Program-made: the position numbers and the translations under genes
From: Sclerodactyla briareus
Taxonomy: Eukaryota > Echinodermata > Holothuroidea > Dendrochirotida > Sclerodactylidae
Reading direction: 5' to 3'
Assembly: GCA_026419785.1 (NCBI GenBank)
Contig: JAODTK010005588.1
Span: forward strand, 206,145 to 270,144
Length of the DNA: 64,000 nucleotides
In this document: positions 1 to 64,000 of the stretch, piece after piece
Position numbering within the stretch: the stretch's first letter is position 1
Layout of the letters: each line of letters starts with the position of its first letter
The notes under the pieces: generated by a model
What the model was told of the DNA's origin: nothing
The model's database searches: none
Seen by the model: only the letters and a program-made list of their open reading frames with translations

Positions 1-1895
1 TGAAATGCCCGAACACACTGACCGGCCGAATCGGCCGGTCCGTGCTCGTTTAAATGAACGGAGATCTGGCAGTAATCGGTTTCAAGGTCACACTGATCAG
101 TGACTTATCCTAATGGAAGGTTTGAATTTACTTCAATATCACATAAACACCGTTTTTTCACTCAGCTGAGTACATTCATGTGATCAGGGGACAGACTAGA
201 CCTAAATCGATGTAAAATTTGCCTAAATTCGTTTTAGAAAGAAGGAAACAGACTAGTTTCATCTAACAAAGGGTAGGGAGTGAGTCAACTTGCTGCAACA
301 CTGACAGCAGTTGCCACTAAAATGGGCCGCCGAGACTGACGTTCGTATTTAAAACGAAAAAAAAAATATACCTAAAATCGCCGGTCGTTGAAAGTTATAT
401 TCCTATCTACCTACAGCCACACAAACATTGTGTCATGGGGCAAATATAAACGATGATTGGAATGTACGTCTCATGTGCCATGAAAATGGAGTTTCCAGTA
501 GGTTGACAAGCCGCATGAAGGTCAAATTTCTCCCGTCCGAGAAAGTCATAAAAACGTCCCTCCGCTCCAGTCGGGCAAACTGTAATGGCCGCCTCCTAAG
601 ACATATAACCCCTAATAAAGGCGATATAGTGCACGTAGTTACCAGCAAATGAAAAGTCTCACAGCATCCCACATAGCAAGAATGCAGCTGTTTCGGCGTT
701 CATCCTTGAAAAGCAATCAAGTGTTTGATTAGTCTTGGCAAGATGAGCGAAGAAGTGATGGCGCCATCGACTAACAATGCTCAGATTGTCAGGTAGCTCC
801 GAAAAAATCGGAGAATACAGTTTGCTATTAATCCAGCACATGCAGTCATATGGTTGGCTTTCTTTCAATCAAAGTTGGTGGAAGATCTGAACGGGACATT
901 GACTTCATTGAGTGTATCTACTAATGCTACTGGTTGCGAGTGGTGAAGGACCAACGTTCATGGGTGTCATAAGATGGTCTGTAATAGGAAGGCATGTGTA
1001 GTGTCCGCCCTCCCCCCCCCCCCCACTCCTCCCGAGAACAAAACATTCGGACGTGTAAAAACTAGAGGAAAATCGACATTTTGAGCACGGTTCATTTAAT
1101 AAATACAACAACAAAATGTTCTTGCAAGGGAGAACGTCACTTCAACCTGTTTCCCGGATTCAACAACAAAGAAAATGATACATTTTCGAGGTAAGAAAAG
1201 TAGGGCCATTTGTTCACGTTTTTCTTTTTTTTTTAAAGATATTTGAAGAATGGACGCGGTAAAAAAGTGACAAAACCTTTTTTTGGGCTGATTTCCGTCC
1301 ACATTAAAATTTGGATTTGAGGGTACAGAAACTCGCATCCTGAAACAACAACTTGATGTCACTGAACGTAAAATCGTTGTAACCATTGTGTCACAAAAAT
1401 TATGATTTCATGGGGTTGAGGAGTGGCCAAAAACCAAAATGTGGAAATTAGAACTACCTAATTGGCCCTAAATTTCGAACCGAGGTAAAATGACACAGAA
1501 CTATTTGAGGGAGATTCCAGCTATGGCATTTTACCACAGATGGTGATTGAACTGATAGGTATAGTACACTCGACGCGGACCTCTCATATCCAAATAGCAC
1601 TTATCTTGACACAATTGAACAATTCTTACGATATAGTATCAGGGATCAGTGATGGGGTTATGAGTAATCGGAAAACAGGTTTGAAATTTTGGCTAGAGAT
1701 TTAGGTTTCTGTAGTCAGTGAGTTGGCGTGAAGATGTAATTTGGAGGATTATAGACATTATATTTCGAATCATACCAACTGAATATACTTATTCTTGTAA
1801 TCGACGCGGATCACTCAGTCTCAAGTATATCATAATCGGACATAAATATGGATATAGAGTATGCATTTATGACTAATACGGATTGAAAAACTGGA
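1..1895. other. Intergenic stretch, no gene seen
   Basis: Only short open frames (under 100 codons) on both strands, none resembling a known protein and none with a consistent exon structure. It contains a run of 13 C at 1012-1024 and an A/T-rich second half. No RNA gene or repeat boundary could be defined. Confidence 0.6.
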
Positions 1896-1903
1896 ATATG
1901 CAT

Positions 1904-3529
1904 CAGGGGCGGCGCTAGGGCCCGATGATTGGGGGGCATATTAGGTTTTGACCAATCTGTCTTTGGAGACTAATATGGGGGAGGGTCTAAGGGGAGGGGG
2001 TGTCCCCCTCCCCTCTGGAATTTTTTGATGTTTAAGCGTCCTTAGATGCAATATGTGCTATTTATGGTCACATTTTCTCACTCTTGGTATTGGTTAAAGG
2101 CGAAATGCGAGTTCAAATTATGGATGCCAATTACCCAAAAGAGGAAGATAACCGTTTCAAGTTAGCCTACAATTTGATAAACATGTATTCTTGTTTGTTT
2201 CATTTGCAGCTTTGAATTGGGCATTAAGATGTGAAATACACTCACAAGCCGTTAATTCGGGCCCTCTTCCCGAGTTGGCTACAATTGACCATCAGCTGAC
2301 TAACTGTTGTCGACATGGAATGCCTTCACACAACTTGAAATTAGTCAATACTGACGTGTATTTCACTATCCAAGGACTTCGGGATGACCTATGATTTGAG
2401 GTAATATAGCGCCACTACCAACCGTTTAAAAAAAATTCTCCTCCTTACCAGTGGCGTCTCCAGACTTTTCATACTGGGGGGCACAAGGGGGGGGCACAGA
2501 CATTTAGCGGGGCACAACAACTATCTAAGGGAGCGCACCATGGGTGGCGCGGAAAACGCACAAGAAAATTTTGGGTTGCTTTTCTCGTAAGCACCCGATT
2601 AGCCGGAAATGACCTCTCCCGAGCGCTTTTGGCGGTATGTAGTTAACAAGGCTTTAAATCTGGCATTTTGGGATCACGAATTCGGTAATCGTGGAAAATT
2701 GTAACATTTTGTCAGACCTCGACCTTATCGTTGCCCCGACTGTGGCCAAATATTCAATAATTGTGCTCCACACTAATGATCACCAGTGCGCGCAAAGCGC
2801 GCAATTTTTTCCTTTGTTTTCCCGGCACTTGGAACACAGGATCTCACCCAAATATGGGACATTTAGCTATCTTTAGCTCTAATGTCCACACCAACCATGT
2901 ATAACGTCAGTAGCAGTTACCTGGAGAAAACATGTGTTGAAAATCGAAGCAATTTGATAGCCGAAGCAACTGCAGTTCCAAATCGCGCGTGGTAGAGGAA
3001 GGAAAAGGACCGGAGGCTAAAGGGTTCAGTAATCAAAAAGAGGTTGACTGTAGTGTTCAAGGTCAATGGGAATGTTGTTGTATTATTTCAGTATTTTACC
3101 TCACAGATATTTATTAGTTAGGAGCCTGATGTATAAATTTCCTGTTGAGTGTGTGGAGATGGGAAAGCGATGGGAAAAAAATCCATCGCTATAGTACACG
3201 CGCGAAGCGCGAACGAAAAATTTTTCAAATTTTATCGCATTCGATGCGAATTTGGCACAATTTTGTCTTTCTTGAGATATTTATTGTTGTGTTTTGCAAG
3301 ATCCATTTCAAACTGGTAACCGATTACTGACCACATAATATATTTTGCCGACGGGACCACCGTGGAACTACCTCACCCCACCCCCTACAAACAAACATTG
3401 CTCAAATGCATTTCCATCAAAAAATATTTTTCGGCTCAAAGTCCGATTGGGGGCACGCCCCCCCCCCCCCCCCGCCCCCGTTGGGGGGGGGGGGTTGCCC
3501 CCCCCCCTTCCACGTGGCGGCCGCCGCTG
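1904..3529. mobile_element. Non-autonomous hAT-type DNA transposon, 1,626 bp
   Basis: The left end begins CAGGGGCGGCGCTAGGG and the reverse complement of the right end begins CAGCGGCGGCCGCCACG, so 9 of the first 10 terminal bases agree. Both ends are flanked by the same 8-mer, ATATGCAT, at 1896-1903 and 3530-3537. An 8-bp target duplication with CAG...CTG ends is the signature of hAT transposons. No transposase-like open frame is present (longest about 90 codons, low-complexity), so it is probably mobilised in trans. Inside are two GC-rich hairpins, TGCGCGC-AAA-GCGCGCA at 2787-2803 and CGCGC-GAA-GCGCG at 3199-3211, and long G and C runs near the right end (3458-3507). A second hAT-like terminus, CAGTGGCGTCTCC at 2449, suggests a nested or chimeric structure. 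The ends and duplication are seen directly; the hAT assignment follows from them. Confidence 0.85.
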
Positions 3530-3537
3530 ATATGCAT

Positions 3538-4321
3538 ACATGGCGATGGTAGAATAACCGCGTGTAACCTAACTCCGCGGGGTCACGCAACTGTTCAATT
3601 GTTCCATACCAGAGTTACCAGAAAAAACACCATTTTGTGAACAACAGGAAAAAACAGTTGACGTTCCATCGTAACAAGGAAATGTATTAGGATTGAGCAG
3701 CCTTACGATGATTTAGAAATGTTGAAAACACGAATCTCTTCAATTTCAGAAAATACGAAATGTCGATAATTTGTGTGCTACGTCAATGTAATACAGCATT
3801 AGCAAATGAACAAATCTTTCTTCACGCAAGCCAACTGACGCAGTAGACAACGAATGTACGGATGCTTACACACACTTGTGTTTGCATTTTCATACCAGAC
3901 ATCGCATACCAGTCACAGAAGCCACAGCGTTTATATTGCGCTTCCGTACCGTACGCACTTTCTTCTGCTCAGCATATACGTTGCACACACGGATTTACAA
4001 AATTGATCGCTCCGTCCAGACACAGTGAAGCAAATAACATGTAACGTTTGGATTATTTATGTAGCTACGACTTACATTGTCTATTCAGCGATAAAATTTG
4101 AAAAAAGAAGAGAATCCTTCTAAGAGAAAGATTAAATGTGCTTAGCACCGCGAAGTTAGGTTAATCCATCATACGTGAAATGGGAGGGACACAGAAACGT
4201 AACAATTGAATAGCAGGACATGTTTTTAACAAGCAAGAAAACAAGAAACGGGAAGAAAGTAGCAGAAGAAGAGAGAATAAGAAACAAAGAAAACACCCTA
4301 AGGAAATTATAATCATACAAC
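3538..4321. other. Intergenic stretch, no gene seen
   Basis: No protein similarity recognised. Open frames are at most about 60 codons. The stretch is purine-rich near 4220-4300 but has no definable repeat unit. Confidence 0.55.
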
Positions 4322-4415
4322 TTGTCAATGCCTCATCAGAGGATCATCTGTGTCTGAATAATGATAATAATAATAATAATAATAATAATAATATAATAAT
4401 AATAATAATAATATA

Positions 4416-4448
<33 letters not shown>
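4322..4448 (+). repeat. Retroposon 3' tail plus (TAA)n microsatellite, copy 1
   Basis: A block of about 45 bp, containing CATCAGAGGATCATCTGTG, runs straight into an imperfect (TAA)n tract from 4357 to 4448. Nearly the same block followed by TAA repeats occurs at 5563. A fixed sequence ending in a short A/T-rich repeat is the usual look of the 3' end of a 5'-truncated LINE or SINE. The family was not identified; upstream of the block the two copies do not align. Confidence 0.55.
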
Positions 4449-5562
4449 GTTCAGTTTTATTCGAGCACAACTATCAGGGTTTAATACATAGCTAAATTAG
4501 AGCAGGTTCATGCCTTAAGGATCAATACGAAAACTGGAAATACATGCACATTTTGATTATGATCGTCACGCCTCCCGACAAGGATGTCAAATAATGGTTT
4601 ATGGAGCTACTTCAATGCTCGTGCACTTTACCGATGGGCAAAACGGAAAACTATCCTCCCGGATCCCCCGTGGAGATGCGTAACTGTCCATAAACTATAC
4701 AGCCTCTGTAGCGCTGAAACATCCGTCATTTTAGTGGGCCTACACGACTTGTATCAGGCTTGAGCAGGAGGGAGACATAGACCACCCGGTACGCTGGAAT
4801 GTAATTCATCTACCCCTCTCCCACCGTATACATAGACTATGTATTCCTAAGGTATCCCCCACGTCACCTGTATCGAGAGTCGGTGATTGCAGCCATAACG
4901 AATGTCACAGTAAATCAGCAGGTGTTCTGTGACCTAAAAATGAGCCTTTCCATCAATTCAGCTTGCAAGATACCACCTACTTAACACTGGATGTACAACT
5001 CAGGCATCGAAATTGACGTAGAAAGTCTGCGTCCTGCGTAGACAGGCCATGCGTTTTGACGCATATCCGGAAGATGCGGACGATAAATTGACGGGACAGA
5101 GACGTGTCGGAAAATTTTCTTTGTATGTAGTCCTAGTAACGTTCTTTTCCGATTTTTTTTTTCCAGAATAATGTTCATATGGTTTGATTTTCGATACCTT
5201 GCCGAAGCAATGCAGCCGTGTCGGTGTATATCTGTTTGTGTGTATTTGGTGTGAGCATCTGGCGTTTGTCTCATAAACGCGATAACTCTACCCAACCTAT
5301 ATGACTTGGAATGTGTTTACCCCGATAAATGAAAGACGCAACAAATTCTCGTGAACAAAAATCCAGAATGCTTGATCTGATCCAGTGGAAATTGGTGTTT
5401 AGCTCTCTTATGAGAGTTCAGAGTCCTATTGATATCTTTTTTTAAACATGAAATCAATTTGAAAAATGGAAATTTTATAATTACAGCTCGTAATCACGAT
5501 GACTCAACTCCACCTGAAAAAATATATCTTGGTTTGTGTAATGTGTAAATAGTGAATATCAA
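4449..5562. other. Intergenic stretch, no gene seen
   Basis: The longest open frame (minus strand, 104 codons, 4981-5295) has no recognisable domain, and its codon use does not differ from the surroundings. Nothing else supportable. Confidence 0.55.
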
Positions 5563-5613
5563 CTTTTCAATGCATCATCAGAGGATCATCTGTGTCTGAA
5601 TAATAATAATAAT
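5563..5613 (+). repeat. Retroposon 3' tail with short TAA run, copy 2
   Basis: Matches the copy at 4322-4375 with about three differences and ends in a much shorter TAA run. Same orientation, about 1.2 kb away, so this is either two insertions of one family or a local duplication. Confidence 0.55.
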
Positions 5614-8600
5614 AACACGCTTACGCTAGCAACTTAGACCTGCCTGAGAACCCCGGAGACTATATAAAACTGATGCATATTAGTTATGTTGTCAAAACCG
5701 GATGCTTCATGTTCAAGAAATTCGAGGTGAATTTATTCGATTTTAACCAACCCGAGATATGAATTAATCCAGTGGCAATGTAACGTTGGATTGTGCCCGG
5801 GTGCCCCGGACCCCGGACATTTTCCTTTCACTGTCATGAGAGAAGTGGATCGGGTCCGAGTTGCTGGGGACACATTCCACTGGAAAACAAGAAGGTATCC
5901 GCTATATATTGTGCGTGCATAATTTTATATTCGTACTGCATTCTGTGTAGTTCAAGATGCGCACTTCTAGTGCTGTTATATCTTTAGGTGTGGTATCCAG
6001 ACTGGAACAGGATAAAATGTACGTACGAACTATTACGTATTTGTACGTGTGTACTAGAAAAATAACGTGAATTCACAGGTGGAAAAAGCTAAGGTCAGTC
6101 CCAACATGGGCGTTATCATCACCTTCGATGCGAGTTGGACTATTCATTTTCGCGCCATTTTCACATACTGAAGATTCCAGCAGCACACGTGAACCTGCAA
6201 CTTGATGATAATTGAAAGTCGAACCGAGGTAAAGGTTGAACTCAGGCTATCGAACTTAGCACAGGCTTTCCGTCGTTGATTCCCATGTGAGTGACCCACA
6301 ACCAGTGAGGCCAATGCTACGTTTCCCTACTAAAAACTCGGTCTTCATTTCATATAAACACAGTGAGAGCACCCTGACCAAACTTGGTCCTTTCGAAACC
6401 GGTAACGTTGGAGCATACATTTTTGTTCGTAAAACTTACTAGGCCTGAAGAGATTCCTGAACTTGTTTTGCATCCTTGTAATTGTCCTTCTTCAGCAGAA
6501 ACTTTACAATATTGAACTTGATGTTATTTGTGGTTGTAACAAAGGCTCACTTCGAAGTTTTGGTGTGTATGCGGCACAAACTGTACAGGATCAGTAGCGG
6601 GTCAGTGATTATGGTCATGTTATCAGCACTGTTGTGGTTGAGGGGTGAGTTGGGGTTGAGCTGCTCAATGAATATTTTCTTCGTTAGTAAAAGGCCTAGC
6701 CTATTTCAATTGATTTTGACAACTTGGTCGAAGTCGAATTGAAAGCCCCAATACCCCCATTCATCCCTAACGTTAGTGCCAGTAAAACGTTTCAGAGCTC
6801 GAAACTACAGTAGTAGCAAGGCCCTTCCTCAATTTGAGCAGATCAACTCCTGAACAACATCAGCAGACAAAATGCAATTTGTTTAGAGCGTTACTTGACC
6901 CACTAGAGCCGCTGTTGTGTCTGTCAAGAATGATATGAAATTCAACCGCTGCGATTTGAATTAAAGACACTCCTTGGGTAGCCTGTACTACACATGTATA
7001 TATCGTATGTAGGCCAATGTATGTGCAATAATGTCACATGAATATTCACTCGCAGTCTGCATGTAGCATGTAGCCCAGGTTATCTATTGCCAGCCATAGG
7101 ATGCAACTTAAACGGGATGCCTTGCATCGCGTCACATTTTGGAGAAACTATGTTAACATGCAATGGTTCTGCCATTAAACATTAACCATGAAACTCATTA
7201 TTCAACCGACGAAAGTACAGTCTCCGGACACCCGTACACCACGTGCTGGGCCTTACATAGGTGTGGTTCTCCGGCAAGTTTGTATGACCGAAATGATTGA
7301 CCCTGTTCGCTCTTGCCTGAGCCTTGTTCAAGGGGGGACATATATAGTGGTCAGTTTGTTGTGTCTGTCAGTCTGTGTCTGTCTATATCTCCTGTACTGA
7401 GAAAACCCAAGTGTTGAAATTTCGTATAAGTTGAACGACATACATAACGTATCGGTATTAGTGAGCGAGAAATTTGATTTACATGACCTGTGTTTTTTTT
7501 TGTGTGTTTTTTTTTTTTTTCATGCAGCCACTGTACGATTCATAAATTGCATATTAATTGGGAATTACCCGAAAGCCTATATGCAGGATATTCTATAATC
7601 GGTTAATGCATTCCATTGACAACAGCGAACAATATGCGTTCCTGGTATTTAATATGCTCATTATGCAAAGTTTCCAATTCTATCTCATTTAAATGAAACT
7701 TGGTAGATGTGAGCCTTCTTGGGTTCTGATCGTGCAGGTAAGATGTTTTGGCAGTCACCTTGTAAGCTTGACTAGTTATACTGGTTGTGCTATTGATTGT
7801 GGTGTGCCTGTCTATCCTTTTGGGCTCACAAATGATCCTTCTTTGATAGATGTTGGGGCATAGTGAACTGTTGTGTGAAAAATACATTTACTTAGCAAAT
7901 ATCGCTAGATTTTCTTGGAAGTAAAAATTATAGGATGTGGGGCCCTTTGCATATTTTGAACGTGGTACATATGAAGTATTCTAGAACTTGGGTCAGTGGT
8001 CATTTTAGTGGTCGAAATATTTCACCTGTTGATCTATTGAACATACGGAGAATAGAGCTATCGAGAAAAAAATGTTTGGTTGCCTTTCATATTATCACTT
8101 AATCAACAAAATCATCATCGTGTGATAGTGTTAGTTGGGGCGAGCAAATTACCATCAGCCTAAGTAACTCCTCACTGCGTAGTCAAGTACGGATCAGCGC
8201 CACCCACACTTCCGTGCGGACTGTCCCCGGTTTAGGCCAGTGTACGTACCATAACTGGGAAAATGAGGAAATGTAGTGGTAAGTTTCAGGACAGCTTGGT
8301 TTGCTCATGGCCAAAGTTTACGGAGCCTGTCCTTGGTATGCACTAAATATGTGGATGGCATACATGATCTACATGTCGTTAGCTGGAACATTGCCAAATG
8401 AATTAGGTCCAAGCAAACAAATATCTCCTGGCTGATTTGCCAATCTCAAGGGCGCAACCACTCGTTCTGGGTCTGGGAGGTCTGACACACGATGTGGGAA
8501 ATCGACAGCACAGCAAAGATCAAATGTTTTTATTGTGTGGGTAGGCTCCACCTTAACATGTGGTGGGGCGCTACTTCTTCCAACCTTTGCCTATTCTAGG

Positions 8601-9662
8601 AACCTGTGAGATGTGGCTAAAACGGCCTGCTGATTATAGCATTTATATTCAGTTGAGAATGAAACAAATCGCCAACCCAGGAAACATCAATCAGCTTAAA
8701 ACACCTCATCGACATAGTAAACAGAGGAGTACAGAGCCCGTGGACTGAAGATGTTGACAGATCACAAAATAAGGTCTGTGTCAGTGCCAGTGGTAACTTA
8801 GATGACAGCAAACTAAGTTTTAGTTTGGAGCAGCTTACTTCCAGTCAGCTGATCTGGCCGGGTTCATGACCCCCATGAACATTGTGCCTTAGCCCCCTTC
8901 CCCCCCCCCCCCCCTCCCCCATAGACATTCCCAGTATGGAGTTTGTTACAGAAGATGCAACAGGCCCACACCCTCTTCCAGGCGAGGCCCCAGTGAATGT
9001 AATTTCCCTGTACTGGTGGTAGCCAGGCCCGCAAAGACTGAATTCAATTAAGGAACCAGGGTCAGACTTTGGCACAGAGAGGCTCTGCATTGACGAGAAG
9101 TTATGAGATAAATGGTTTAACCAAAAATATGTTTCAGCCACAGCGTAACTAGCGTTCAGTCCTCGCCGGCCACAATCCATACTCAGTCCGCTATGGGAGT
9201 GGGGGTGTAATAGCCTCGCTTCCAAAAAACAGGACTACTGTGTCAAAATGGGGGTGGGCAGTGGTATCACACGGGTTGCTTAAGGGGTTCAAGACATTTA
9301 TGTTCCACCCCCTCCCCCTCCCCTCTCCCGAGCTGAATCATCTGTGCCATCATGGCTGTTGGCGGAACTGAGGTACGGGTGGGGAGATGAGAAGGGTACA
9401 CTTTTCTAGCCTATGCATGGTATACTGTAGCACACCTTACCGCCTATCATCTAACATTATTACATTCTATGAGCCTATTCACTTTTCCACGATCGTGCCT
9501 TCCTTTCATTTCCTTTCTTTGATCTTCATTTGAACGAGACAAAAATCCCGCGTATCTTCTTTGCAGCCTCCTGGTTCTTAAAAAAGGAGTGAGGGGTCCT
9601 ATATTCTTGATAACCCAATATCCATATTGACAATTTTACCGCCCAAACTGAGTAACGTATGA
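5614..9662. other. Intergenic stretch, simple-sequence tracts only
   Basis: No coding similarity on either strand. Seen: T-rich tract at 7492-7520, a small perfect hairpin with 7-bp arms (GTTCATG...CATGAAC) at 8862-8880, a C run at 8900-8914 and a C-rich stretch around 9305-9330. The 126-codon minus frame at 8845-9225 is low-complexity at its C-terminal end because it reads through the C run. Confidence 0.55.
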
Positions 9663-9821
9663 CATGAGCGTCACAACCCTCTCAAAAGTGTGTGGGGGGG
9701 GGGGGGGTTCGGCCACATTTTCAAAATTTTACTGTGTGAAAATGTTAAAGTCAATGGGAGCATTGTCAAAAAGTGGAGGGACATGCCCCCCCCCCCCGTC
9801 CCCCACCTGCTGACGCCCATG
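9663..9821. mobile_element. 159-bp foldback mini-element, hAT-like
   Basis: The left end reads CATGAGCGTCA and the reverse complement of the right end CATGGGCGTCA (one mismatch in 11). Flanking 8-mers are ACGTATGA (9655-9662) and ACGTACGA (9822-9829), 7 of 8 identical, as expected of an aged 8-bp target duplication. A run of 14 G lies near the left end (9694-9707) and 12 C near the right end (9786-9797), so the two arms can fold back on each other beyond the terminal repeats. There is no coding capacity. The size class is that of a miniature inverted-repeat element; an hAT link rests only on the 8-bp duplication. Confidence 0.65.
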
Positions 9822-12800
9822 ACGTACGACCGTATCCTATTGACTTAATCGTGGGAAAGCAAGCAGCAGGAAGGAAGCCTATCCTAACTTGGCCTGTATA
9901 TAGACCTAAAGACGTGGATAGTCGTCCTTATATTACCCGGTTCAGCTAGATAGACGAAGAGAATACATTGTACGTTAGACCACATCCGCTTTGAAGACTT
10001 GTCTTGAACTTACCACATATTGGCGTACGTCGTCCTGATTTCAAATTGTGTAATTCCGAACCTCACCGGAATGCTCGTTGCTACTTACAGTAGTCCAAAG
10101 CTCCGCAGGGGGTGTTAAAAATAAAAGTTGCCAGAGAACGGATATATATCTAACTTTCCCGAGAACATTGTATTGATTTTATCACTCGGGTTTCTTTGAA
10201 ATATTTGAAAGGAATTCTTCCGCTCTCCTACTGATCGTTTGTCGATATTCGTATGCTAACAACTCAAGGACCCTCTGGCGATTGATACCGCAATAATCGA
10301 CACACATTTGAGTGATCCTCGGGGATCCGCTGTGATGCCAATAAGGTAACGAAATAAAGCTGTGTGAGCCTGAATTACACAACGAGGGAACCAAGATAAA
10401 AGACAATCGACGCATCGAGGGAAGGATACCCACACCTCTGATGTTCGACTGAATTCAAGTGCCTTCAAATGATTCTTTCGATCCTGGAAAAGAATACTTA
10501 GTGAGTTGAATGCGCATTTACAACGGTACCTGTTTAGGAATAATCCGGCAGTTAAGTAGGTGGTGACCGGATGTATTGAATCCTAAATAGGTATATATTT
10601 GTTGCCATTACCTTGACCGGGTGTACTGCTCTGATACGAATATGGTATTTCATTTTGGGGGCAATTAACACAATTAGTGCCTCATATCTATGCCCATACC
10701 TCATTATTATTCGAGTACAATGTGGCAAGCACTGGTGCCATAAATGAACAAAACAGGACTGCCATCTATTTTCAGGGTTTTGGGAGTCTTTTTTGTCGTG
10801 AGCAGAAATCTTATTAGTTTGTTCCGGTTGCAGTACATTGTTTTATCCGTTAGGTCTACAGAAAATTTGTGGAAGGGGGGAATGGTACTTGAAATTATCT
10901 ATTGGTTTTCAATTCCATATGATCATATGTACTTAATGCGATTGCGCATGTCATGTGCGTATCTAGCCTAATCCTTGTCCGTTCAATGAACTCTTGAGAT
11001 ACCATTGATGTGTCGCAGCGAATCTATACCAGCAAGTGTATGACATTACGCCACAAAAGTACATTTTAGGCAATTGAGGGTATCTTGCCCGCACAGGCCT
11101 TAGGTATTGGAGACATATCTAATGTAAAGTAAATAACAACACAAACAATGCTCCGTCACGATACGAGTGCTCACAACACGTATTGACTTGACGGCACAGT
11201 GTTAAGAAGCATAATGATTCAATCTGCATTCAATTCAGCATGTTTCGCTCATTTTTATTTAGAGTTCATCAGTGCAGCTAAGAGTATGACTCGCGACGGA
11301 AACGTAAACCGGAACAGCGGAACCTGTCCAGCCCTACACCTCACATGGCTCGTTTGGAACGCGTAATGAGAAAAGCCTACCACCATTCTCACCTATGCAA
11401 TTGGTCTTCTTGTCGAACTCGCGTGACTGTACACCCTGAGAAGGACGCTGGAATGATTACTAACAGCGACATCTTCTTTGGTTGTTGTTTCCAATATCTT
11501 TTTTCCAATTTGGTATTATGAATATGGACAAAAGCGAACAATGTCATTCTGCGAACAAATGTCATTCGGCGAAACCAATTGTTAAAACTGGTAAACTTGT
11601 TTTTGAATACGTTGTTGTCCATATCTGCCTTTAAGTAAACCACGACGTACAACGAAACTTACTTCTTCGTGCTAATTCATGTCCACCAGCTCCGGCTTTT
11701 TTTCACGAACAATCGATAAAAGACAGGATAAGCACACAGGATTTATTTTTTTCATAGGAATGTCAATCTTTAAATACGGAAGTAAAACATCGTTAACTAT
11801 GTGGCACATATGTGATGTTGGAGAAAAATATATTATTTGCTCTGTTCAAATTGATGGAGAAACCAAATGTGAACAATACAAACAATGAATGTACTGTTAT
11901 CGAAAAAGCATTATATTCTGCAGGCATGAAGCATAACCGTTATCTGACAGCACATCACTCTTTTTTTTTTTCAATCAACGCCAATTGACAATAGATTGTG
12001 TAGCCTTAATTAATGCTTGATACGAACCATGACAAAAGATTTGCAACATACAAAGAGTAGTGATACTACGACTCATAGCGAACTATAAACAGTTCTTGAA
12101 CAGTTTCCTGAGAACAGACTGGGATTTTGCAAATACATCATATCTTGCATATAAGCGGACGCTCATGGAAATTTACTGTTGCTAATCTGCAGAATCTTTT
12201 GATGTGAATAGATCAAATAGTTTCTCATGAAAAAGTGAGTACGTTTCAGGCGGTCATCATGAAACAAGAGTATTATCCACAGTTGGTTGTTTCCGAACAC
12301 CCACGCATAAGATATTTCCATCAACTTTACCACCAGACACACGAAATAACCTCTAAATAACGCTGTGGATGCATAGTCAAATATCGTAGCGACCATCATC
12401 TTGATACAATCCCCGAATTATTCCTCCAATAATATTCGTGCCATGAATAAAAAACAGCAATCAGCAGAGATGATGTCTTATAACATTCATGAAGATGCAC
12501 AAACATGTAAAGTTATGAAATGGTTTTGGGAACATCCTGCTAGCAAGTGTTACATATATACACCTTTCAGACATGCACAAAGTGACTGTTGATTCTCTCT
12601 CTCTGATATTTATTCAGGTGGAGCAAAAATGTTTACTTTGCTTAAAACATTTGGTGGAGTTAGATGGCAGTTTTCCAGGCAGCAATACTCACTGTGTGGT
12701 ACGGCACGGATGCTTTTGGTAAAAGAAAGAACAATGAACATTGGTTAGAATTGAACGAAATCATCACAGACTGCAACTCGATCCCAATTCAATTGCTAAG

Positions 12801-12890
12801 GATTCACCTTCTATAAGCGATGATGTCAATTGATACTCGACCTCAAATATACCCTTATAAACATTGCTCAAAGTTGAAACTAGCCAAGTA
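9822..12890. other. Intergenic stretch, no gene seen
   Basis: Open frames up to 87 codons on both strands, none recognisable. A short direct repeat of AATGTCATTC(T/G)GCGAA occurs twice at 11539-11573. Nothing else can be supported. Confidence 0.5.
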
Positions 12891-12910
12891 TAATCTGTAA
12901 TCTGTAATCT
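12891..12910 (-). repeat. 3' tail of family A LINE: (TAATCTG)n
   Basis: Three tandem units, TAATCTG TAATCTG TAATCT, sit just beyond the 3' untranslated part of the minus-strand LINE. CR1-group LINEs characteristically end in a few short tandem repeats rather than poly(A), which supports both the family call and the 3' boundary. Confidence 0.65.
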
Positions 12911-14690
12911 AACCTAATAGTAGGATTATGCGTAATTCCCCACATGTTAGCTCATCAGGCCTATTAACAGCATTTGTCTTTAAATTCCTCAATACCCATA
13001 GCTGCCACAAGTTGATGACACAGACCAAGTGATCCAACCTAACATATAGTTAGTGTTTAGTGAATAAGGGTCAGGAAGGACCAAATCCTCTAACGAACCC
13101 CGGAGCCACAACATCCCAGGAAAGAAAAATGAACAAACCACTAAATATTCGCCCGTGATTCCTGAAAAATGAATCAAGACTGTTCTTGAACGCATTTACA
13201 CTCTTAGAGAGAACACCATTTTCAGGAAGACACTTCCACTCATTGATCAGTTTCTCTGCGAGAAGAAATATTTACGAATGTCCATTCTGCAGCGTTTGCC
13301 ACGAGGCTTGAGACGATGGCCTTATTTGCATTAACATTGGAAAATTCAAGAAGTAGTGGAAGGACGGGCCATCGAGTCCATGGACAATTTTGAAAACCTG
13401 AATCAAGTCACCCCGAATTCGCCTCAGCTCCATGTTAATTAGACCGAGACGCCTTAATCTTTCCTCGTAGGATAAATTTTTCAGACAGTCATCATTCTAG
13501 TTGCCCTACGCTGAACGTTTTCAATACCTGGCTGTCTTTTGAAAAGTAGGGATTCCACACTTGTACAGAATATTCCAGGTGCGGTCTCACCAGTTGCTTA
13601 AACAGCCTTACACAATATCATTATCAAGGAAACGAAGTGACGTCTGATCAAGGCAATATCCATTACCTATTCTAGCAGCTTCGGCACACTGCTTGGAAGG
13701 TTTCAAAGAAGAATCAAAACAACCCCAAGATCTTTTTCTGAAATCACCTCCTGAATATTTGGCCATTTAACTTGTAGGAAGCGTTGCGATTGTGAAAACC
13801 AACATGCTAACTTTGCAATGTCGACCATTGAAAAACATCTGCCAGTCGGAAGACCATTTGGAAATTATATCCAGATCCCTATGAACAATTTCCGATCACC
13901 ATTCGAACCGACCTCCCGATACAACTTGGTATCGTCTGCGAACTTCTTAACCCTGGAAAGAACAGAACCTTCAAGATGGTCAATATACGCCAGAAAGAGT
14001 AACGGCCCGAGAACCGATCCCTGGGGAAACACCACTAGTGACCTTTTCCCAGAAGACGATCGCCCATTAATGACATCTCGTTGTTTCCCTATTATGAAGC
14101 CACTCACGAATCCACTTAAGGACATTCCCCTCATGCCAAAGCTCTCCAACTTGAGCAAGAGACGCTCGTGAGGAACCTTGTCACAAGCTTTCTGAAAGTC
14201 CAGGAAAATTATAATCAACAGCATGGCCGTTGTCAAACAGAAACATGTAAAATCTGCCATAAATTCCAAGAGATTAGTCAAACACGAAAGATTTTCCCTA
14301 AACCCAGGATGAGAATCCCTAATCAGACTATGCTCATTGAAATAATCAACCATTATGATCCCGAATCATTGATTCCATTCCTTGCAGACAACACTAGTAA
14401 GACTGACTGGCCTGTAATTACAAGGAAGAGACCGTTACCTTTCCTGAAAAATGAGGGAAACATTGATCTCCCCAATATCCGCGAAACATACCTTCTTGCA
14501 GAGTCTCATTGAAAATAATAGCTAATGGAACAGACAACTCGTCGGCAAAGGATTTTAGTAAGAAAGGATGAATTCCGTCAGGACCAGGAGCTTTATCACT
14601 TTTGAGTTCTGCGTTTTCCTTTACTAAAACAGGCGAGCCACTAGTTACCAAGCTAGCGGAGAAACCCGACAACCCGACAACATATGTAGA
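12891..14690 (-). pseudogene. CR1-like LINE (family A), reverse transcriptase to 3' end, decayed
   Basis: Reading the minus strand from about 14690 down, one sees the start of the reverse transcriptase domain (SDKAPGPDGIHPFLLKSF near 14600), then NYRPVSLTSVV near 14390, the motif with the first catalytic aspartate (FLDFQKACDKVPHERLLLK near 14190), PQGSVLGPLLFLAYIDHLE near 14020, and FADDTKLYREV near 13930. Downstream comes the C-terminal region with LSYEERLRRLGLINMELRR (about 13440) and the WKCLPENGV segment (about 13230). These are the ordered motifs of CR1/Jockey-superfamily LINE polymerases, which copy their own RNA at a nicked target. The endonuclease domain is missing, as in 5'-truncated insertions. 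At least three frameshifts and several stops break it; the longest intact piece is 162 codons (13865-14353). The 3' end is marked by 7-bp tail repeats at 12891-12910. Confidence 0.93.
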
Positions 14691-15558
14691 TGCATTTTGA
14701 ATTGTTTCACATTATAGTGTTTTATTCATTTTCAATGACCTTCAACCCCGACCTTCAAGTGGCAAGGGGGTGATGAACATTGTGTCCGGTGAATATTTGA
14801 GAGCAAAATTGCAAAAGATACAGGCAGAAATGTGGATATTAATAGGTTTAAAAACTGTAGCCTTGCAAAAAGTGTCTTCCTAAAGTAGAGACGTACCAGG
14901 ACTTCCATGTGGTCATATTCCATGTGACAGACGGAATTATGACATTGGACAATCCTACCACCCAGCCTACACAAGAGCTAATAAAGATGCCCAAGGATGT
15001 ATGTCATTAGAGGTTTCTGAAGGCACAAGACGCGCAATGTGTCACCTCTCATGTGAAGGATGCCAATGCCATTAACCCCTGTCGACAAGGGCTTGACTCT
15101 TCGCAATGTCATTATAAAACAGTATGTTGTTACTGCATGTCGAAAAAAAAAAACAGTTGTTGGTTGGCTGCAACGAATGCCTTGACAAGTCCATGCTATC
15201 GACAATTGATAAAGTCAGATGTTGGGATGAATAATTCCGTGTGATGAGAGCACCCGAGTCGGCGGGTGTGGGGCATGAACGGCAAGCTGATGTCACTAAC
15301 CACAACTCTCTGAATGATCTTGCTTCATAGTTTATCGGCGATGCTACGGTGTCATGTAATCGACATAACACAGGTGTACGGCAGTAATAACACAAGATCA
15401 AGTAAATGGTGGGTTTGCGATGAGTGATATAATTCGTCTGCTACTGTCTTTACGACACAGTATGGTAAATGCTCAGAAGAAAAGAAGCGAAGCAAGGGAA
15501 CAGCTGATAGCTGTCAAAGAAATTAATCTAAGAATTCCATGGACTTCGCCAGCACCAC
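14691..15558. other. Intergenic stretch, no gene seen
   Basis: Several overlapping open frames of 60-109 codons on both strands at 14732-15401, none with recognisable motifs. Nothing else supportable. Confidence 0.5.
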
Positions 15559-15563
15559 TCTGA

Positions 15564-16157
15564 CAGCCCGGGAGATTCTCCTGTTTGGGAGAATTCTAAG
15601 ATTCTCCTGTTCGGGAGAATTGTCATGCTAATACAGATATGAATAACATTGTCTGCGGATCATTAGATACAAACAGTCGTTCCCAGTTAATGTCTCCCTG
15701 CGCTGTTCGAATAATTTAACATTAGGTCGATTATTACAGTTACATGTGCTTCTATAGCATAGCACGATGCAACTTCAGTCATGGCATTCTTGATATCAAA
15801 CACACAGTTTATATAACAACGAGATGCTGTTCGGAACGACTGTGACAAATCTAATAAAAAATTACAACCGGAATATTCTATTCCGAATTCGATATCTCGA
15901 CAATCTACATTGACACGTATCAATCCAAACCAAGCATTTTTGTAGTTGGGACAACAAGGATCCTGAATATGACAATAAATTAAGTCTCGGACTGGACGAA
16001 TTTTCAAGAGGGATAAAAAACAATGTCTCCTATATATCTCCATATGGTTGAAAGTTGCATTGTGGGAAATATACAATATGGCAGCCTCATGAATTATTCA
16101 AATTCTCCCAAACAGGAGACAATTTTATAATCCCGAATAGGAGAATCTCCCGGACTG
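15564..16157. mobile_element. 594-bp inverted-repeat element with 5-bp target duplication
   Basis: The left terminus CAGCCCGGGAGATTCTCCTG and the reverse complement of the right terminus CAGTCCGGGAGATTCTCCTA match at 18 of 20 bases. The element is flanked on both sides by TCTGA (15559-15563 and 16158-16162), a perfect 5-bp direct repeat. Each end carries more than one copy of a small hairpin unit, ATTCTCC-TGTTYG-GGAGAAT (left: about 15574-15620; right: about 16101-16148), so the terminal region is built from repeated hairpins over roughly 60 bp. A 129-codon open frame fills much of the interior on the minus strand (15687-16076) but has no recognised domain and may be chance. A 5-bp duplication excludes the usual hAT (8), Mariner (TA) and piggyBac (TTAA) families, so the superfamily is left open. 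Confidence 0.85.
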
Positions 16158-16162
16158 TCTGA

Positions 16163-17832
16163 AGAAGAAAAACTACCACTGCCCTATGTTCAAGGGAATG
16201 GACATCCACAATAACACCATGAAACAGTCCTCAGGGAATGTTCAAGGCGTAACAATGGCTCCAAGGAAGATCACTCTTTCAACAAGATTTCTGATTAGCC
16301 AGCTTAAAAGGGGAAACAAAAAAAAAATGCAGTCGCTCTTTAGGAAACACGAAATATAGCGTTTTCAACATTCCCGATATTGAGTGATCCGTCAAAAAGA
16401 ACACACAAATCACGCATGATATAACCGGTAAGTCCATTCAGGCATATCTTCAACCATAGTGAGCTCCACAGCTTGTTCCCGTGAGTGTATATCTCTTCTC
16501 GTGTCTCTTTTTCATAGACATTGTTAGATTCTAACTCCACTCATTTCCATCGCAAAGTTCCAGGTGAAAGTTGGAAGAATGAAGTGAATGTGACGCAGGT
16601 CAACCCATTGCCTGTGTTTGGATGTTATGATGTGAGCGTTCTATTGGACATGATCCATCAACGTGGTGAAACGAAAAGGACAGGTGATTGAAACAAATAT
16701 ACCGAGCCTATGTGGCCTTAAATCAGCGGGGAGTAACATTTAACTGAAATATCACATCACACTAACTAACCATTAGCGCCTAAATACACCTAATCTGGAG
16801 TGGGTTTCGAAGTATATGGCCTGAAAGATCAAAAGTTATAATCCGTTTAGTGTATTTGTAGCAAGTGACGCCAAGGAGTGAAACACACACAATGTGCTAC
16901 CGCGTATAGCTCACTTTTCTGCCTGCCACTACCATTCTCTTTCAAAATTATTCATCTCATGAAGGGTTTCCGACCGAGTTATTTGAAAAAAAAAATGAAG
17001 GCATGCATACGCAAAAAAAACATTTCGTTTCTGTCTGTGATCCAATTCGGTAAATACCCGAAGCAATGTTGGCGATTAAGCGGACGATTTCTAGCAATAT
17101 ATCTAGTTGGCCTTTTGGCTATCTGGTCAGCGCTCCCATGACCTCTTTAAGACGCATAAACTGATTTACAGGAACTTCGCTCGGGGTGTGAGGAAGTCCC
17201 TTGGCGCGCCCGTGTATTAGAATGGAACAACTTAAAGAACTGGTATGGAACATGATACGTCAGATAACATATTGAAACATCAGATCAATTTATACGAGAC
17301 AGAAATCGAGCATGTCTAGTCGACAGTAGAAGTGGGCACTTAATCGAAACACAAACAATCCTGTAAGAGATGTGGTTTATGAACAAGACATAGGTGGCGT
17401 TTCATGAATATACATAATTTTTCCCTCTAAATTTTGAAAGGATTACTTCTGCGAATTGTTTGTTCAAGGATGTGTTTCCTTCCCATTTCCCTTTTAAATA
17501 TTTCCCAATTTCTCTTACGCGAACAATGTGGTCATGTTTTACCTCGCAAAATATTTCCTATTTAGATGTATATTCACGATAATGAGTTATGGGGCCCTGT
17601 AATGGTTCAATAGTAAGTGATGAGCTCCGTTTCCTTTTTGATGTGCCCTGGGATTTATCCAGATAGAGAGTCGAATCGTCACTATCGCTCTGTGGAGTTA
17701 ACAAATATTTTTTCATGAAAATTGTGAAAACAAAAGCCACAACGATGTGTCGGGTTCACTTAAAAGCCCCATCCTTCCTTTTCGAAATAAAAGTCGTTGG
17801 GGGCTGTCCATCCAACCTTTTTGTATGTAGGT
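16163..17832. other. Intergenic stretch, no gene seen
   Basis: Open frames up to 87 codons only. No repeats with readable ends and no protein similarity. Confidence 0.55.
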
Positions 17833-17920
17833 AATGTATGTATGTATGTATGTATGTATGTATGTATGTATGTATGTATGTATGTATGTATGTATGTATG
17901 TATGTATGTATGTATGTGTG
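17833..17920 (+). repeat. (TATG)n microsatellite
   Basis: About 21 nearly perfect TATG units, with an imperfect start at TGTAGGTAATG and ending in TGTGTGAGG. The open frames reading through it encode only a simple repeat of Ile-His-Thr-Tyr and are not genes. Confidence 0.97.
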
Positions 17921-19252
17921 TGAGGCCTGAATTGTGATCACGATAGTTCGACCCCACCTGGATGAAGTTCATAGTTGTCTGGAGGTAAGATTCCCAGTTT
18001 TGAGTACATGAACTACTGGCAATAGAGTTTGATTAGGTCAACAGAAGTCAAAGTGCGGAAAATTTTTGATCCCGAGGAGATTGATAATCCGAGTTGAAAA
18101 TGAGTATGCAGATTCAGTGGAGTACAAAAAAACGGGTGCGGAAATGTCAAAAACAGGAATTTTCCGCCAATTTGAGTTGGAAACGGAAACCAATTTACTC
18201 GACCCCCGGGATAAGTACGATCAAGCTCTACGTGGTATGTAACTTTTCCAAGATGAGTACCTGGACCCTATTGTTTTAGGGGTCGGGAAAATTATCGAAG
18301 GTCATACCACTACGGCAGTCAAAGCATTACCACGTTCTTCGGTTTCTACAGCATTCAAAAAGTTACTGTGTGAACAATTAAGAGTAATTGCAGTCCCCCA
18401 AGCATTGGGGGCACAGGGTTACCCTCATCTCCCGAGATAGCTGCACATGTAACCGACATTACTGACAGTTCCGCGTGATATTTTATTCCCGTCTTATAGC
18501 CATGATAGTCAGTAGGAGTATGCTTAACTACTGGTTGAAATAAATCACCTTCAGCCCTTCAAATCAATCCGGGCCTGACTGGGTAAATAGATCAATGGGA
18601 ACTCGACGCAGAATTAATCGGAGGAGGAACACTCCAGGCATGTCGGTAAACACAACAATTCCTTTGGGCAAGGATCAACCTCGATTGGAAGAGACATTTC
18701 ATGAAATGGTTCAGAATAAGAAAGAACGTCGCGTTCAATCTGTAAAATCCGCGTGGCCTTTCCTTGTGTGGATCGCACCATAAGCTATACTGACCGAGGA
18801 GATCAGAATGAAGAATACATTCATTTTTAAGTTATTGCTTTATGGTAAACCTTTGGCTCCCACATACTTAGTTGAGCAAAATATGCGTCTCGTCCATGGT
18901 AGCCAACGATCGATATCACGGCGCCATTTTAGTGGGCAACTCATACCTACAACGTAGTCGTCCCTCCTCCATTACCTTGGTTTCAGTCAGAGGTTCTCAT
19001 TGCCGCTGAACTCAGGACCTAGGGCATTACTGAATGATTAATGCATTCCTTCAAAGCCCTTGTTTCAACATCATAACGATCAGAAAAGTCATACATGGAT
19101 TATGATCTACGTTCAGCAAGAATGTGTTGTGTGATACATTCACAAAGGTAGGAAACAATTATTAGAAAACAAACAGTCACATACGCGGATTGGCGTGATT
19201 ATGAGCTAATGGGCAATTGCAGCAATGCTTTTTCACTCGAAATGCGCAGGTG
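17921..19252. other. Intergenic stretch, no gene seen
   Basis: Open frames at most 62 codons, none recognised. No clear repeat boundaries. Confidence 0.55.
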
Positions 19253-19312
19253 TATGGTTAGCACGATCGGTTTAGAGCGTTGGCTTCCCACCGAAGATGG
19301 GGTTCAACATAG
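19253..19312 (+). repeat. tRNA-like segment, probable SINE head
   Basis: The stretch GGTTAGCACGATCGGTTTAG, followed by AGCGTTGGCTTCCCACCG and then GGGGTTCAAC, resembles the D-arm, anticodon region and T-arm of a glycine-type tRNA. The acceptor stem cannot be paired and the B box is incomplete, so it is not a working tRNA gene. It is more likely the RNA polymerase III promoter part of a tRNA-derived SINE, or a decayed tRNA copy. Confidence 0.45.
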
Positions 19313-19374
19313 TGGAGGCGCTCAGCGGGGTAGATCCAAAGTGGAACATTTAATGTTGCCGTATGCGTGTGCCA

Positions 19375-19393
19375 CCCCCCCCCCCCCCCCCCC
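19375..19393 (+). repeat. C19 homopolymer
   Basis: A run of 19 C followed by a C/T-rich stretch to about 19425; the longest single-base G/C run in the window. Confidence 0.97.
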
Positions 19394-19461
19394 TCTCTTT
19401 TCCCTCCTCACCCCCTCCCCGCCCTTACGTTAAGGCACTGCCAAAGAAGTAGGACCTGTGT

Positions 19462-19860
19462 TGTTTTTAGCTGCGAGCAAGCAGCTCTACAAGTCATATG
19501 TCTCTCCGTTCGTTCGTTAGTTCGTTTGTTAGTTCGTTCGTTTGTACGATCTCTTCTCCACATTCACTCATAATTTCTAAACGGTTCGTTTCGATCAGGT
19601 TGAAACTTGGTGGGTGGATGGAGCATGCCACTGGCTAGGCTGTGTCACATTTTTGTTTGCATAGTATAATTAGATTTTAAATAACTCTAATAAGTCTACC
19701 CACCACAGCCAGTCCCATCGGGCTCTCTGTTAGAGAGAATTGTTTACATCGATGACCTAGAAATGTGGGTCTTCATTTCGCAATGAACTGCATTGAAAAT
19801 GATGTATCTGTCAACACACCACGCTCTAGTTTCTGTTTGCTGTGAAAACGGGTAACGCAG
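19462..19860 (+). repeat. Dispersed repeat family R, copy 1
   Basis: Begins with TTTTAGCTGCGAGCAAGCAG and then CTCTACAAGTCATATGTCTC, followed by (TTCG/TTAG)n. Then comes a conserved block (GGTTGAAACTTGGTGGGTGG, GGCTGTGTCACATTTTTGTTT) and a final part (GACCTAGAAATGT, TCTGTCAACACACCACGCTC) shared with the inverted copy at 41 kb. The first bases form a hairpin, AGCTGC-GAGCAA-GCAGCT. No coding frame is conserved between copies, so this is a non-coding mobile or satellite-like family of unknown class. Confidence 0.8.
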
Positions 19861-20769
19861 AAGGAGTTTCTACATTTGTGTGTTTACTTTACATGGTTTT
19901 TGTTTCAATAGTGTCCTCGTCAGATCTACCAATAATTGAGATTCCAGCAGTAAGAGGAGAGAGGTTTTTGTTCTGGGGAGGCATAGGAGTGCATGTTAGA
20001 GCTAAAAATCAATTTCTCAATCAGTCAACCGACCCTACACCTACGGCAAATTTACCCGCAGCTAGCAAGACATTTACGGTTGCGCTTTTTTCAGCAATAA
20101 ATAAGTGTAGTAAACAAGTCTGGTTCAATGTTTGGTGATTAATGATTTTTCTTCTGGATGTATGCTTATGTATGCCGTGGGTTTTGCTTGGAAATGCTTT
20201 GGGTTGTGGTTAGACTCAAATTTTCCCTCAGCGACGTTCTCTTCAGGATGGAGAAAGTTCCATACGAGCCCTTCACACCTGGGACAAATCACGAAAATGT
20301 TCTCGCTGCAAGCCATGCTCGAGACTTTCTTTTAACCCACGACATTTGTTTGACAAGCACCGCGCCCGACCGAGTCGTTCCGAAAGGTTGTCGACGAGAA
20401 TCGTCTCCTTGCTCTCGCGGGGGAGCTGGCTATAGCTATCGACACTCAAGGATGCTCACCTCAATTTGACCATCCAACTGGACCACTGGCGGTTCCCGGC
20501 TTCCCGGTACGTACGGGGGGGGGGGGGGGGGGTCCAATCTTTACTTTACTCTTCTAGCGTCCCGGGTCTTTGGGCGCATCACCAGGTCTATCTCGGCACA
20601 CACCTCCTTCGACAGAGAATCGCAGTTTATGCCTACATCGATGATGGTTGTTTGAAAGTGGCCCAGAACAGGAGAACAGAACGATGCATGATGACACGGC
20701 GACCGTGGTAGCCCTCCATCCACAGCTCAGGGACGAAATCGCCTCCGGAGCCGTCTCAGACCATAACTT
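19861..20769. other. Intergenic stretch containing a G18 run
   Basis: Contains a run of 18 G at 20515-20532. Open frames of 63-103 codons overlap on both strands between 19842 and 20723, with no recognisable domain. The GC content is somewhat higher from 20340 to 21110, part of which belongs to the SINE-like unit that follows. Confidence 0.5.
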
Positions 20770-21010
20770 TACCTAGGCGCGACCCTCGACTTCTCTTCGG
20801 TGTGGTTCGATCGTCGGTTCGAATGACGCCTCCATTCGACGCCTTCCCCATAGTATCTTTGCAGGTACCGTTTGTTCCTGCTGAGGCGAATCGCGAGAGG
20901 GCAACAGGTTCCATCTTTTAGGTATTTCGTATGACCGGACAGGATTCGGACCAAGATTTCTAGGGTGGAAGGCCCTCCCAATTTGCCAACCACTAGGTGC
21001 CAAACACTTG
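20770..21010 (-). repeat. tRNA-derived SINE-like unit
   Basis: On the minus strand the sequence has TGGCAAATTGG, an exact match to a polymerase III A box (plus-strand 20978-20988), followed about 37 bp later by GGTCCGAATCC (20942-20952), a B box with one mismatch. It continues with a GC-rich body. A tRNA-like head followed by an unrelated body is the plan of a SINE. The open frames through it (74 and 113 codons) are incidental. The 3' end is not fixed; 20770 is an estimate. Confidence 0.55.
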
Positions 21011-21728
21011 TGGACTATTACCGCGTCTTTCCTGAAAAACACGGTCTCAAACACGGCTCCACGTAGTTCGTATGATTGGTTCGCCGTTGGGATTACATGG
21101 CGAATCATCACCATGTTATATTATTTCAATATACCTGATGGCAATCGTGCCGAGTGTCGCTATGTTTTCTAGCTTCCAAATTTCTACCTGGAACCATCGA
21201 CCATTCTCTACGTGTTTATGCATAACATCGTGAATATTGTGTTTCTATACATCCTTTAGAAGTTATAAGATCAAGTTGCCCCATTCGTGATGCTTTCTCC
21301 GAAGTGCCAATGGTGTGAGCAGGAGATCGATTGAAGTTAGATAATGAGGAATCACTTATTTACACCGCTCTCTCATTCCCCGTGGGTGCGCAAAGATCGA
21401 TTTCCTTCGATGGTTGCCTAATTTGAATATCATTTGAAACCAATTAAATTAATGAGTATTCAAGGAAGTTGCTTCAAAGGGAAATAGTTCATCGATAGTA
21501 GGGTATTCATTGAACATAAATTCCTAGGACCACAATAGATAAATTCCGTCATCTACTACAGTATTATTAGACAACAATGCGCATACAATGATGCGAACGT
21601 GCAAAGAATGTTTACACATACAGGTCATCTATCCTCCAATTTCGAATAATAATATGGCTATTTCTTACTATGGGAACACACCAATATCTATAGAGGGCTA
21701 TTCGTGTACGTGGTGACAGAACAAGGGC

Positions 21729-22425
21729 CGGGTAAGCAGCTCATCATGTTTCTTCGTCCGCCCGGGTGGATGAAGCATGTCAGTGACTGGGCTGTGTTAC
21801 GTTTTTGTTTGAATAGTGTGATAAGATTTTGATTGAATGCAATTAATTGCCCCATCAGTCTCCCTACAGCAATTCCCTACAGTAATTCCCTTGAGCTCAC
21901 TGTGAGGGAGGTTTGTTAATTCTTCCCTATCTCTGCAAAAGGCAGCCGATATAAGGATACTGTTTATTTATCACTATCCCACTGAGGGTGGAATTAATAG
22001 AAGACATAGGGAGGGGGGGGGGGTGTGTTGGAAAGACCTGCTATCACTTTTTTTATGTAGGTGCTGGCTGGATTTGGCCCTGTGTGGAACTACGTCCATG
22101 ATGGAATGAATTGAGGGGCTCACAGGCTGTTCCAGTGTTGTTCCAGTTGTTCACTGCTACAGTGTATTTCCACGGTTCACTGGCTAACCCTACAGGCCTA
22201 TAAATTAGTTGTGCTGGGTACATATAAGGTTGTGCTGGGCCCCTATAGCATATTTGGCCAATTTAGTCAACATGTTCAGTCATTCCAAGGTGATGTCAGT
22301 AAGGGTCAGTTTAATGTGAACAAACAATAAATGTGAAATGGTGGAGAACATGCAGTGTATTCGCCAGAGGAATTTTGCCGTCCGCAGTTACCAAGACGTT
22401 TCGAACTTGCGCTTGTTTTACAAAC
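21729..22425 (+). repeat. Dispersed repeat family R, copy 2
   Basis: Starts within GGTAAGCAGCTCATCATG, lacks most of the TTCG repeat, and carries the same middle block (GGTGGATGAAGCATGTCAGT, GGCTGTGTTACGTTTTTGTTT). It ends with a block shared with copy 3 (AATGTGAACAAACAATAAATG, TGCAGTGTATTCGCCA, GAACTTGCGCTTGTT). The copies diverge after that point, which sets the 3' end near 22425. A G run of 11 lies at 22013-22023. Confidence 0.75.
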
Positions 22426-25400
22426 AACTTGGCAACACCAAGAGGGTCCATATGTGTTAATATGTGTTGTTGCTGGACTGTTTTCCATTTATGTATAAGG
22501 GTTGGAAACTATAAGTGTGATTCAAAATCCATCCGGAGGCAGCAGGGAAAAAAGGCCGGCGTTCGTTATGGCCGTTGCATCTTCGACAATTCCAAGGGAC
22601 TTTAACTTAAAATCAGCTAGCTGAAAGAGATATGCAGAAAACGCATCAATAAGTTCGAAGAAACCTAGGCTCATTCGGTGCCGAGCCCTGTGAAGTGACT
22701 TACAGACTGACGGACTGGAAGATTCCTTCCGAACGATGTCCTTCCGTGATGACCTCGTGGCTTGAGACATCACGATAGGGAATGATTCGCATTACGGAAT
22801 AAATAGGAAGTAGGTCTGCGTTATACGGCTATAAAGGTATGTTATGTTTATACTGGCAATAAGGAACGTGACCCTAGGAACACATTCCAACCAGTGTTTG
22901 CAGTGCATTCTACTCGCAAAGGGCCACTGAAAGTGAATATAAGTCTCATGGCAGGAGCTGCTGATTGTCTAAAATATAAGTCCACTCTTCAACATATTTC
23001 AACTATATGTGACGTATCAATCTATCATTAGTAGGGGCCTATGTAAAAACGTTAATCTCTAATGACCAAACATCAGTTCGTCGGAGCAATGCTGTTCGTG
23101 ATTATAGAAGAAATGTAAACATTTTGGAGTTATAATGGTTTTGGTTTGTTTTGTGTGTCATATCACACATAAAGCAGAATTCTGTATCTACTGTCCTTCC
23201 TATAAGTTATGAACAAAATTGTGTTAATGAAGAATATGAGTTTGCACTCCACACTACCTGTCCGTCCAGGTCACGGACATCTTGACTGTACGACGGGGCG
23301 ACACCTAAGCATTTCCAATGACACGTCAGACGAACTCGCGCGAGCGTTCGCCTCGAGCAATCGAATTCATGTGGGCGTAATGGTTGTAAAACTGCATGGG
23401 GAGGCAGCAATAGTATTTTTCGGAGAGCAGGAAGGCAGCTCTTCAAAATTTGAAATACAAACAAGAATCTGTCACTAGGGCTCAGTAATTCCTTCATTCG
23501 TTTTCCAGAAGCCTCTAACAGACACCGAAACATATGGAATGACGCACTAGCTCTCATGGACAACATGTAAAATGCTTTGAAAAAATCTTCATTTTGACGA
23601 GGAAGGACACCATCTGGATGAAACATGGGTTCCCTTTATATAACATGAAGAAGAATACTAACATAATTTCGTCATTATTACATGAACATACCTATTGTAT
23701 CTACAAGACCGCATCACTTCCGGCGTGCCCCAAAACTAACATAGTTCATGTACTAATCATGAGGAGCATACACCGTGGTGGAGAATGCGTTGTTGATGCT
23801 TGCTGAACAAATTCTTGATTGACATTCGAGTCCAAAGTGTTCGATGGCCCCTAAATAATGCTCATGGTAACAGAGTACCCTCGGGGATTCATACTCATTT
23901 TTAATTGATTAATTTCGGCGCTCTCACACACGCATCATATCCAAACACAGCGGGCCGGCCGGGCGCGCGCTGGAAGTATGACGTTAGTATGGGACTTGAA
24001 CTGCCAGCAAGAGGAATCAACGATTGAAGGAATTGAGTTCGAATAACATATAAGTTTGTTGGAGACAAATTAGAGTGGAACATGGAAATGTTGGAGGAGA
24101 TTTACGTCGTTTTCCTCTCATTGATAGGTTCCTTGTTGGTTTGATTGGTTGGTTTGATTGGTTTGTTCGAATCTGTTGATTGTCATTCAATGCAGAGTAG
24201 TAGGACCCCTAAGCTATTTACTACAGTATATGAATATCACTAGCCCTAAATGTACTTCTGTACAGCGCACTATGCTATGCAACAGTACAGACTAGATGCA
24301 CAAGAACCTACGCAGTGTGAACTGTCGCAAGTAGGTCCAGGCCTAGTTCACAGTACAAACCAATTGAGATCACTAGTGCCAAGTGTCAAGTCTAGCGAAG
24401 GTCATGTATGATCACAGCACAAGGTACATGAGAGGGCCTAGCCTGTCAGTGACGTTGAAAACATTTCATGTTATTAGTTTTGAATTAGAAAAGACTGGGG
24501 GCAACTTCTGGTTGCCAGATGTCTTTTTATGATTGATATGAATATGTGTAGGCTGCCCATGCCCAGCTGTTAATAGTCGACGCGATGGCCCGCGACTGTG
24601 TATTCTGACTCCGATACGTAGCACTAACCTACATTACACAGTTGCCGAGGGGTACACATCGAAACTTCGGTTATAGCTAAGATACAAACACGAAAAGACA
24701 GCCCGATTCTTATGTTCGAAATGTTCTGCTCGAAAGAAAATGTTACGAAATAAAGTATGTTCTCTTCGTTTCGAGGGGATGCCATCTAATTTAACTGGGA
24801 GTTCAATATTTTACTGTGCGGATAACGACGACCGTGCCATGTAGGGGAACATACCATACCTGGTCCTGAGTATTATCACGCCAAAAAATGTGGGGGGATT
24901 CAATGCCGTGAAACTTTTCCTGGGCCGTGAACGCAATACCCTTCCAACCAACGTTTATACGGCGGATTCACACTCCGGGGGTGTAGTTTGTTTATATCTT
25001 CAAGCAATGAACAGTGTGTTTTGTTACGTATCTATTCCCTACAAAAGTCGTTCAGCCATTACAGTCACTGAATATTTGGAGCATCAGTGTAGACTTAGTA
25101 TTGGAGTGTTCATTCCAATAGACCCGCACTGCGCAAATGAATACACACAAGTATGCACGTTTATGAGAGCCACTTGGTGGCGGAACGTACAGCGTGGTAT
25201 ATTATAACTCACCAATAACTGAATCAGCGGAATAGAATTGCACGCCAGCAAACGTATGGAAGAGCGATCGACGAAACCAACATAGAGTATCTAGCCAGAT
25301 GAAACAATTTCAGTCCTGCTAAACCGCAGTTAGGACACAAATCCAAAGTTGAACAAAATGTAAATGCGCTCCTTCTCGAACTGAGCTGTATTAAATTGCC

Positions 25401-26119
25401 TCCGCGACGCATAGTTATCCAAGCACAAAAAACAACTGACAGATTTTAAGTCCGAAAGAATCATTCCTATGTCAACTGTAAAAGCTGTTAAGCAGATGTG
25501 CTTAGATAGTATAGATTAACGCATTCATACGAATATGACGTGTTACGTTGGATGGGCATCGACTTGATGGTTGTCTAAAAGTAGAGGTTACCTAACTTTA
25601 CATTTGAAATAAATGGATAATATGTTCGTCATGAAATCTTTTATACCCAGTATTATCATTATGTTCTTATTTGTTGTTAATATCAAACTGATGCATATCG
25701 TCTAGTAGTTCAAAGCGCTCGAACGATAACAAAGAGTCAAGAAGAAATTTGGGTATACGTTCGTCAGTAGAAAGGAGTCTCAATGCTAATTAGAGGCACA
25801 ATGGATGAAATACTACACATGTCTAGTGGCAGGATACCCCAGAACTCAATATCGTTTTCCTCCCATTGGAAGTTCAACATATCATACACAGGCAATTCAT
25901 TTTTCGGAGGAAGATATTTCTTCAGGTATAAGGAGTTGGTAAAAACAATCGCTACAATTTTCTAGCCTTTCGAATGAAGTACCTCATTCTATTTTGAAGA
26001 CATTGACGAGAGAACAGTTGCGGGTTATGTTATTCTAACATGAATTTAGATTCATGTTTAAAAAGAAACATGGGATATGTTCAAAAAATATTTGTTCTCA
26101 TTTCATTCTTCTTAGCATG
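22426..26119. other. Intergenic stretch, no identifiable gene
   Basis: The longest open frames are 139 codons (minus, 23207-23626) and 105 codons (plus, 24890-25207); neither matches a family I recognise. A short array of a TTGGTTTGATTGG-type unit lies at 24136-24165. Nothing else supportable. Confidence 0.5.
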
Positions 26120-26129
26120 TAACCGTAAC

Positions 26130-26250
26130 TAGTACTGTAGCGAGTCCGAGTCGAGTCGCGAGCAGTGAGTACGAAGTCGCGAGTCCAGTGCCGAGTGTGG
26201 TCCGAGTCGATCCAGTCCCAATGCTGATTCCGAGTCCGAGTCCATGTGTG
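26130..26250 (+). repeat. GAGTCC-type simple repeat block
   Basis: Irregular repeats of GAGTCC, GAGTCG and GTCGCGAGT over about 110 bp, ending near CCTCTATG. The unit resembles the GACTCGAGTC and GACTTG blocks at 42.6 and 45.3 kb, so it may be the end of a related element. Confidence 0.6.
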
Positions 26251-26933
26251 ATTTTGACACCCTCTATGTAACTGCAACGAATGAGAACTTCAAAGGAACA
26301 TCATCTAGGTCTAATCCGTGTTGTATCGGAGACTGGCAAATCCGCCACCAACACCAGAGGCATTCGACCCGACAATGACATAGCGACACTGGGTATCGGA
26401 ATGGCCACACCGTTACCAGAAAGGTCCAACACCAACAGCCATCAACCCAACACTCTAAAACCATGTTTAGAATAACAATATTTTGCATCACTTCTGAAAA
26501 ATGATCAAATGCTGAACACATAGCTGAATTGCTAAAAACGTAAAGTGTGTTATATTGCAAAAGTTGATTGCATATTCAACCAGATTCATACACATAACAT
26601 TTAGCACTTCTGCATTATCCATCATATCTGCAATTAAGTTGAACGACCTACCACTTCTAACAGTATAGCATGCAAATCCAGAGCCTAGGCTAACTCTGAA
26701 TTACTGCCTATTAGCTCTGAATCGTGCCCCTACCCCGGTCCAAGCCCGGTCTGTGCTTCACCGAAAGGCCTATTTATCTTCGCTAGACCCGGGCATCGCC
26801 TTCCTTCCTATGGAACAGTTGTAAAAGATGTAGATGATATCGCATTTTCTAATGTGATGCTTCTCATTTCAAAATTTTGAAGTTGTGCTCGCTTTTTAGT
26901 TAAGTTAATTTGCTTTTCATCTCTTCTCAATTT

Positions 26934-27826
26934 CAGCTGCGGAGAAGCAGCTCTACAAGTCATCATGTCTCACCTTCCGTTCGTTCGTTCGTTCGTTCGT
27001 TCGTTCGTTCGTCCGTTTTCGTTCGTCCCTTCTGTTCGTCACGTTCATTCATAACTTCTAAACCTGACATGCGATCAGGTTGAAATCTTGGGGGTGGAAT
27101 GAACTTGCTACTTGGCTTATCCTTAGCTTACAATATGTTCGCATAGTGTTATTAGATTTTAATTAAAGCCAATACTTACCCCATATTCCACCTTTATTTT
27201 GAGCTCTCCGCTGCCAGACAAGTTTGTTTACTTTCCTCCATCCTCTGCTGAGCAGTGGTTTCCTTACATCAGTACATGTACCAGTTCTGCAGAATAGTTG
27301 ACAATAAAACCTATTGTCCAGGGGCAGATGATTTGTCTTTCATCGCATCTCGCACTAGTTTACATTAGAACCCCTCCCTGCCTCCACAGGGGATTTGTTT
27401 ACATTACATCTCGGTTTTTTTGGTCCAATTCCTCTGTGGTGACTAGAAGGTGGCTTCCTCCCTCCCCCCCCCCCACCTAAACATGGCTTTTGATGGTACT
27501 TGTGGAGTGGTTCAACCCCTAATTAACCCCTTAACAAATGAGTGTCAACAAGACAATGTTAGTATCATTTCTCTGTTGGGAAGTGTGTTTCACTGTTCAA
27601 TGCCACCTGCTTTAGTGCTGGACACTGATAGCAAAGATTAGGCTAATGTGGTAGAACTGTTCCAAGTCATTCCATGGTTATGACAGATGTCAGTAGAGGT
27701 GAGTTGAATGTGAACAAACGATAAATGGTGAGATGGCGAAAAAATGCAATGTATTCGCCACGAGATTTTTGCTGTCCGCACTACCAATACTTTCCGACTT
27801 GCACTTGTTCACTGTCCAGACGCATC
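26934..27826 (+). repeat. Dispersed repeat family R, copy 3 (longest)
   Basis: Starts TTTCAGCTGCGGAGAAGCAG then CTCTACAAGTCATCATG, followed by about eight TTCG units (26977-27010). It then has the conserved middle (CAGGTTGAAATCTTGGGGGT) and a long 3' part shared with copy 2 (AATGTGAACAAACGATAAATG, GCAATGTATTCGCCACGAG). At about 890 bp it is the most complete copy seen. It has C and G runs (27464-27474) and no conserved coding frame. Confidence 0.8.
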
Positions 27827-30035
27827 ACATTCGTTTTTGTTACTGATATACTTATATATTTTTTCTGCACTACTGTATCCATAATGACTGAGCATATTGT
27901 GTGTCACAAGCTAGGGTAACACTGCAGTTGTACATATCTAACTGTCGGCATATTATGCCAGCCCACATCTTATATGACACACTCACGGCGGACTATCCTG
28001 TCCACTTTTCCCCGTCCAGTATAGGACCCAGTGGGTTGGGGCCGCTCACAGGGTCCCCCTGTAGTCATGGTATGGTATGGGATGTACCCCAGAGAGTTGG
28101 GGGAAGGGCCAGGCCGATCGCTTGCCTGGAGTTGCTGCTGGGTAGTTGCGGCTAGTTTTCGTTCCATGATGTGCTCCCATGAGTGAGTGTGTGAATGAGT
28201 TGGAGTGAAAAATATAGTGGGTATGTGAGTCTGCGCCTGCAAACTCGTGTCCACGGGTCAATTGCCACAACGGGCTCCTACAACATTGTTTTCTATAAAG
28301 ACATTACACATGCTTAAAGTTTTGTTTTCACTAATAGTCCATAAATTGTGCACCATACACACCACAAGCTCATGACTCTCCAGGTTATTCTATACTAGTT
28401 CCATCCCTGGTACCCTTCAACCCTCATCTGAATGAGCCCCTGGCACTTACCTCGAAGTAAGTCTGCTAACCCTACTTACCACTCGTACCTTACACTAGTA
28501 ACCCTCACACAACATTTTCATTTCAACATATTTGATATTTGCACAATCCGGTTCCGTCTTACTATTGGCGGTGTCTTAGCTCATAGTTCTGTGTAGCCTA
28601 TTCCTCCGGCCACACTCCGGTCTCCATGGCTAATGTACGACGTAATTAATATCTAGCTTAATCTGGTCCAGAGAAACCCGACTGGCAGTTACCTTAGGCT
28701 CGGGTAATAGACCGTTTTTAAACATTATCTATGTATCATTCCAGGTCAATGCAAGACCCCTCCAACCATTTAGTCAATGTGGTACCGTCGATGGGTAAGA
28801 ATTCGAAATGTCCAAACCAGTTGCTTGTTTATTATCGGGCGCAACAGGTACCAAAACACTACCAAGACAGATTTCTCGTCTCACAGAAGTGTCACCACTG
28901 CAGAAACAGCTTCCTCCATACAAATCTTCACCAACCCTAGAAAAATGCTCAGATATCTTCAAGTCTAATACCTTCACGCAATAATATTGACCGATTTGCC
29001 GAAACAGCCTATTGTATTTTTCCGAAACAATTATCGGAACCTTTTGAGAATTGCTGTCGCATACCCTAGGGTAAAACCACAATAACTGGAATTAAATACC
29101 CATGAATGACAAGCGGAATTTTGGACCTCTATTAGCTGAAAGATGGTTAACATCAAATTTATTCGAAACCCTACGCCAACTAATAAGTCAATCTATACGA
29201 ATTTTAGACATAGTCTAAATACTTGCCGTACCTATGCTAAAAAAATTCTATCGGAGTCTCATTGATGAAATATCTCCCAGGGAAGGGTATGTGATAAGCA
29301 TAAATAGATTCTCAATAAAACCAGACTACGATATGAAGTAAGTTTTATGTCGACGCTCCGCAGACGACGTTACTGTTCAAATGCAAACAGATTCCAGATA
29401 GTTAACAGTTCTTTCTCTTCATTGGCAGAAGATGACACAGCGAATCCCGATGGTCACCGGGCCCCATATAGAATGCATACCTCATAGACGTTGTAATATT
29501 TGATATGTTTCACACTCCTGAAGAAGAAGTGCGACTATTATTACTAAAATTTAACAGTGGAAACATTCTGGATATGAGAAAATATCTAACGATATTCTAA
29601 AATACCAATAGTCAGATTGCGACCGTTGCCCCGTAATAATCTTCCTTCTCCAATTGTTCCAATCTCTCCATGGATAGTGATCCAAAGCTCTTTTTCAAAT
29701 TATAGACCTCAGGCCGTCAATGTTTTTTTTAACAACAAACGTTTGAAGTGAATCTAGGGATTAATAAGAAAAAAGCAAAATGATCCGCAAAAAGCGTAGA
29801 AATCACTGGGGCTCGAATACATGCCCCGGAAGGGACCAGAAGACAGGGGGGGAAAGTGAAATCGATGTGTGAGAATCAGTGGACTTACAATCAGTTATGC
29901 GCGCCTATCTCTGATAGCACAAGCCTATGCATATCAGAGGATTCTAGTCAATGAATTGGCATGAGCTGAGCATCTACAATGCTGACATGCGTGCGAAGCA
30001 TCTCTACATGCGAATGATATACCGCAGTACATGAC
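27827..30035. other. Intergenic stretch, no gene seen
   Basis: Open frames of up to 102 codons on both strands around 27900-28270 and 28730-29080 have no recognisable domains. Nothing else supportable. Confidence 0.5.
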
Positions 30036-30040
30036 GACTG

Positions 30041-30880
30041 ATGCCACATACATCATACATTGATCTCTCGAAAGCCTTCAATACTATTGATCACATTATT
30101 CTATTGAATAAGTTATACTATGGCGTTCGTGACTGGTCGCACAATTGGTTCGCAAGCTACTTGAAAAATCGTCAGCAATATGTCCAATATGCAAATACTT
30201 CATCTGTCCATGTTTTGTGTATCCACAGGTCTAGTTTGGACCACGTGTTTATCTATACATTGTTTATATATTCTCACGAGAAAATCCAACTTTATTCTTT
30301 TGCGGATGACACTACAGTATTTTATCCAGAAAAGAATCTAGTAGATCTAGTACATACAGATGCAAATGCCACCATTGCCTTTTGATCATATCTGTGAATG
30401 GCTCAGATCGAATAGATTGACTCTAATTCATTGCAGACAAACGTATGATTTTTTTATATCAGAATAAAGGATACTTTTGATATTTTGAACGGTAACCAAT
30501 CACTGCATCCCCCAGTTTAACGTTTCTGGGATTACAAATCGATGAAAATTTAAAATTGGCCGCATATACTGCATGTACACCCTTAACCAAAAAATATCTA
30601 GAATAAAGGTATAATAAATCATTTAAAATGCCATACTCACCAGGGATCTCTCCTTACTTTATATAACACACTAGTCTACCGCATTTGACCTCAATCTCGA
30701 ACTTCCTGGATAGAATCACTAGGGTTATTTATGTATACGTTCCATAGTGGCCTTTCCATTGCGTTCGAAAAAAAGTATTGTGTAATTCTTCGTTCCCTAA
30801 TTTTTAATACACGAATAGACCTACGTATTCCCAGAACGGTCCCGGATCAGAATCAAATCCGGAGAGCTGGTGTTTAACTC
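30041..30880 (+). pseudogene. LINE reverse transcriptase fragment (family C), decayed
   Basis: The plus strand shows a reverse transcriptase core: YIDLSKAFNTIDHIILLNK (30056 on, holding the first catalytic Asp), then WFASYLKNRQQYVQY, a PQG-type motif pushed into another frame at about 30220-30255, and KIQLYSFADDTTVFYPEK (about 30280-30335), whose ADD is the second catalytic pair. Downstream, in changing frames, come CEWLRSNRLTL, GIINHLK and LLTLYNTLVY, which belong to the thumb and following region. These match the Jockey/CR1/L2 superfamily but differ from family A in this window. It begins and ends abruptly, lacks the endonuclease, and has several frameshifts and stops. Confidence 0.92.
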
Positions 30881-33800
30881 ATGAATTCCTAAATCAAGAC
30901 TTGAAAACGGCGAGAAGTTTTAAATGCTTTTAGAAGACTGTTCAAATTTCCTGCTCCAATGTCACACACCCTCAAATATCGAATTAGTAACGTACATGAC
31001 TCCATAGGTAATTGCTTCCTTTTTTCTTTTTTTTTCCTTTCTTTGTCCCCCTTCTGTTTTTTCCGAGTTTTTAACCCCCCCCTCCTTTTCTTAAGCTCTA
31101 TCTCCAACACCCCCCCCCCTCCTTCCCTTGCATTGCGACCTACATAGAGTTTGATTCTCTGCCGACGTTGCTTTTTGACATCGCGGTGACCAACGGGTAC
31201 TTCAAAATGAACCCAGTTTTTACTGGACAAATGGCCCCTTGATTGGTTCCACTTCTTTCAAGGCATATTCTCACTACAACTCTTGAAACCAAGCCTACAA
31301 CCCCAAATTCACCATATCCTTCTGGTCAAAGCTGTTCACTCCCACCCATATCTCGGAATGCCCCTTGACCTCTGTTGTATGACAATGGTTCGCTCAAGCA
31401 ACCGAATACTTAGTTTTCTCAAGTGAATCTGTAAAACATCTGAGTCCACGATGAAAAGGGCGCATGCAAAATCGTTGTGCGCCCGCAACATGCGTAACGG
31501 CCTAATTTCACTTTTCGACACTACTAGCCCGCTACCCATTTCCATACTGTCCTCAACAAAGTGGGTAATTAATCCCTGATATTAGCGATCCCAAATAAAA
31601 TTGCTTTTGCAGTTGATTGAGAGATTTTGACGCGCAGGTTTGATCGATTGGGTGTATCGCTTGGTTGCAATGTTAAATATAAGTATGGAGAGAACTTGGA
31701 ATTACTTGGTTTCGAATTAGTCTACCTTATACCTGTTTCTAAAATACCCTTTTGTTCGCAGTGGGTAGGTTGGAACTTGTTGGAACTGAGGCTCGGTATA
31801 GACAGTTAAATCCAGACATCACAATCAACTATCAGTTGGCGTACTCTATATTTACCTCTACATTTACCTCTCAGGTCGAAAGTAATTCGATCTTTAGGTT
31901 ATATGCGGGATATTCCATTAATCGCGTAAAGATTCATTTTCAACCTCCCTAGTCAGCGCTCAACTCAACCCTCATATTTCACACTACGGGTAATGCCAAA
32001 AGTCGACTTCCTCGACTGATCCCCTAGAAGTTTGTGCACATGTTGTTTGTTTCATTTCTACTTGGACACATAATCTGTGGCGCCTAGCGTGTTTTGCTCG
32101 CATGTCAAGTCCCTCAGACGATATGGAGTTTCCAAACCAGTGTTGTCGGATAACTTGTTACTGATAGAACACTAATCTGAAAATCGAGACAATGTATTGA
32201 TCATGAAAGTTATTATCACATCGGGTATTTGATAGGATGCAACCAACCCACGGACTATATTCATTGATCGATAATTCTACAAAAAATGAAGACTTCCTGA
32301 CGATGAATGACCTGTTCCTTGAATTCCATCGTTCCGGGTGGCCTCTGGGATAAGCAATATGCTAATAATATATTCATGTGGTAGGTTTCTGCCCCAGGAG
32401 AAGCGAAAAGCCACAGTGTACAGCAGAGCGAAATCCTAATCATTTCGTCACCATTGGTTGCCTATTGTGGGTCATCGAACAGTTCCCCCGGACAAAGATT
32501 CTCGAGGCGATGGACATCTCTGCACCCGGGACCACTGGGAAAATGATGAGTATGAAGAAAATAGCCTTAACTCATCGACTTTGCAAATCCGAAAATTCTT
32601 GCTGCTGTCGGGAAAAACCATTCCTTACAAATGGAAACGGATGAAAACACGGGGAATGGAGCACTTCTTTGCCATGCAATGGCGTTGTGTGTGTGTGTAG
32701 CAAAAGAAGCAGTTGCTGCGGCATGCGCGCCACATGCGATATTTCTCCCACGGTCACGCTCGGGGCAGTCTCAAACGACGCTCATGCAGTAAAGGCCTCA
32801 ACCTCTGTCTTTGCACAGAAGGGAATCATTACAAGACGTGTCCATAACCGGTCAACCAAGAACAAGCGAACCTGAGCTTTACAATTTGACTCAAATCGAA
32901 GGTCAGTGATAGTGTGAACATAGTTACACTGACATAGTTCCACCATTGCGAGCTGCTACGAGGCCGAATTACTCGCGGTGGTACCAATATTTATATTTAT
33001 TAAACAACACAAAAAATAGAAACAAAATACTGGCAAAAACAAACACAAAATTGTGGCATTCCATTTTTTTTCATTCCTCAAAAAACATATCAATGTGAGG
33101 TAGAGAGGGACCGTGGTGTGTGTCGTCACATTACTTATGTGTTTTCGTAGATATTGGTGTAAGAGTTCCACACAATGATTGGCATAGTCACTGATCACGT
33201 GTCTTTCACATCCCACATGTGAAGTTAGGTGGAATTTACATTGTGCGCTTTTTTTGATTTATGCTGATTCCTCACTATTTTAGAAGATATTTGGTGATTG
33301 CGGTGAAGCCGATTGATTTCGATTCGTTTGCATGGCAGAAAGTCACGAATTTCAAAAGTTAAGTTTCTCTAGCTCAGGCAAAAATGAGCATTAATTCAAA
33401 ATAATCTGTAGATTGAAAGGACTCATAAATTTTAGTCACAGAAAGACTAACTTGAATTACGTGGCGTTGTGCTGAAATACTAAGAGGTGGAGAACCAATC
33501 ATTCACAGGCGCCGGTGATATCTTGCAACCCCCCCCCACTCCATATAGCCTTGCTTAAAGAGACCACGCGCGTCTTCCTTCGGCCAGTACTTACTTGCTT
33601 ATGTCAGTTGTTCCCTCAGCACCCGCCCATGGAGGATCTCTCTCTCTGCTTTCTGGAACATCTTTAGGACCTCATCATATTATATCAACTACCGGGACGT
33701 ACTGCCACGCGATTTGGCTGTTTGAACCACTGCGTTCAATGATGATCTGGATGGCTATCTTCAAGGCCACGGCCTTCGGGTCCCACTGAGGTTTCCATTC

Positions 33801-34487
33801 AGTCAGTGAGTATACTTTTCATAGGCTTGTCGTTGTTTTTTTTAAAGGTTTAAGGGACTTAGCGATTAGTGGGTCAGAGGTGGAATTGAGAAGTTTGAAA
33901 TTCTTTGAGGGTTAGAGCATTAATAGGTGGGAAGAAACATGGACACGGTTTAATGTGAGTAGCTGCATTAGTTGATGGCTGAAAAATGAAAATATTATTT
34001 CATTGTCTATTTAGTTACGAAGGAGAAGGAATCGCACGAAAACGAAACGGGTTAGCTACAGCTACATTGATATTGAAGCATTTCAAAAGGAACAATTTAT
34101 AGGACTCTTGAAATGACTCTCTCCAATATTAGAATGCCCACCATAGCAAAGGTTTTCCCTTATTTATTGACTTCATGCAATCACCCGGAGGTAAGTAGGC
34201 GATTTACTTTTTTCACGAGGTTGATGAGGAAACTAGGTTTTATCCCATCTACCTGAAATAGTACATAACAGTATAATTGTACAGAGTCCAAACCTATACA
34301 TGATGTGAAGGAATATGTAGGACCACGGTTACAAATATAAACAAAATATATGATCATTTTTTCTTGATCCACATGTTCTCTATTTGAACGAAAGTATCAG
34401 GTTTCACTACTGCCGGGGTTGTATATAGTAGTCCCCGCCGAGGCACTAGGTCAGGCAAAAGGATATGCCGGGAAAGGCGAGTTAGCG
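30881..34487. other. Intergenic stretch, no identifiable gene
   Basis: A pyrimidine-rich tract runs from 31015 to 31130, including C runs at 31074 and 31110-31119, and produces a spurious Phe/Leu/Pro-rich open frame. Small overlapping frames at 32378-32875 (up to 88 codons) contain scattered cysteines but no zinc-finger spacing that I can name. A short GT repeat is at 32685-32698. Confidence 0.5.
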
Positions 34488-35870
34488 AGTGTCTTTTTCT
34501 GCGCTAGAAAAAGACATGTTCCTAACATCATGTTCAAAATATCAGGAACACATTTGATGAGTTCCCGACTTTGGTCCAGGAACGCAAGCCGGACGTTGTT
34601 GGAATTACAGAGTCTTGGCTGAACAGTGAAATGGCTAGCCGAAGCACACGCATGACAGGTTATGTTGCTCATAGGCAAGATCGGAATGATACTCTCATGT
34701 GGCCTTGAGGGTGGAGTCTTGTATGTGAGGTCTGACTGGAATAGCATCGAGAAGACAGATTGGTGTTAAATTCCCTACAACGCTTCAGGTATCCCCAGAT
34801 CATCAACAGACGGTGTTGTATATAGCTTTCCCAACGGCACTGAAAGTAGTAACTCGCTTCTTTCCGACTTGTCATTCGAAGTTTCCGGTAAGAGTATAAT
34901 TATCATGGGCGATTTCAAATATTCAGATATTACGTGGTCTGAGCTAGTAGTGGCAGTCATTGATCTTTCTTAATGTCTCCCAAGAGTGTTTCCTTCCGCA
35001 GCATGTTCATTTATCTCCAAGAGAGCTCCAAGAAAGATTCTAGATCTAGTTTTGAGTAGTGTTCCAGGTTCCGTGGATAATGCAAATAGCTTAGTAAGAG
35101 TAATATTAAAACAGAGGTTGAGTTCGTTCCTTGTTTCTCGAGGGCCGATTTCGATGGCATGTCTGGTTTTCTGTAATGTAGATTGGTCTAAATTTTCAGA
35201 AGGTTCGAATGCTGTTGACTCGTGGAAGGGCTCCGTTGGATGAGTTAACGAGATAATGAAAGTTTACTTTTTTGTCGCACTAAGAACGAAGGCCTTGTCG
35301 GATGACTGAGGAGGTTTCTTCTGGCCATCCAACGTGAGAGACACCTTTGGCGACTACATCGTTCCACTTGTGCCTTGTCTGATTGAGAATCGTCGAAGTT
35401 CAGCAAAGCTATTCCCACGTTAGATTCTCTGGTGCTGAGCTCAATTTTGAGAGGCAGATTGCCTCTTATATGAAGAATCATCCTCGTTTTTTCTCCTATG
35501 TTATGCTATGACTTCATAACTTCGATAGGGCTGAGATCGTGTGAGTGATTCATGTTGGGGTTTTTTTTTTTCTTTTTTAATGTCATGGATACTTAGAGGG
35601 CCCTCTTCCTTTAAATTTCGTGAGGTAATCCAGGTTTGTTATGTAACCACCAATAGCCTCAAGCTTCGTGGCAAGCGCTGTAGTGTAGATGGGAATCACA
35701 AGCAGTTCTCTCGCAGAGAGGCATTAGTGAGTGGGATAACCTTCCTGAAGATGCGGTTAATTAAGGACCAGTCTTGATTTGTTTCTCAAGACTGGTGGGC
35801 GAAATCGTTAGGCATATGGGTTCTTCTCTTTTGGGATGTTGTGGCTCCAGGGCCTTTCATGGGCGGTGGT
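34488..35870 (+). pseudogene. CR1-like LINE (family A), endonuclease plus C-terminus, polymerase core deleted
   Basis: From 34488 the plus strand carries the apurinic-type endonuclease domain: NIRNTFDEFPTLVQERKPDV, GITESWLNSEM (about 34590-34630, catalytic Glu), GDFKYSDITW (about 34905-34930) and ILDLVLSSVPGSVDNA (35040-35080). A linker with RERHLWRR-like residues (about 35325-35345) and GRLPL (about 35455) follows. The sequence then jumps at about 35500-35600 straight into the C-terminal region, SQRGISEWDNLPEDAVN (about 35710-35760), and CCGSRAFHG, which aligns at DNA level with the 3' part of the copy at 13.1 kb. The whole reverse transcriptase core is absent, so this copy has an internal deletion. 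Stops and frameshifts are frequent. Confidence 0.87.
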
Positions 35871-37006
35871 CGTCATGATTTACCTGTCGTCACTGAAACG
35901 AAACACAAAATTGAAAATACAAATAGTAATCACACATCTGAACACGTAAGATATGGGTATCGGTTTGGGGTATTCACATGTCTGGGCCTATAATATCGCT
36001 ACCGTGATCATAACGTTTCATGGACGACAAGTTCCCCTTTCATCTTGGACATACACACCTTTTGCTGACTCTATTCTTAGGTTTCTAGTGAAGAACTGAA
36101 TAGTGAGACACAAGTTTGAGTATGAGCGAATTCCTCAACCCAATTCTCATAATAATATTCATTATCAACGTGTCATATTGCCAGTGAACAATACAACTGA
36201 ATTACATTCCAAGGATATCGAAATCACGTTTCCTGGAGCGTTTTTATTTTAGAAGTTACTTCGAAGGACGACAAGGTGTGGAATCCCGATGAGGTCGTTG
36301 GAACCCAAAAGGTTCTAGTTACACTGTAGTAACGTTTAAATCTTCAAAGCTTCAATTACCCTCCTGAGAGTCACACGCTATAACGTTACCAACGATATTT
36401 GTATGCTGGGATAGGGCTGAATGAATAATATACAACATAATTTCCCAGCCTTATCAGGATTGTTATTCGCCTCCGTATCTACACGGTGTTAATTGTACAG
36501 CAGGCGAACACTTTTAAGTATCGCGTTGCGCGGGACCGGAGGAGACATAAGTGAGTAAGCCCATAAATTGAAATTCCTTTATTTGAAATAAACCAGGCAG
36601 GGAGAATACAACTTCCATCTTTCATGTAAATAACTGATGTATGTTTACAGAATGCCCTATGTACTCTTTACTTCTCGTCAAATATCAAACGATTAATGCT
36701 GATAGAGTTGTTGAATTATGGAAAGTAAACTCGGTGCTAATTGGCATGTGCTATTATCTATGTTCCGTTTAAATGTGCAGACGAGGCGTTATGGGAACTG
36801 CGTCATCTCTTACACCCGTTGTAATTGTCTTGTTTGAAATTAGTTTTGACTTTCTAATTGTAGCGATACGACTATTTAGATTAATTGAGAAGTCGTTATC
36901 ATATGAGCGTTCTGCCTGCCGGCGGTCGGTAGTACGAAAAATAAACCTTTGTAGCCTAACGTACTTTTTGTTTACGATTTGTTTGTAATAATCACAAAGA
37001 TTGAAA
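35871..37006. other. Intergenic stretch, no gene seen
   Basis: Open frames below 80 codons apart from shadows of the next element. No recognised motif. Confidence 0.55.
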
Positions 37007-37775
37007 CTGGCCATCCATACGTCCGTTCCGTGTGCGCTCCATGTGCGCTCCGTGTGCGCTCGGTGTGCGCTCCGTGTTAGTTCGGTGTCCGTCCCGTGTC
37101 CGTCAAAAATAGGAGTGTGCCATCCGTACGTCCGTGTGGCTGGCGTGAACCTACCCGTCAAATGCTGGGGCTGCAGCGGCGTTAGACTGGTGACCAATAG
37201 TTATTAGTTTCGCGTATGTGAAACATAGGCCTAGGCTTCATCCATCAAGTCGTGTTCACAAATGAACCCTAATATCCATACTGAGTTCAGCTCAATGAAC
37301 AACATGGATCATGTAATTCATTATTCGGAGCCCACTATCGACTTGTCCACGTAGGCAAATCGTAGGTTGATGCGTAGGTCCTGACGGGTAAACCTGAATG
37401 GGCCCAATCGAAGACCCACTGAAATCCCGCAAAATTGGTGTGATTTCATTGGGGCCCATCAAATATCCACATGGGCAGCAAATATGTGCCTCATGAATAT
37501 TTTCTGCCCACCCGAAACCCACATGGCTCATTCAAATGCAGCCTATCCCTCGCCTATTAACACCTGTCGCGCATCACTGACACACCACCCACATGGGCTC
37601 CATTATAGTCAGCCCATCATTCACCTAAAGAGATATGCCCACAAAATACCCACATATGTCCGTCAGCAACACATCCTTCGCCATGACCATATCCGCCCAC
37701 ACAACTCCCACATTGCGCGATCCTCCAAAAGTCACGGATAAGACACGGAACGAACACGGGCGTATGGATGGCTAG
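37007..37775. mobile_element. 769-bp inverted-repeat element with minisatellite end
   Basis: The left end CTGGCCATCCATACG and the reverse complement of the right end CTAGCCATCCATACG agree at 14 of 15 bases. TCGTTCCGTGT-like sequence follows on both sides after a small gap. A further copy of the motif, GCCATCCGTACGTCCGTGT, lies inside the left end at 37118-37136. The left end also holds a minisatellite of about 11-bp units. The right half (37330-37740) contains many scattered copies of CCACATGGG or its complement. No clear target duplication was found, and the longest open frame (142 codons, minus, 36769-37197) crosses the left boundary, so it is not the element's gene. Probably a MITE-like element of unknown superfamily. 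Confidence 0.6.
37020..37112 (+). repeat. Minisatellite, ~11-bp unit
   Basis: Imperfect head-to-tail units of the type TCCGTGTGCGC (variants TCCATGTGCGC, TCGGTGTGCGC, TCCCGTGTCCG), about eight units, confined to the left end of the inverted-repeat element. Confidence 0.85.
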
Positions 37776-39754
37776 CTTAACAGACTGTACTATAGTAACA
37801 TCTTGACCGTACGGGAGTGGACTCGTTTGTAGTTGTTTTTAGTTGCGGTATGTCGGGTTTTCGTTCTGGAACATCGAATTTTATTTCATTCCGTCAATGC
37901 GAGGGATCCTTTTGGTCTGGCAAACCCGAAAACGCTAGACCTTAGGCGAAAAATACCCTAATCAGAAAGCTCCTGCGGAGTGTGAAGAGGCTTCGTATTT
38001 TGATTTTCTTACCAGTAGCTGTATATACGAACTTACAAAGGCTGAAAACACGGAGCTTCGATTTTTTTGCTGAACCACAATGTGCCAGTCTGAGGCGCTC
38101 ACCGACACGGTAAGGAGATAGACAGAACACTCAATGGATTTCACGTTCTCATCGAACACCTAAATTGACCCAACAGCGTAGTCTGAAAAGAGTGTCCCAC
38201 GTTGCATACTCTTATTCAGTTGGTTGATATGTATGATTGGTATTCCTATCCTAAAACTTTGTGTGTAGCAAATGAAAGTAAACCCTCCGAGATCAATCCA
38301 GATCATGCACGATGCAGAAAGCTCCATCTGAAAAATATGGTGAATGCTTCCAGTTGTGTAGCCGGTGGTCACGGAATGATTCACTGGCTGCTACACTTGT
38401 GTGGACATCACCACTGAACAAGTACTAAACGATACGTAGCCATGGAGACGTTCACTTTTCTGGACGACATACCTACCATCCTGTATCACTAGCGTTCAGT
38501 ATCACAGAGAACCATCGCTATTTAGCTCAGGTCGAGTCGGCCTTAGACGCACTTATCTAGCGGCATATTCCAATGTCGGGATCTTACGGAGCGCGGTTAA
38601 ACAGTGTTCCAGAGTGACCTTTTGAAATGTCAACCTGAACATAAACACTCTCCAGTTTCACGTTATGTTTAATCCCACAATTTCGACACGGCATGATAAC
38701 ATTGTTTCATGAATCATTTAGGTAGTCCACATATCATTCTTGGCAATGTTCATATAGTAGTAAGCCGCTATATGTGCTCAGTTGATGAAACCGAACTACG
38801 GGTTTGTCCCGAAACAATCTTCTTGGTTTATGAAAGTAATAGTAATGCACGCCTTGTATGTAATACATGTGTCGCACGGCACACGGCAACACATGCATAA
38901 TTATGCACTGACGTTCAACAGTAATTAGTTGCAATTAGTTGCAATTAGTCGCTTTCTCTTCGTGAATAATGCCATGCAGAAGGGAATAAATAAATCATCC
39001 CCGCCTTCCCGGCAGATGTGAGGAGAAATTTCAACATTGTTTAGCTGACTCATGGGTTACTGTCAACTGCAAACATTTTGCTATCACTTGAGCCAAACTT
39101 CGTTCAAAACTTTCCGTAAACCCTGCCGATTGCAATGAAATGTATATGGTTAAAGTTTAGTTCGCGTCTACATAAATGTGGGCTAGACGGGGACATTAAC
39201 AGGCACATGAAGGTTTTGGAGCAAACGATAGTATGTGAGTGGCTGCCTCCCTGACAGTCTCAACAAACAAAATCCAAGCAACATTCAGTCTTACCGTGTG
39301 CAAACTAGTCAGAGAAACCGTTGCACTCAGTATCTTCAAAACTAATACATACAACAATAATATATTAGGTATATTTCCTGCTCATTGTATCTCGTACACA
39401 AATAATGTGTTATTGTTTTTTGTGTTGTTTTTTCGCCGTTGTTTCGTTTTTTAATGGAAGCTCTCTCAATTCTCAATAAATCGTTGTCAATTTCGCCAAT
39501 AAATCTATTCTCTAATGAATCGTCTCCAATACACTCCCAACTAGGACAATCGTATGGCTTTCCTGTACTATGTTTAGCTGGAAAGTTCAATGAGACCGTG
39601 TTTATTTAGGGGATATATCTCAGTTGTGGTACTTATTTTCTACTTTAAACAGTCGAGACTTCGGCTCAATGACATACGAGGCGAAAAAACAAAAATGTTG
39701 TTTATCTCTATTCTGAAACCCCAAATTGAAGAAATAGAATATTTCTTTCGTAAG
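37776..39754. other. Intergenic stretch, no gene seen
   Basis: Open frames up to 82 codons without recognisable motifs. A three-unit repeat of AGTTGCAATT lies at 38921-38950. Confidence 0.5.
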
Positions 39755-40880
39755 CTGTTACATGTATTCCTGACCCAAATAATAGATTTCAGCACCCTGC
39801 GGACAACACTAGTAAAACTCACTGCATGTAGTTACAAGGAATAGACCGGTTGCCTTTGGAGAACATTTTGCTCTCCTCCAATCATCCGAAACAACACCTT
39901 CCTGCGAGGTTTAATTGAAAATATTAGCTATGGAACAGACAACTGTTCGGCAAACAAAAGATTTCGATTAGAGGGGGTGAACTCCTCCGATCAGGAGCAT
40001 TGACACTTTTTAGTTTCTGCAGTTTCTCCTTCATCAGACAAGGCGAGCACACTATATACCAATACCATCATGAAGCACACCAACCACGAGGTTGCTGGAA
40101 TTATCCAAGTTCTCCTGGGTGAATACCGACGGAAAATACTTATTGAGAAAGCTCCCGGCCGTCGGCTTAATGATACGAATGAGGAACTAATAATGGACCA
40201 ATGATATCCTGACTTTCGGCTTCCCCTAACATAAGAGCAAAAACGCACGAGGATTATTCTTTAGTAGACGCAATCTGCCTCTCGAAAACGAGCTTAGCAC
40301 CAAAAAACTGATGTTGGTCTAGCTTTTGCTGAACTTTGAACTGATCTAACTTTGACAAGGAATCAGTAGAAAAACGATGTGTCGCCAAATAGGTCTCTTA
40401 CGTTTAATGATCAGGGAAACCTCCCTTTTCATCCAACAAGTGCTTCTGTTCTCAGTGCCACGCATTTTCCAAGGAACGTAAACTTGAGCATTCCAACAAT
40501 TTAAGTTAGTCTACAATACTCGGGAACCCCAAAATGCCATCCAAATCGGCCCTCGAGAAACAAAGAACGAGTTCGACGCACTGTGGAATATTGGCAGAAC
40601 AAGACACATCAAAATCTATAATATTGTGATCACTGCACCAAGCTCACTTAGACTCTCTACATTATCCACGGAACCTGGATCACTACTGAGAACTAAATCT
40701 AAAATAGTATGCTTTCTGGCTCCACGCGGCACTCGGAGCGGAACAAAAAAGCAAAACGGTGTATCCGTAGATACTGACTCCTCACTTTATACACTAGTGG
40801 TGGGAAGGCTAATAAGGTGACTGCCAAATTCCAGCACTCCACTACCTAGATAAACTGTGACTTCCTGTGCTCTAAGGAAG
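39755..40880 (-). pseudogene. CR1-like LINE (family A), endonuclease end to start of polymerase, decayed
   Basis: Read on the minus strand from 40730 down: ILDLVLSSDPGSVDNVESL (about 40700-40645), LCFSRADLDGILGF (about 40565-40525), a connecting region with FERQIAS (about 40285-40265), PDRRSSPPLIEIF (about 39995-39960, equivalent to the PDGIHP motif of the 14.6-kb copy) and TSVVRRVLKSIIWV (about 39812-39770). The DNA around 39796-39930 aligns well with 14388-14530 of the first family A copy, and 40500-40720 aligns in inverted sense with 35040-35200 of the second. The piece stops before the catalytic motifs. Multiple frameshifts; non-functional. Confidence 0.87.
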
Positions 40881-41139
40881 CCCACCGTGTTTACCTCAGC
40901 CCTATGCCCATTAACCATATAGGTAAATAGTGGATAACGAAGACCATTATGATTTCCTTATCCCAGTTCTCCACTTGCGAGTTAATCGTGTAAATGAATA
41001 TCTGACATTGTGGACACTCATAGTTATAGTTGGACCAATCCAGAGGCAATATGCAAGACAACAAGTTACCATTGAACAGCATTTAGGTGAGGGAAGGGAT
41101 GGCCCCGATCCACCTTGGCTAATGAAAGCTAACTGTGCC

Positions 41140-41685
41140 CCAATGCCCAATTTCATTGCAACAGAATCTATAGCGTGATGTGTTGACAGACAAATCACCT
41201 TCATTCTGGAATAAACCCACTATTAGACACAACATTTCTAGGTCACCAATGTCTTAGAAACTGGGCCGAGATGTGTTGACAGATGAACGACTTCTGTAAT
41301 GGTCTAGTCTGTTGTTGTGCTACGCCGAGATAAGAGAGTTAGTAATGTAAACAAACCCCGGCAGAGGAAGGGTATAATGAAACAAAACCTCCTCTCACAG
41401 AGCTCAATCGAACTCAAAGGGCGACTTATTGGGGTAATTAATTGGATTTAATCTGAATTATTCACACTATGCAGCCAAAAATGTACCTCAGCCTATCCAG
41501 TGGCATGTTTCATCCACCCACCAAGTTTCCACCTGATTGCATGTACGGTTCAGAGGTTAACGAATGAAACGTGAAGACAGAACGGACGAACGAACGAACT
41601 AACTAACGAACGAACGAACGAACGAACGGTCGGACGGAGAGACATGGTGACTTGTAGAGCTGCTTACTCGCAGCTAAAAATCTAG
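41140..41685 (-). repeat. Dispersed repeat family R, copy 4 (inverted)
   Basis: Minus-strand start at about 41685 (TTTTTAGCTGCGAGTAAGCAG then CTCTACAAGTCACCATGTC), then TTCG repeats (41582-41628 on the plus strand as CGAA units), the middle block with CAGGTGGAAACTTGGTGGGT, and a 3' part (GGTGACCTAGAAATGT, TCTGTCAACACATCACGC) shared with copy 1. The end near 41140 is set by where similarity to copy 1 fades. Confidence 0.78.
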
Positions 41686-42561
41686 AGATACACTTACGAT
41701 AGTACGATCAATGTCCATATACCCATTCGGATATATTCAGCGTATATAGCGGGGTCGGTTTCTTGCGTGAGAGTTCCGAACAGGGGCCATGAAGAGCCTC
41801 AGCCACGGATAATTCATTACCTGCCGGGTGCAAACACTGTCTGAATCCACATACGTCTGGTAAGTTCGCCCTTTTTCACTACCCATTTGAAAAGAGAAAT
41901 CGTATTAGTTATTATGGCTAAGATATAGTAATTTGATGCAAGTTAGCATCCTTGAATTTGTAATACTCAGGAGACGCCACTGGCCTGGCAAGAGAGAATA
42001 TCTACCGAACATTACAATTTTTAAGGAAATTATTCCTTCCGTATCTTTTCATACTTCCCAGAGACTTGCTTCTCCTGGAAAATTCATGTTCCAGAAAACC
42101 ACCGTTACAGCTTAAATTTTCACAGTTACATGATGTCGTCATCGTCAGTCTTAAATCACATTTAGACCGCGTACCCTCGTGATTATCCCTAAACAACATA
42201 CTATATCAGGTAGTTTCCCGCTATAATTTTGAGGTATATTGTTCATATATTTTCTGTTGTTGTTCGCTGATTGTGTTCTATAGGTAGACTCAGAAAATGA
42301 GAGTCCATATTTGGTTCATCCCTGAAGATTCCCACCTTTAGTTTAGTGAATTTAGAGTATTCTGTTGTAGCTCTAATCTGTAGGCAATTCAATCCATCAA
42401 AACTTTTCACAATCAATAGCGGTGCCAGTTCTAATCAATTGTACCCTGCATCAAAGCACGGGCTAGTGTAAAATGATATTCTGTTAAGATATTCCGCTAA
42501 AAACGTGAAGCTATAAACCTGAGGATGGGTTAAAATTACAGGAGAAAACGACACGAATAGT
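41686..42561. other. Intergenic stretch, no gene seen
   Basis: Open frames up to 65 codons, none recognised, no repeat boundaries. Confidence 0.55.
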
Positions 42562-42765
42562 CAGAGGTGGCGACTCGAGTCAAGTGACTTGGAATGAGTC
42601 CGACTCGAGTCCCGACTTTCGTAACTTGCGACTTGACTTGCGATTAACGTAATTGACTTGTGACTTGACTTGGACTTGCAATCGTTTGACTTGTGACTTG
42701 ACTTGGACTTGCATAACTGACTTGTCGCCATCGCAAGTCAACAGCCAAAAATGTAACGATTTTTC
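42562..42765. repeat. GACTTG-repeat block with hAT-like end CAGAGGTGGCGAC
   Basis: Starts CAGAGGTGGCGACTCGAGTC and continues for about 200 bp as irregular repeats of GACTTG, GACTTGTGACTT and GGACTTGCA. The block at 45235-45380 is its mirror image, ending GTCACCACCTCTG. CAGAGGTGG is a common hAT-type terminus. The 8-mers outside the two ends (CGAATAGT and CAAATGTA) match at only 4 of 8 positions, so a single 2.8-kb element is not proved. Confidence 0.6.
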
Positions 42766-43489
42766 ACCGTGACAGAAATCACAGAATTTGCAAAACCGTC
42801 GGCAAGAGCGACACGGCCGACACCATTTTGAATATACCGTGGATAGTACGTCGTCCCCGGACAGCGCAGGGCGCGCGTAATCGTACAACACTATAAGGCC
42901 TTGACCAATGCATGCCCCGCACGTTACTTATGTGGCATGAGAAAAGTCGGCGTACTGCAGTATAGCTCCAGTCGTCATGTATCGGATACAGGTACACATG
43001 TAGCGAAATCGAACAGCTACAGCGGGGTTGCCCCAAATTGTCTAGTATTGTTATGTCACAAAATATTCAAAATGTCCAAAAGGCACTTTTTAACAGTTGG
43101 CGGCAATGACATCTTGGCAGCATTAATATAGTTTCAAACAATGCATTTGTCATCTTATAATTATAAGACGCACCTTACCTGCGGCAAGTTAATTGGCTTG
43201 TCTTTGAGTAGATGGTTGTACAAGCTTGACACCCTAATAAACCCAAGTTGGCAACCAAGCTGTCACCAGTGGGTGGAGCATCGAAGCCTTTCCGCCAGAA
43301 GGCCCATGTCGATACTTAGTGATGATAAATGATAAAAAACTAAACATATGCCGGCGGGTAAACCGACAACGTGTATATCCCACCTAGCGATCAGTGGGGG
43401 AAGATGGTTATATAGTTTGCCATGTGGATTGTGGAGGAATCGAACCAACCGTTCGAAAAGTGCGCAAAAGTGGGCAAATTGGATGACTT

Positions 43490-43935
43490 TGACTATGATG
43501 ACCCCGAAATGCTCCACTTTTTTCGGAGACTAAACATCGTCCCACACCTCCAAGTTTCGTTGAATCGACAAACTTTCAATATTAGGGAGAATTTGACAAA
43601 CCTCTAGTGACCTTGAAATGACATTCACCTTCTTTTAGGACCAAATTTATAGTCCACACTACTCAGTTTCATGGAAATCAAACCAACTTTCGAAAACATG
43701 CAAATTGCAAATAGCCGTGACTTTGACCTTGCTGACCCTGAAAGTTCTCCCCTTTTTCGGGACCAGCATCGTCCACACGTTAATTTGCATCGAAATCCGA
43801 CAACTATCGTAACTACCTCAATTTTGACCTCTGGTGACCTTGCAATGGCCTTCACTTTTTCGGACCAAACATAGTCCACGTACAAGTTTCGTGGAAATCG
43901 ACAACTTTGACTGGAAATTGCGCAAAGATGCAAAT
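43490..43935 (+). repeat. Tandem array, ~103-118 bp unit
   Basis: Four imperfect units, each with a conserved core of the type CGGACCAAACATAGTCCACA followed by CAAGTTTCGTGGAAATCGAC and later GACCTTG. The cores lie near 43539, 43653, 43771 and 43874, spacings of 114, 118 and 103 bp. It lies between the two GACTTG blocks. Short frames inside it (up to 102 codons) reflect the repeat, not a gene. Confidence 0.8.
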
Positions 43936-43937
43936 TA

Positions 43938-44225
43938 GTGGACCCTGAGGTGTGGCGACATCACTCATCCGAGATTTCACTATGGCAGGACATCTGTGTG
44001 CAATTTCGGCTTTCTCAAACGGACATGTGTTGGAGAGGTTATTGAGCTAACGGGGGAATCTTCCAATCGTGAAAAATTATGCAAATATTAGCGGACCCCG
44101 TTCAGGTGGCGACGCCACTTTTGTAAAAACTCATCCGAGATTTCACTCAGGCGGACTGTGTGCCAAGTTTCGGCTCAAAAGTACGATAGTGTGGATAGTT
44201 ATTGCGCTAACAAGAAAACGCGGCG
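43938..44225 (+). repeat. Two-unit direct repeat, ~155 bp
   Basis: GTGGACCCTGAGGTGTGGCG and then ACTCATCCGAGATTTCACT at 43938-43982 recur as GCGGACCCCGTTCAGGTGGCG and ACTCATCCGAGATTTCACT at 44092-44148. Both are followed by a GTGTGCNA(A/G)TTTCGGCT segment and a TTATTG(A/C)GCTAAC segment. A GC-rich block of CGG triplets follows (44218-44262), encoding only an Arg-rich spurious frame. Confidence 0.75.
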
Positions 44226-45234
44226 CGGCGACGCGGCGGCGGCGGCGGAGACGGCGAGCCCCAAAAAACCTAATCCCCGAAGTGGGGGGATATAGGTTTT
44301 CTGAGGCAGAGGTCATGGTCAAATAATTAGGTGCCCCACAAATGTGAGTGCTGCTAGTTGAACTGAAAGGCCTAAAACGGTATCTAAATGCGACATGCAA
44401 GCTTCTCATAATACAGGAAGAGTGCAGACGCGGGTCTTGCTGTGAAAGACCGTGCCCCGGTACGGTATAGGAGTGAAAAACTGAAATAGTATTGGTGAGT
44501 TATATAATGTATGTACTATGTAAGGGTTTCAAATTAGGAAAACACCAGGATTCATTCAACAAGATGTTTGCTTTGCGTAACTTGACGAATTGCCCTGCAT
44601 TTTAGGAGTCGTATTCAAGCTCAAGTTTTCTAGTTCTTCAACTTGAATGTCGTTAAAGAAACAGTGTTATTATTCACGAAATCACTTGTAGTAATAATTG
44701 TTTTTCAGGTTTCAGAACCTTAGAGTGCAACCATTACCATAGAGATCGCTCATAACTCTGGCACTGCTTCATTGATAGGGGGTTTCAATTGAGTGCAAAC
44801 AGGTGGACACTGGGGGGGGGGGGCAACCAATAAGCAAAGTACAGCATAGATGGGCGATTTAAGACACAATCCTTCTCAAAGTGAAACATTTTGATCTTTC
44901 AATGGAGCGGCCAGTAACAAAAACATATCCATAAAAGAAAAAAAATATCAATCTTAGTTTTACGCTCAATTTGGAGACGTTAATTATGAGAACAATATTT
45001 TTTAACAGCTTATGGGTTCAAGACATCGTTGGTATAATAACAATCATGACTCGTTTTCCTATCTAGCACATTCTGCTCTGATACGCAACACTCACAGCGC
45101 TTGAGTTATTATATTAATCTAGCATGCAAATTGCAATCCACACAGTTGTGCACGTCTGATCTTCATCGTCACACCATATCGTAGATGTTGTACAGTGGAC
45201 GCTATACAATTGCCCCTCCGAGGACTGCACTGCT

Positions 45235-45380
45235 TGTGACTTAGACTGGACTTGCATCAGGACTTGCGAATTGACTTGGACTTGCATTTTTCCCAATTTG
45301 GACTTGTGACTTGCTTGACTTGCACAAGCTGACTTGCGACTTGACTTGGACTTGAAGAAAGAGACTTGTCACCACCTCTG
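45235..45380. repeat. GACTTG-repeat block with end GTCACCACCTCTG
   Basis: Irregular GACTTG and GGACTTGCA repeats ending in GACTTGTCACCACCTCTG at 45380; the inverted counterpart of the block at 42562. Confidence 0.6.
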
Positions 45381-45683
45381 CAAATGTAGGGTGAACTGAA
45401 ATCTGTGGGACGGAACTATTCATTTTCTCTTCAACACGAGGACAGTAACGCTTATATGTCCTAATCAAAAGAAATCGTTACTACATACATATTTCTTATT
45501 TCCACGTAGCCTTCGATGATATTTTGTGCAGTGAAAGAACTCGAGTTCATGACCTTAAGGGATTATGTGAGATGTCAGAGGGCCGGCAATGATCTGTTGT
45601 ATATAGCACACCTTACATCCACCCCGTTCTAGACAGAAACATATCATTTTCATCTGAGCCTTAGTAGACAGATCTAATGTATC

Positions 45684-46650
45684 TTATTTCGTGCCTCGGG
45701 GACACCTATTATAAAACACCATACCGTTCCGGAAACAATGTTGTATTACCACCTGGTCCAACCTGCCTGATGAGTTAACAATAACAGGAGGTGGCAGTGA
45801 TGAATCTGATGCAAATAATAGCACCTCTATGTCCACCCCTTTTAGCAGGTTATACATGCTTTTACGCCTGGTCCTGTAGACGGGGTCGAAAATGAAAAAA
45901 ATCCCCATGTTTCCCTTCAGTAGGATTTGGTGCAATATCAGAATAGAAGCACACTGCACCTCAAGCAGAATCCGCGTGTTCTCCTTGTCTAAGGAATTGT
46001 GTCGGTTCTACATAGACTCGTGGATTCACCCTCCCCTTTGATTTGAGCCCCTCGAAATGAAATAAGGCCAAAGTGTGACGCTTGCCAAACGTTAAGTTCC
46101 TCATGAGCCCCATGCAACTTGGAATTGCAAATAATCAGTTTATTTAAGACCTGATTCTGCTTTTGGCGTTTCCTGGTGCGACCTGTGGATGCTATAGATG
46201 CCAATTATAGCATCATCAAACACCCCACTTAATTTCCTCCGTTTTGTGCATTTCCACAATTTTGAGATCGGGGCCTATTTGGCCCAGGTTTATTGACCAC
46301 CTTCCCAAAGATACCCCCCCCCCCCCCCAACAAATGATGAATTGCTGGGAAACGTTTGACAGATGGCATATTGAGATCACAGGGATACCAATGCTGATTA
46401 GCCCTTTTTGAAAATGCTCTACTAATTTACTATCTTTCGGTGGTGCCTTGAATATAGTGCTGTTTAAGGCTCCTTTTAGGAGCCAAACACCAGGATATAG
46501 GTTGAACAGACGAACGAAACCCGTTAGAACCGTCTTGAAGTGGTACTCCAGGTGGTTACTACTGCAGTCCGGAAACTCAATATTCGGGAATAGATAATCG
46601 CAAACGTTTTGTGGAGGGGCGTATGCCATTCCCGGATGTCCTAAGGACAA
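45684..46650 (-). other. Run of adjacent minus-strand open frames, identity unknown
   Basis: Three nearly contiguous open frames lie on the minus strand: 144 codons (46650-46216), 71 codons (46204-45989) and 91 codons (45959-45684). Together they leave only short gaps over about 970 bp, more than expected by chance at this base composition, and so may be one decayed coding region. I recognise no domain. The first contains a run of Gly codons from the C15 tract at 46314-46328. It lies directly 3' of the family B LINE on the same strand, so it could also belong to that element. Confidence 0.35.
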
Positions 46651-46689
46651 ACGTGTTCATAGGACAATCCTTTTTTCAGGAACAGTATA

Positions 46690-47850
46690 TACAAGTCTGG
46701 GTATTTGTTGCCGTGGGGATTGCCCGAAATCGGCTGTAGAGATCCATGACTAGCATGCCCGACAAGTAACCATTATTTGCCTGCTTAGATACCCATAAGC
46801 GCCTGTACCTCCGTCTGATGTCCAGAGGATCAAGGCTAGATTCTGACCATCTGCGTTAGCGTCAGCCGGCGTTCCATGATGATATTCGTTCGGATTAAAC
46901 GTGCTGCTGTTTTTTTTCTTAACTGGTCAGCAATTCCACACAGAGTGATTCCAAGTGTACTAGGAGAATAGTGTGAGAGAACGGAGCAATGTGACCTTCT
47001 CATAAGGAAAACTTGTCGTATTGAATCTCATCTGCCACTTAGCCCCAGTCATCGTGAAGCAATAAACTCGCTCGGGAGTAGGACGGAGTCACCTCCACTT
47101 CTCACCTCCCAGTAGTACATGCATCATCAACAAACCACGGACACCTCGAACTAACTTCTGTTGGGAATATCATTTATATACAGTAGGAAAACTTGGCCAC
47201 CAGACTGTACCTTTAGTGACACATGAGCTGACCTCTTATCATTCTGATTTCTTTCTCACCACTTACCACAACCCTTTGTAGGCGTGATTTTAAAATGTTG
47301 AATCCAGATCAAAGTAGTCAATTCCTGAATCAATAACCCTCGACTTTTGGGATTTCCCTATTGTGGGGGACACATCAAATGCCTTTGAAAAATCCATCAT
47401 GGCGATATCATTCGAGTTTTCTTATCAAGGCATTTGGCCATGTCTGTTTCATGAGTAATAAGCTGTGACGGCACAGGAGTGTCCTTTTGAAAACAATGTT
47501 GTTTGTCGGTAAGCATCCTTTGATTTTCTCGATGATCCATGAATCTGGGAATGGGGGGGGGGGGACATATATGTTATAGTATACTGCTACAGATAACAGT
47601 GAGTGAGACCGGGCGATATTGAAGCAACGTTCTGTAACCTTCCTAAAAATAGGGGTGATAGTTTCCGGAACCAAGAAACAGAACCTCCATGGTGAATAAG
47701 GATATTTGAAGATGAGGTGAGAGCGGGAGTGATATCCTCAGCAGCCCATCCTAAGTATGCATACGGCTTCACTCGGATTAATGTGTCAGTAATTTAAAGT
47801 ACCTTCGGCACCAACAGTAGGATCCATAGGGGGTCAGGAGCATTACCAAC
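46690..47850 (-). pseudogene. Jockey/CR1-superfamily LINE reverse transcriptase (family B), decayed
   Basis: On the minus strand, in shifting frames: GNAPDP near 47845-47830 (PDG motif region), ETITPIFRKV (47665-47635), YRPVSLT (about 47615-47595), SQIMDH, a FRKGHSC-like segment (about 47480), then MMDFSKAFDV (about 47405-47375, catalytic Asp), RLQRVVVSGEK (about 47290-47255), a VSSCVTKGTV segment equivalent to the PQG motif (about 47230-47205), a YINDIP-like segment (47180-47160) and a damaged FVDDAC motif (about 47130), where the ADD catalytic pair should be. WQMRFNT (about 47040-47020) follows, as in the thumb region. The order of motifs is that of a LINE polymerase, but the family differs from A and C. 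About ten frameshifts or stops. Confidence 0.88.
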
Positions 47851-50309
47851 AGGGAGACTACTGGATGTGCTCAGTGACCAGAAAGCCAAAAGGCTTAGTG
47901 TTCCTTGAGCTCTTCTGAACAATACCGATACACATGGCAAACGGGAGATGGCACCAGCTCATTATGGGCAACATAACAACTGACAATTCCCGTTATCCCA
48001 ACCAACCATCGGGGTTACTATACTGGACTTATCGTGTTCACAAGGTTTGTCAGACTTTGACCTCTTGGTGAACTCAGATGACCTCTGACGACCCCAAAAA
48101 CAATAGGCTTCATGTACTCATATGGGGAACACACATACCACGTATGAGCTCCATCCGTCCTGGTGGGGTCGAGTTTATCGTTTCTACAAGACAGCGTACA
48201 TAACACACACACACACACCACACACACACACGCACACACCACGTCCATGACAGCATAGATTCCCGCTCTGACTTCGTCAAGGAATCAAAAACCGAGGAGA
48301 ACTGTTCATAATCAGAAAATGTCCACTTTGATCTATTGTCAGACACCAGCTTCCGTTTTTTTGTTTGGCGATTCCAAACATATGTCTAATATTTTTTCTA
48401 CAGGTTCATTGGAAACTCTATGAGTCTCTTTCCCCTCATGGCACATAAACTCTCATAGTGTATGCAAGTTATGTAGCATAACAGGGGAGTGAACATTTCA
48501 TATCATCTTGCAACTGGTCCTCTTTTCTACTTCTTTTTAGATCACATAGCCTCAAAACCACCTGTTTCCATTTTTTTCCCGATGGGTACATAGCCCAAAA
48601 ATCCAAGATGGGCGGCGTTTTAGCAGGATAATCGCTTAAAAATCGCCAACTATTTTTGGACATTTGTAATGGATATAGTTGTCCAGGTCCAGTATGTCGT
48701 TTCATAGTTTTTTGGGTTACTGAGTTTTTGAAGTACTATCGAGAAAATAACTACAGTATGAAGTGAAAATCATCCAATATTAGGCATAATGACGCCAAAT
48801 GGCATGGCACACACCTTCCGTGTCGTTTTGGCTTCCCGCTGCTTTAGACAATCTGGTTTAAATGCCAGAATGCATTGGGACAGTTGCCAGAATACATGAG
48901 GTTTTTCATTGAAGTAACTATAATCGTCATCAGTAGCGTAATGCATAGATTTGTCATGGGAAGCGGGGTTAGTTAGGTCGGAACCCAAGGGAAGTGCGGC
49001 CTCATATAGCCTCAACCTTCCTATTGGACAAATAAGTACAATTCATGGGCCCCTGACACATATTTGGCTGTCTGCATATTTGCTAAATAAAAGCTGCACA
49101 ACTTCTACTGAACTTTGCAAAAACAAACACGTTTGTCTCGAATATTAATTGATCACTTGGGTCATGGGGGGAGGGGGAGGTGGGAGGAGGGAGGTTCTGT
49201 TGAGAACAGAGGTATTGTGTGTAAACGTTTTTTCGGGCTCATTCATTCGCACTTTTCAAGCTATGCTCAATCGTTTTTATGATACACTAGTTGCTTGATA
49301 ATAGTTTTTTTTGTGTTGGTCATCTCGTGTGCGCAATTTTGAGTGAAGTGTGCCATTTGTCTTATGTCGTGTTGTATTACTTAGTAGTCGATGAAGTCGC
49401 AGTGTTTATTTGGATTGTAGATCATTGTACTTGTTTCATCAAGCGACACGCCCCTGTCGACTGGTCATCGGGAGTAGGGGATTTCCTCATCGTCCTTTGA
49501 AGTACGGATACCTGTACTGCCATTCGATTTGTTCATCGATGTGCTTGATCATGAGTTTTATGCTGTTGTCTTTGTAGTGAGGGGTTTTGAACCCAAAGTT
49601 TGTGACATGTTTTCCACATCTTATGCCATATAGAGTTGTTTTCACCAATCCCTTTACAATGAGGATAACCACTAGTTGGTGCTTGCCTAGTACTAGACCA
49701 AACAAGAGTGGACGACCCTCACCCCAGCCCTTACTCACCTAATCTCAACAAACTGATTATCCGAGACATCTTGACACTGGGCTGATACTTGTGCGGCCTA
49801 GATATGGAATTGTATAAAATGGTTCGAAACTTAGCTTCCATGATCTACAGGTCCAAGCCCACATACTCCCAAGTCCCGTCCTTTCCATGTAGTTTCTTTG
49901 CTGCCCTACAAGTGTGCATGGATTGAAAGCCGGCCTGTACAGTAGCGTAAACTGTAGTGAGATACTGAATGGAAAGTACCCACAACCAGAAACCTTGGAG
50001 CTCCAAGATAACTCTGGAAGTATTTTTTATATTTGTGGGATCGAGGGTTCTGCAAGCAACATTCAGTGCTTCTCAACAACTGACGTCTGCAATAGAAGAT
50101 GTGGGAACAGCATTTCAAATGCCTGGATGTCGCTCAAGCGCATCGTGAACAGCTTACTTCCGATCTGAAGCTGGTCCAACACGCACTGCAACATATGAGA
50201 GAATTAATGGAGACATAACATGTGTGACAAAATGCCGAAACTCAATATACTGACTTTGGAATGGATGCGAAAAGTATCAGTTAAAAGGCATCTTCTCGAA
50301 TAAATTCAG
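47851..50309. other. Intergenic stretch with simple repeats, no gene seen
   Basis: A (CA)n repeat of about 37 bp at 48203-48239 and a purine-rich G-run stretch at 49166-49195 (GGGGGGAGGGGGAGGTGGGA type), which could form a G-quadruplex. Open frames up to 84 codons, including 49914-50168 on the plus strand, without recognisable motifs. Confidence 0.5.
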
Positions 50310-51185
50310 CTTGAAAGGCATTAACTCTACTCTCTGTTCGTTCGCTTGCTTCTCCTGCGAATCGGAAATGGGACACATTAGTTTGCCCATTAACAACTGC
50401 AAGCCTAGAGGCCCATGGTTCTCTGCTACCAACTACAAGCAAGTCTGTTCTCATCCATGAACTGGACGGAGTGGTTAAGGTTACAGGCCAGGGCCCCCTG
50501 AGATTCATTCGAAGTTGGCCGATCAACACAGAGAGTCTCCTCATCATGGGCTCCGTGATGACGACGGAAGATTAAACTCGAACCTCTCTACACGCCATAG
50601 GCGCAGAACTGCAGCAGCTTTCCCACACGCTCACAGGATGCGAATAACCACTGGCCACAATTCCAGGGGAAAGGGACAACCTATTGCTTCAAATCCTTTC
50701 TGAAAGGCTTAGTTAAGACGTGATCCTGCACTACTGGGCTGGTGGTGTTGGGTCTAATCCATCTCCGGGGTTGTGAAAAGGTCGTGTTTCACTCTTCAAA
50801 CCTGGTTAAAATCAGCTGAAGCACTCCGGTGGTATATGTTCAGGCAACTCAAAGGCCAACCAGGGTGTAAGAGCACTACCTCCCACTCAGGCATCCATAG
50901 GTTAAACACATCCTGCGATCAGACATCCAAGCTAACATCTTGGGTGGTCAGGACAAGTAGCTGTTCCCATCTTCCAGATCCTGCATCGTTGATATGGAAA
51001 CAACTAGCCTGGACGGGACGTTGTGTTCATGTAGGTCGAAAGTTCCACCGGTTAACCAGAGGTTGTCGTCGGCCTCGTGAAGTGTTCATGTATTGCCAGC
51101 AAATGCAGTGAGAAGAGACCGTTTTCTTACAACCAATTATCTGCCACGAGCTTTGCCAGTGTGAGGTGCTGAAGGATCATGGTAC
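50310..51185 (+). pseudogene. Decayed copy of a widespread cysteine-rich invertebrate repeat protein
   Basis: In shifting plus-strand frames one sees a HTLTGCE-type segment (about 50625-50645, cf. the family motif ALTGCDTTS), GKGTTYCFKSFLKG (about 50665-50710), EALRWYMFRQLKGQPG (50818-50866), LPDPAS (about 50968-50985) and a Cys-rich end reading ICHELCQCE (about 51137-51163). I recall this order (a TGCDTTS-type motif, a GKGKKxAFK motif, a GEAFRRYMF motif, LPDPxxxGW, then C-x-C-K and CTxxCxC) from a large, uncharacterised and highly multiplied family in invertebrate genomes, possibly the protein of a DNA transposon. Its biochemical role is not known to me. Several frameshifts and stops; no intact frame longer than 112 codons. 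The 5' boundary is uncertain. Confidence 0.6.
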
Positions 51186-52289
51186 TAAAGTTGCGAAAAA
51201 GGAGACAGAAAGTGTGATGATGACAGCGCAGTTGAGACTAATAACGTGGCCCAGGTACCAATGTAACTGGCATCCGGGTACATCCATACTTGAGGCTCCA
51301 ATTTGATATGTGCATGAACACCATTCTGTTTTGCCCAGTTTGGTTTGTTTTTCTGTATGTGGTGTCCACCATCTTGGATTACCCTACGAATTAATGAAAA
51401 TCATTGAAATTTCTTGATATGTCACATACTTGCAGGGGCGTAGATCTGATTGGAGTCGGAGATTCAAACTAGGTGGGGGTGGAGCTCATTGTTCCCGCAT
51501 AATGCCGAGAAATGGGGGCCAATGTTAGTCTCCTCCATCCTAAGTTTGGACATGACCATCCCCCCAACCCCTGCCCCATGGCATCTATATCATTTTCAAT
51601 TGGTTTATTAAGCTTTTACATTTTCTTCTTTTTTTTAAATGTTTTTGAATTTATTTTATTTTTATTAATTTGGGGCCATTGCCCCCAGGTCTTCGTCTGG
51701 GAGCGACTGTCCCCTTTTCGCCCGATTTACGCACTTTGCAACACCTGGAAGAAAGGCCTATATGGTGATCCCCAAAATATCCTTTACATTATCATTATAC
51801 ATGTAAACTGTAAATAATTCCAGTACAGATAATAAAAATATGTATTTTTTCGAAATTTGGTGGACGACATCTTGGATGTTGTCATTGGATATGAATGGAA
51901 CATCGAACGGTTCAATTACATTCATACATCATATATGGTCGTCAAACTATTGCAACAAAGCATGTCCATATTTAAGCCTATTATTGTGCATATATTGCTG
52001 ATCACTTGTTCGATATACAATTTATTCTTTTTTCGGTATGGTGCTGGCGGCCATCATGCATTTTGCCACTGGACAGGACTTAAAAAATTGGAACAGGTTG
52101 TTTGTTTTCAGTGTGATCATAGAAAGTGAAAACGCACAAGTTTTCCAGATTCTATATGAATGTTTCACTAAATAACACAACAACATATACTACATTGGTA
52201 CCAGCAGTGTTAAAAACCTCGCTGGCAGTATTATAACGCTCGCTGTTTTACGCTTAGGCATACGGTTCTATACTCTGTTTTTAGCCAGA
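51186..52289. other. Intergenic stretch, possible lone hAT-like end
   Basis: CAGGGGCGTAGATCTG at 51433 looks like a hAT-type terminus followed by a G/C-rich stretch, but no partner end with a matching 8-bp duplication was found. A T-rich tract lies at 51620-51670. Open frames of about 90-100 codons at 51512-51817 and 51857-52129 are unrecognised. Confidence 0.45.
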
Positions 52290-52930
52290 GAGACCTCCAC
52301 TTCTTTCGACCTTTTTTTTGAAGGAAATGTATTGGACATAGCGTTCCTGACCACCAGAAACTCATCATGCAGGAGGGTTCGCCGTGACTTCCGACCAAGT
52401 GTTATATAGGCTACAAAAGGGTCTGGCCCAGTCTCAGATGGCTCTTCAATCTATCAACATTGGCTTTATGGTACTCATAAATTATACGAGGGGCATGCTT
52501 AGTACCCAGGTTTATGATGATGACAAGTATGCCATCGTGGTCACTAATCCAGGGAAACAACCCAGATCGCTCACCGATTTTGGATTGTTGGTGAAGGAAA
52601 GATCAAGTAGTGTTCCCCCTATTGGGGTCCGGACAATCGGTTTCTGAGCAAAGTCAGCAGTAATGCCCAACATAGGTCGAGAGATGTACCATAGGACCGC
52701 CAGGGCGGACGGAAGGTTCTCCCAGTCGAGCTAAGGAAGGTCAAGTTTCCACCCAAAAATAAATTGACCGCTGGACTAGTTCTGTTTATACGTTGGATGG
52801 ATTCACGTAGGGCCGTCAGATAGTCGGGAGCACTCCCAAACTTCTGGGATCGATGGAAGAATCTGTGGTGAGATATTCAGCGCCTTGGTGTTTTGGCATG
52901 GAATCTGACCTTCAAGAGGGCGTACAGAAC
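52290..52930 (-). pseudogene. LINE endonuclease-domain fragment, decayed
   Basis: Reading the minus strand from 52900 down: PDYLTALRESIQRIN (about 52830-52785), NLFLGGNLTFLSS (about 52770-52735, cf. the GGDFN motif), GEHYLIFPSPTIQN with a frame change (cf. LDLxFTNNPK; about 52630-52580), a GISDHD-like segment at about 52555-52530 (the SDH motif is damaged) and, further on, a DRLKSHLR-like linker (about 52455). This order, GGDFN, LDLLFTN, SDH, then linker, is that of the apurinic-type endonuclease of CR1/Jockey LINEs. It ends before any polymerase motif. It could be the displaced 5' half of the family B element at 46.7-47.9 kb, which lies on the same strand. Confidence 0.8.
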
Positions 52931-53879
52931 CTTTTACTCAAATTCAGTACATTACATGGGCTCGATCAAAAAAACACTTGTTTTCAACATTGAAACCTAC
53001 ATAGCACTTAAAACTGAAGCAATCAGGGCATCCCCAAAGAGGGGGAGGAGTTGGCGGTCTATCCCATCTACCACATGAGTACCGCGTGTTCAATTGCGTT
53101 GCTCCCCGGATGATACCAGTGGACCCATGAATCATTGAGTGATATCCGCATTCCAACTATTACCATCTGAAAGAAACACAGTCGAGCAAAGCAGGCAGTC
53201 TGTGGTGGTCACAGTTCTTTAGGACCAAAATTTACCTAGTCCATTGCTACAGTCCAGTGGTTGCTATTCGAAAATGTTATAAGTTTGAAACCGATTCTGA
53301 GTAGGAATATGCCACAAGATCGATGAAAGCATATTGAAAATAGCTAGCTAGAGGCACCTGCGCTAAAGATGTATGAAAGAAAGTGCAGTCGGGCATACCG
53401 CGGGGGCCACTAGGTCCACTCACGACGCGAAATCAAAAACGCGTGAAATGCCTACTTCGAGGGGTTAGCGCGACATGAGTGGTTGATCAAGTCCTTAACT
53501 AGTCAGCGCGCGAGAAGGAAACACCCCAAAATGATCAGTGCGTACTGGATATGCACCAGTTACCTTGTACAGTACCGTCGGATTGCTGGCACGCAACTGT
53601 ATTTCGACAAGACGTGCGTCTTGGACTTCTGCCGGAACGATCGTTGGATTGGTCACCATCTTTGCCGGAGTCACGCGTTTGTGTGCTGCACCCTAAACCT
53701 GTCTCCCAAGAGTCATGTCGAAATATGCATTACTGTGTTTGTCGTACGAATTCAATGGGTCTGCTACCTACCGCAAGGCAGCACACCAAGGGGGGGGGGG
53801 GCGGTTAATTTTGGGGGGGGGGGTTACGAGTCCGGAAGAGAATACCCGCCACGTGGGGTCTCGTAGTGGAACAGTGCTA
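52931..53879. other. Stretch without identified gene; two G runs
   Basis: A 127-codon plus-strand frame (53483-53866) has no recognised domain and ends in Gly-rich low complexity, because it reads through G runs at 53790-53801 and 53813-53823. Nothing else supportable. Confidence 0.45.
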
Positions 53880-54125
53880 GTAGTGCGTGGTTGTCGTCCA
53901 CCTCCCGCACCGGTTGCCCCAGCTCAATTATGGGGAAACATACCTCAACAGCCAGAAACAGGGGACCACAACAGCAGTTACCAATAGCCCGTACAAAACC
54001 TCCGAGTCTTGTCTTATAAAATATCTTCCCAGACACCATTCGCCTTTGGAACTGCCTGCCGCAAAATGTTGATTTTCCGTCCGTTGGCATATTTGACGAC
54101 CGTGTTAACGACATTCCATATTAAT
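53880..54125 (+). pseudogene. C-terminal end of a LINE open reading frame, decayed
   Basis: One plus frame reads PQQQLPIARTKPPSLVL, a stop, then NIFPDTIRLWNCLPQNVDF (53993-54070). FFPRTIRLWNSLP-like sequence is the conserved C-terminal segment of many Jockey/CR1-superfamily polymerases, downstream of the thumb. A run of 12 G just upstream cuts off the rest of the homology. Which of the families in this window it belongs to is unclear. Confidence 0.65.
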
Positions 54126-55799
54126 ATTTTCTCAAGGGTTTCTACTGTTTGTTTGTTTCTTAACACTGCCAGCTATTATTGATTTGTCTTTATGGACTAT
54201 GGAACGTATTGGGCCTGTATCAACGACTCCTTCGCGTGGGCATGTCATTATCCAACCCCGTCCATATAAACCACGAGAAAACGGGCGTTTAGGAATCATT
54301 TGCTTTCGGCATAATAACATACATGGCTTTCAAAAATTTCTAAACGCTGAAACTCTCACTTTTGTGCTTGGCGTGGGTGTGGGTGGCGTGGGTTCGTAGC
54401 TCTAAGACACGCCAAAGCTCCGTCATCCCGGGCTTCGCCGCGCATTCTCGGAATAGAAAATCCTGGGAACATTAGAAAACGGGTTCAAACATTTAGGGTA
54501 CTCACACTCTTCTCAAAGGTTGTCTCAGAACTCGGACCCCGCCTCAGCCTGCGTTTTGACGATGGCCTTTATATGCACAGTAATGGCTCTTTATACCAGG
54601 GAATTGCAATGTTCATTATTTGGATAGTAACGAAGACATCTCCGCTCCGTCTCAGACCAGACTATGCCTCCATGTCATGGTAGCACACAATTTGATCTTA
54701 GGTATGAGCGTTCGTTGCTCACTATTATGCCAGCTAGTGCACTTTCCAGTCCCAGTCCCTGGGTTGACAAAATCCTAAACTTTCTTGTACGCTACGCGCC
54801 GCCTACTCCGAAGTGCTGGAATACCACCTGACACAACCTTGGGTAGTTCTGACCTGGAAAAATATTACCCTGGCAACGCATGCAGCTAACGTATGACACA
54901 GCCTGATTTCCCAGGAATTACCATTTTCATGTTCGAGACAATACTTTTCCACTTCCGGAACGATTTGTCTCCGCCTAGATATCCTTCACAATGTGTTCAT
55001 CTGCTACTCACACCACTCGATGCCTACTCGAGGACTACCCCCCCCCCCCCCCTCCTCACCTCCTACACACGCGCATACACATGCCAGGACAGACTGGCAT
55101 AACCATGCAACAGCTCTTCAGGGACCTTCTATTCGTAGGGTATAAGTAACGGTGCAGTCTATCATTCGGGAAATAATCCATCATCCAGTCGAATTGGGGA
55201 CGACATTGCTGTTCCAATACATTGACTGTATCTACGTCCTGGCAGCAGGTTCAAGAACTACAGCTAACGGAACTATGTCAATGGCGAACGTACTTTTGAG
55301 TTCAATTGGGCTCCTACAGTTAACATAAATTGCCGCTAGACGGTAAACAATTTCCGGATTATCACCTTTTAGGTTTGTATTCATAAACACTACCGTCGGA
55401 ATAACATTGAAGTAATAATCCATGATCTTATTACAAGCTATATTCCCTCCTAAAATCACATGTATCATCATTACTGGCCATTAATTTGACAACGTTCCGC
55501 GGCGTTTTGAAAACTAGGCTCGCTTGCGTCGCGCAGGTCAATTGGACTTGCCCACATTATATGCCTCTCTATATTTCAACTTAGCTTCGTATTGTGGAAT
55601 AATTCGCTGACATAAAAATAGTGACATGCACACATTATGAAGCTGTGTTAGAACATTAAACATTATATGTATGAGCATACGCTAATAACTCTGATAATAT
55701 CGATATTTGCTGCGATGAGGCCCCATAAGTATTCAACATAGTTAGCAACACCATGCCATGGGACGCCGTGAAATTTCCGAGTGCGATTTCTAATCGATT
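54126..55799. other. Intergenic stretch, no gene seen
   Basis: Open frames up to 79 codons. A C15 run at 55038-55052. No repeat boundary or motif recognised. Confidence 0.5.
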
Positions 55800-55845
55800 T
55801 TCTGATTGGACCTAAAAGCCGTCTGTTCCCATTGTCCAATCAGAA
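55800..55845. promoter_or_regulatory. Inverted pair of CCAAT-box sequences
   Basis: TTCTGATTGGAC (55800-55811) and GTCCAATCAGAA (55834-55845) form a perfect 12-bp inverted repeat with a 22-bp spacer. Each arm contains an NF-Y type CCAAT box in extended context. A third CCAAT (GACCAATAG) lies near 55903. Spacings are roughly 30 and 65 bp. Multiple CCAAT boxes at about 30-bp spacing are known in animal promoters, and the open frame at 56001 lies downstream, but no TATA box or start could be assigned. It could equally be the stem of a small inverted-repeat element. Confidence 0.35.
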
Positions 55846-56000
55846 TAAGTTTTACATAGGGCAGTTCGACCACAAAGAACCCTCTATGAAACAGTTTAAA
55901 CTGGACCAATAGACTATGGAGTTCCCCAATGATCGCAATTCTTGTACGCCTAAAATTTGTGAAATTTACCGATTCTCTATTGAGAATTCATTCGAATTAA

Positions 56001-56282
56001 TTTTTTTCAGTCGAGAAACGCCGTGCGGTTCCGGAAGAAATATCGCTTTGGATTGGACATGATGAGAAAGAGGGGAATATCCCACTTTCAGTTATTGAAT
56101 ACACTGGAGTGATAGCTTCAGCGTTCCAAGTTATTGGCAATTCAACTAATACTTTGGGCCGTAATAAAGCAATTACACACATGACCATGCTGTTTGGTAT
56201 AAGCCCCTTAACAGCAAAAGCGCGGTTAGTTCCGTTATGGGGAACATGGTTGGGGCAAATAATATTATGGCCGATAATATAA
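56001..56282 (+). CDS. Candidate internal exon or retroelement gag fragment
   Basis: An open frame of 93 codons plus stop with no needed start codon, preceded by a polypyrimidine tract and AG (TTTTTTTCAG at 56001-56010) that would serve as a splice acceptor. The translation after the AG (56010 on: VEKRRAVPEEISLWIG and onward) is well mixed, not low-complexity. The segment VIASAFQVIGNSTNT (about 56100-56150) resembles the LLGNA-type motif I recall from gag-like proteins associated with tyrosine-recombinase (DIRS-like) retroelements in invertebrates. No downstream donor site or second exon was identified. Either a host exon or a retroelement remnant; the evidence does not decide. The 5' end of the coding part is taken from the open frame. 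Confidence 0.35.
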   Translation, partial: FFSVEKRRAVPEEISLWIGHDEKEGNIPLSVIEYTGVIASAFQVIGNSTNTLGRNKAITHMTMLFGISPLTAKARLVPLWGTWLGQIILWPII

Positions 56283-59200
56283 TATCTTTGACCATATTCT
56301 CAGTGCCTATCATCTGACTACCTACTAGGCCTACTGATATACCCATATGTTCTGGATTACTTTTGTCTTATTAATCGAAAGATTATTCGCTCGGAAGTGG
56401 CAACACATGAGCACCAAAAACAAAGAAAAAATTTCCAGAACACTCTGGAGACCAAATCAAAAGTTCGGCGGAGTTCTTGAACGTTGACATAGAGTAAACT
56501 TTTGTGTATATTGAAATTTCCGCTGTATATCTTGCATGAATGCGAATCGGCTTCCAAAGGTTCACATTTTGCCATATCCTGGGCTACAGTGATTCATAGT
56601 TGTTTTATTCAAAGTCCTCAAAGTGGTTCAAAAGTTTGGCAAGTTATCTGAGATACGTTCCACAGAATTTCATTCGAAAAATCATCTGCCTAAATCAAAC
56701 AGGGCCGCTGAATATTTAAATTTCCAGTTAATTGTCAATAAATTACCTATTACTATGATTCAAGCTTTGCAGTAGGTATTTAAAAGGTCAACTGTTTGTT
56801 TGCGATACATTTTGCACACAGAGTATCATAACAGTCAAGTTTACAACAATAAAACTGATTTATCAACTGCTGATTGACACATATAGGCAAGTGATTTGTA
56901 TCGAATTTTCAGGATCGTAAAGCACTTATAATCGATCAAGGTAAATCTGGACGTAGGCCCCTGCGTCTTTTGTTGGCTGCTAAACTATCACATTTGATCG
57001 GGTTTACACAAATGGTGCTATGCAATAATGGTCCATTTCTATCACTATAAAGAACAAATGAAACACATAATAATTACAGAGCACTTTTCGTATCGCAGAA
57101 CACACAGGCTGTTATATACATATCTGTCTCGAACACATCGAGGCATTTGCTGCCTGCGTAATTCGTGCATAGGCGATCTCCCTACATAATCACGGACGTT
57201 GATCAGAGTTCTGGAGCATCATTCCACTATTAACTAATATCCATTCTACTTTAGCCATAGATGTCCAGGGCTCAGCAGACTTTTCCAACCACACTGGACT
57301 TTGAAACATTTCTCAGTCCTCCATGTCCGGGAGAGACGGCGGCGCGCTCCTGATTTCCATAGCAGAACATAAATCATATAGCCCTCATTTATAGCCATAT
57401 AGAAGGAATGTCCAGCGAGAACAGTTTGGTTTTTAGAAAATTGCTTCGATGAACATTTTTTTTTCACGAGTGTAATTCGAAATTATTGTATTACCCCGCG
57501 AAAGTCTCTCACCTACTTATTCAATAAAACCACGTAAATTAGGTAAGCATCTAATAGGTCACAGTGTCTCGTTTACATTCATTACAATTATATGTGTCCC
57601 GCCGAGATTCACCAAATCATATGATCGTGACGGTGTGAACTCTCGAATGTTGTTTAATCGAAAGTACAAAGGATAATAAGCTGCACTGCCCCGGATAACA
57701 GACCAGCCTTTCGAGTGGAAAATGAGTATAGGAGTGCGAAACATACGATGTGTAGAACACAAGTTAACTTGTCCTAACTTGTCCCCATATACATTTGAGT
57801 TTCCAAAACTGGTAGGAGAACACTGATTAGGCAGTTGTTTTCTCTACTGTGCACAAATATGTCAGTTTGACCACTATAAAATCAAATAGTTGTACGTCAC
57901 GCAAAATTGTGTTGCCAAACAATGGCGCGGAATGTCATACAATTATCGTTTTTACGGGGGACGCCACAAATGCTGAACGTGCCCTCGGCGTGTAATGTAT
58001 TATAGTGCCAGCACCAACCCTTATGTGTTCACAAACAGTCGCCCAATCAAACCATAAAACACTGGCTCACAACCACTCTGTAGTCAATTTAATTGCTCAT
58101 GGTCTTGGATTAAAGAACAACCGACGCGTCTGTGCTAGTATACAAAGTGATATCCAGTAAATGCGGAATGAATGCCTTGAAGAACAGAAAAAAATGCATT
58201 TGTTTGGTGGTGTCGAACTTGGTTGGACTCCAAAAGTTCATGACAAATTAGGTCCCCAAGAATGCATGGCTTCAAATCAAGTTCCTGTGTATTGACACTG
58301 ATTACTCGATTTGCAAAACTTCAGAGTCTTTGAACGGTATAAATATATTGTTTCCCGAACCCCGTTGCAGGAAACAGTCGTCCATCTTGATTGAAATATT
58401 AGCAAATACTCGCGAATCGATTTAGTATTCACTATATGTTAGTGACCGAGGTCGAGAAGGCTCGTTTCGGCCGGGAAGACATTAATTGATATCTGGGAAT
58501 AGATATACTATTCATCACTAAGGTCCGTCAGATCGGGTTGGAAGTATTTTTGAACTCAGTGGAAAGGTTTGACGATTCGTGAAATCCCTGTCACTCAAGG
58601 TGAACGTACGCATTATTAACTCCGAACTAATTGCCAGGTTAACTTGTTCACTCTTCCTAGTCCTTCTCGAACTGCCATAAATATATCTACCTCGGTAATA
58701 TTACCATGGAATTTCTTAAACTACATGATGGAGTTGGACCGTTATCTCTACAATTGACGGGTTTATTAGATTTCACGAAGCACGTCAAGGGAATTGCCTG
58801 GCAATTAACTGACAAAGACGCGTTTCTGAAAACATGCCTTTTTATTCCGCAATTCTCTTTGGGGTAATCATCAGTAGGCTATTCGGTATAGGCCAAACGG
58901 GCGATAACAATTACCGCACAGGTCGGATTATCCTGTCTTTACAGAAGCTGTGACGAGGGACGATGGTCGTTGTTTGTGACAAGGAACAAGGGGGAAGGTG
59001 GTCGGGGATTCACAATATTGAAATGTGTTAGCAGCGAGAGTGAGGTTTGTGTAAGTGAGCCATGTTCACCACTGAACATTTGGGGGGAATATACGAGATT
59101 CCGCCCATAGCAATAGCGTTACGGCTTATTTTAAACTTTCACCACAATTGAAAACGCAACCCAATTATCACTGTTTTCTGGTGTATTGTTGTAGCATGGG

Positions 59201-59780
59201 GAGGAAATCTGTGAAGTTTTGTGTGCAGGATTTGAGATATTTCGCAGGGGACGAGTTTCGAAAGATCGTTTCGAAAACTGTACGTTCAACGTCGGAACTG
59301 CCATCCCTCGGACCTTCGACATGTCGACACAATATCATTATATCTATTAAACGTAACTACGAACTGGTTATTGAATAGTTAGTGAATAGTTCTGACTGTT
59401 CGGCGTTAACATTTTTGCATGAGTTTTAAAGTTTCGTCACAGTTTGTCAATCACGTTACCCTCCCACTCCTATTACAGTTTAGGCTATACCACATATGAG
59501 CGATTTAATTTAGTTGCCTATAGAGGTTTTCCGAAGGCGATGAAACGGCTTGGGAGATTGATGTTTGATGAGAACCCATTAGCGTAATGTCGCTATACTG
59601 GAGGTTATTTGAATGAATGATTAAATACCTAAATACTGCCCACACACTTGATATATCATGCGCAGGTTGAAGAGCACATGAGGAAAATAAGCACCATTCG
59701 ATGCGCCAGCGTATTAGCTCTCCTTGAAAGGAAGAAGAAGAACCTGTGTATCTGAGCACACTGTAAACAATTTTGTGAAC
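56283..59780. other. Intergenic stretch, no gene seen
   Basis: Open frames up to 84 codons on both strands with no recognised motif. A/T-rich with a few short T runs (57458-57465). No definable repeat. Confidence 0.55.
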
Positions 59781-59825
59781 TTACAGTAAATTACTGGCAG
59801 CAGAGTTACCAGTAATTTACTGTAA
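59781..59825. repeat. Perfect 17-bp inverted repeat (hairpin)
   Basis: TTACAGTAAATTACTGG (59781-59797) and CCAGTAATTTACTGTAA (59809-59825) are exact reverse complements separated by 11 bp. CACAGT-like sequences occur around it (59756-59763 and about 59851-59858). It looks like the centre or end of a small palindromic element; RNA from it would fold into a stable hairpin. Confidence 0.9.
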
Positions 59826-60996
59826 ATTTTACGTAAACTACTATGAATTTCACAGTACAATTAAGTAATATAATGGTAATATACAATAATATTGCGTTAA
59901 TATTTATCAATAGCCTCCTCGGTAGTTTTTCAATGTTTCGTGCAGTTTGGGTGAACCAGGGCAATTATCAACGAGTCTTCACGATAGCGCCACCAGTATT
60001 TGCGTTGAATAGGGCCCTCTGTACAGGCTGTTTCGTCCTAACCATCCATTTGAACTTGTGATTCGCATAATATGATGTTTATGCTAGGAAACTGACAGTT
60101 CACGTGTTTCCTTTACTTCGATGGTTTCCACCCCATTTCACACTAAGACGGCTATCCCCTTGGGGATGCCATGCGCAGACTGCGCAGACTCGTTTCGCTC
60201 AGGACAACTTATACCATCGCTCAGAAGATTACAGGCAGTAGCCAACTTGATCGGGAAACCGTTCCAGGGAGTTCCAAACCTCTCCCGGGACGAACTCTAG
60301 CGGTAATCAAGGACGTGTAGCAACCCCCCCCCCCCCCCTCCCACCCGTTAATTCCGTCTTGTCCTTATTTACAATCCCATCCTTCCTGGTATTTCCAGAA
60401 TTTGAGAAACATCGGTATATTCTTGTCTAGCCACACTCCCACAATTCCCGTGAAATATTTTCCCACGGGGTCCATCAATCCAGCATCGGTTTGCAACTAT
60501 CGTAGCGCCACTAATCTGAAAAACAGAAAGAAAAGAAAGACAGAAAGAAGAATGTCATCTACCTTGCTACCCGCCTTGGCGTCGTGTAATTATATCGGGC
60601 CTACTTTCCACTGAGTTCAATGTACGTTCTTGATTTGTACTCACGAACCGCTATTTGAATAAGAAAATGCTGCGAAGTGGCAACACTCTTCAATCAGTCT
60701 TGCCATGCGCTAACCGATTTCACCTTGTTAGTATTTGAACGCATCACAAATTCGGAAAGGCTTTTAAACGAGAGATCTACGAACAGCACGCTTCGCAAGA
60801 ATAATTCTTGAATAATTCTGATTAGTAAAACATATCGGAATTGTGTATACCAACTTACGGGTTACGTCTATGGTTACGGTTAAGCTGTGTCGTATTGCTA
60901 TGTATGTTTCATTCCACTGTTTGTTACTGATGCAGGCGAAGGACGACTACGTTCATAGTATATTGGAGCAGTAAAGAGTGAAGAGTGTGCTTGTAG
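59826..60996. other. Intergenic stretch, no gene seen
   Basis: Open frames up to 72 codons, none recognised. A C15 run at 60324-60338. Confidence 0.55.
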
Positions 60997-61037
60997 TATA
61001 TATATTATACATCTATATATAAGATATATATAAATAT

Positions 61038-61071
<34 letters not shown>

Positions 61072-61078
61072 TATTATA

Positions 61079-61121
<43 letters not shown>

Positions 61122-61221
61122 ATATATAGATATATATATAATTATATAGATATATATATATGATATATATATAATTATATATAATATAATTAATCATACA
61201 TATAGATAATATATATATATA
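60997..61221. repeat. (TA)n microsatellite, ~225 bp
   Basis: Imperfect TA dinucleotide tract broken by GATATA and ATTATA variants. The 99-codon minus frame through it encodes only Ile/Tyr-rich low-complexity sequence. It lies about 200 bp beyond the 3' end of the Penelope-like fragment. Confidence 0.97.
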
Positions 61222-61414
61222 GTAAAGATTACTTAATGGGCACGGCGGTTCTGCCGTTACCTAAGGTTTCACGCTTATGCGATCGTCAGAGACTGCAACC
61301 GGGATAACAACCGACCAAGTATTACAGTATAGATCCATGGGCTTATCTTTTTCGTGCACGGTTGCGGTGGTTTTGGTTTGATTGTGTTGTGTTTGTGTCT
61401 AAAACTTGGAAATG

Positions 61415-62330
61415 TTACTCCGATCCTTTTATTGAGCAAGCGGCGGTTATCTGACAAGAAGATACATAGTTTTTCTTGATACACAGGTTGCACTGACCCG
61501 ATATGCGCATGCGGGTGTTGGACTGTTTGATTATCTGCACTTACAAGAAAAACATCTCCCCCTTACGCTTTAGGTCCCATATGTGTTGGTGAGAGTTCCG
61601 TGTCCTTTTCGTACCTCTCGTGAAGGAAGGATTTTGTGTGATTATTGTATCTTGCTTGAATAAAAAAAAAGCACTAACTCGATATCCCAATGTATGAGTG
61701 GGTTACTGTTGACCGGATGTGACGTCAGCCCTATAGACCAGGTTTGCTCGCCAAGCAGTTCCCATCGAGTGGGCAGTTTTTGTTTTACTCTGCAGTTACA
61801 GGTGCGCTCCGGTTGTGGTTGGCGCAGTTGCTTCGCCTTAGCACGCGGTGATCCTACGTCTGTGACCCACTAATGATGGATTGCATGTTTCCCATACAAC
61901 TATACCTCAGCTTCATATTGTTTTTATTAAATTATTTTGCGTAGCCCATGTCTAACGGGAAGTGCTGTGGCGAGCAGCTTGAAAAACAATCTTCCACTAT
62001 TGGTTTCAACGTTGTGGGCTGATATGGTGGGTGAACCATGTATGTTCATCGTTCGGTGTCTTATTGATGTTGTAGTAGTCTTGACAGTGCTCGGTGTCGG
62101 CGTTGCGCTTGATGTACTGTATGCGGTCCCGGGTATAAGCTGTCCCGCAGCGCCGATGGTACGATTGGTGGCCGACGCGTTGAATATCTCCTGGTTAGAT
62201 GATAGGGTGGATATCCTGCCCGCAATGCTCGCCGGGATGCGCTTAGGGACTGCTGGGGGGTGGTTGGACAACGTGTGGACGTAAGTGGGTTGTCATTTTT
62301 GGGTTTGCGGGAAAGGGCGGTGGGTGCCAA
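61415..62330 (-). pseudogene. Penelope-like retroelement fragment: polymerase C-terminal region plus GIY-YIG endonuclease
   Basis: On the minus strand from 62310 down, in three shifting frames: YVHTLSNHPPAVPKRIPASI (about 62290-62230), ISTLSSNQEIFNA (about 62210-62175), HNVETNSGRLFFKLL (about 62015-61970), MKLRYSCMGNMQSII (about 61915-61870), a CNCR segment (61800-61790), NKNCPLDGNCLA (about 61782-61747), NLVYRADVTSG (about 61745-61710), YIGISS (61690-61673), SFTRGTKRT (61635-61605), HIWDLKRKGEMF (about 61590-61555) and QCNLCIKK (61493-61470). This order, an SNHPP linker, then CNC, CPL-GNC, VY-A, YIG, WxLK and CNLC, is that of Penelope-like elements carrying a Cys-motif and a GIY-YIG nuclease, which nick DNA for reverse-transcribed insertion. 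The polymerase core is absent (5' truncation near 62330), and at least four frameshifts inactivate the rest. The 3' limit is approximate. Confidence 0.9.
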
Positions 62331-64000
62331 GCACCACTGGGACGTGTCTGGATTAGACGGATCAACGCCTATCCCCATTGACTACATCAGACCGTATTGT
62401 CTAACACTACACTCAGACTTTCAAGCCCCACGTTCACTCAGGCCTAAGAAGGCCTGAAAACGTGTGACGATCGACAGATGGCGCTTTATATCAAATTTCA
62501 TGTAAATAACCGATATGGCCTCTACGGTTTTGCTGCTTTCTGGCTAATACTAAACAGAGGCAGTTTACACTGGGTTATGTTAATCTCATTGAAAAACATT
62601 CTACATTTCATTGCTCCGGTTGCATAACGGCACTCAGGTTGCATGAGAAAATTAGAGTCAAACCCGTAGAATAATAGCAACGTAACATGTTATAGGTATA
62701 CTTACTAGCATGGCAAATAAGTAAGAGAAAAACAAAAACACAGACACAATAGAATTTCCTTATGAAGTTCTATGAACAAATCGATAGCATACTATTCATA
62801 TATAAAAATCACGGCATTTCATCCCAAAATAATTATGCTTATGCATGACTTTTCGTGAGGCGGCATCAAATGTTGAATTAATGATTTTATTCCCATTAGA
62901 CTGAACTGAATAAAAATGTTTATGTTGAGTTGAAAATACCATTTTGAGCGGGAAAAGGAATCTGAATAGAAAAATTCACATTGTCTTCGAAAATAATGAC
63001 TTTCAGCGATTTCAACTTCCCTCAAATCCAGTTGTTCATTTTTATTCAGATAACAAAATTACATCCCTGAGTAAATCACTAACCATAATCATTGAGATTG
63101 CAGGCCATGGATGTCTTCTAAAGGGAAAAACACCACTGTTTGCCCAATCGATGTTGGTAGTATACCTCCGCAAGTATTTATAGGGAAGGTCATGACATGA
63201 AGCATTTTACAACTCTTTTTTAGAGTGTTCATTTTACTTTTGACCATAAGAGTAAACCAGAATTATTTAGGCGCTCCAAAAAACATTCTGATGCAAAACA
63301 TTCTCATGTTTCAAAACTCCTTAACGGAACAAACATCATTCACCATACGTTCGCCACATAATGGCCGTTAGAGAAGCGTAACCCGCCAGTACTTCAGACT
63401 CCGAATCTCTGAACTGGGTATCACTAGTGCATGAAAACACTGAACTAATTATCGTTAGTTATCCAACCTATATGTAGGGATAGAAGGGTTCACTCTTCTC
63501 TTCTTTACGTTAGCGCTTAATTATACTTCGTAATTTCGTTTAACCCGGTGAATACCACTAGTATGATGGAAATTCAAACCTAATTTGTGCAGGAGAGTCC
63601 TCCTGCATATTTGGGGCAGTTCTCACTTTAGTTGATATGCCCTTCAACGATGTCCGCCTCAAAATACCTGACCACCTCTTACAGTTTCATATGTAACACT
63701 GCTCCGTGATCCACCTGTACAGCGAATGAGGGTAAATAATCCACCCGATCGTAAGGGGAGAGGCATTTTGCATAGTTTGACATTTTAACATTTGGCAAAT
63801 ATGTCCTTTCGAGAATTCGACTTCAGAACCCGTCACAAGCACCCCGTCAGTTACCACCAGTCCCCTGATTAACACTGACCAATATGATGGTAATTCACAA
63901 TACATCTGTGTGGAGGATGATCTTTTACACAATGTAATGCCTGTTATGCCCCTCTAATCTTTTTTGTACAAGGTAAAAAAGGCGGTCCGTATAAGGCTTA
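62331..64000. other. Intergenic stretch, no gene seen
   Basis: Open frames up to 81 codons on both strands, none recognised. A/T-rich, no repeats with readable ends. Confidence 0.55.

Follow-up and report, generated by a model that had tools for sequence, protein, structure and literature searches.

A probable MITE-like DNA transposon with palindrome arrays at its ends in the holothurian Sclerodactyla briareus

Introduction

A 64,000-nucleotide stretch of Sclerodactyla briareus DNA from contig JAODTK010005588.1 (hereafter the window, the whole of the DNA that was analysed) holds a 594-bp segment with CAG...CTG ends, which lies between two copies of TCTGA. Is this segment a mobile element, does it encode a protein, and to which superfamily of DNA transposons might it be related? 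An earlier note on the locus had taken it for an element with terminal inverted repeats that had duplicated 5 bp of its target, a reading that our analysis supports, from one copy.

Results

Inverted ends flanked by an exact 5-bp repeat

The segment occupies positions 15564-16157 of the window, as delimited by an inverted-repeat search, BLASTN and a structural scan; it starts CAGCCCGGGAGATTCTCC and finishes GGAGAATCTCCCGGACTG. Sequence and scan place the two TCTGA copies on the plus strand at 15559-15563 on the left and 16158-16162 on the right. At exactly 5 bp, the direct repeat has a single register, as the bases that adjoin it are not the same at the two copies and leave no room for sliding in either direction; its length is read from one copy of the element only. 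A recount of the outer 20 bases of the two ends returned 18 matches, the same figure that had been claimed before. By BLASTN, the inverted repeat covers 65 columns, including the duplication, at 81.5% identity (E 6.5e-11; 7 mismatches, 2 gap openings). Counted within the element alone, the two arms are imperfect and about 57 bp long, the left one at 15564-15621 on the plus strand and the right one at 16101-16157 on the minus strand.

We scanned the window for inverted ends that match at 17 or more of 20 bases around a 12-base exact seed, with at most 1500 bp between seeds and a direct repeat of 5-10 bp. The scan returned this element and seven rows that all fall within one (TA)n tract at 61 kb. 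TCTGA itself is identical to its reverse complement at all but one of its 5 bases; being nearly palindromic, it also reads as an extension of the inverted repeat, with arms from 15559, and is therefore somewhat weaker evidence of duplication. This property favours a quite improbable alternative, namely that the segment is no transposon and that its inverted repeat arose by chance or through a duplication, with TCTGA merely continuing the near-palindromic arms: the inverted repeat seems to run through the direct repeat, and a single copy is known. Against it stand the exact, unslidable 5-bp repeat, for which the chance at the element's spacing is 0.0014 even when taken alone (200,000 random placements), and the whole structure, which the same scan found in none of 40 dinucleotide-shuffled windows. 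The coordinates, the unslidable repeat and the shuffled windows thus bear out the earlier description of a 594-bp element with a 5-bp TCTGA duplication and hairpin-built ends.

Ends built from palindromic units

Both arms, located by BLASTN and folding, contain palindromic units, and neither these units nor the element as a whole are assigned a strand. From the positions of the half-sites, the outermost palindrome, GGAGA-T-TCTCC, lies at 15571-15581, and its right half is common to the first left hairpin unit. This unit (15575-15594) is 20 bp long, with the stem ATTCTCC/GGAGAAT and 6 bases between the two strands of the stem; a second 20-bp unit with the same stem lies 26 bp further in, at 15601-15620. 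On the right, the inner unit (16102-16121) is slightly decayed and nearly intact, and the outer unit (16127-16146) is decayed, with 3 columns missing and substitutions relative to the left unit in the alignment of the arms. GGAGA/TCTCC half-sites number 9 in the 115 bp of the arms versus 3 in the 479-bp interior. Folded as a single DNA strand, the left arm reached -11.7 kcal/mol against a mean of -5.1, with 1 of 300 base-composition shuffles as low; the right arm reached -7.4 kcal/mol against a mean of -3.6 (7 of 300). The whole element folds with a z score of -7.5 relative to 20 shuffles, a value that mostly restates its inverted ends. Its interior is A+T-rich, with a GC fraction of 0.36 versus 0.44 and 0.41 in the flanks.

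Also within the element, at 16074-16082 on the minus strand, is the nonamer GCCATATTG, one base off the ProtoRAG TR5 block GCCATCTTG given in an excerpt of PMC8289069. Its distance of 75 bp from the tip exceeds the ProtoRAG spacing, and such a 9-mer occurs once in the element and 16 times in the window; we attribute it to chance and reject it as a TR5-like block.

A minus-strand open frame, probably non-coding

The interior contains an open frame on the minus strand at 15687-16097, which the earlier note had given as 129 codons. The frame exists; that count, though, starts at a TTG, which is improbable as an animal start codon, and the frame measures 118 codons from the first ATG and 136 from stop to stop, with no sign of coding. 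Its period-3 signal is 1.1, a value equalled or exceeded in 179 of 465 window tiles, compared with 2.44 for a reverse-transcriptase fragment in the same window. A Pfam search with this longest frame gave nothing significant (a single match at E 0.27 and 11.6 bits, versus a cut-off of 27), and PDB gave no match at E 1. Of the 25 other frames within or overlapping the element, the eight that were scanned had no Pfam match either, so that no transposase match was found among the 9 frames scanned in all. A protein search of IMG/VR with a pattern from the frame's peptide matched 3 stretches, 0 of which were confirmed. We regard the frame as probably non-coding and reject the coding reading. That it is a small gene for a protein of about 118-136 residues is very improbable: the frame is long relative to shuffles of the element (10 of 2000 are as long between stops and 11 of 2000 from ATG), but 2 of 107 equally sized tiles of the window reach its length, the window holds 25 frames of at least 110 codons between stops, and the periodicity and the Pfam and PDB results speak against it.

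Searches for further copies

By BLASTN, no second copy was found in the 64-kb window; apart from the match of the element to itself and of its ends to each other, all matches were short, with E values of 1.3 or above. Four exact patterns searched in IMG/VR gave 0, 0, 1 (L001) and 2 (L002 and L003) matches, which were compared as fetched pieces of longer contigs (3133, 2024 and 1266 bases), and all three were judged to be chance. L001 has 66% GC and no second end; L002 and L003, at E up to 1, matched over 16-22 bases at the searched motif, with one further 11-base match in L002. One exact pattern had 0 matches in prokaryote genomes, as expected for an animal sequence. Neither collection is one in which an animal element would be expected, and diverged copies would escape a search by exact patterns. 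In a literature text search with five end strings, only the short string CAGTCCGGGAGA appeared among the matches listed; the titles are mouse or medical, and the matches are probably primers. The element is thus known from one copy, whereas MITEs usually occur repeatedly in a genome, as several copies of uniform size; a new family cannot be founded on a single copy.

Other repeats in the window

The window has a CpG observed/expected ratio of 0.83, and searches of its full length found 0 Rfam matches at gathering scores and 0 tRNAs. Two RVT_1 fragments were observed as LINE-like remnants, one at 13865-14365 on the minus strand (E 4.3e-14, above the cut-off) and one at 30035-30385 on the plus strand (E 1.8e-05, below the cut-off at 25 versus 29.6 bits). 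The stretch upstream of the former, 14360-14651, recurs at 39774-40062 with 73% identity. A dispersed repeat of about 230-260 bp, which has a (CGTT)n tract in its interior and begins with the conserved AGCTGCG..AAGCAGCTCTACAAGTCA, occurs at 19464-19692, 26931-27183 and 41430-41680 (minus strand), with part of it at 21764-21865; its copies are 74-78% alike. An inverted repeat pair of several hundred bases, 35037-35503 and 40227-40705, is broken by indels into three BLASTN pieces that are 74-89% alike, and a two-copy repeat, 22232-22417 and 27615-27809, is 75% alike over 198 columns. A 56-bp direct repeat (4318-4373 and 5560-5615) is 95% alike and continues, at its first copy, into an (AAT)n tract, and an impure (TA)n tract of 225 bp lies at 60997-61221.

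Discussion

A non-autonomous cut-and-paste element

We consider it highly likely that the element is a MITE-like, non-autonomous cut-and-paste DNA transposon, because its inverted ends match, an exact direct repeat of 5 bp flanks it, its palindrome arrays cluster at the ends and it has no recognisable protein. As expected of a non-autonomous terminal-inverted-repeat element, the one copy has inverted repeats at its ends and, next to them, a direct duplication of the target. Coding capacity was not detected: nothing significant emerged from Pfam for nine frames, and the longest had neither a PDB match nor a period-3 signal.

In the simplest account, a transposase encoded elsewhere in the genome would act on such an element in trans. 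This putative protein would bind the paired GGAGA/TCTCC half-sites in each end and bring the ends together, cut at CAG/CTG and insert the element into target DNA with a 5-bp stagger, and repair of the gaps would leave two TCTGA copies. The end palindromes are thus read as probable paired transposase binding sites, by analogy with Hermes, a hAT transposon whose subterminal repeats form a quasi-palindrome to which a pair of BED domains binds cooperatively (PMC10368747, in excerpt). The half-sites would act like the Hermes subterminal repeats, a likeness of design and not evidence of membership.

hAT5 as a tentative lead

The comparisons with published systems draw on excerpts of the papers cited. 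The earlier note had held that CAG...CTG ends together with a 5-bp duplication do not match the common animal superfamilies, a view weakened by two reports: hAT5 is a hAT group whose defining feature is a duplication of 5 bp and which shares a lineage with hAT families of animals (PMC12730594, citing Kapitonov and Jurka 2007), and Mar is a hAT family with CAG ends (PMC3517528). We take hAT5 as a possible, tentative lead for the superfamily and do not file the element as a member. It shares with hAT5 the 5-bp target duplication, here read from one copy, and with hAT more widely the CAG...CTG ends known from Mar. Repeated short sites near the ends are another hAT likeness, with 9 of 12 half-sites located in the arms here, in a motif that is not that of Hermes. 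hAT ends have a conserved G at the fifth base, whereas the fifth base is C in this element. Its inverted ends of about 57 bp are also longer than those stated for hAT, 5-27 or 10-25 bp (PMC3517528 among the sources), a length that is usual and not strictly defining. Furthermore, an autonomous partner in hAT5 would encode a hAT transposase with a BED finger and a C-terminal dimerisation domain; the scanned frames of the element gave no transposase match, and the searches found no relative by which to place it.

Among individual hAT elements, Hermes likewise has a short pair of quasi-palindromic subterminal sites near its left tip; its motif is AAGT/AAGC and its duplication 8 bp, in contrast to GGAGA/TCTCC and 5 bp here (PMC10368747). 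Mar, a Drosophila hAT MITE, resembles the element in its similar size (610 bp), its lack of coding capacity and its CAG ends, but has 11-bp inverted ends and 8-bp duplications (PMC3517528).

Other superfamilies

The next two assignments compete with the hAT5 lead only, and the first of them, a derivative of Transib/RAG-like or other CMC-type (CMCT) transposons with CA...TG ends and a 5-bp stagger, is unlikely. Transib ends in general start with CAC; the element lacks this start and has the 5-bp duplication, in its one copy. CA..TG ends occur in most CMCT lineages, with duplications of 2-5 bp (PMC12730594), and the RAG-like ProtoRAG makes 5-bp duplications and shares the CA...TG outermost bases (PMC8289069). 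Both ends of the element are CAG, however, whereas CAC is common to many RAG-like ends and is required in ProtoRAG, where recombination was lost whenever a base of the first CAC at the 5' end was substituted (PMC8289069). ProtoRAG duplications also lean towards G+C, in contrast to 2 of 5 bases in TCTGA, and palindrome arrays are absent from the published description considered (PMC8289069).

Equally confined to competing with hAT5 is the improbable descent from MuDR (Mutator-like) or from some other known superfamily in which 5-bp duplications occasionally arise. Long inverted ends, as seen here, are common in MuDR, and its usual duplication of 9 bp or so argues against it. MuDR, compared on duplication range alone, and its prokaryote relatives IS256 make duplications of 4-10 bp (PMC10045372). 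TDD-4 and TDD-5 of Dictyostelium make 5-bp duplications (PMC2836005); the element does not fit the end pattern of Ginger2/TDD, whose ends are TGTNR (PMC2836005) and those of the element CAG. A comparison with a coral MITE was set aside on account of its TTAA duplications (PMC2872659), and the portions of PMC3630058, PMC6004678 and PMC10045372 considered held no closer match.

Lastly, there is little likelihood that the element represents an undescribed superfamily of animal DNA transposons with 5-bp duplications and palindrome-array ends. No compared group fits it fully, given the CAC of RAG-like ends (PMC8289069), the TGTNR of Ginger/TDD (PMC2836005) and the usually shorter ends of hAT. Nevertheless, one copy without coding capacity is not enough to define a superfamily, and hAT5 fits the duplication length, in a comparison that excludes Repbase and Dfam. 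It is similarly a long shot that this is the founding copy of an undescribed animal lineage, whose transposase would read an alternating GGAGA/TCTCC array spaced about 26 bp (2.5 helical turns) apart, with several transposase dimers per end.

Significance

We thus return to the MITE-like element, tentatively compared with hAT5. It looks like a routine form of mobile DNA and by itself matters little: animal genomes commonly contain small non-autonomous elements like this one. If copies and an autonomous relative are found, the regular palindrome array at its ends would make it a natural test case for the use of paired subterminal sites.
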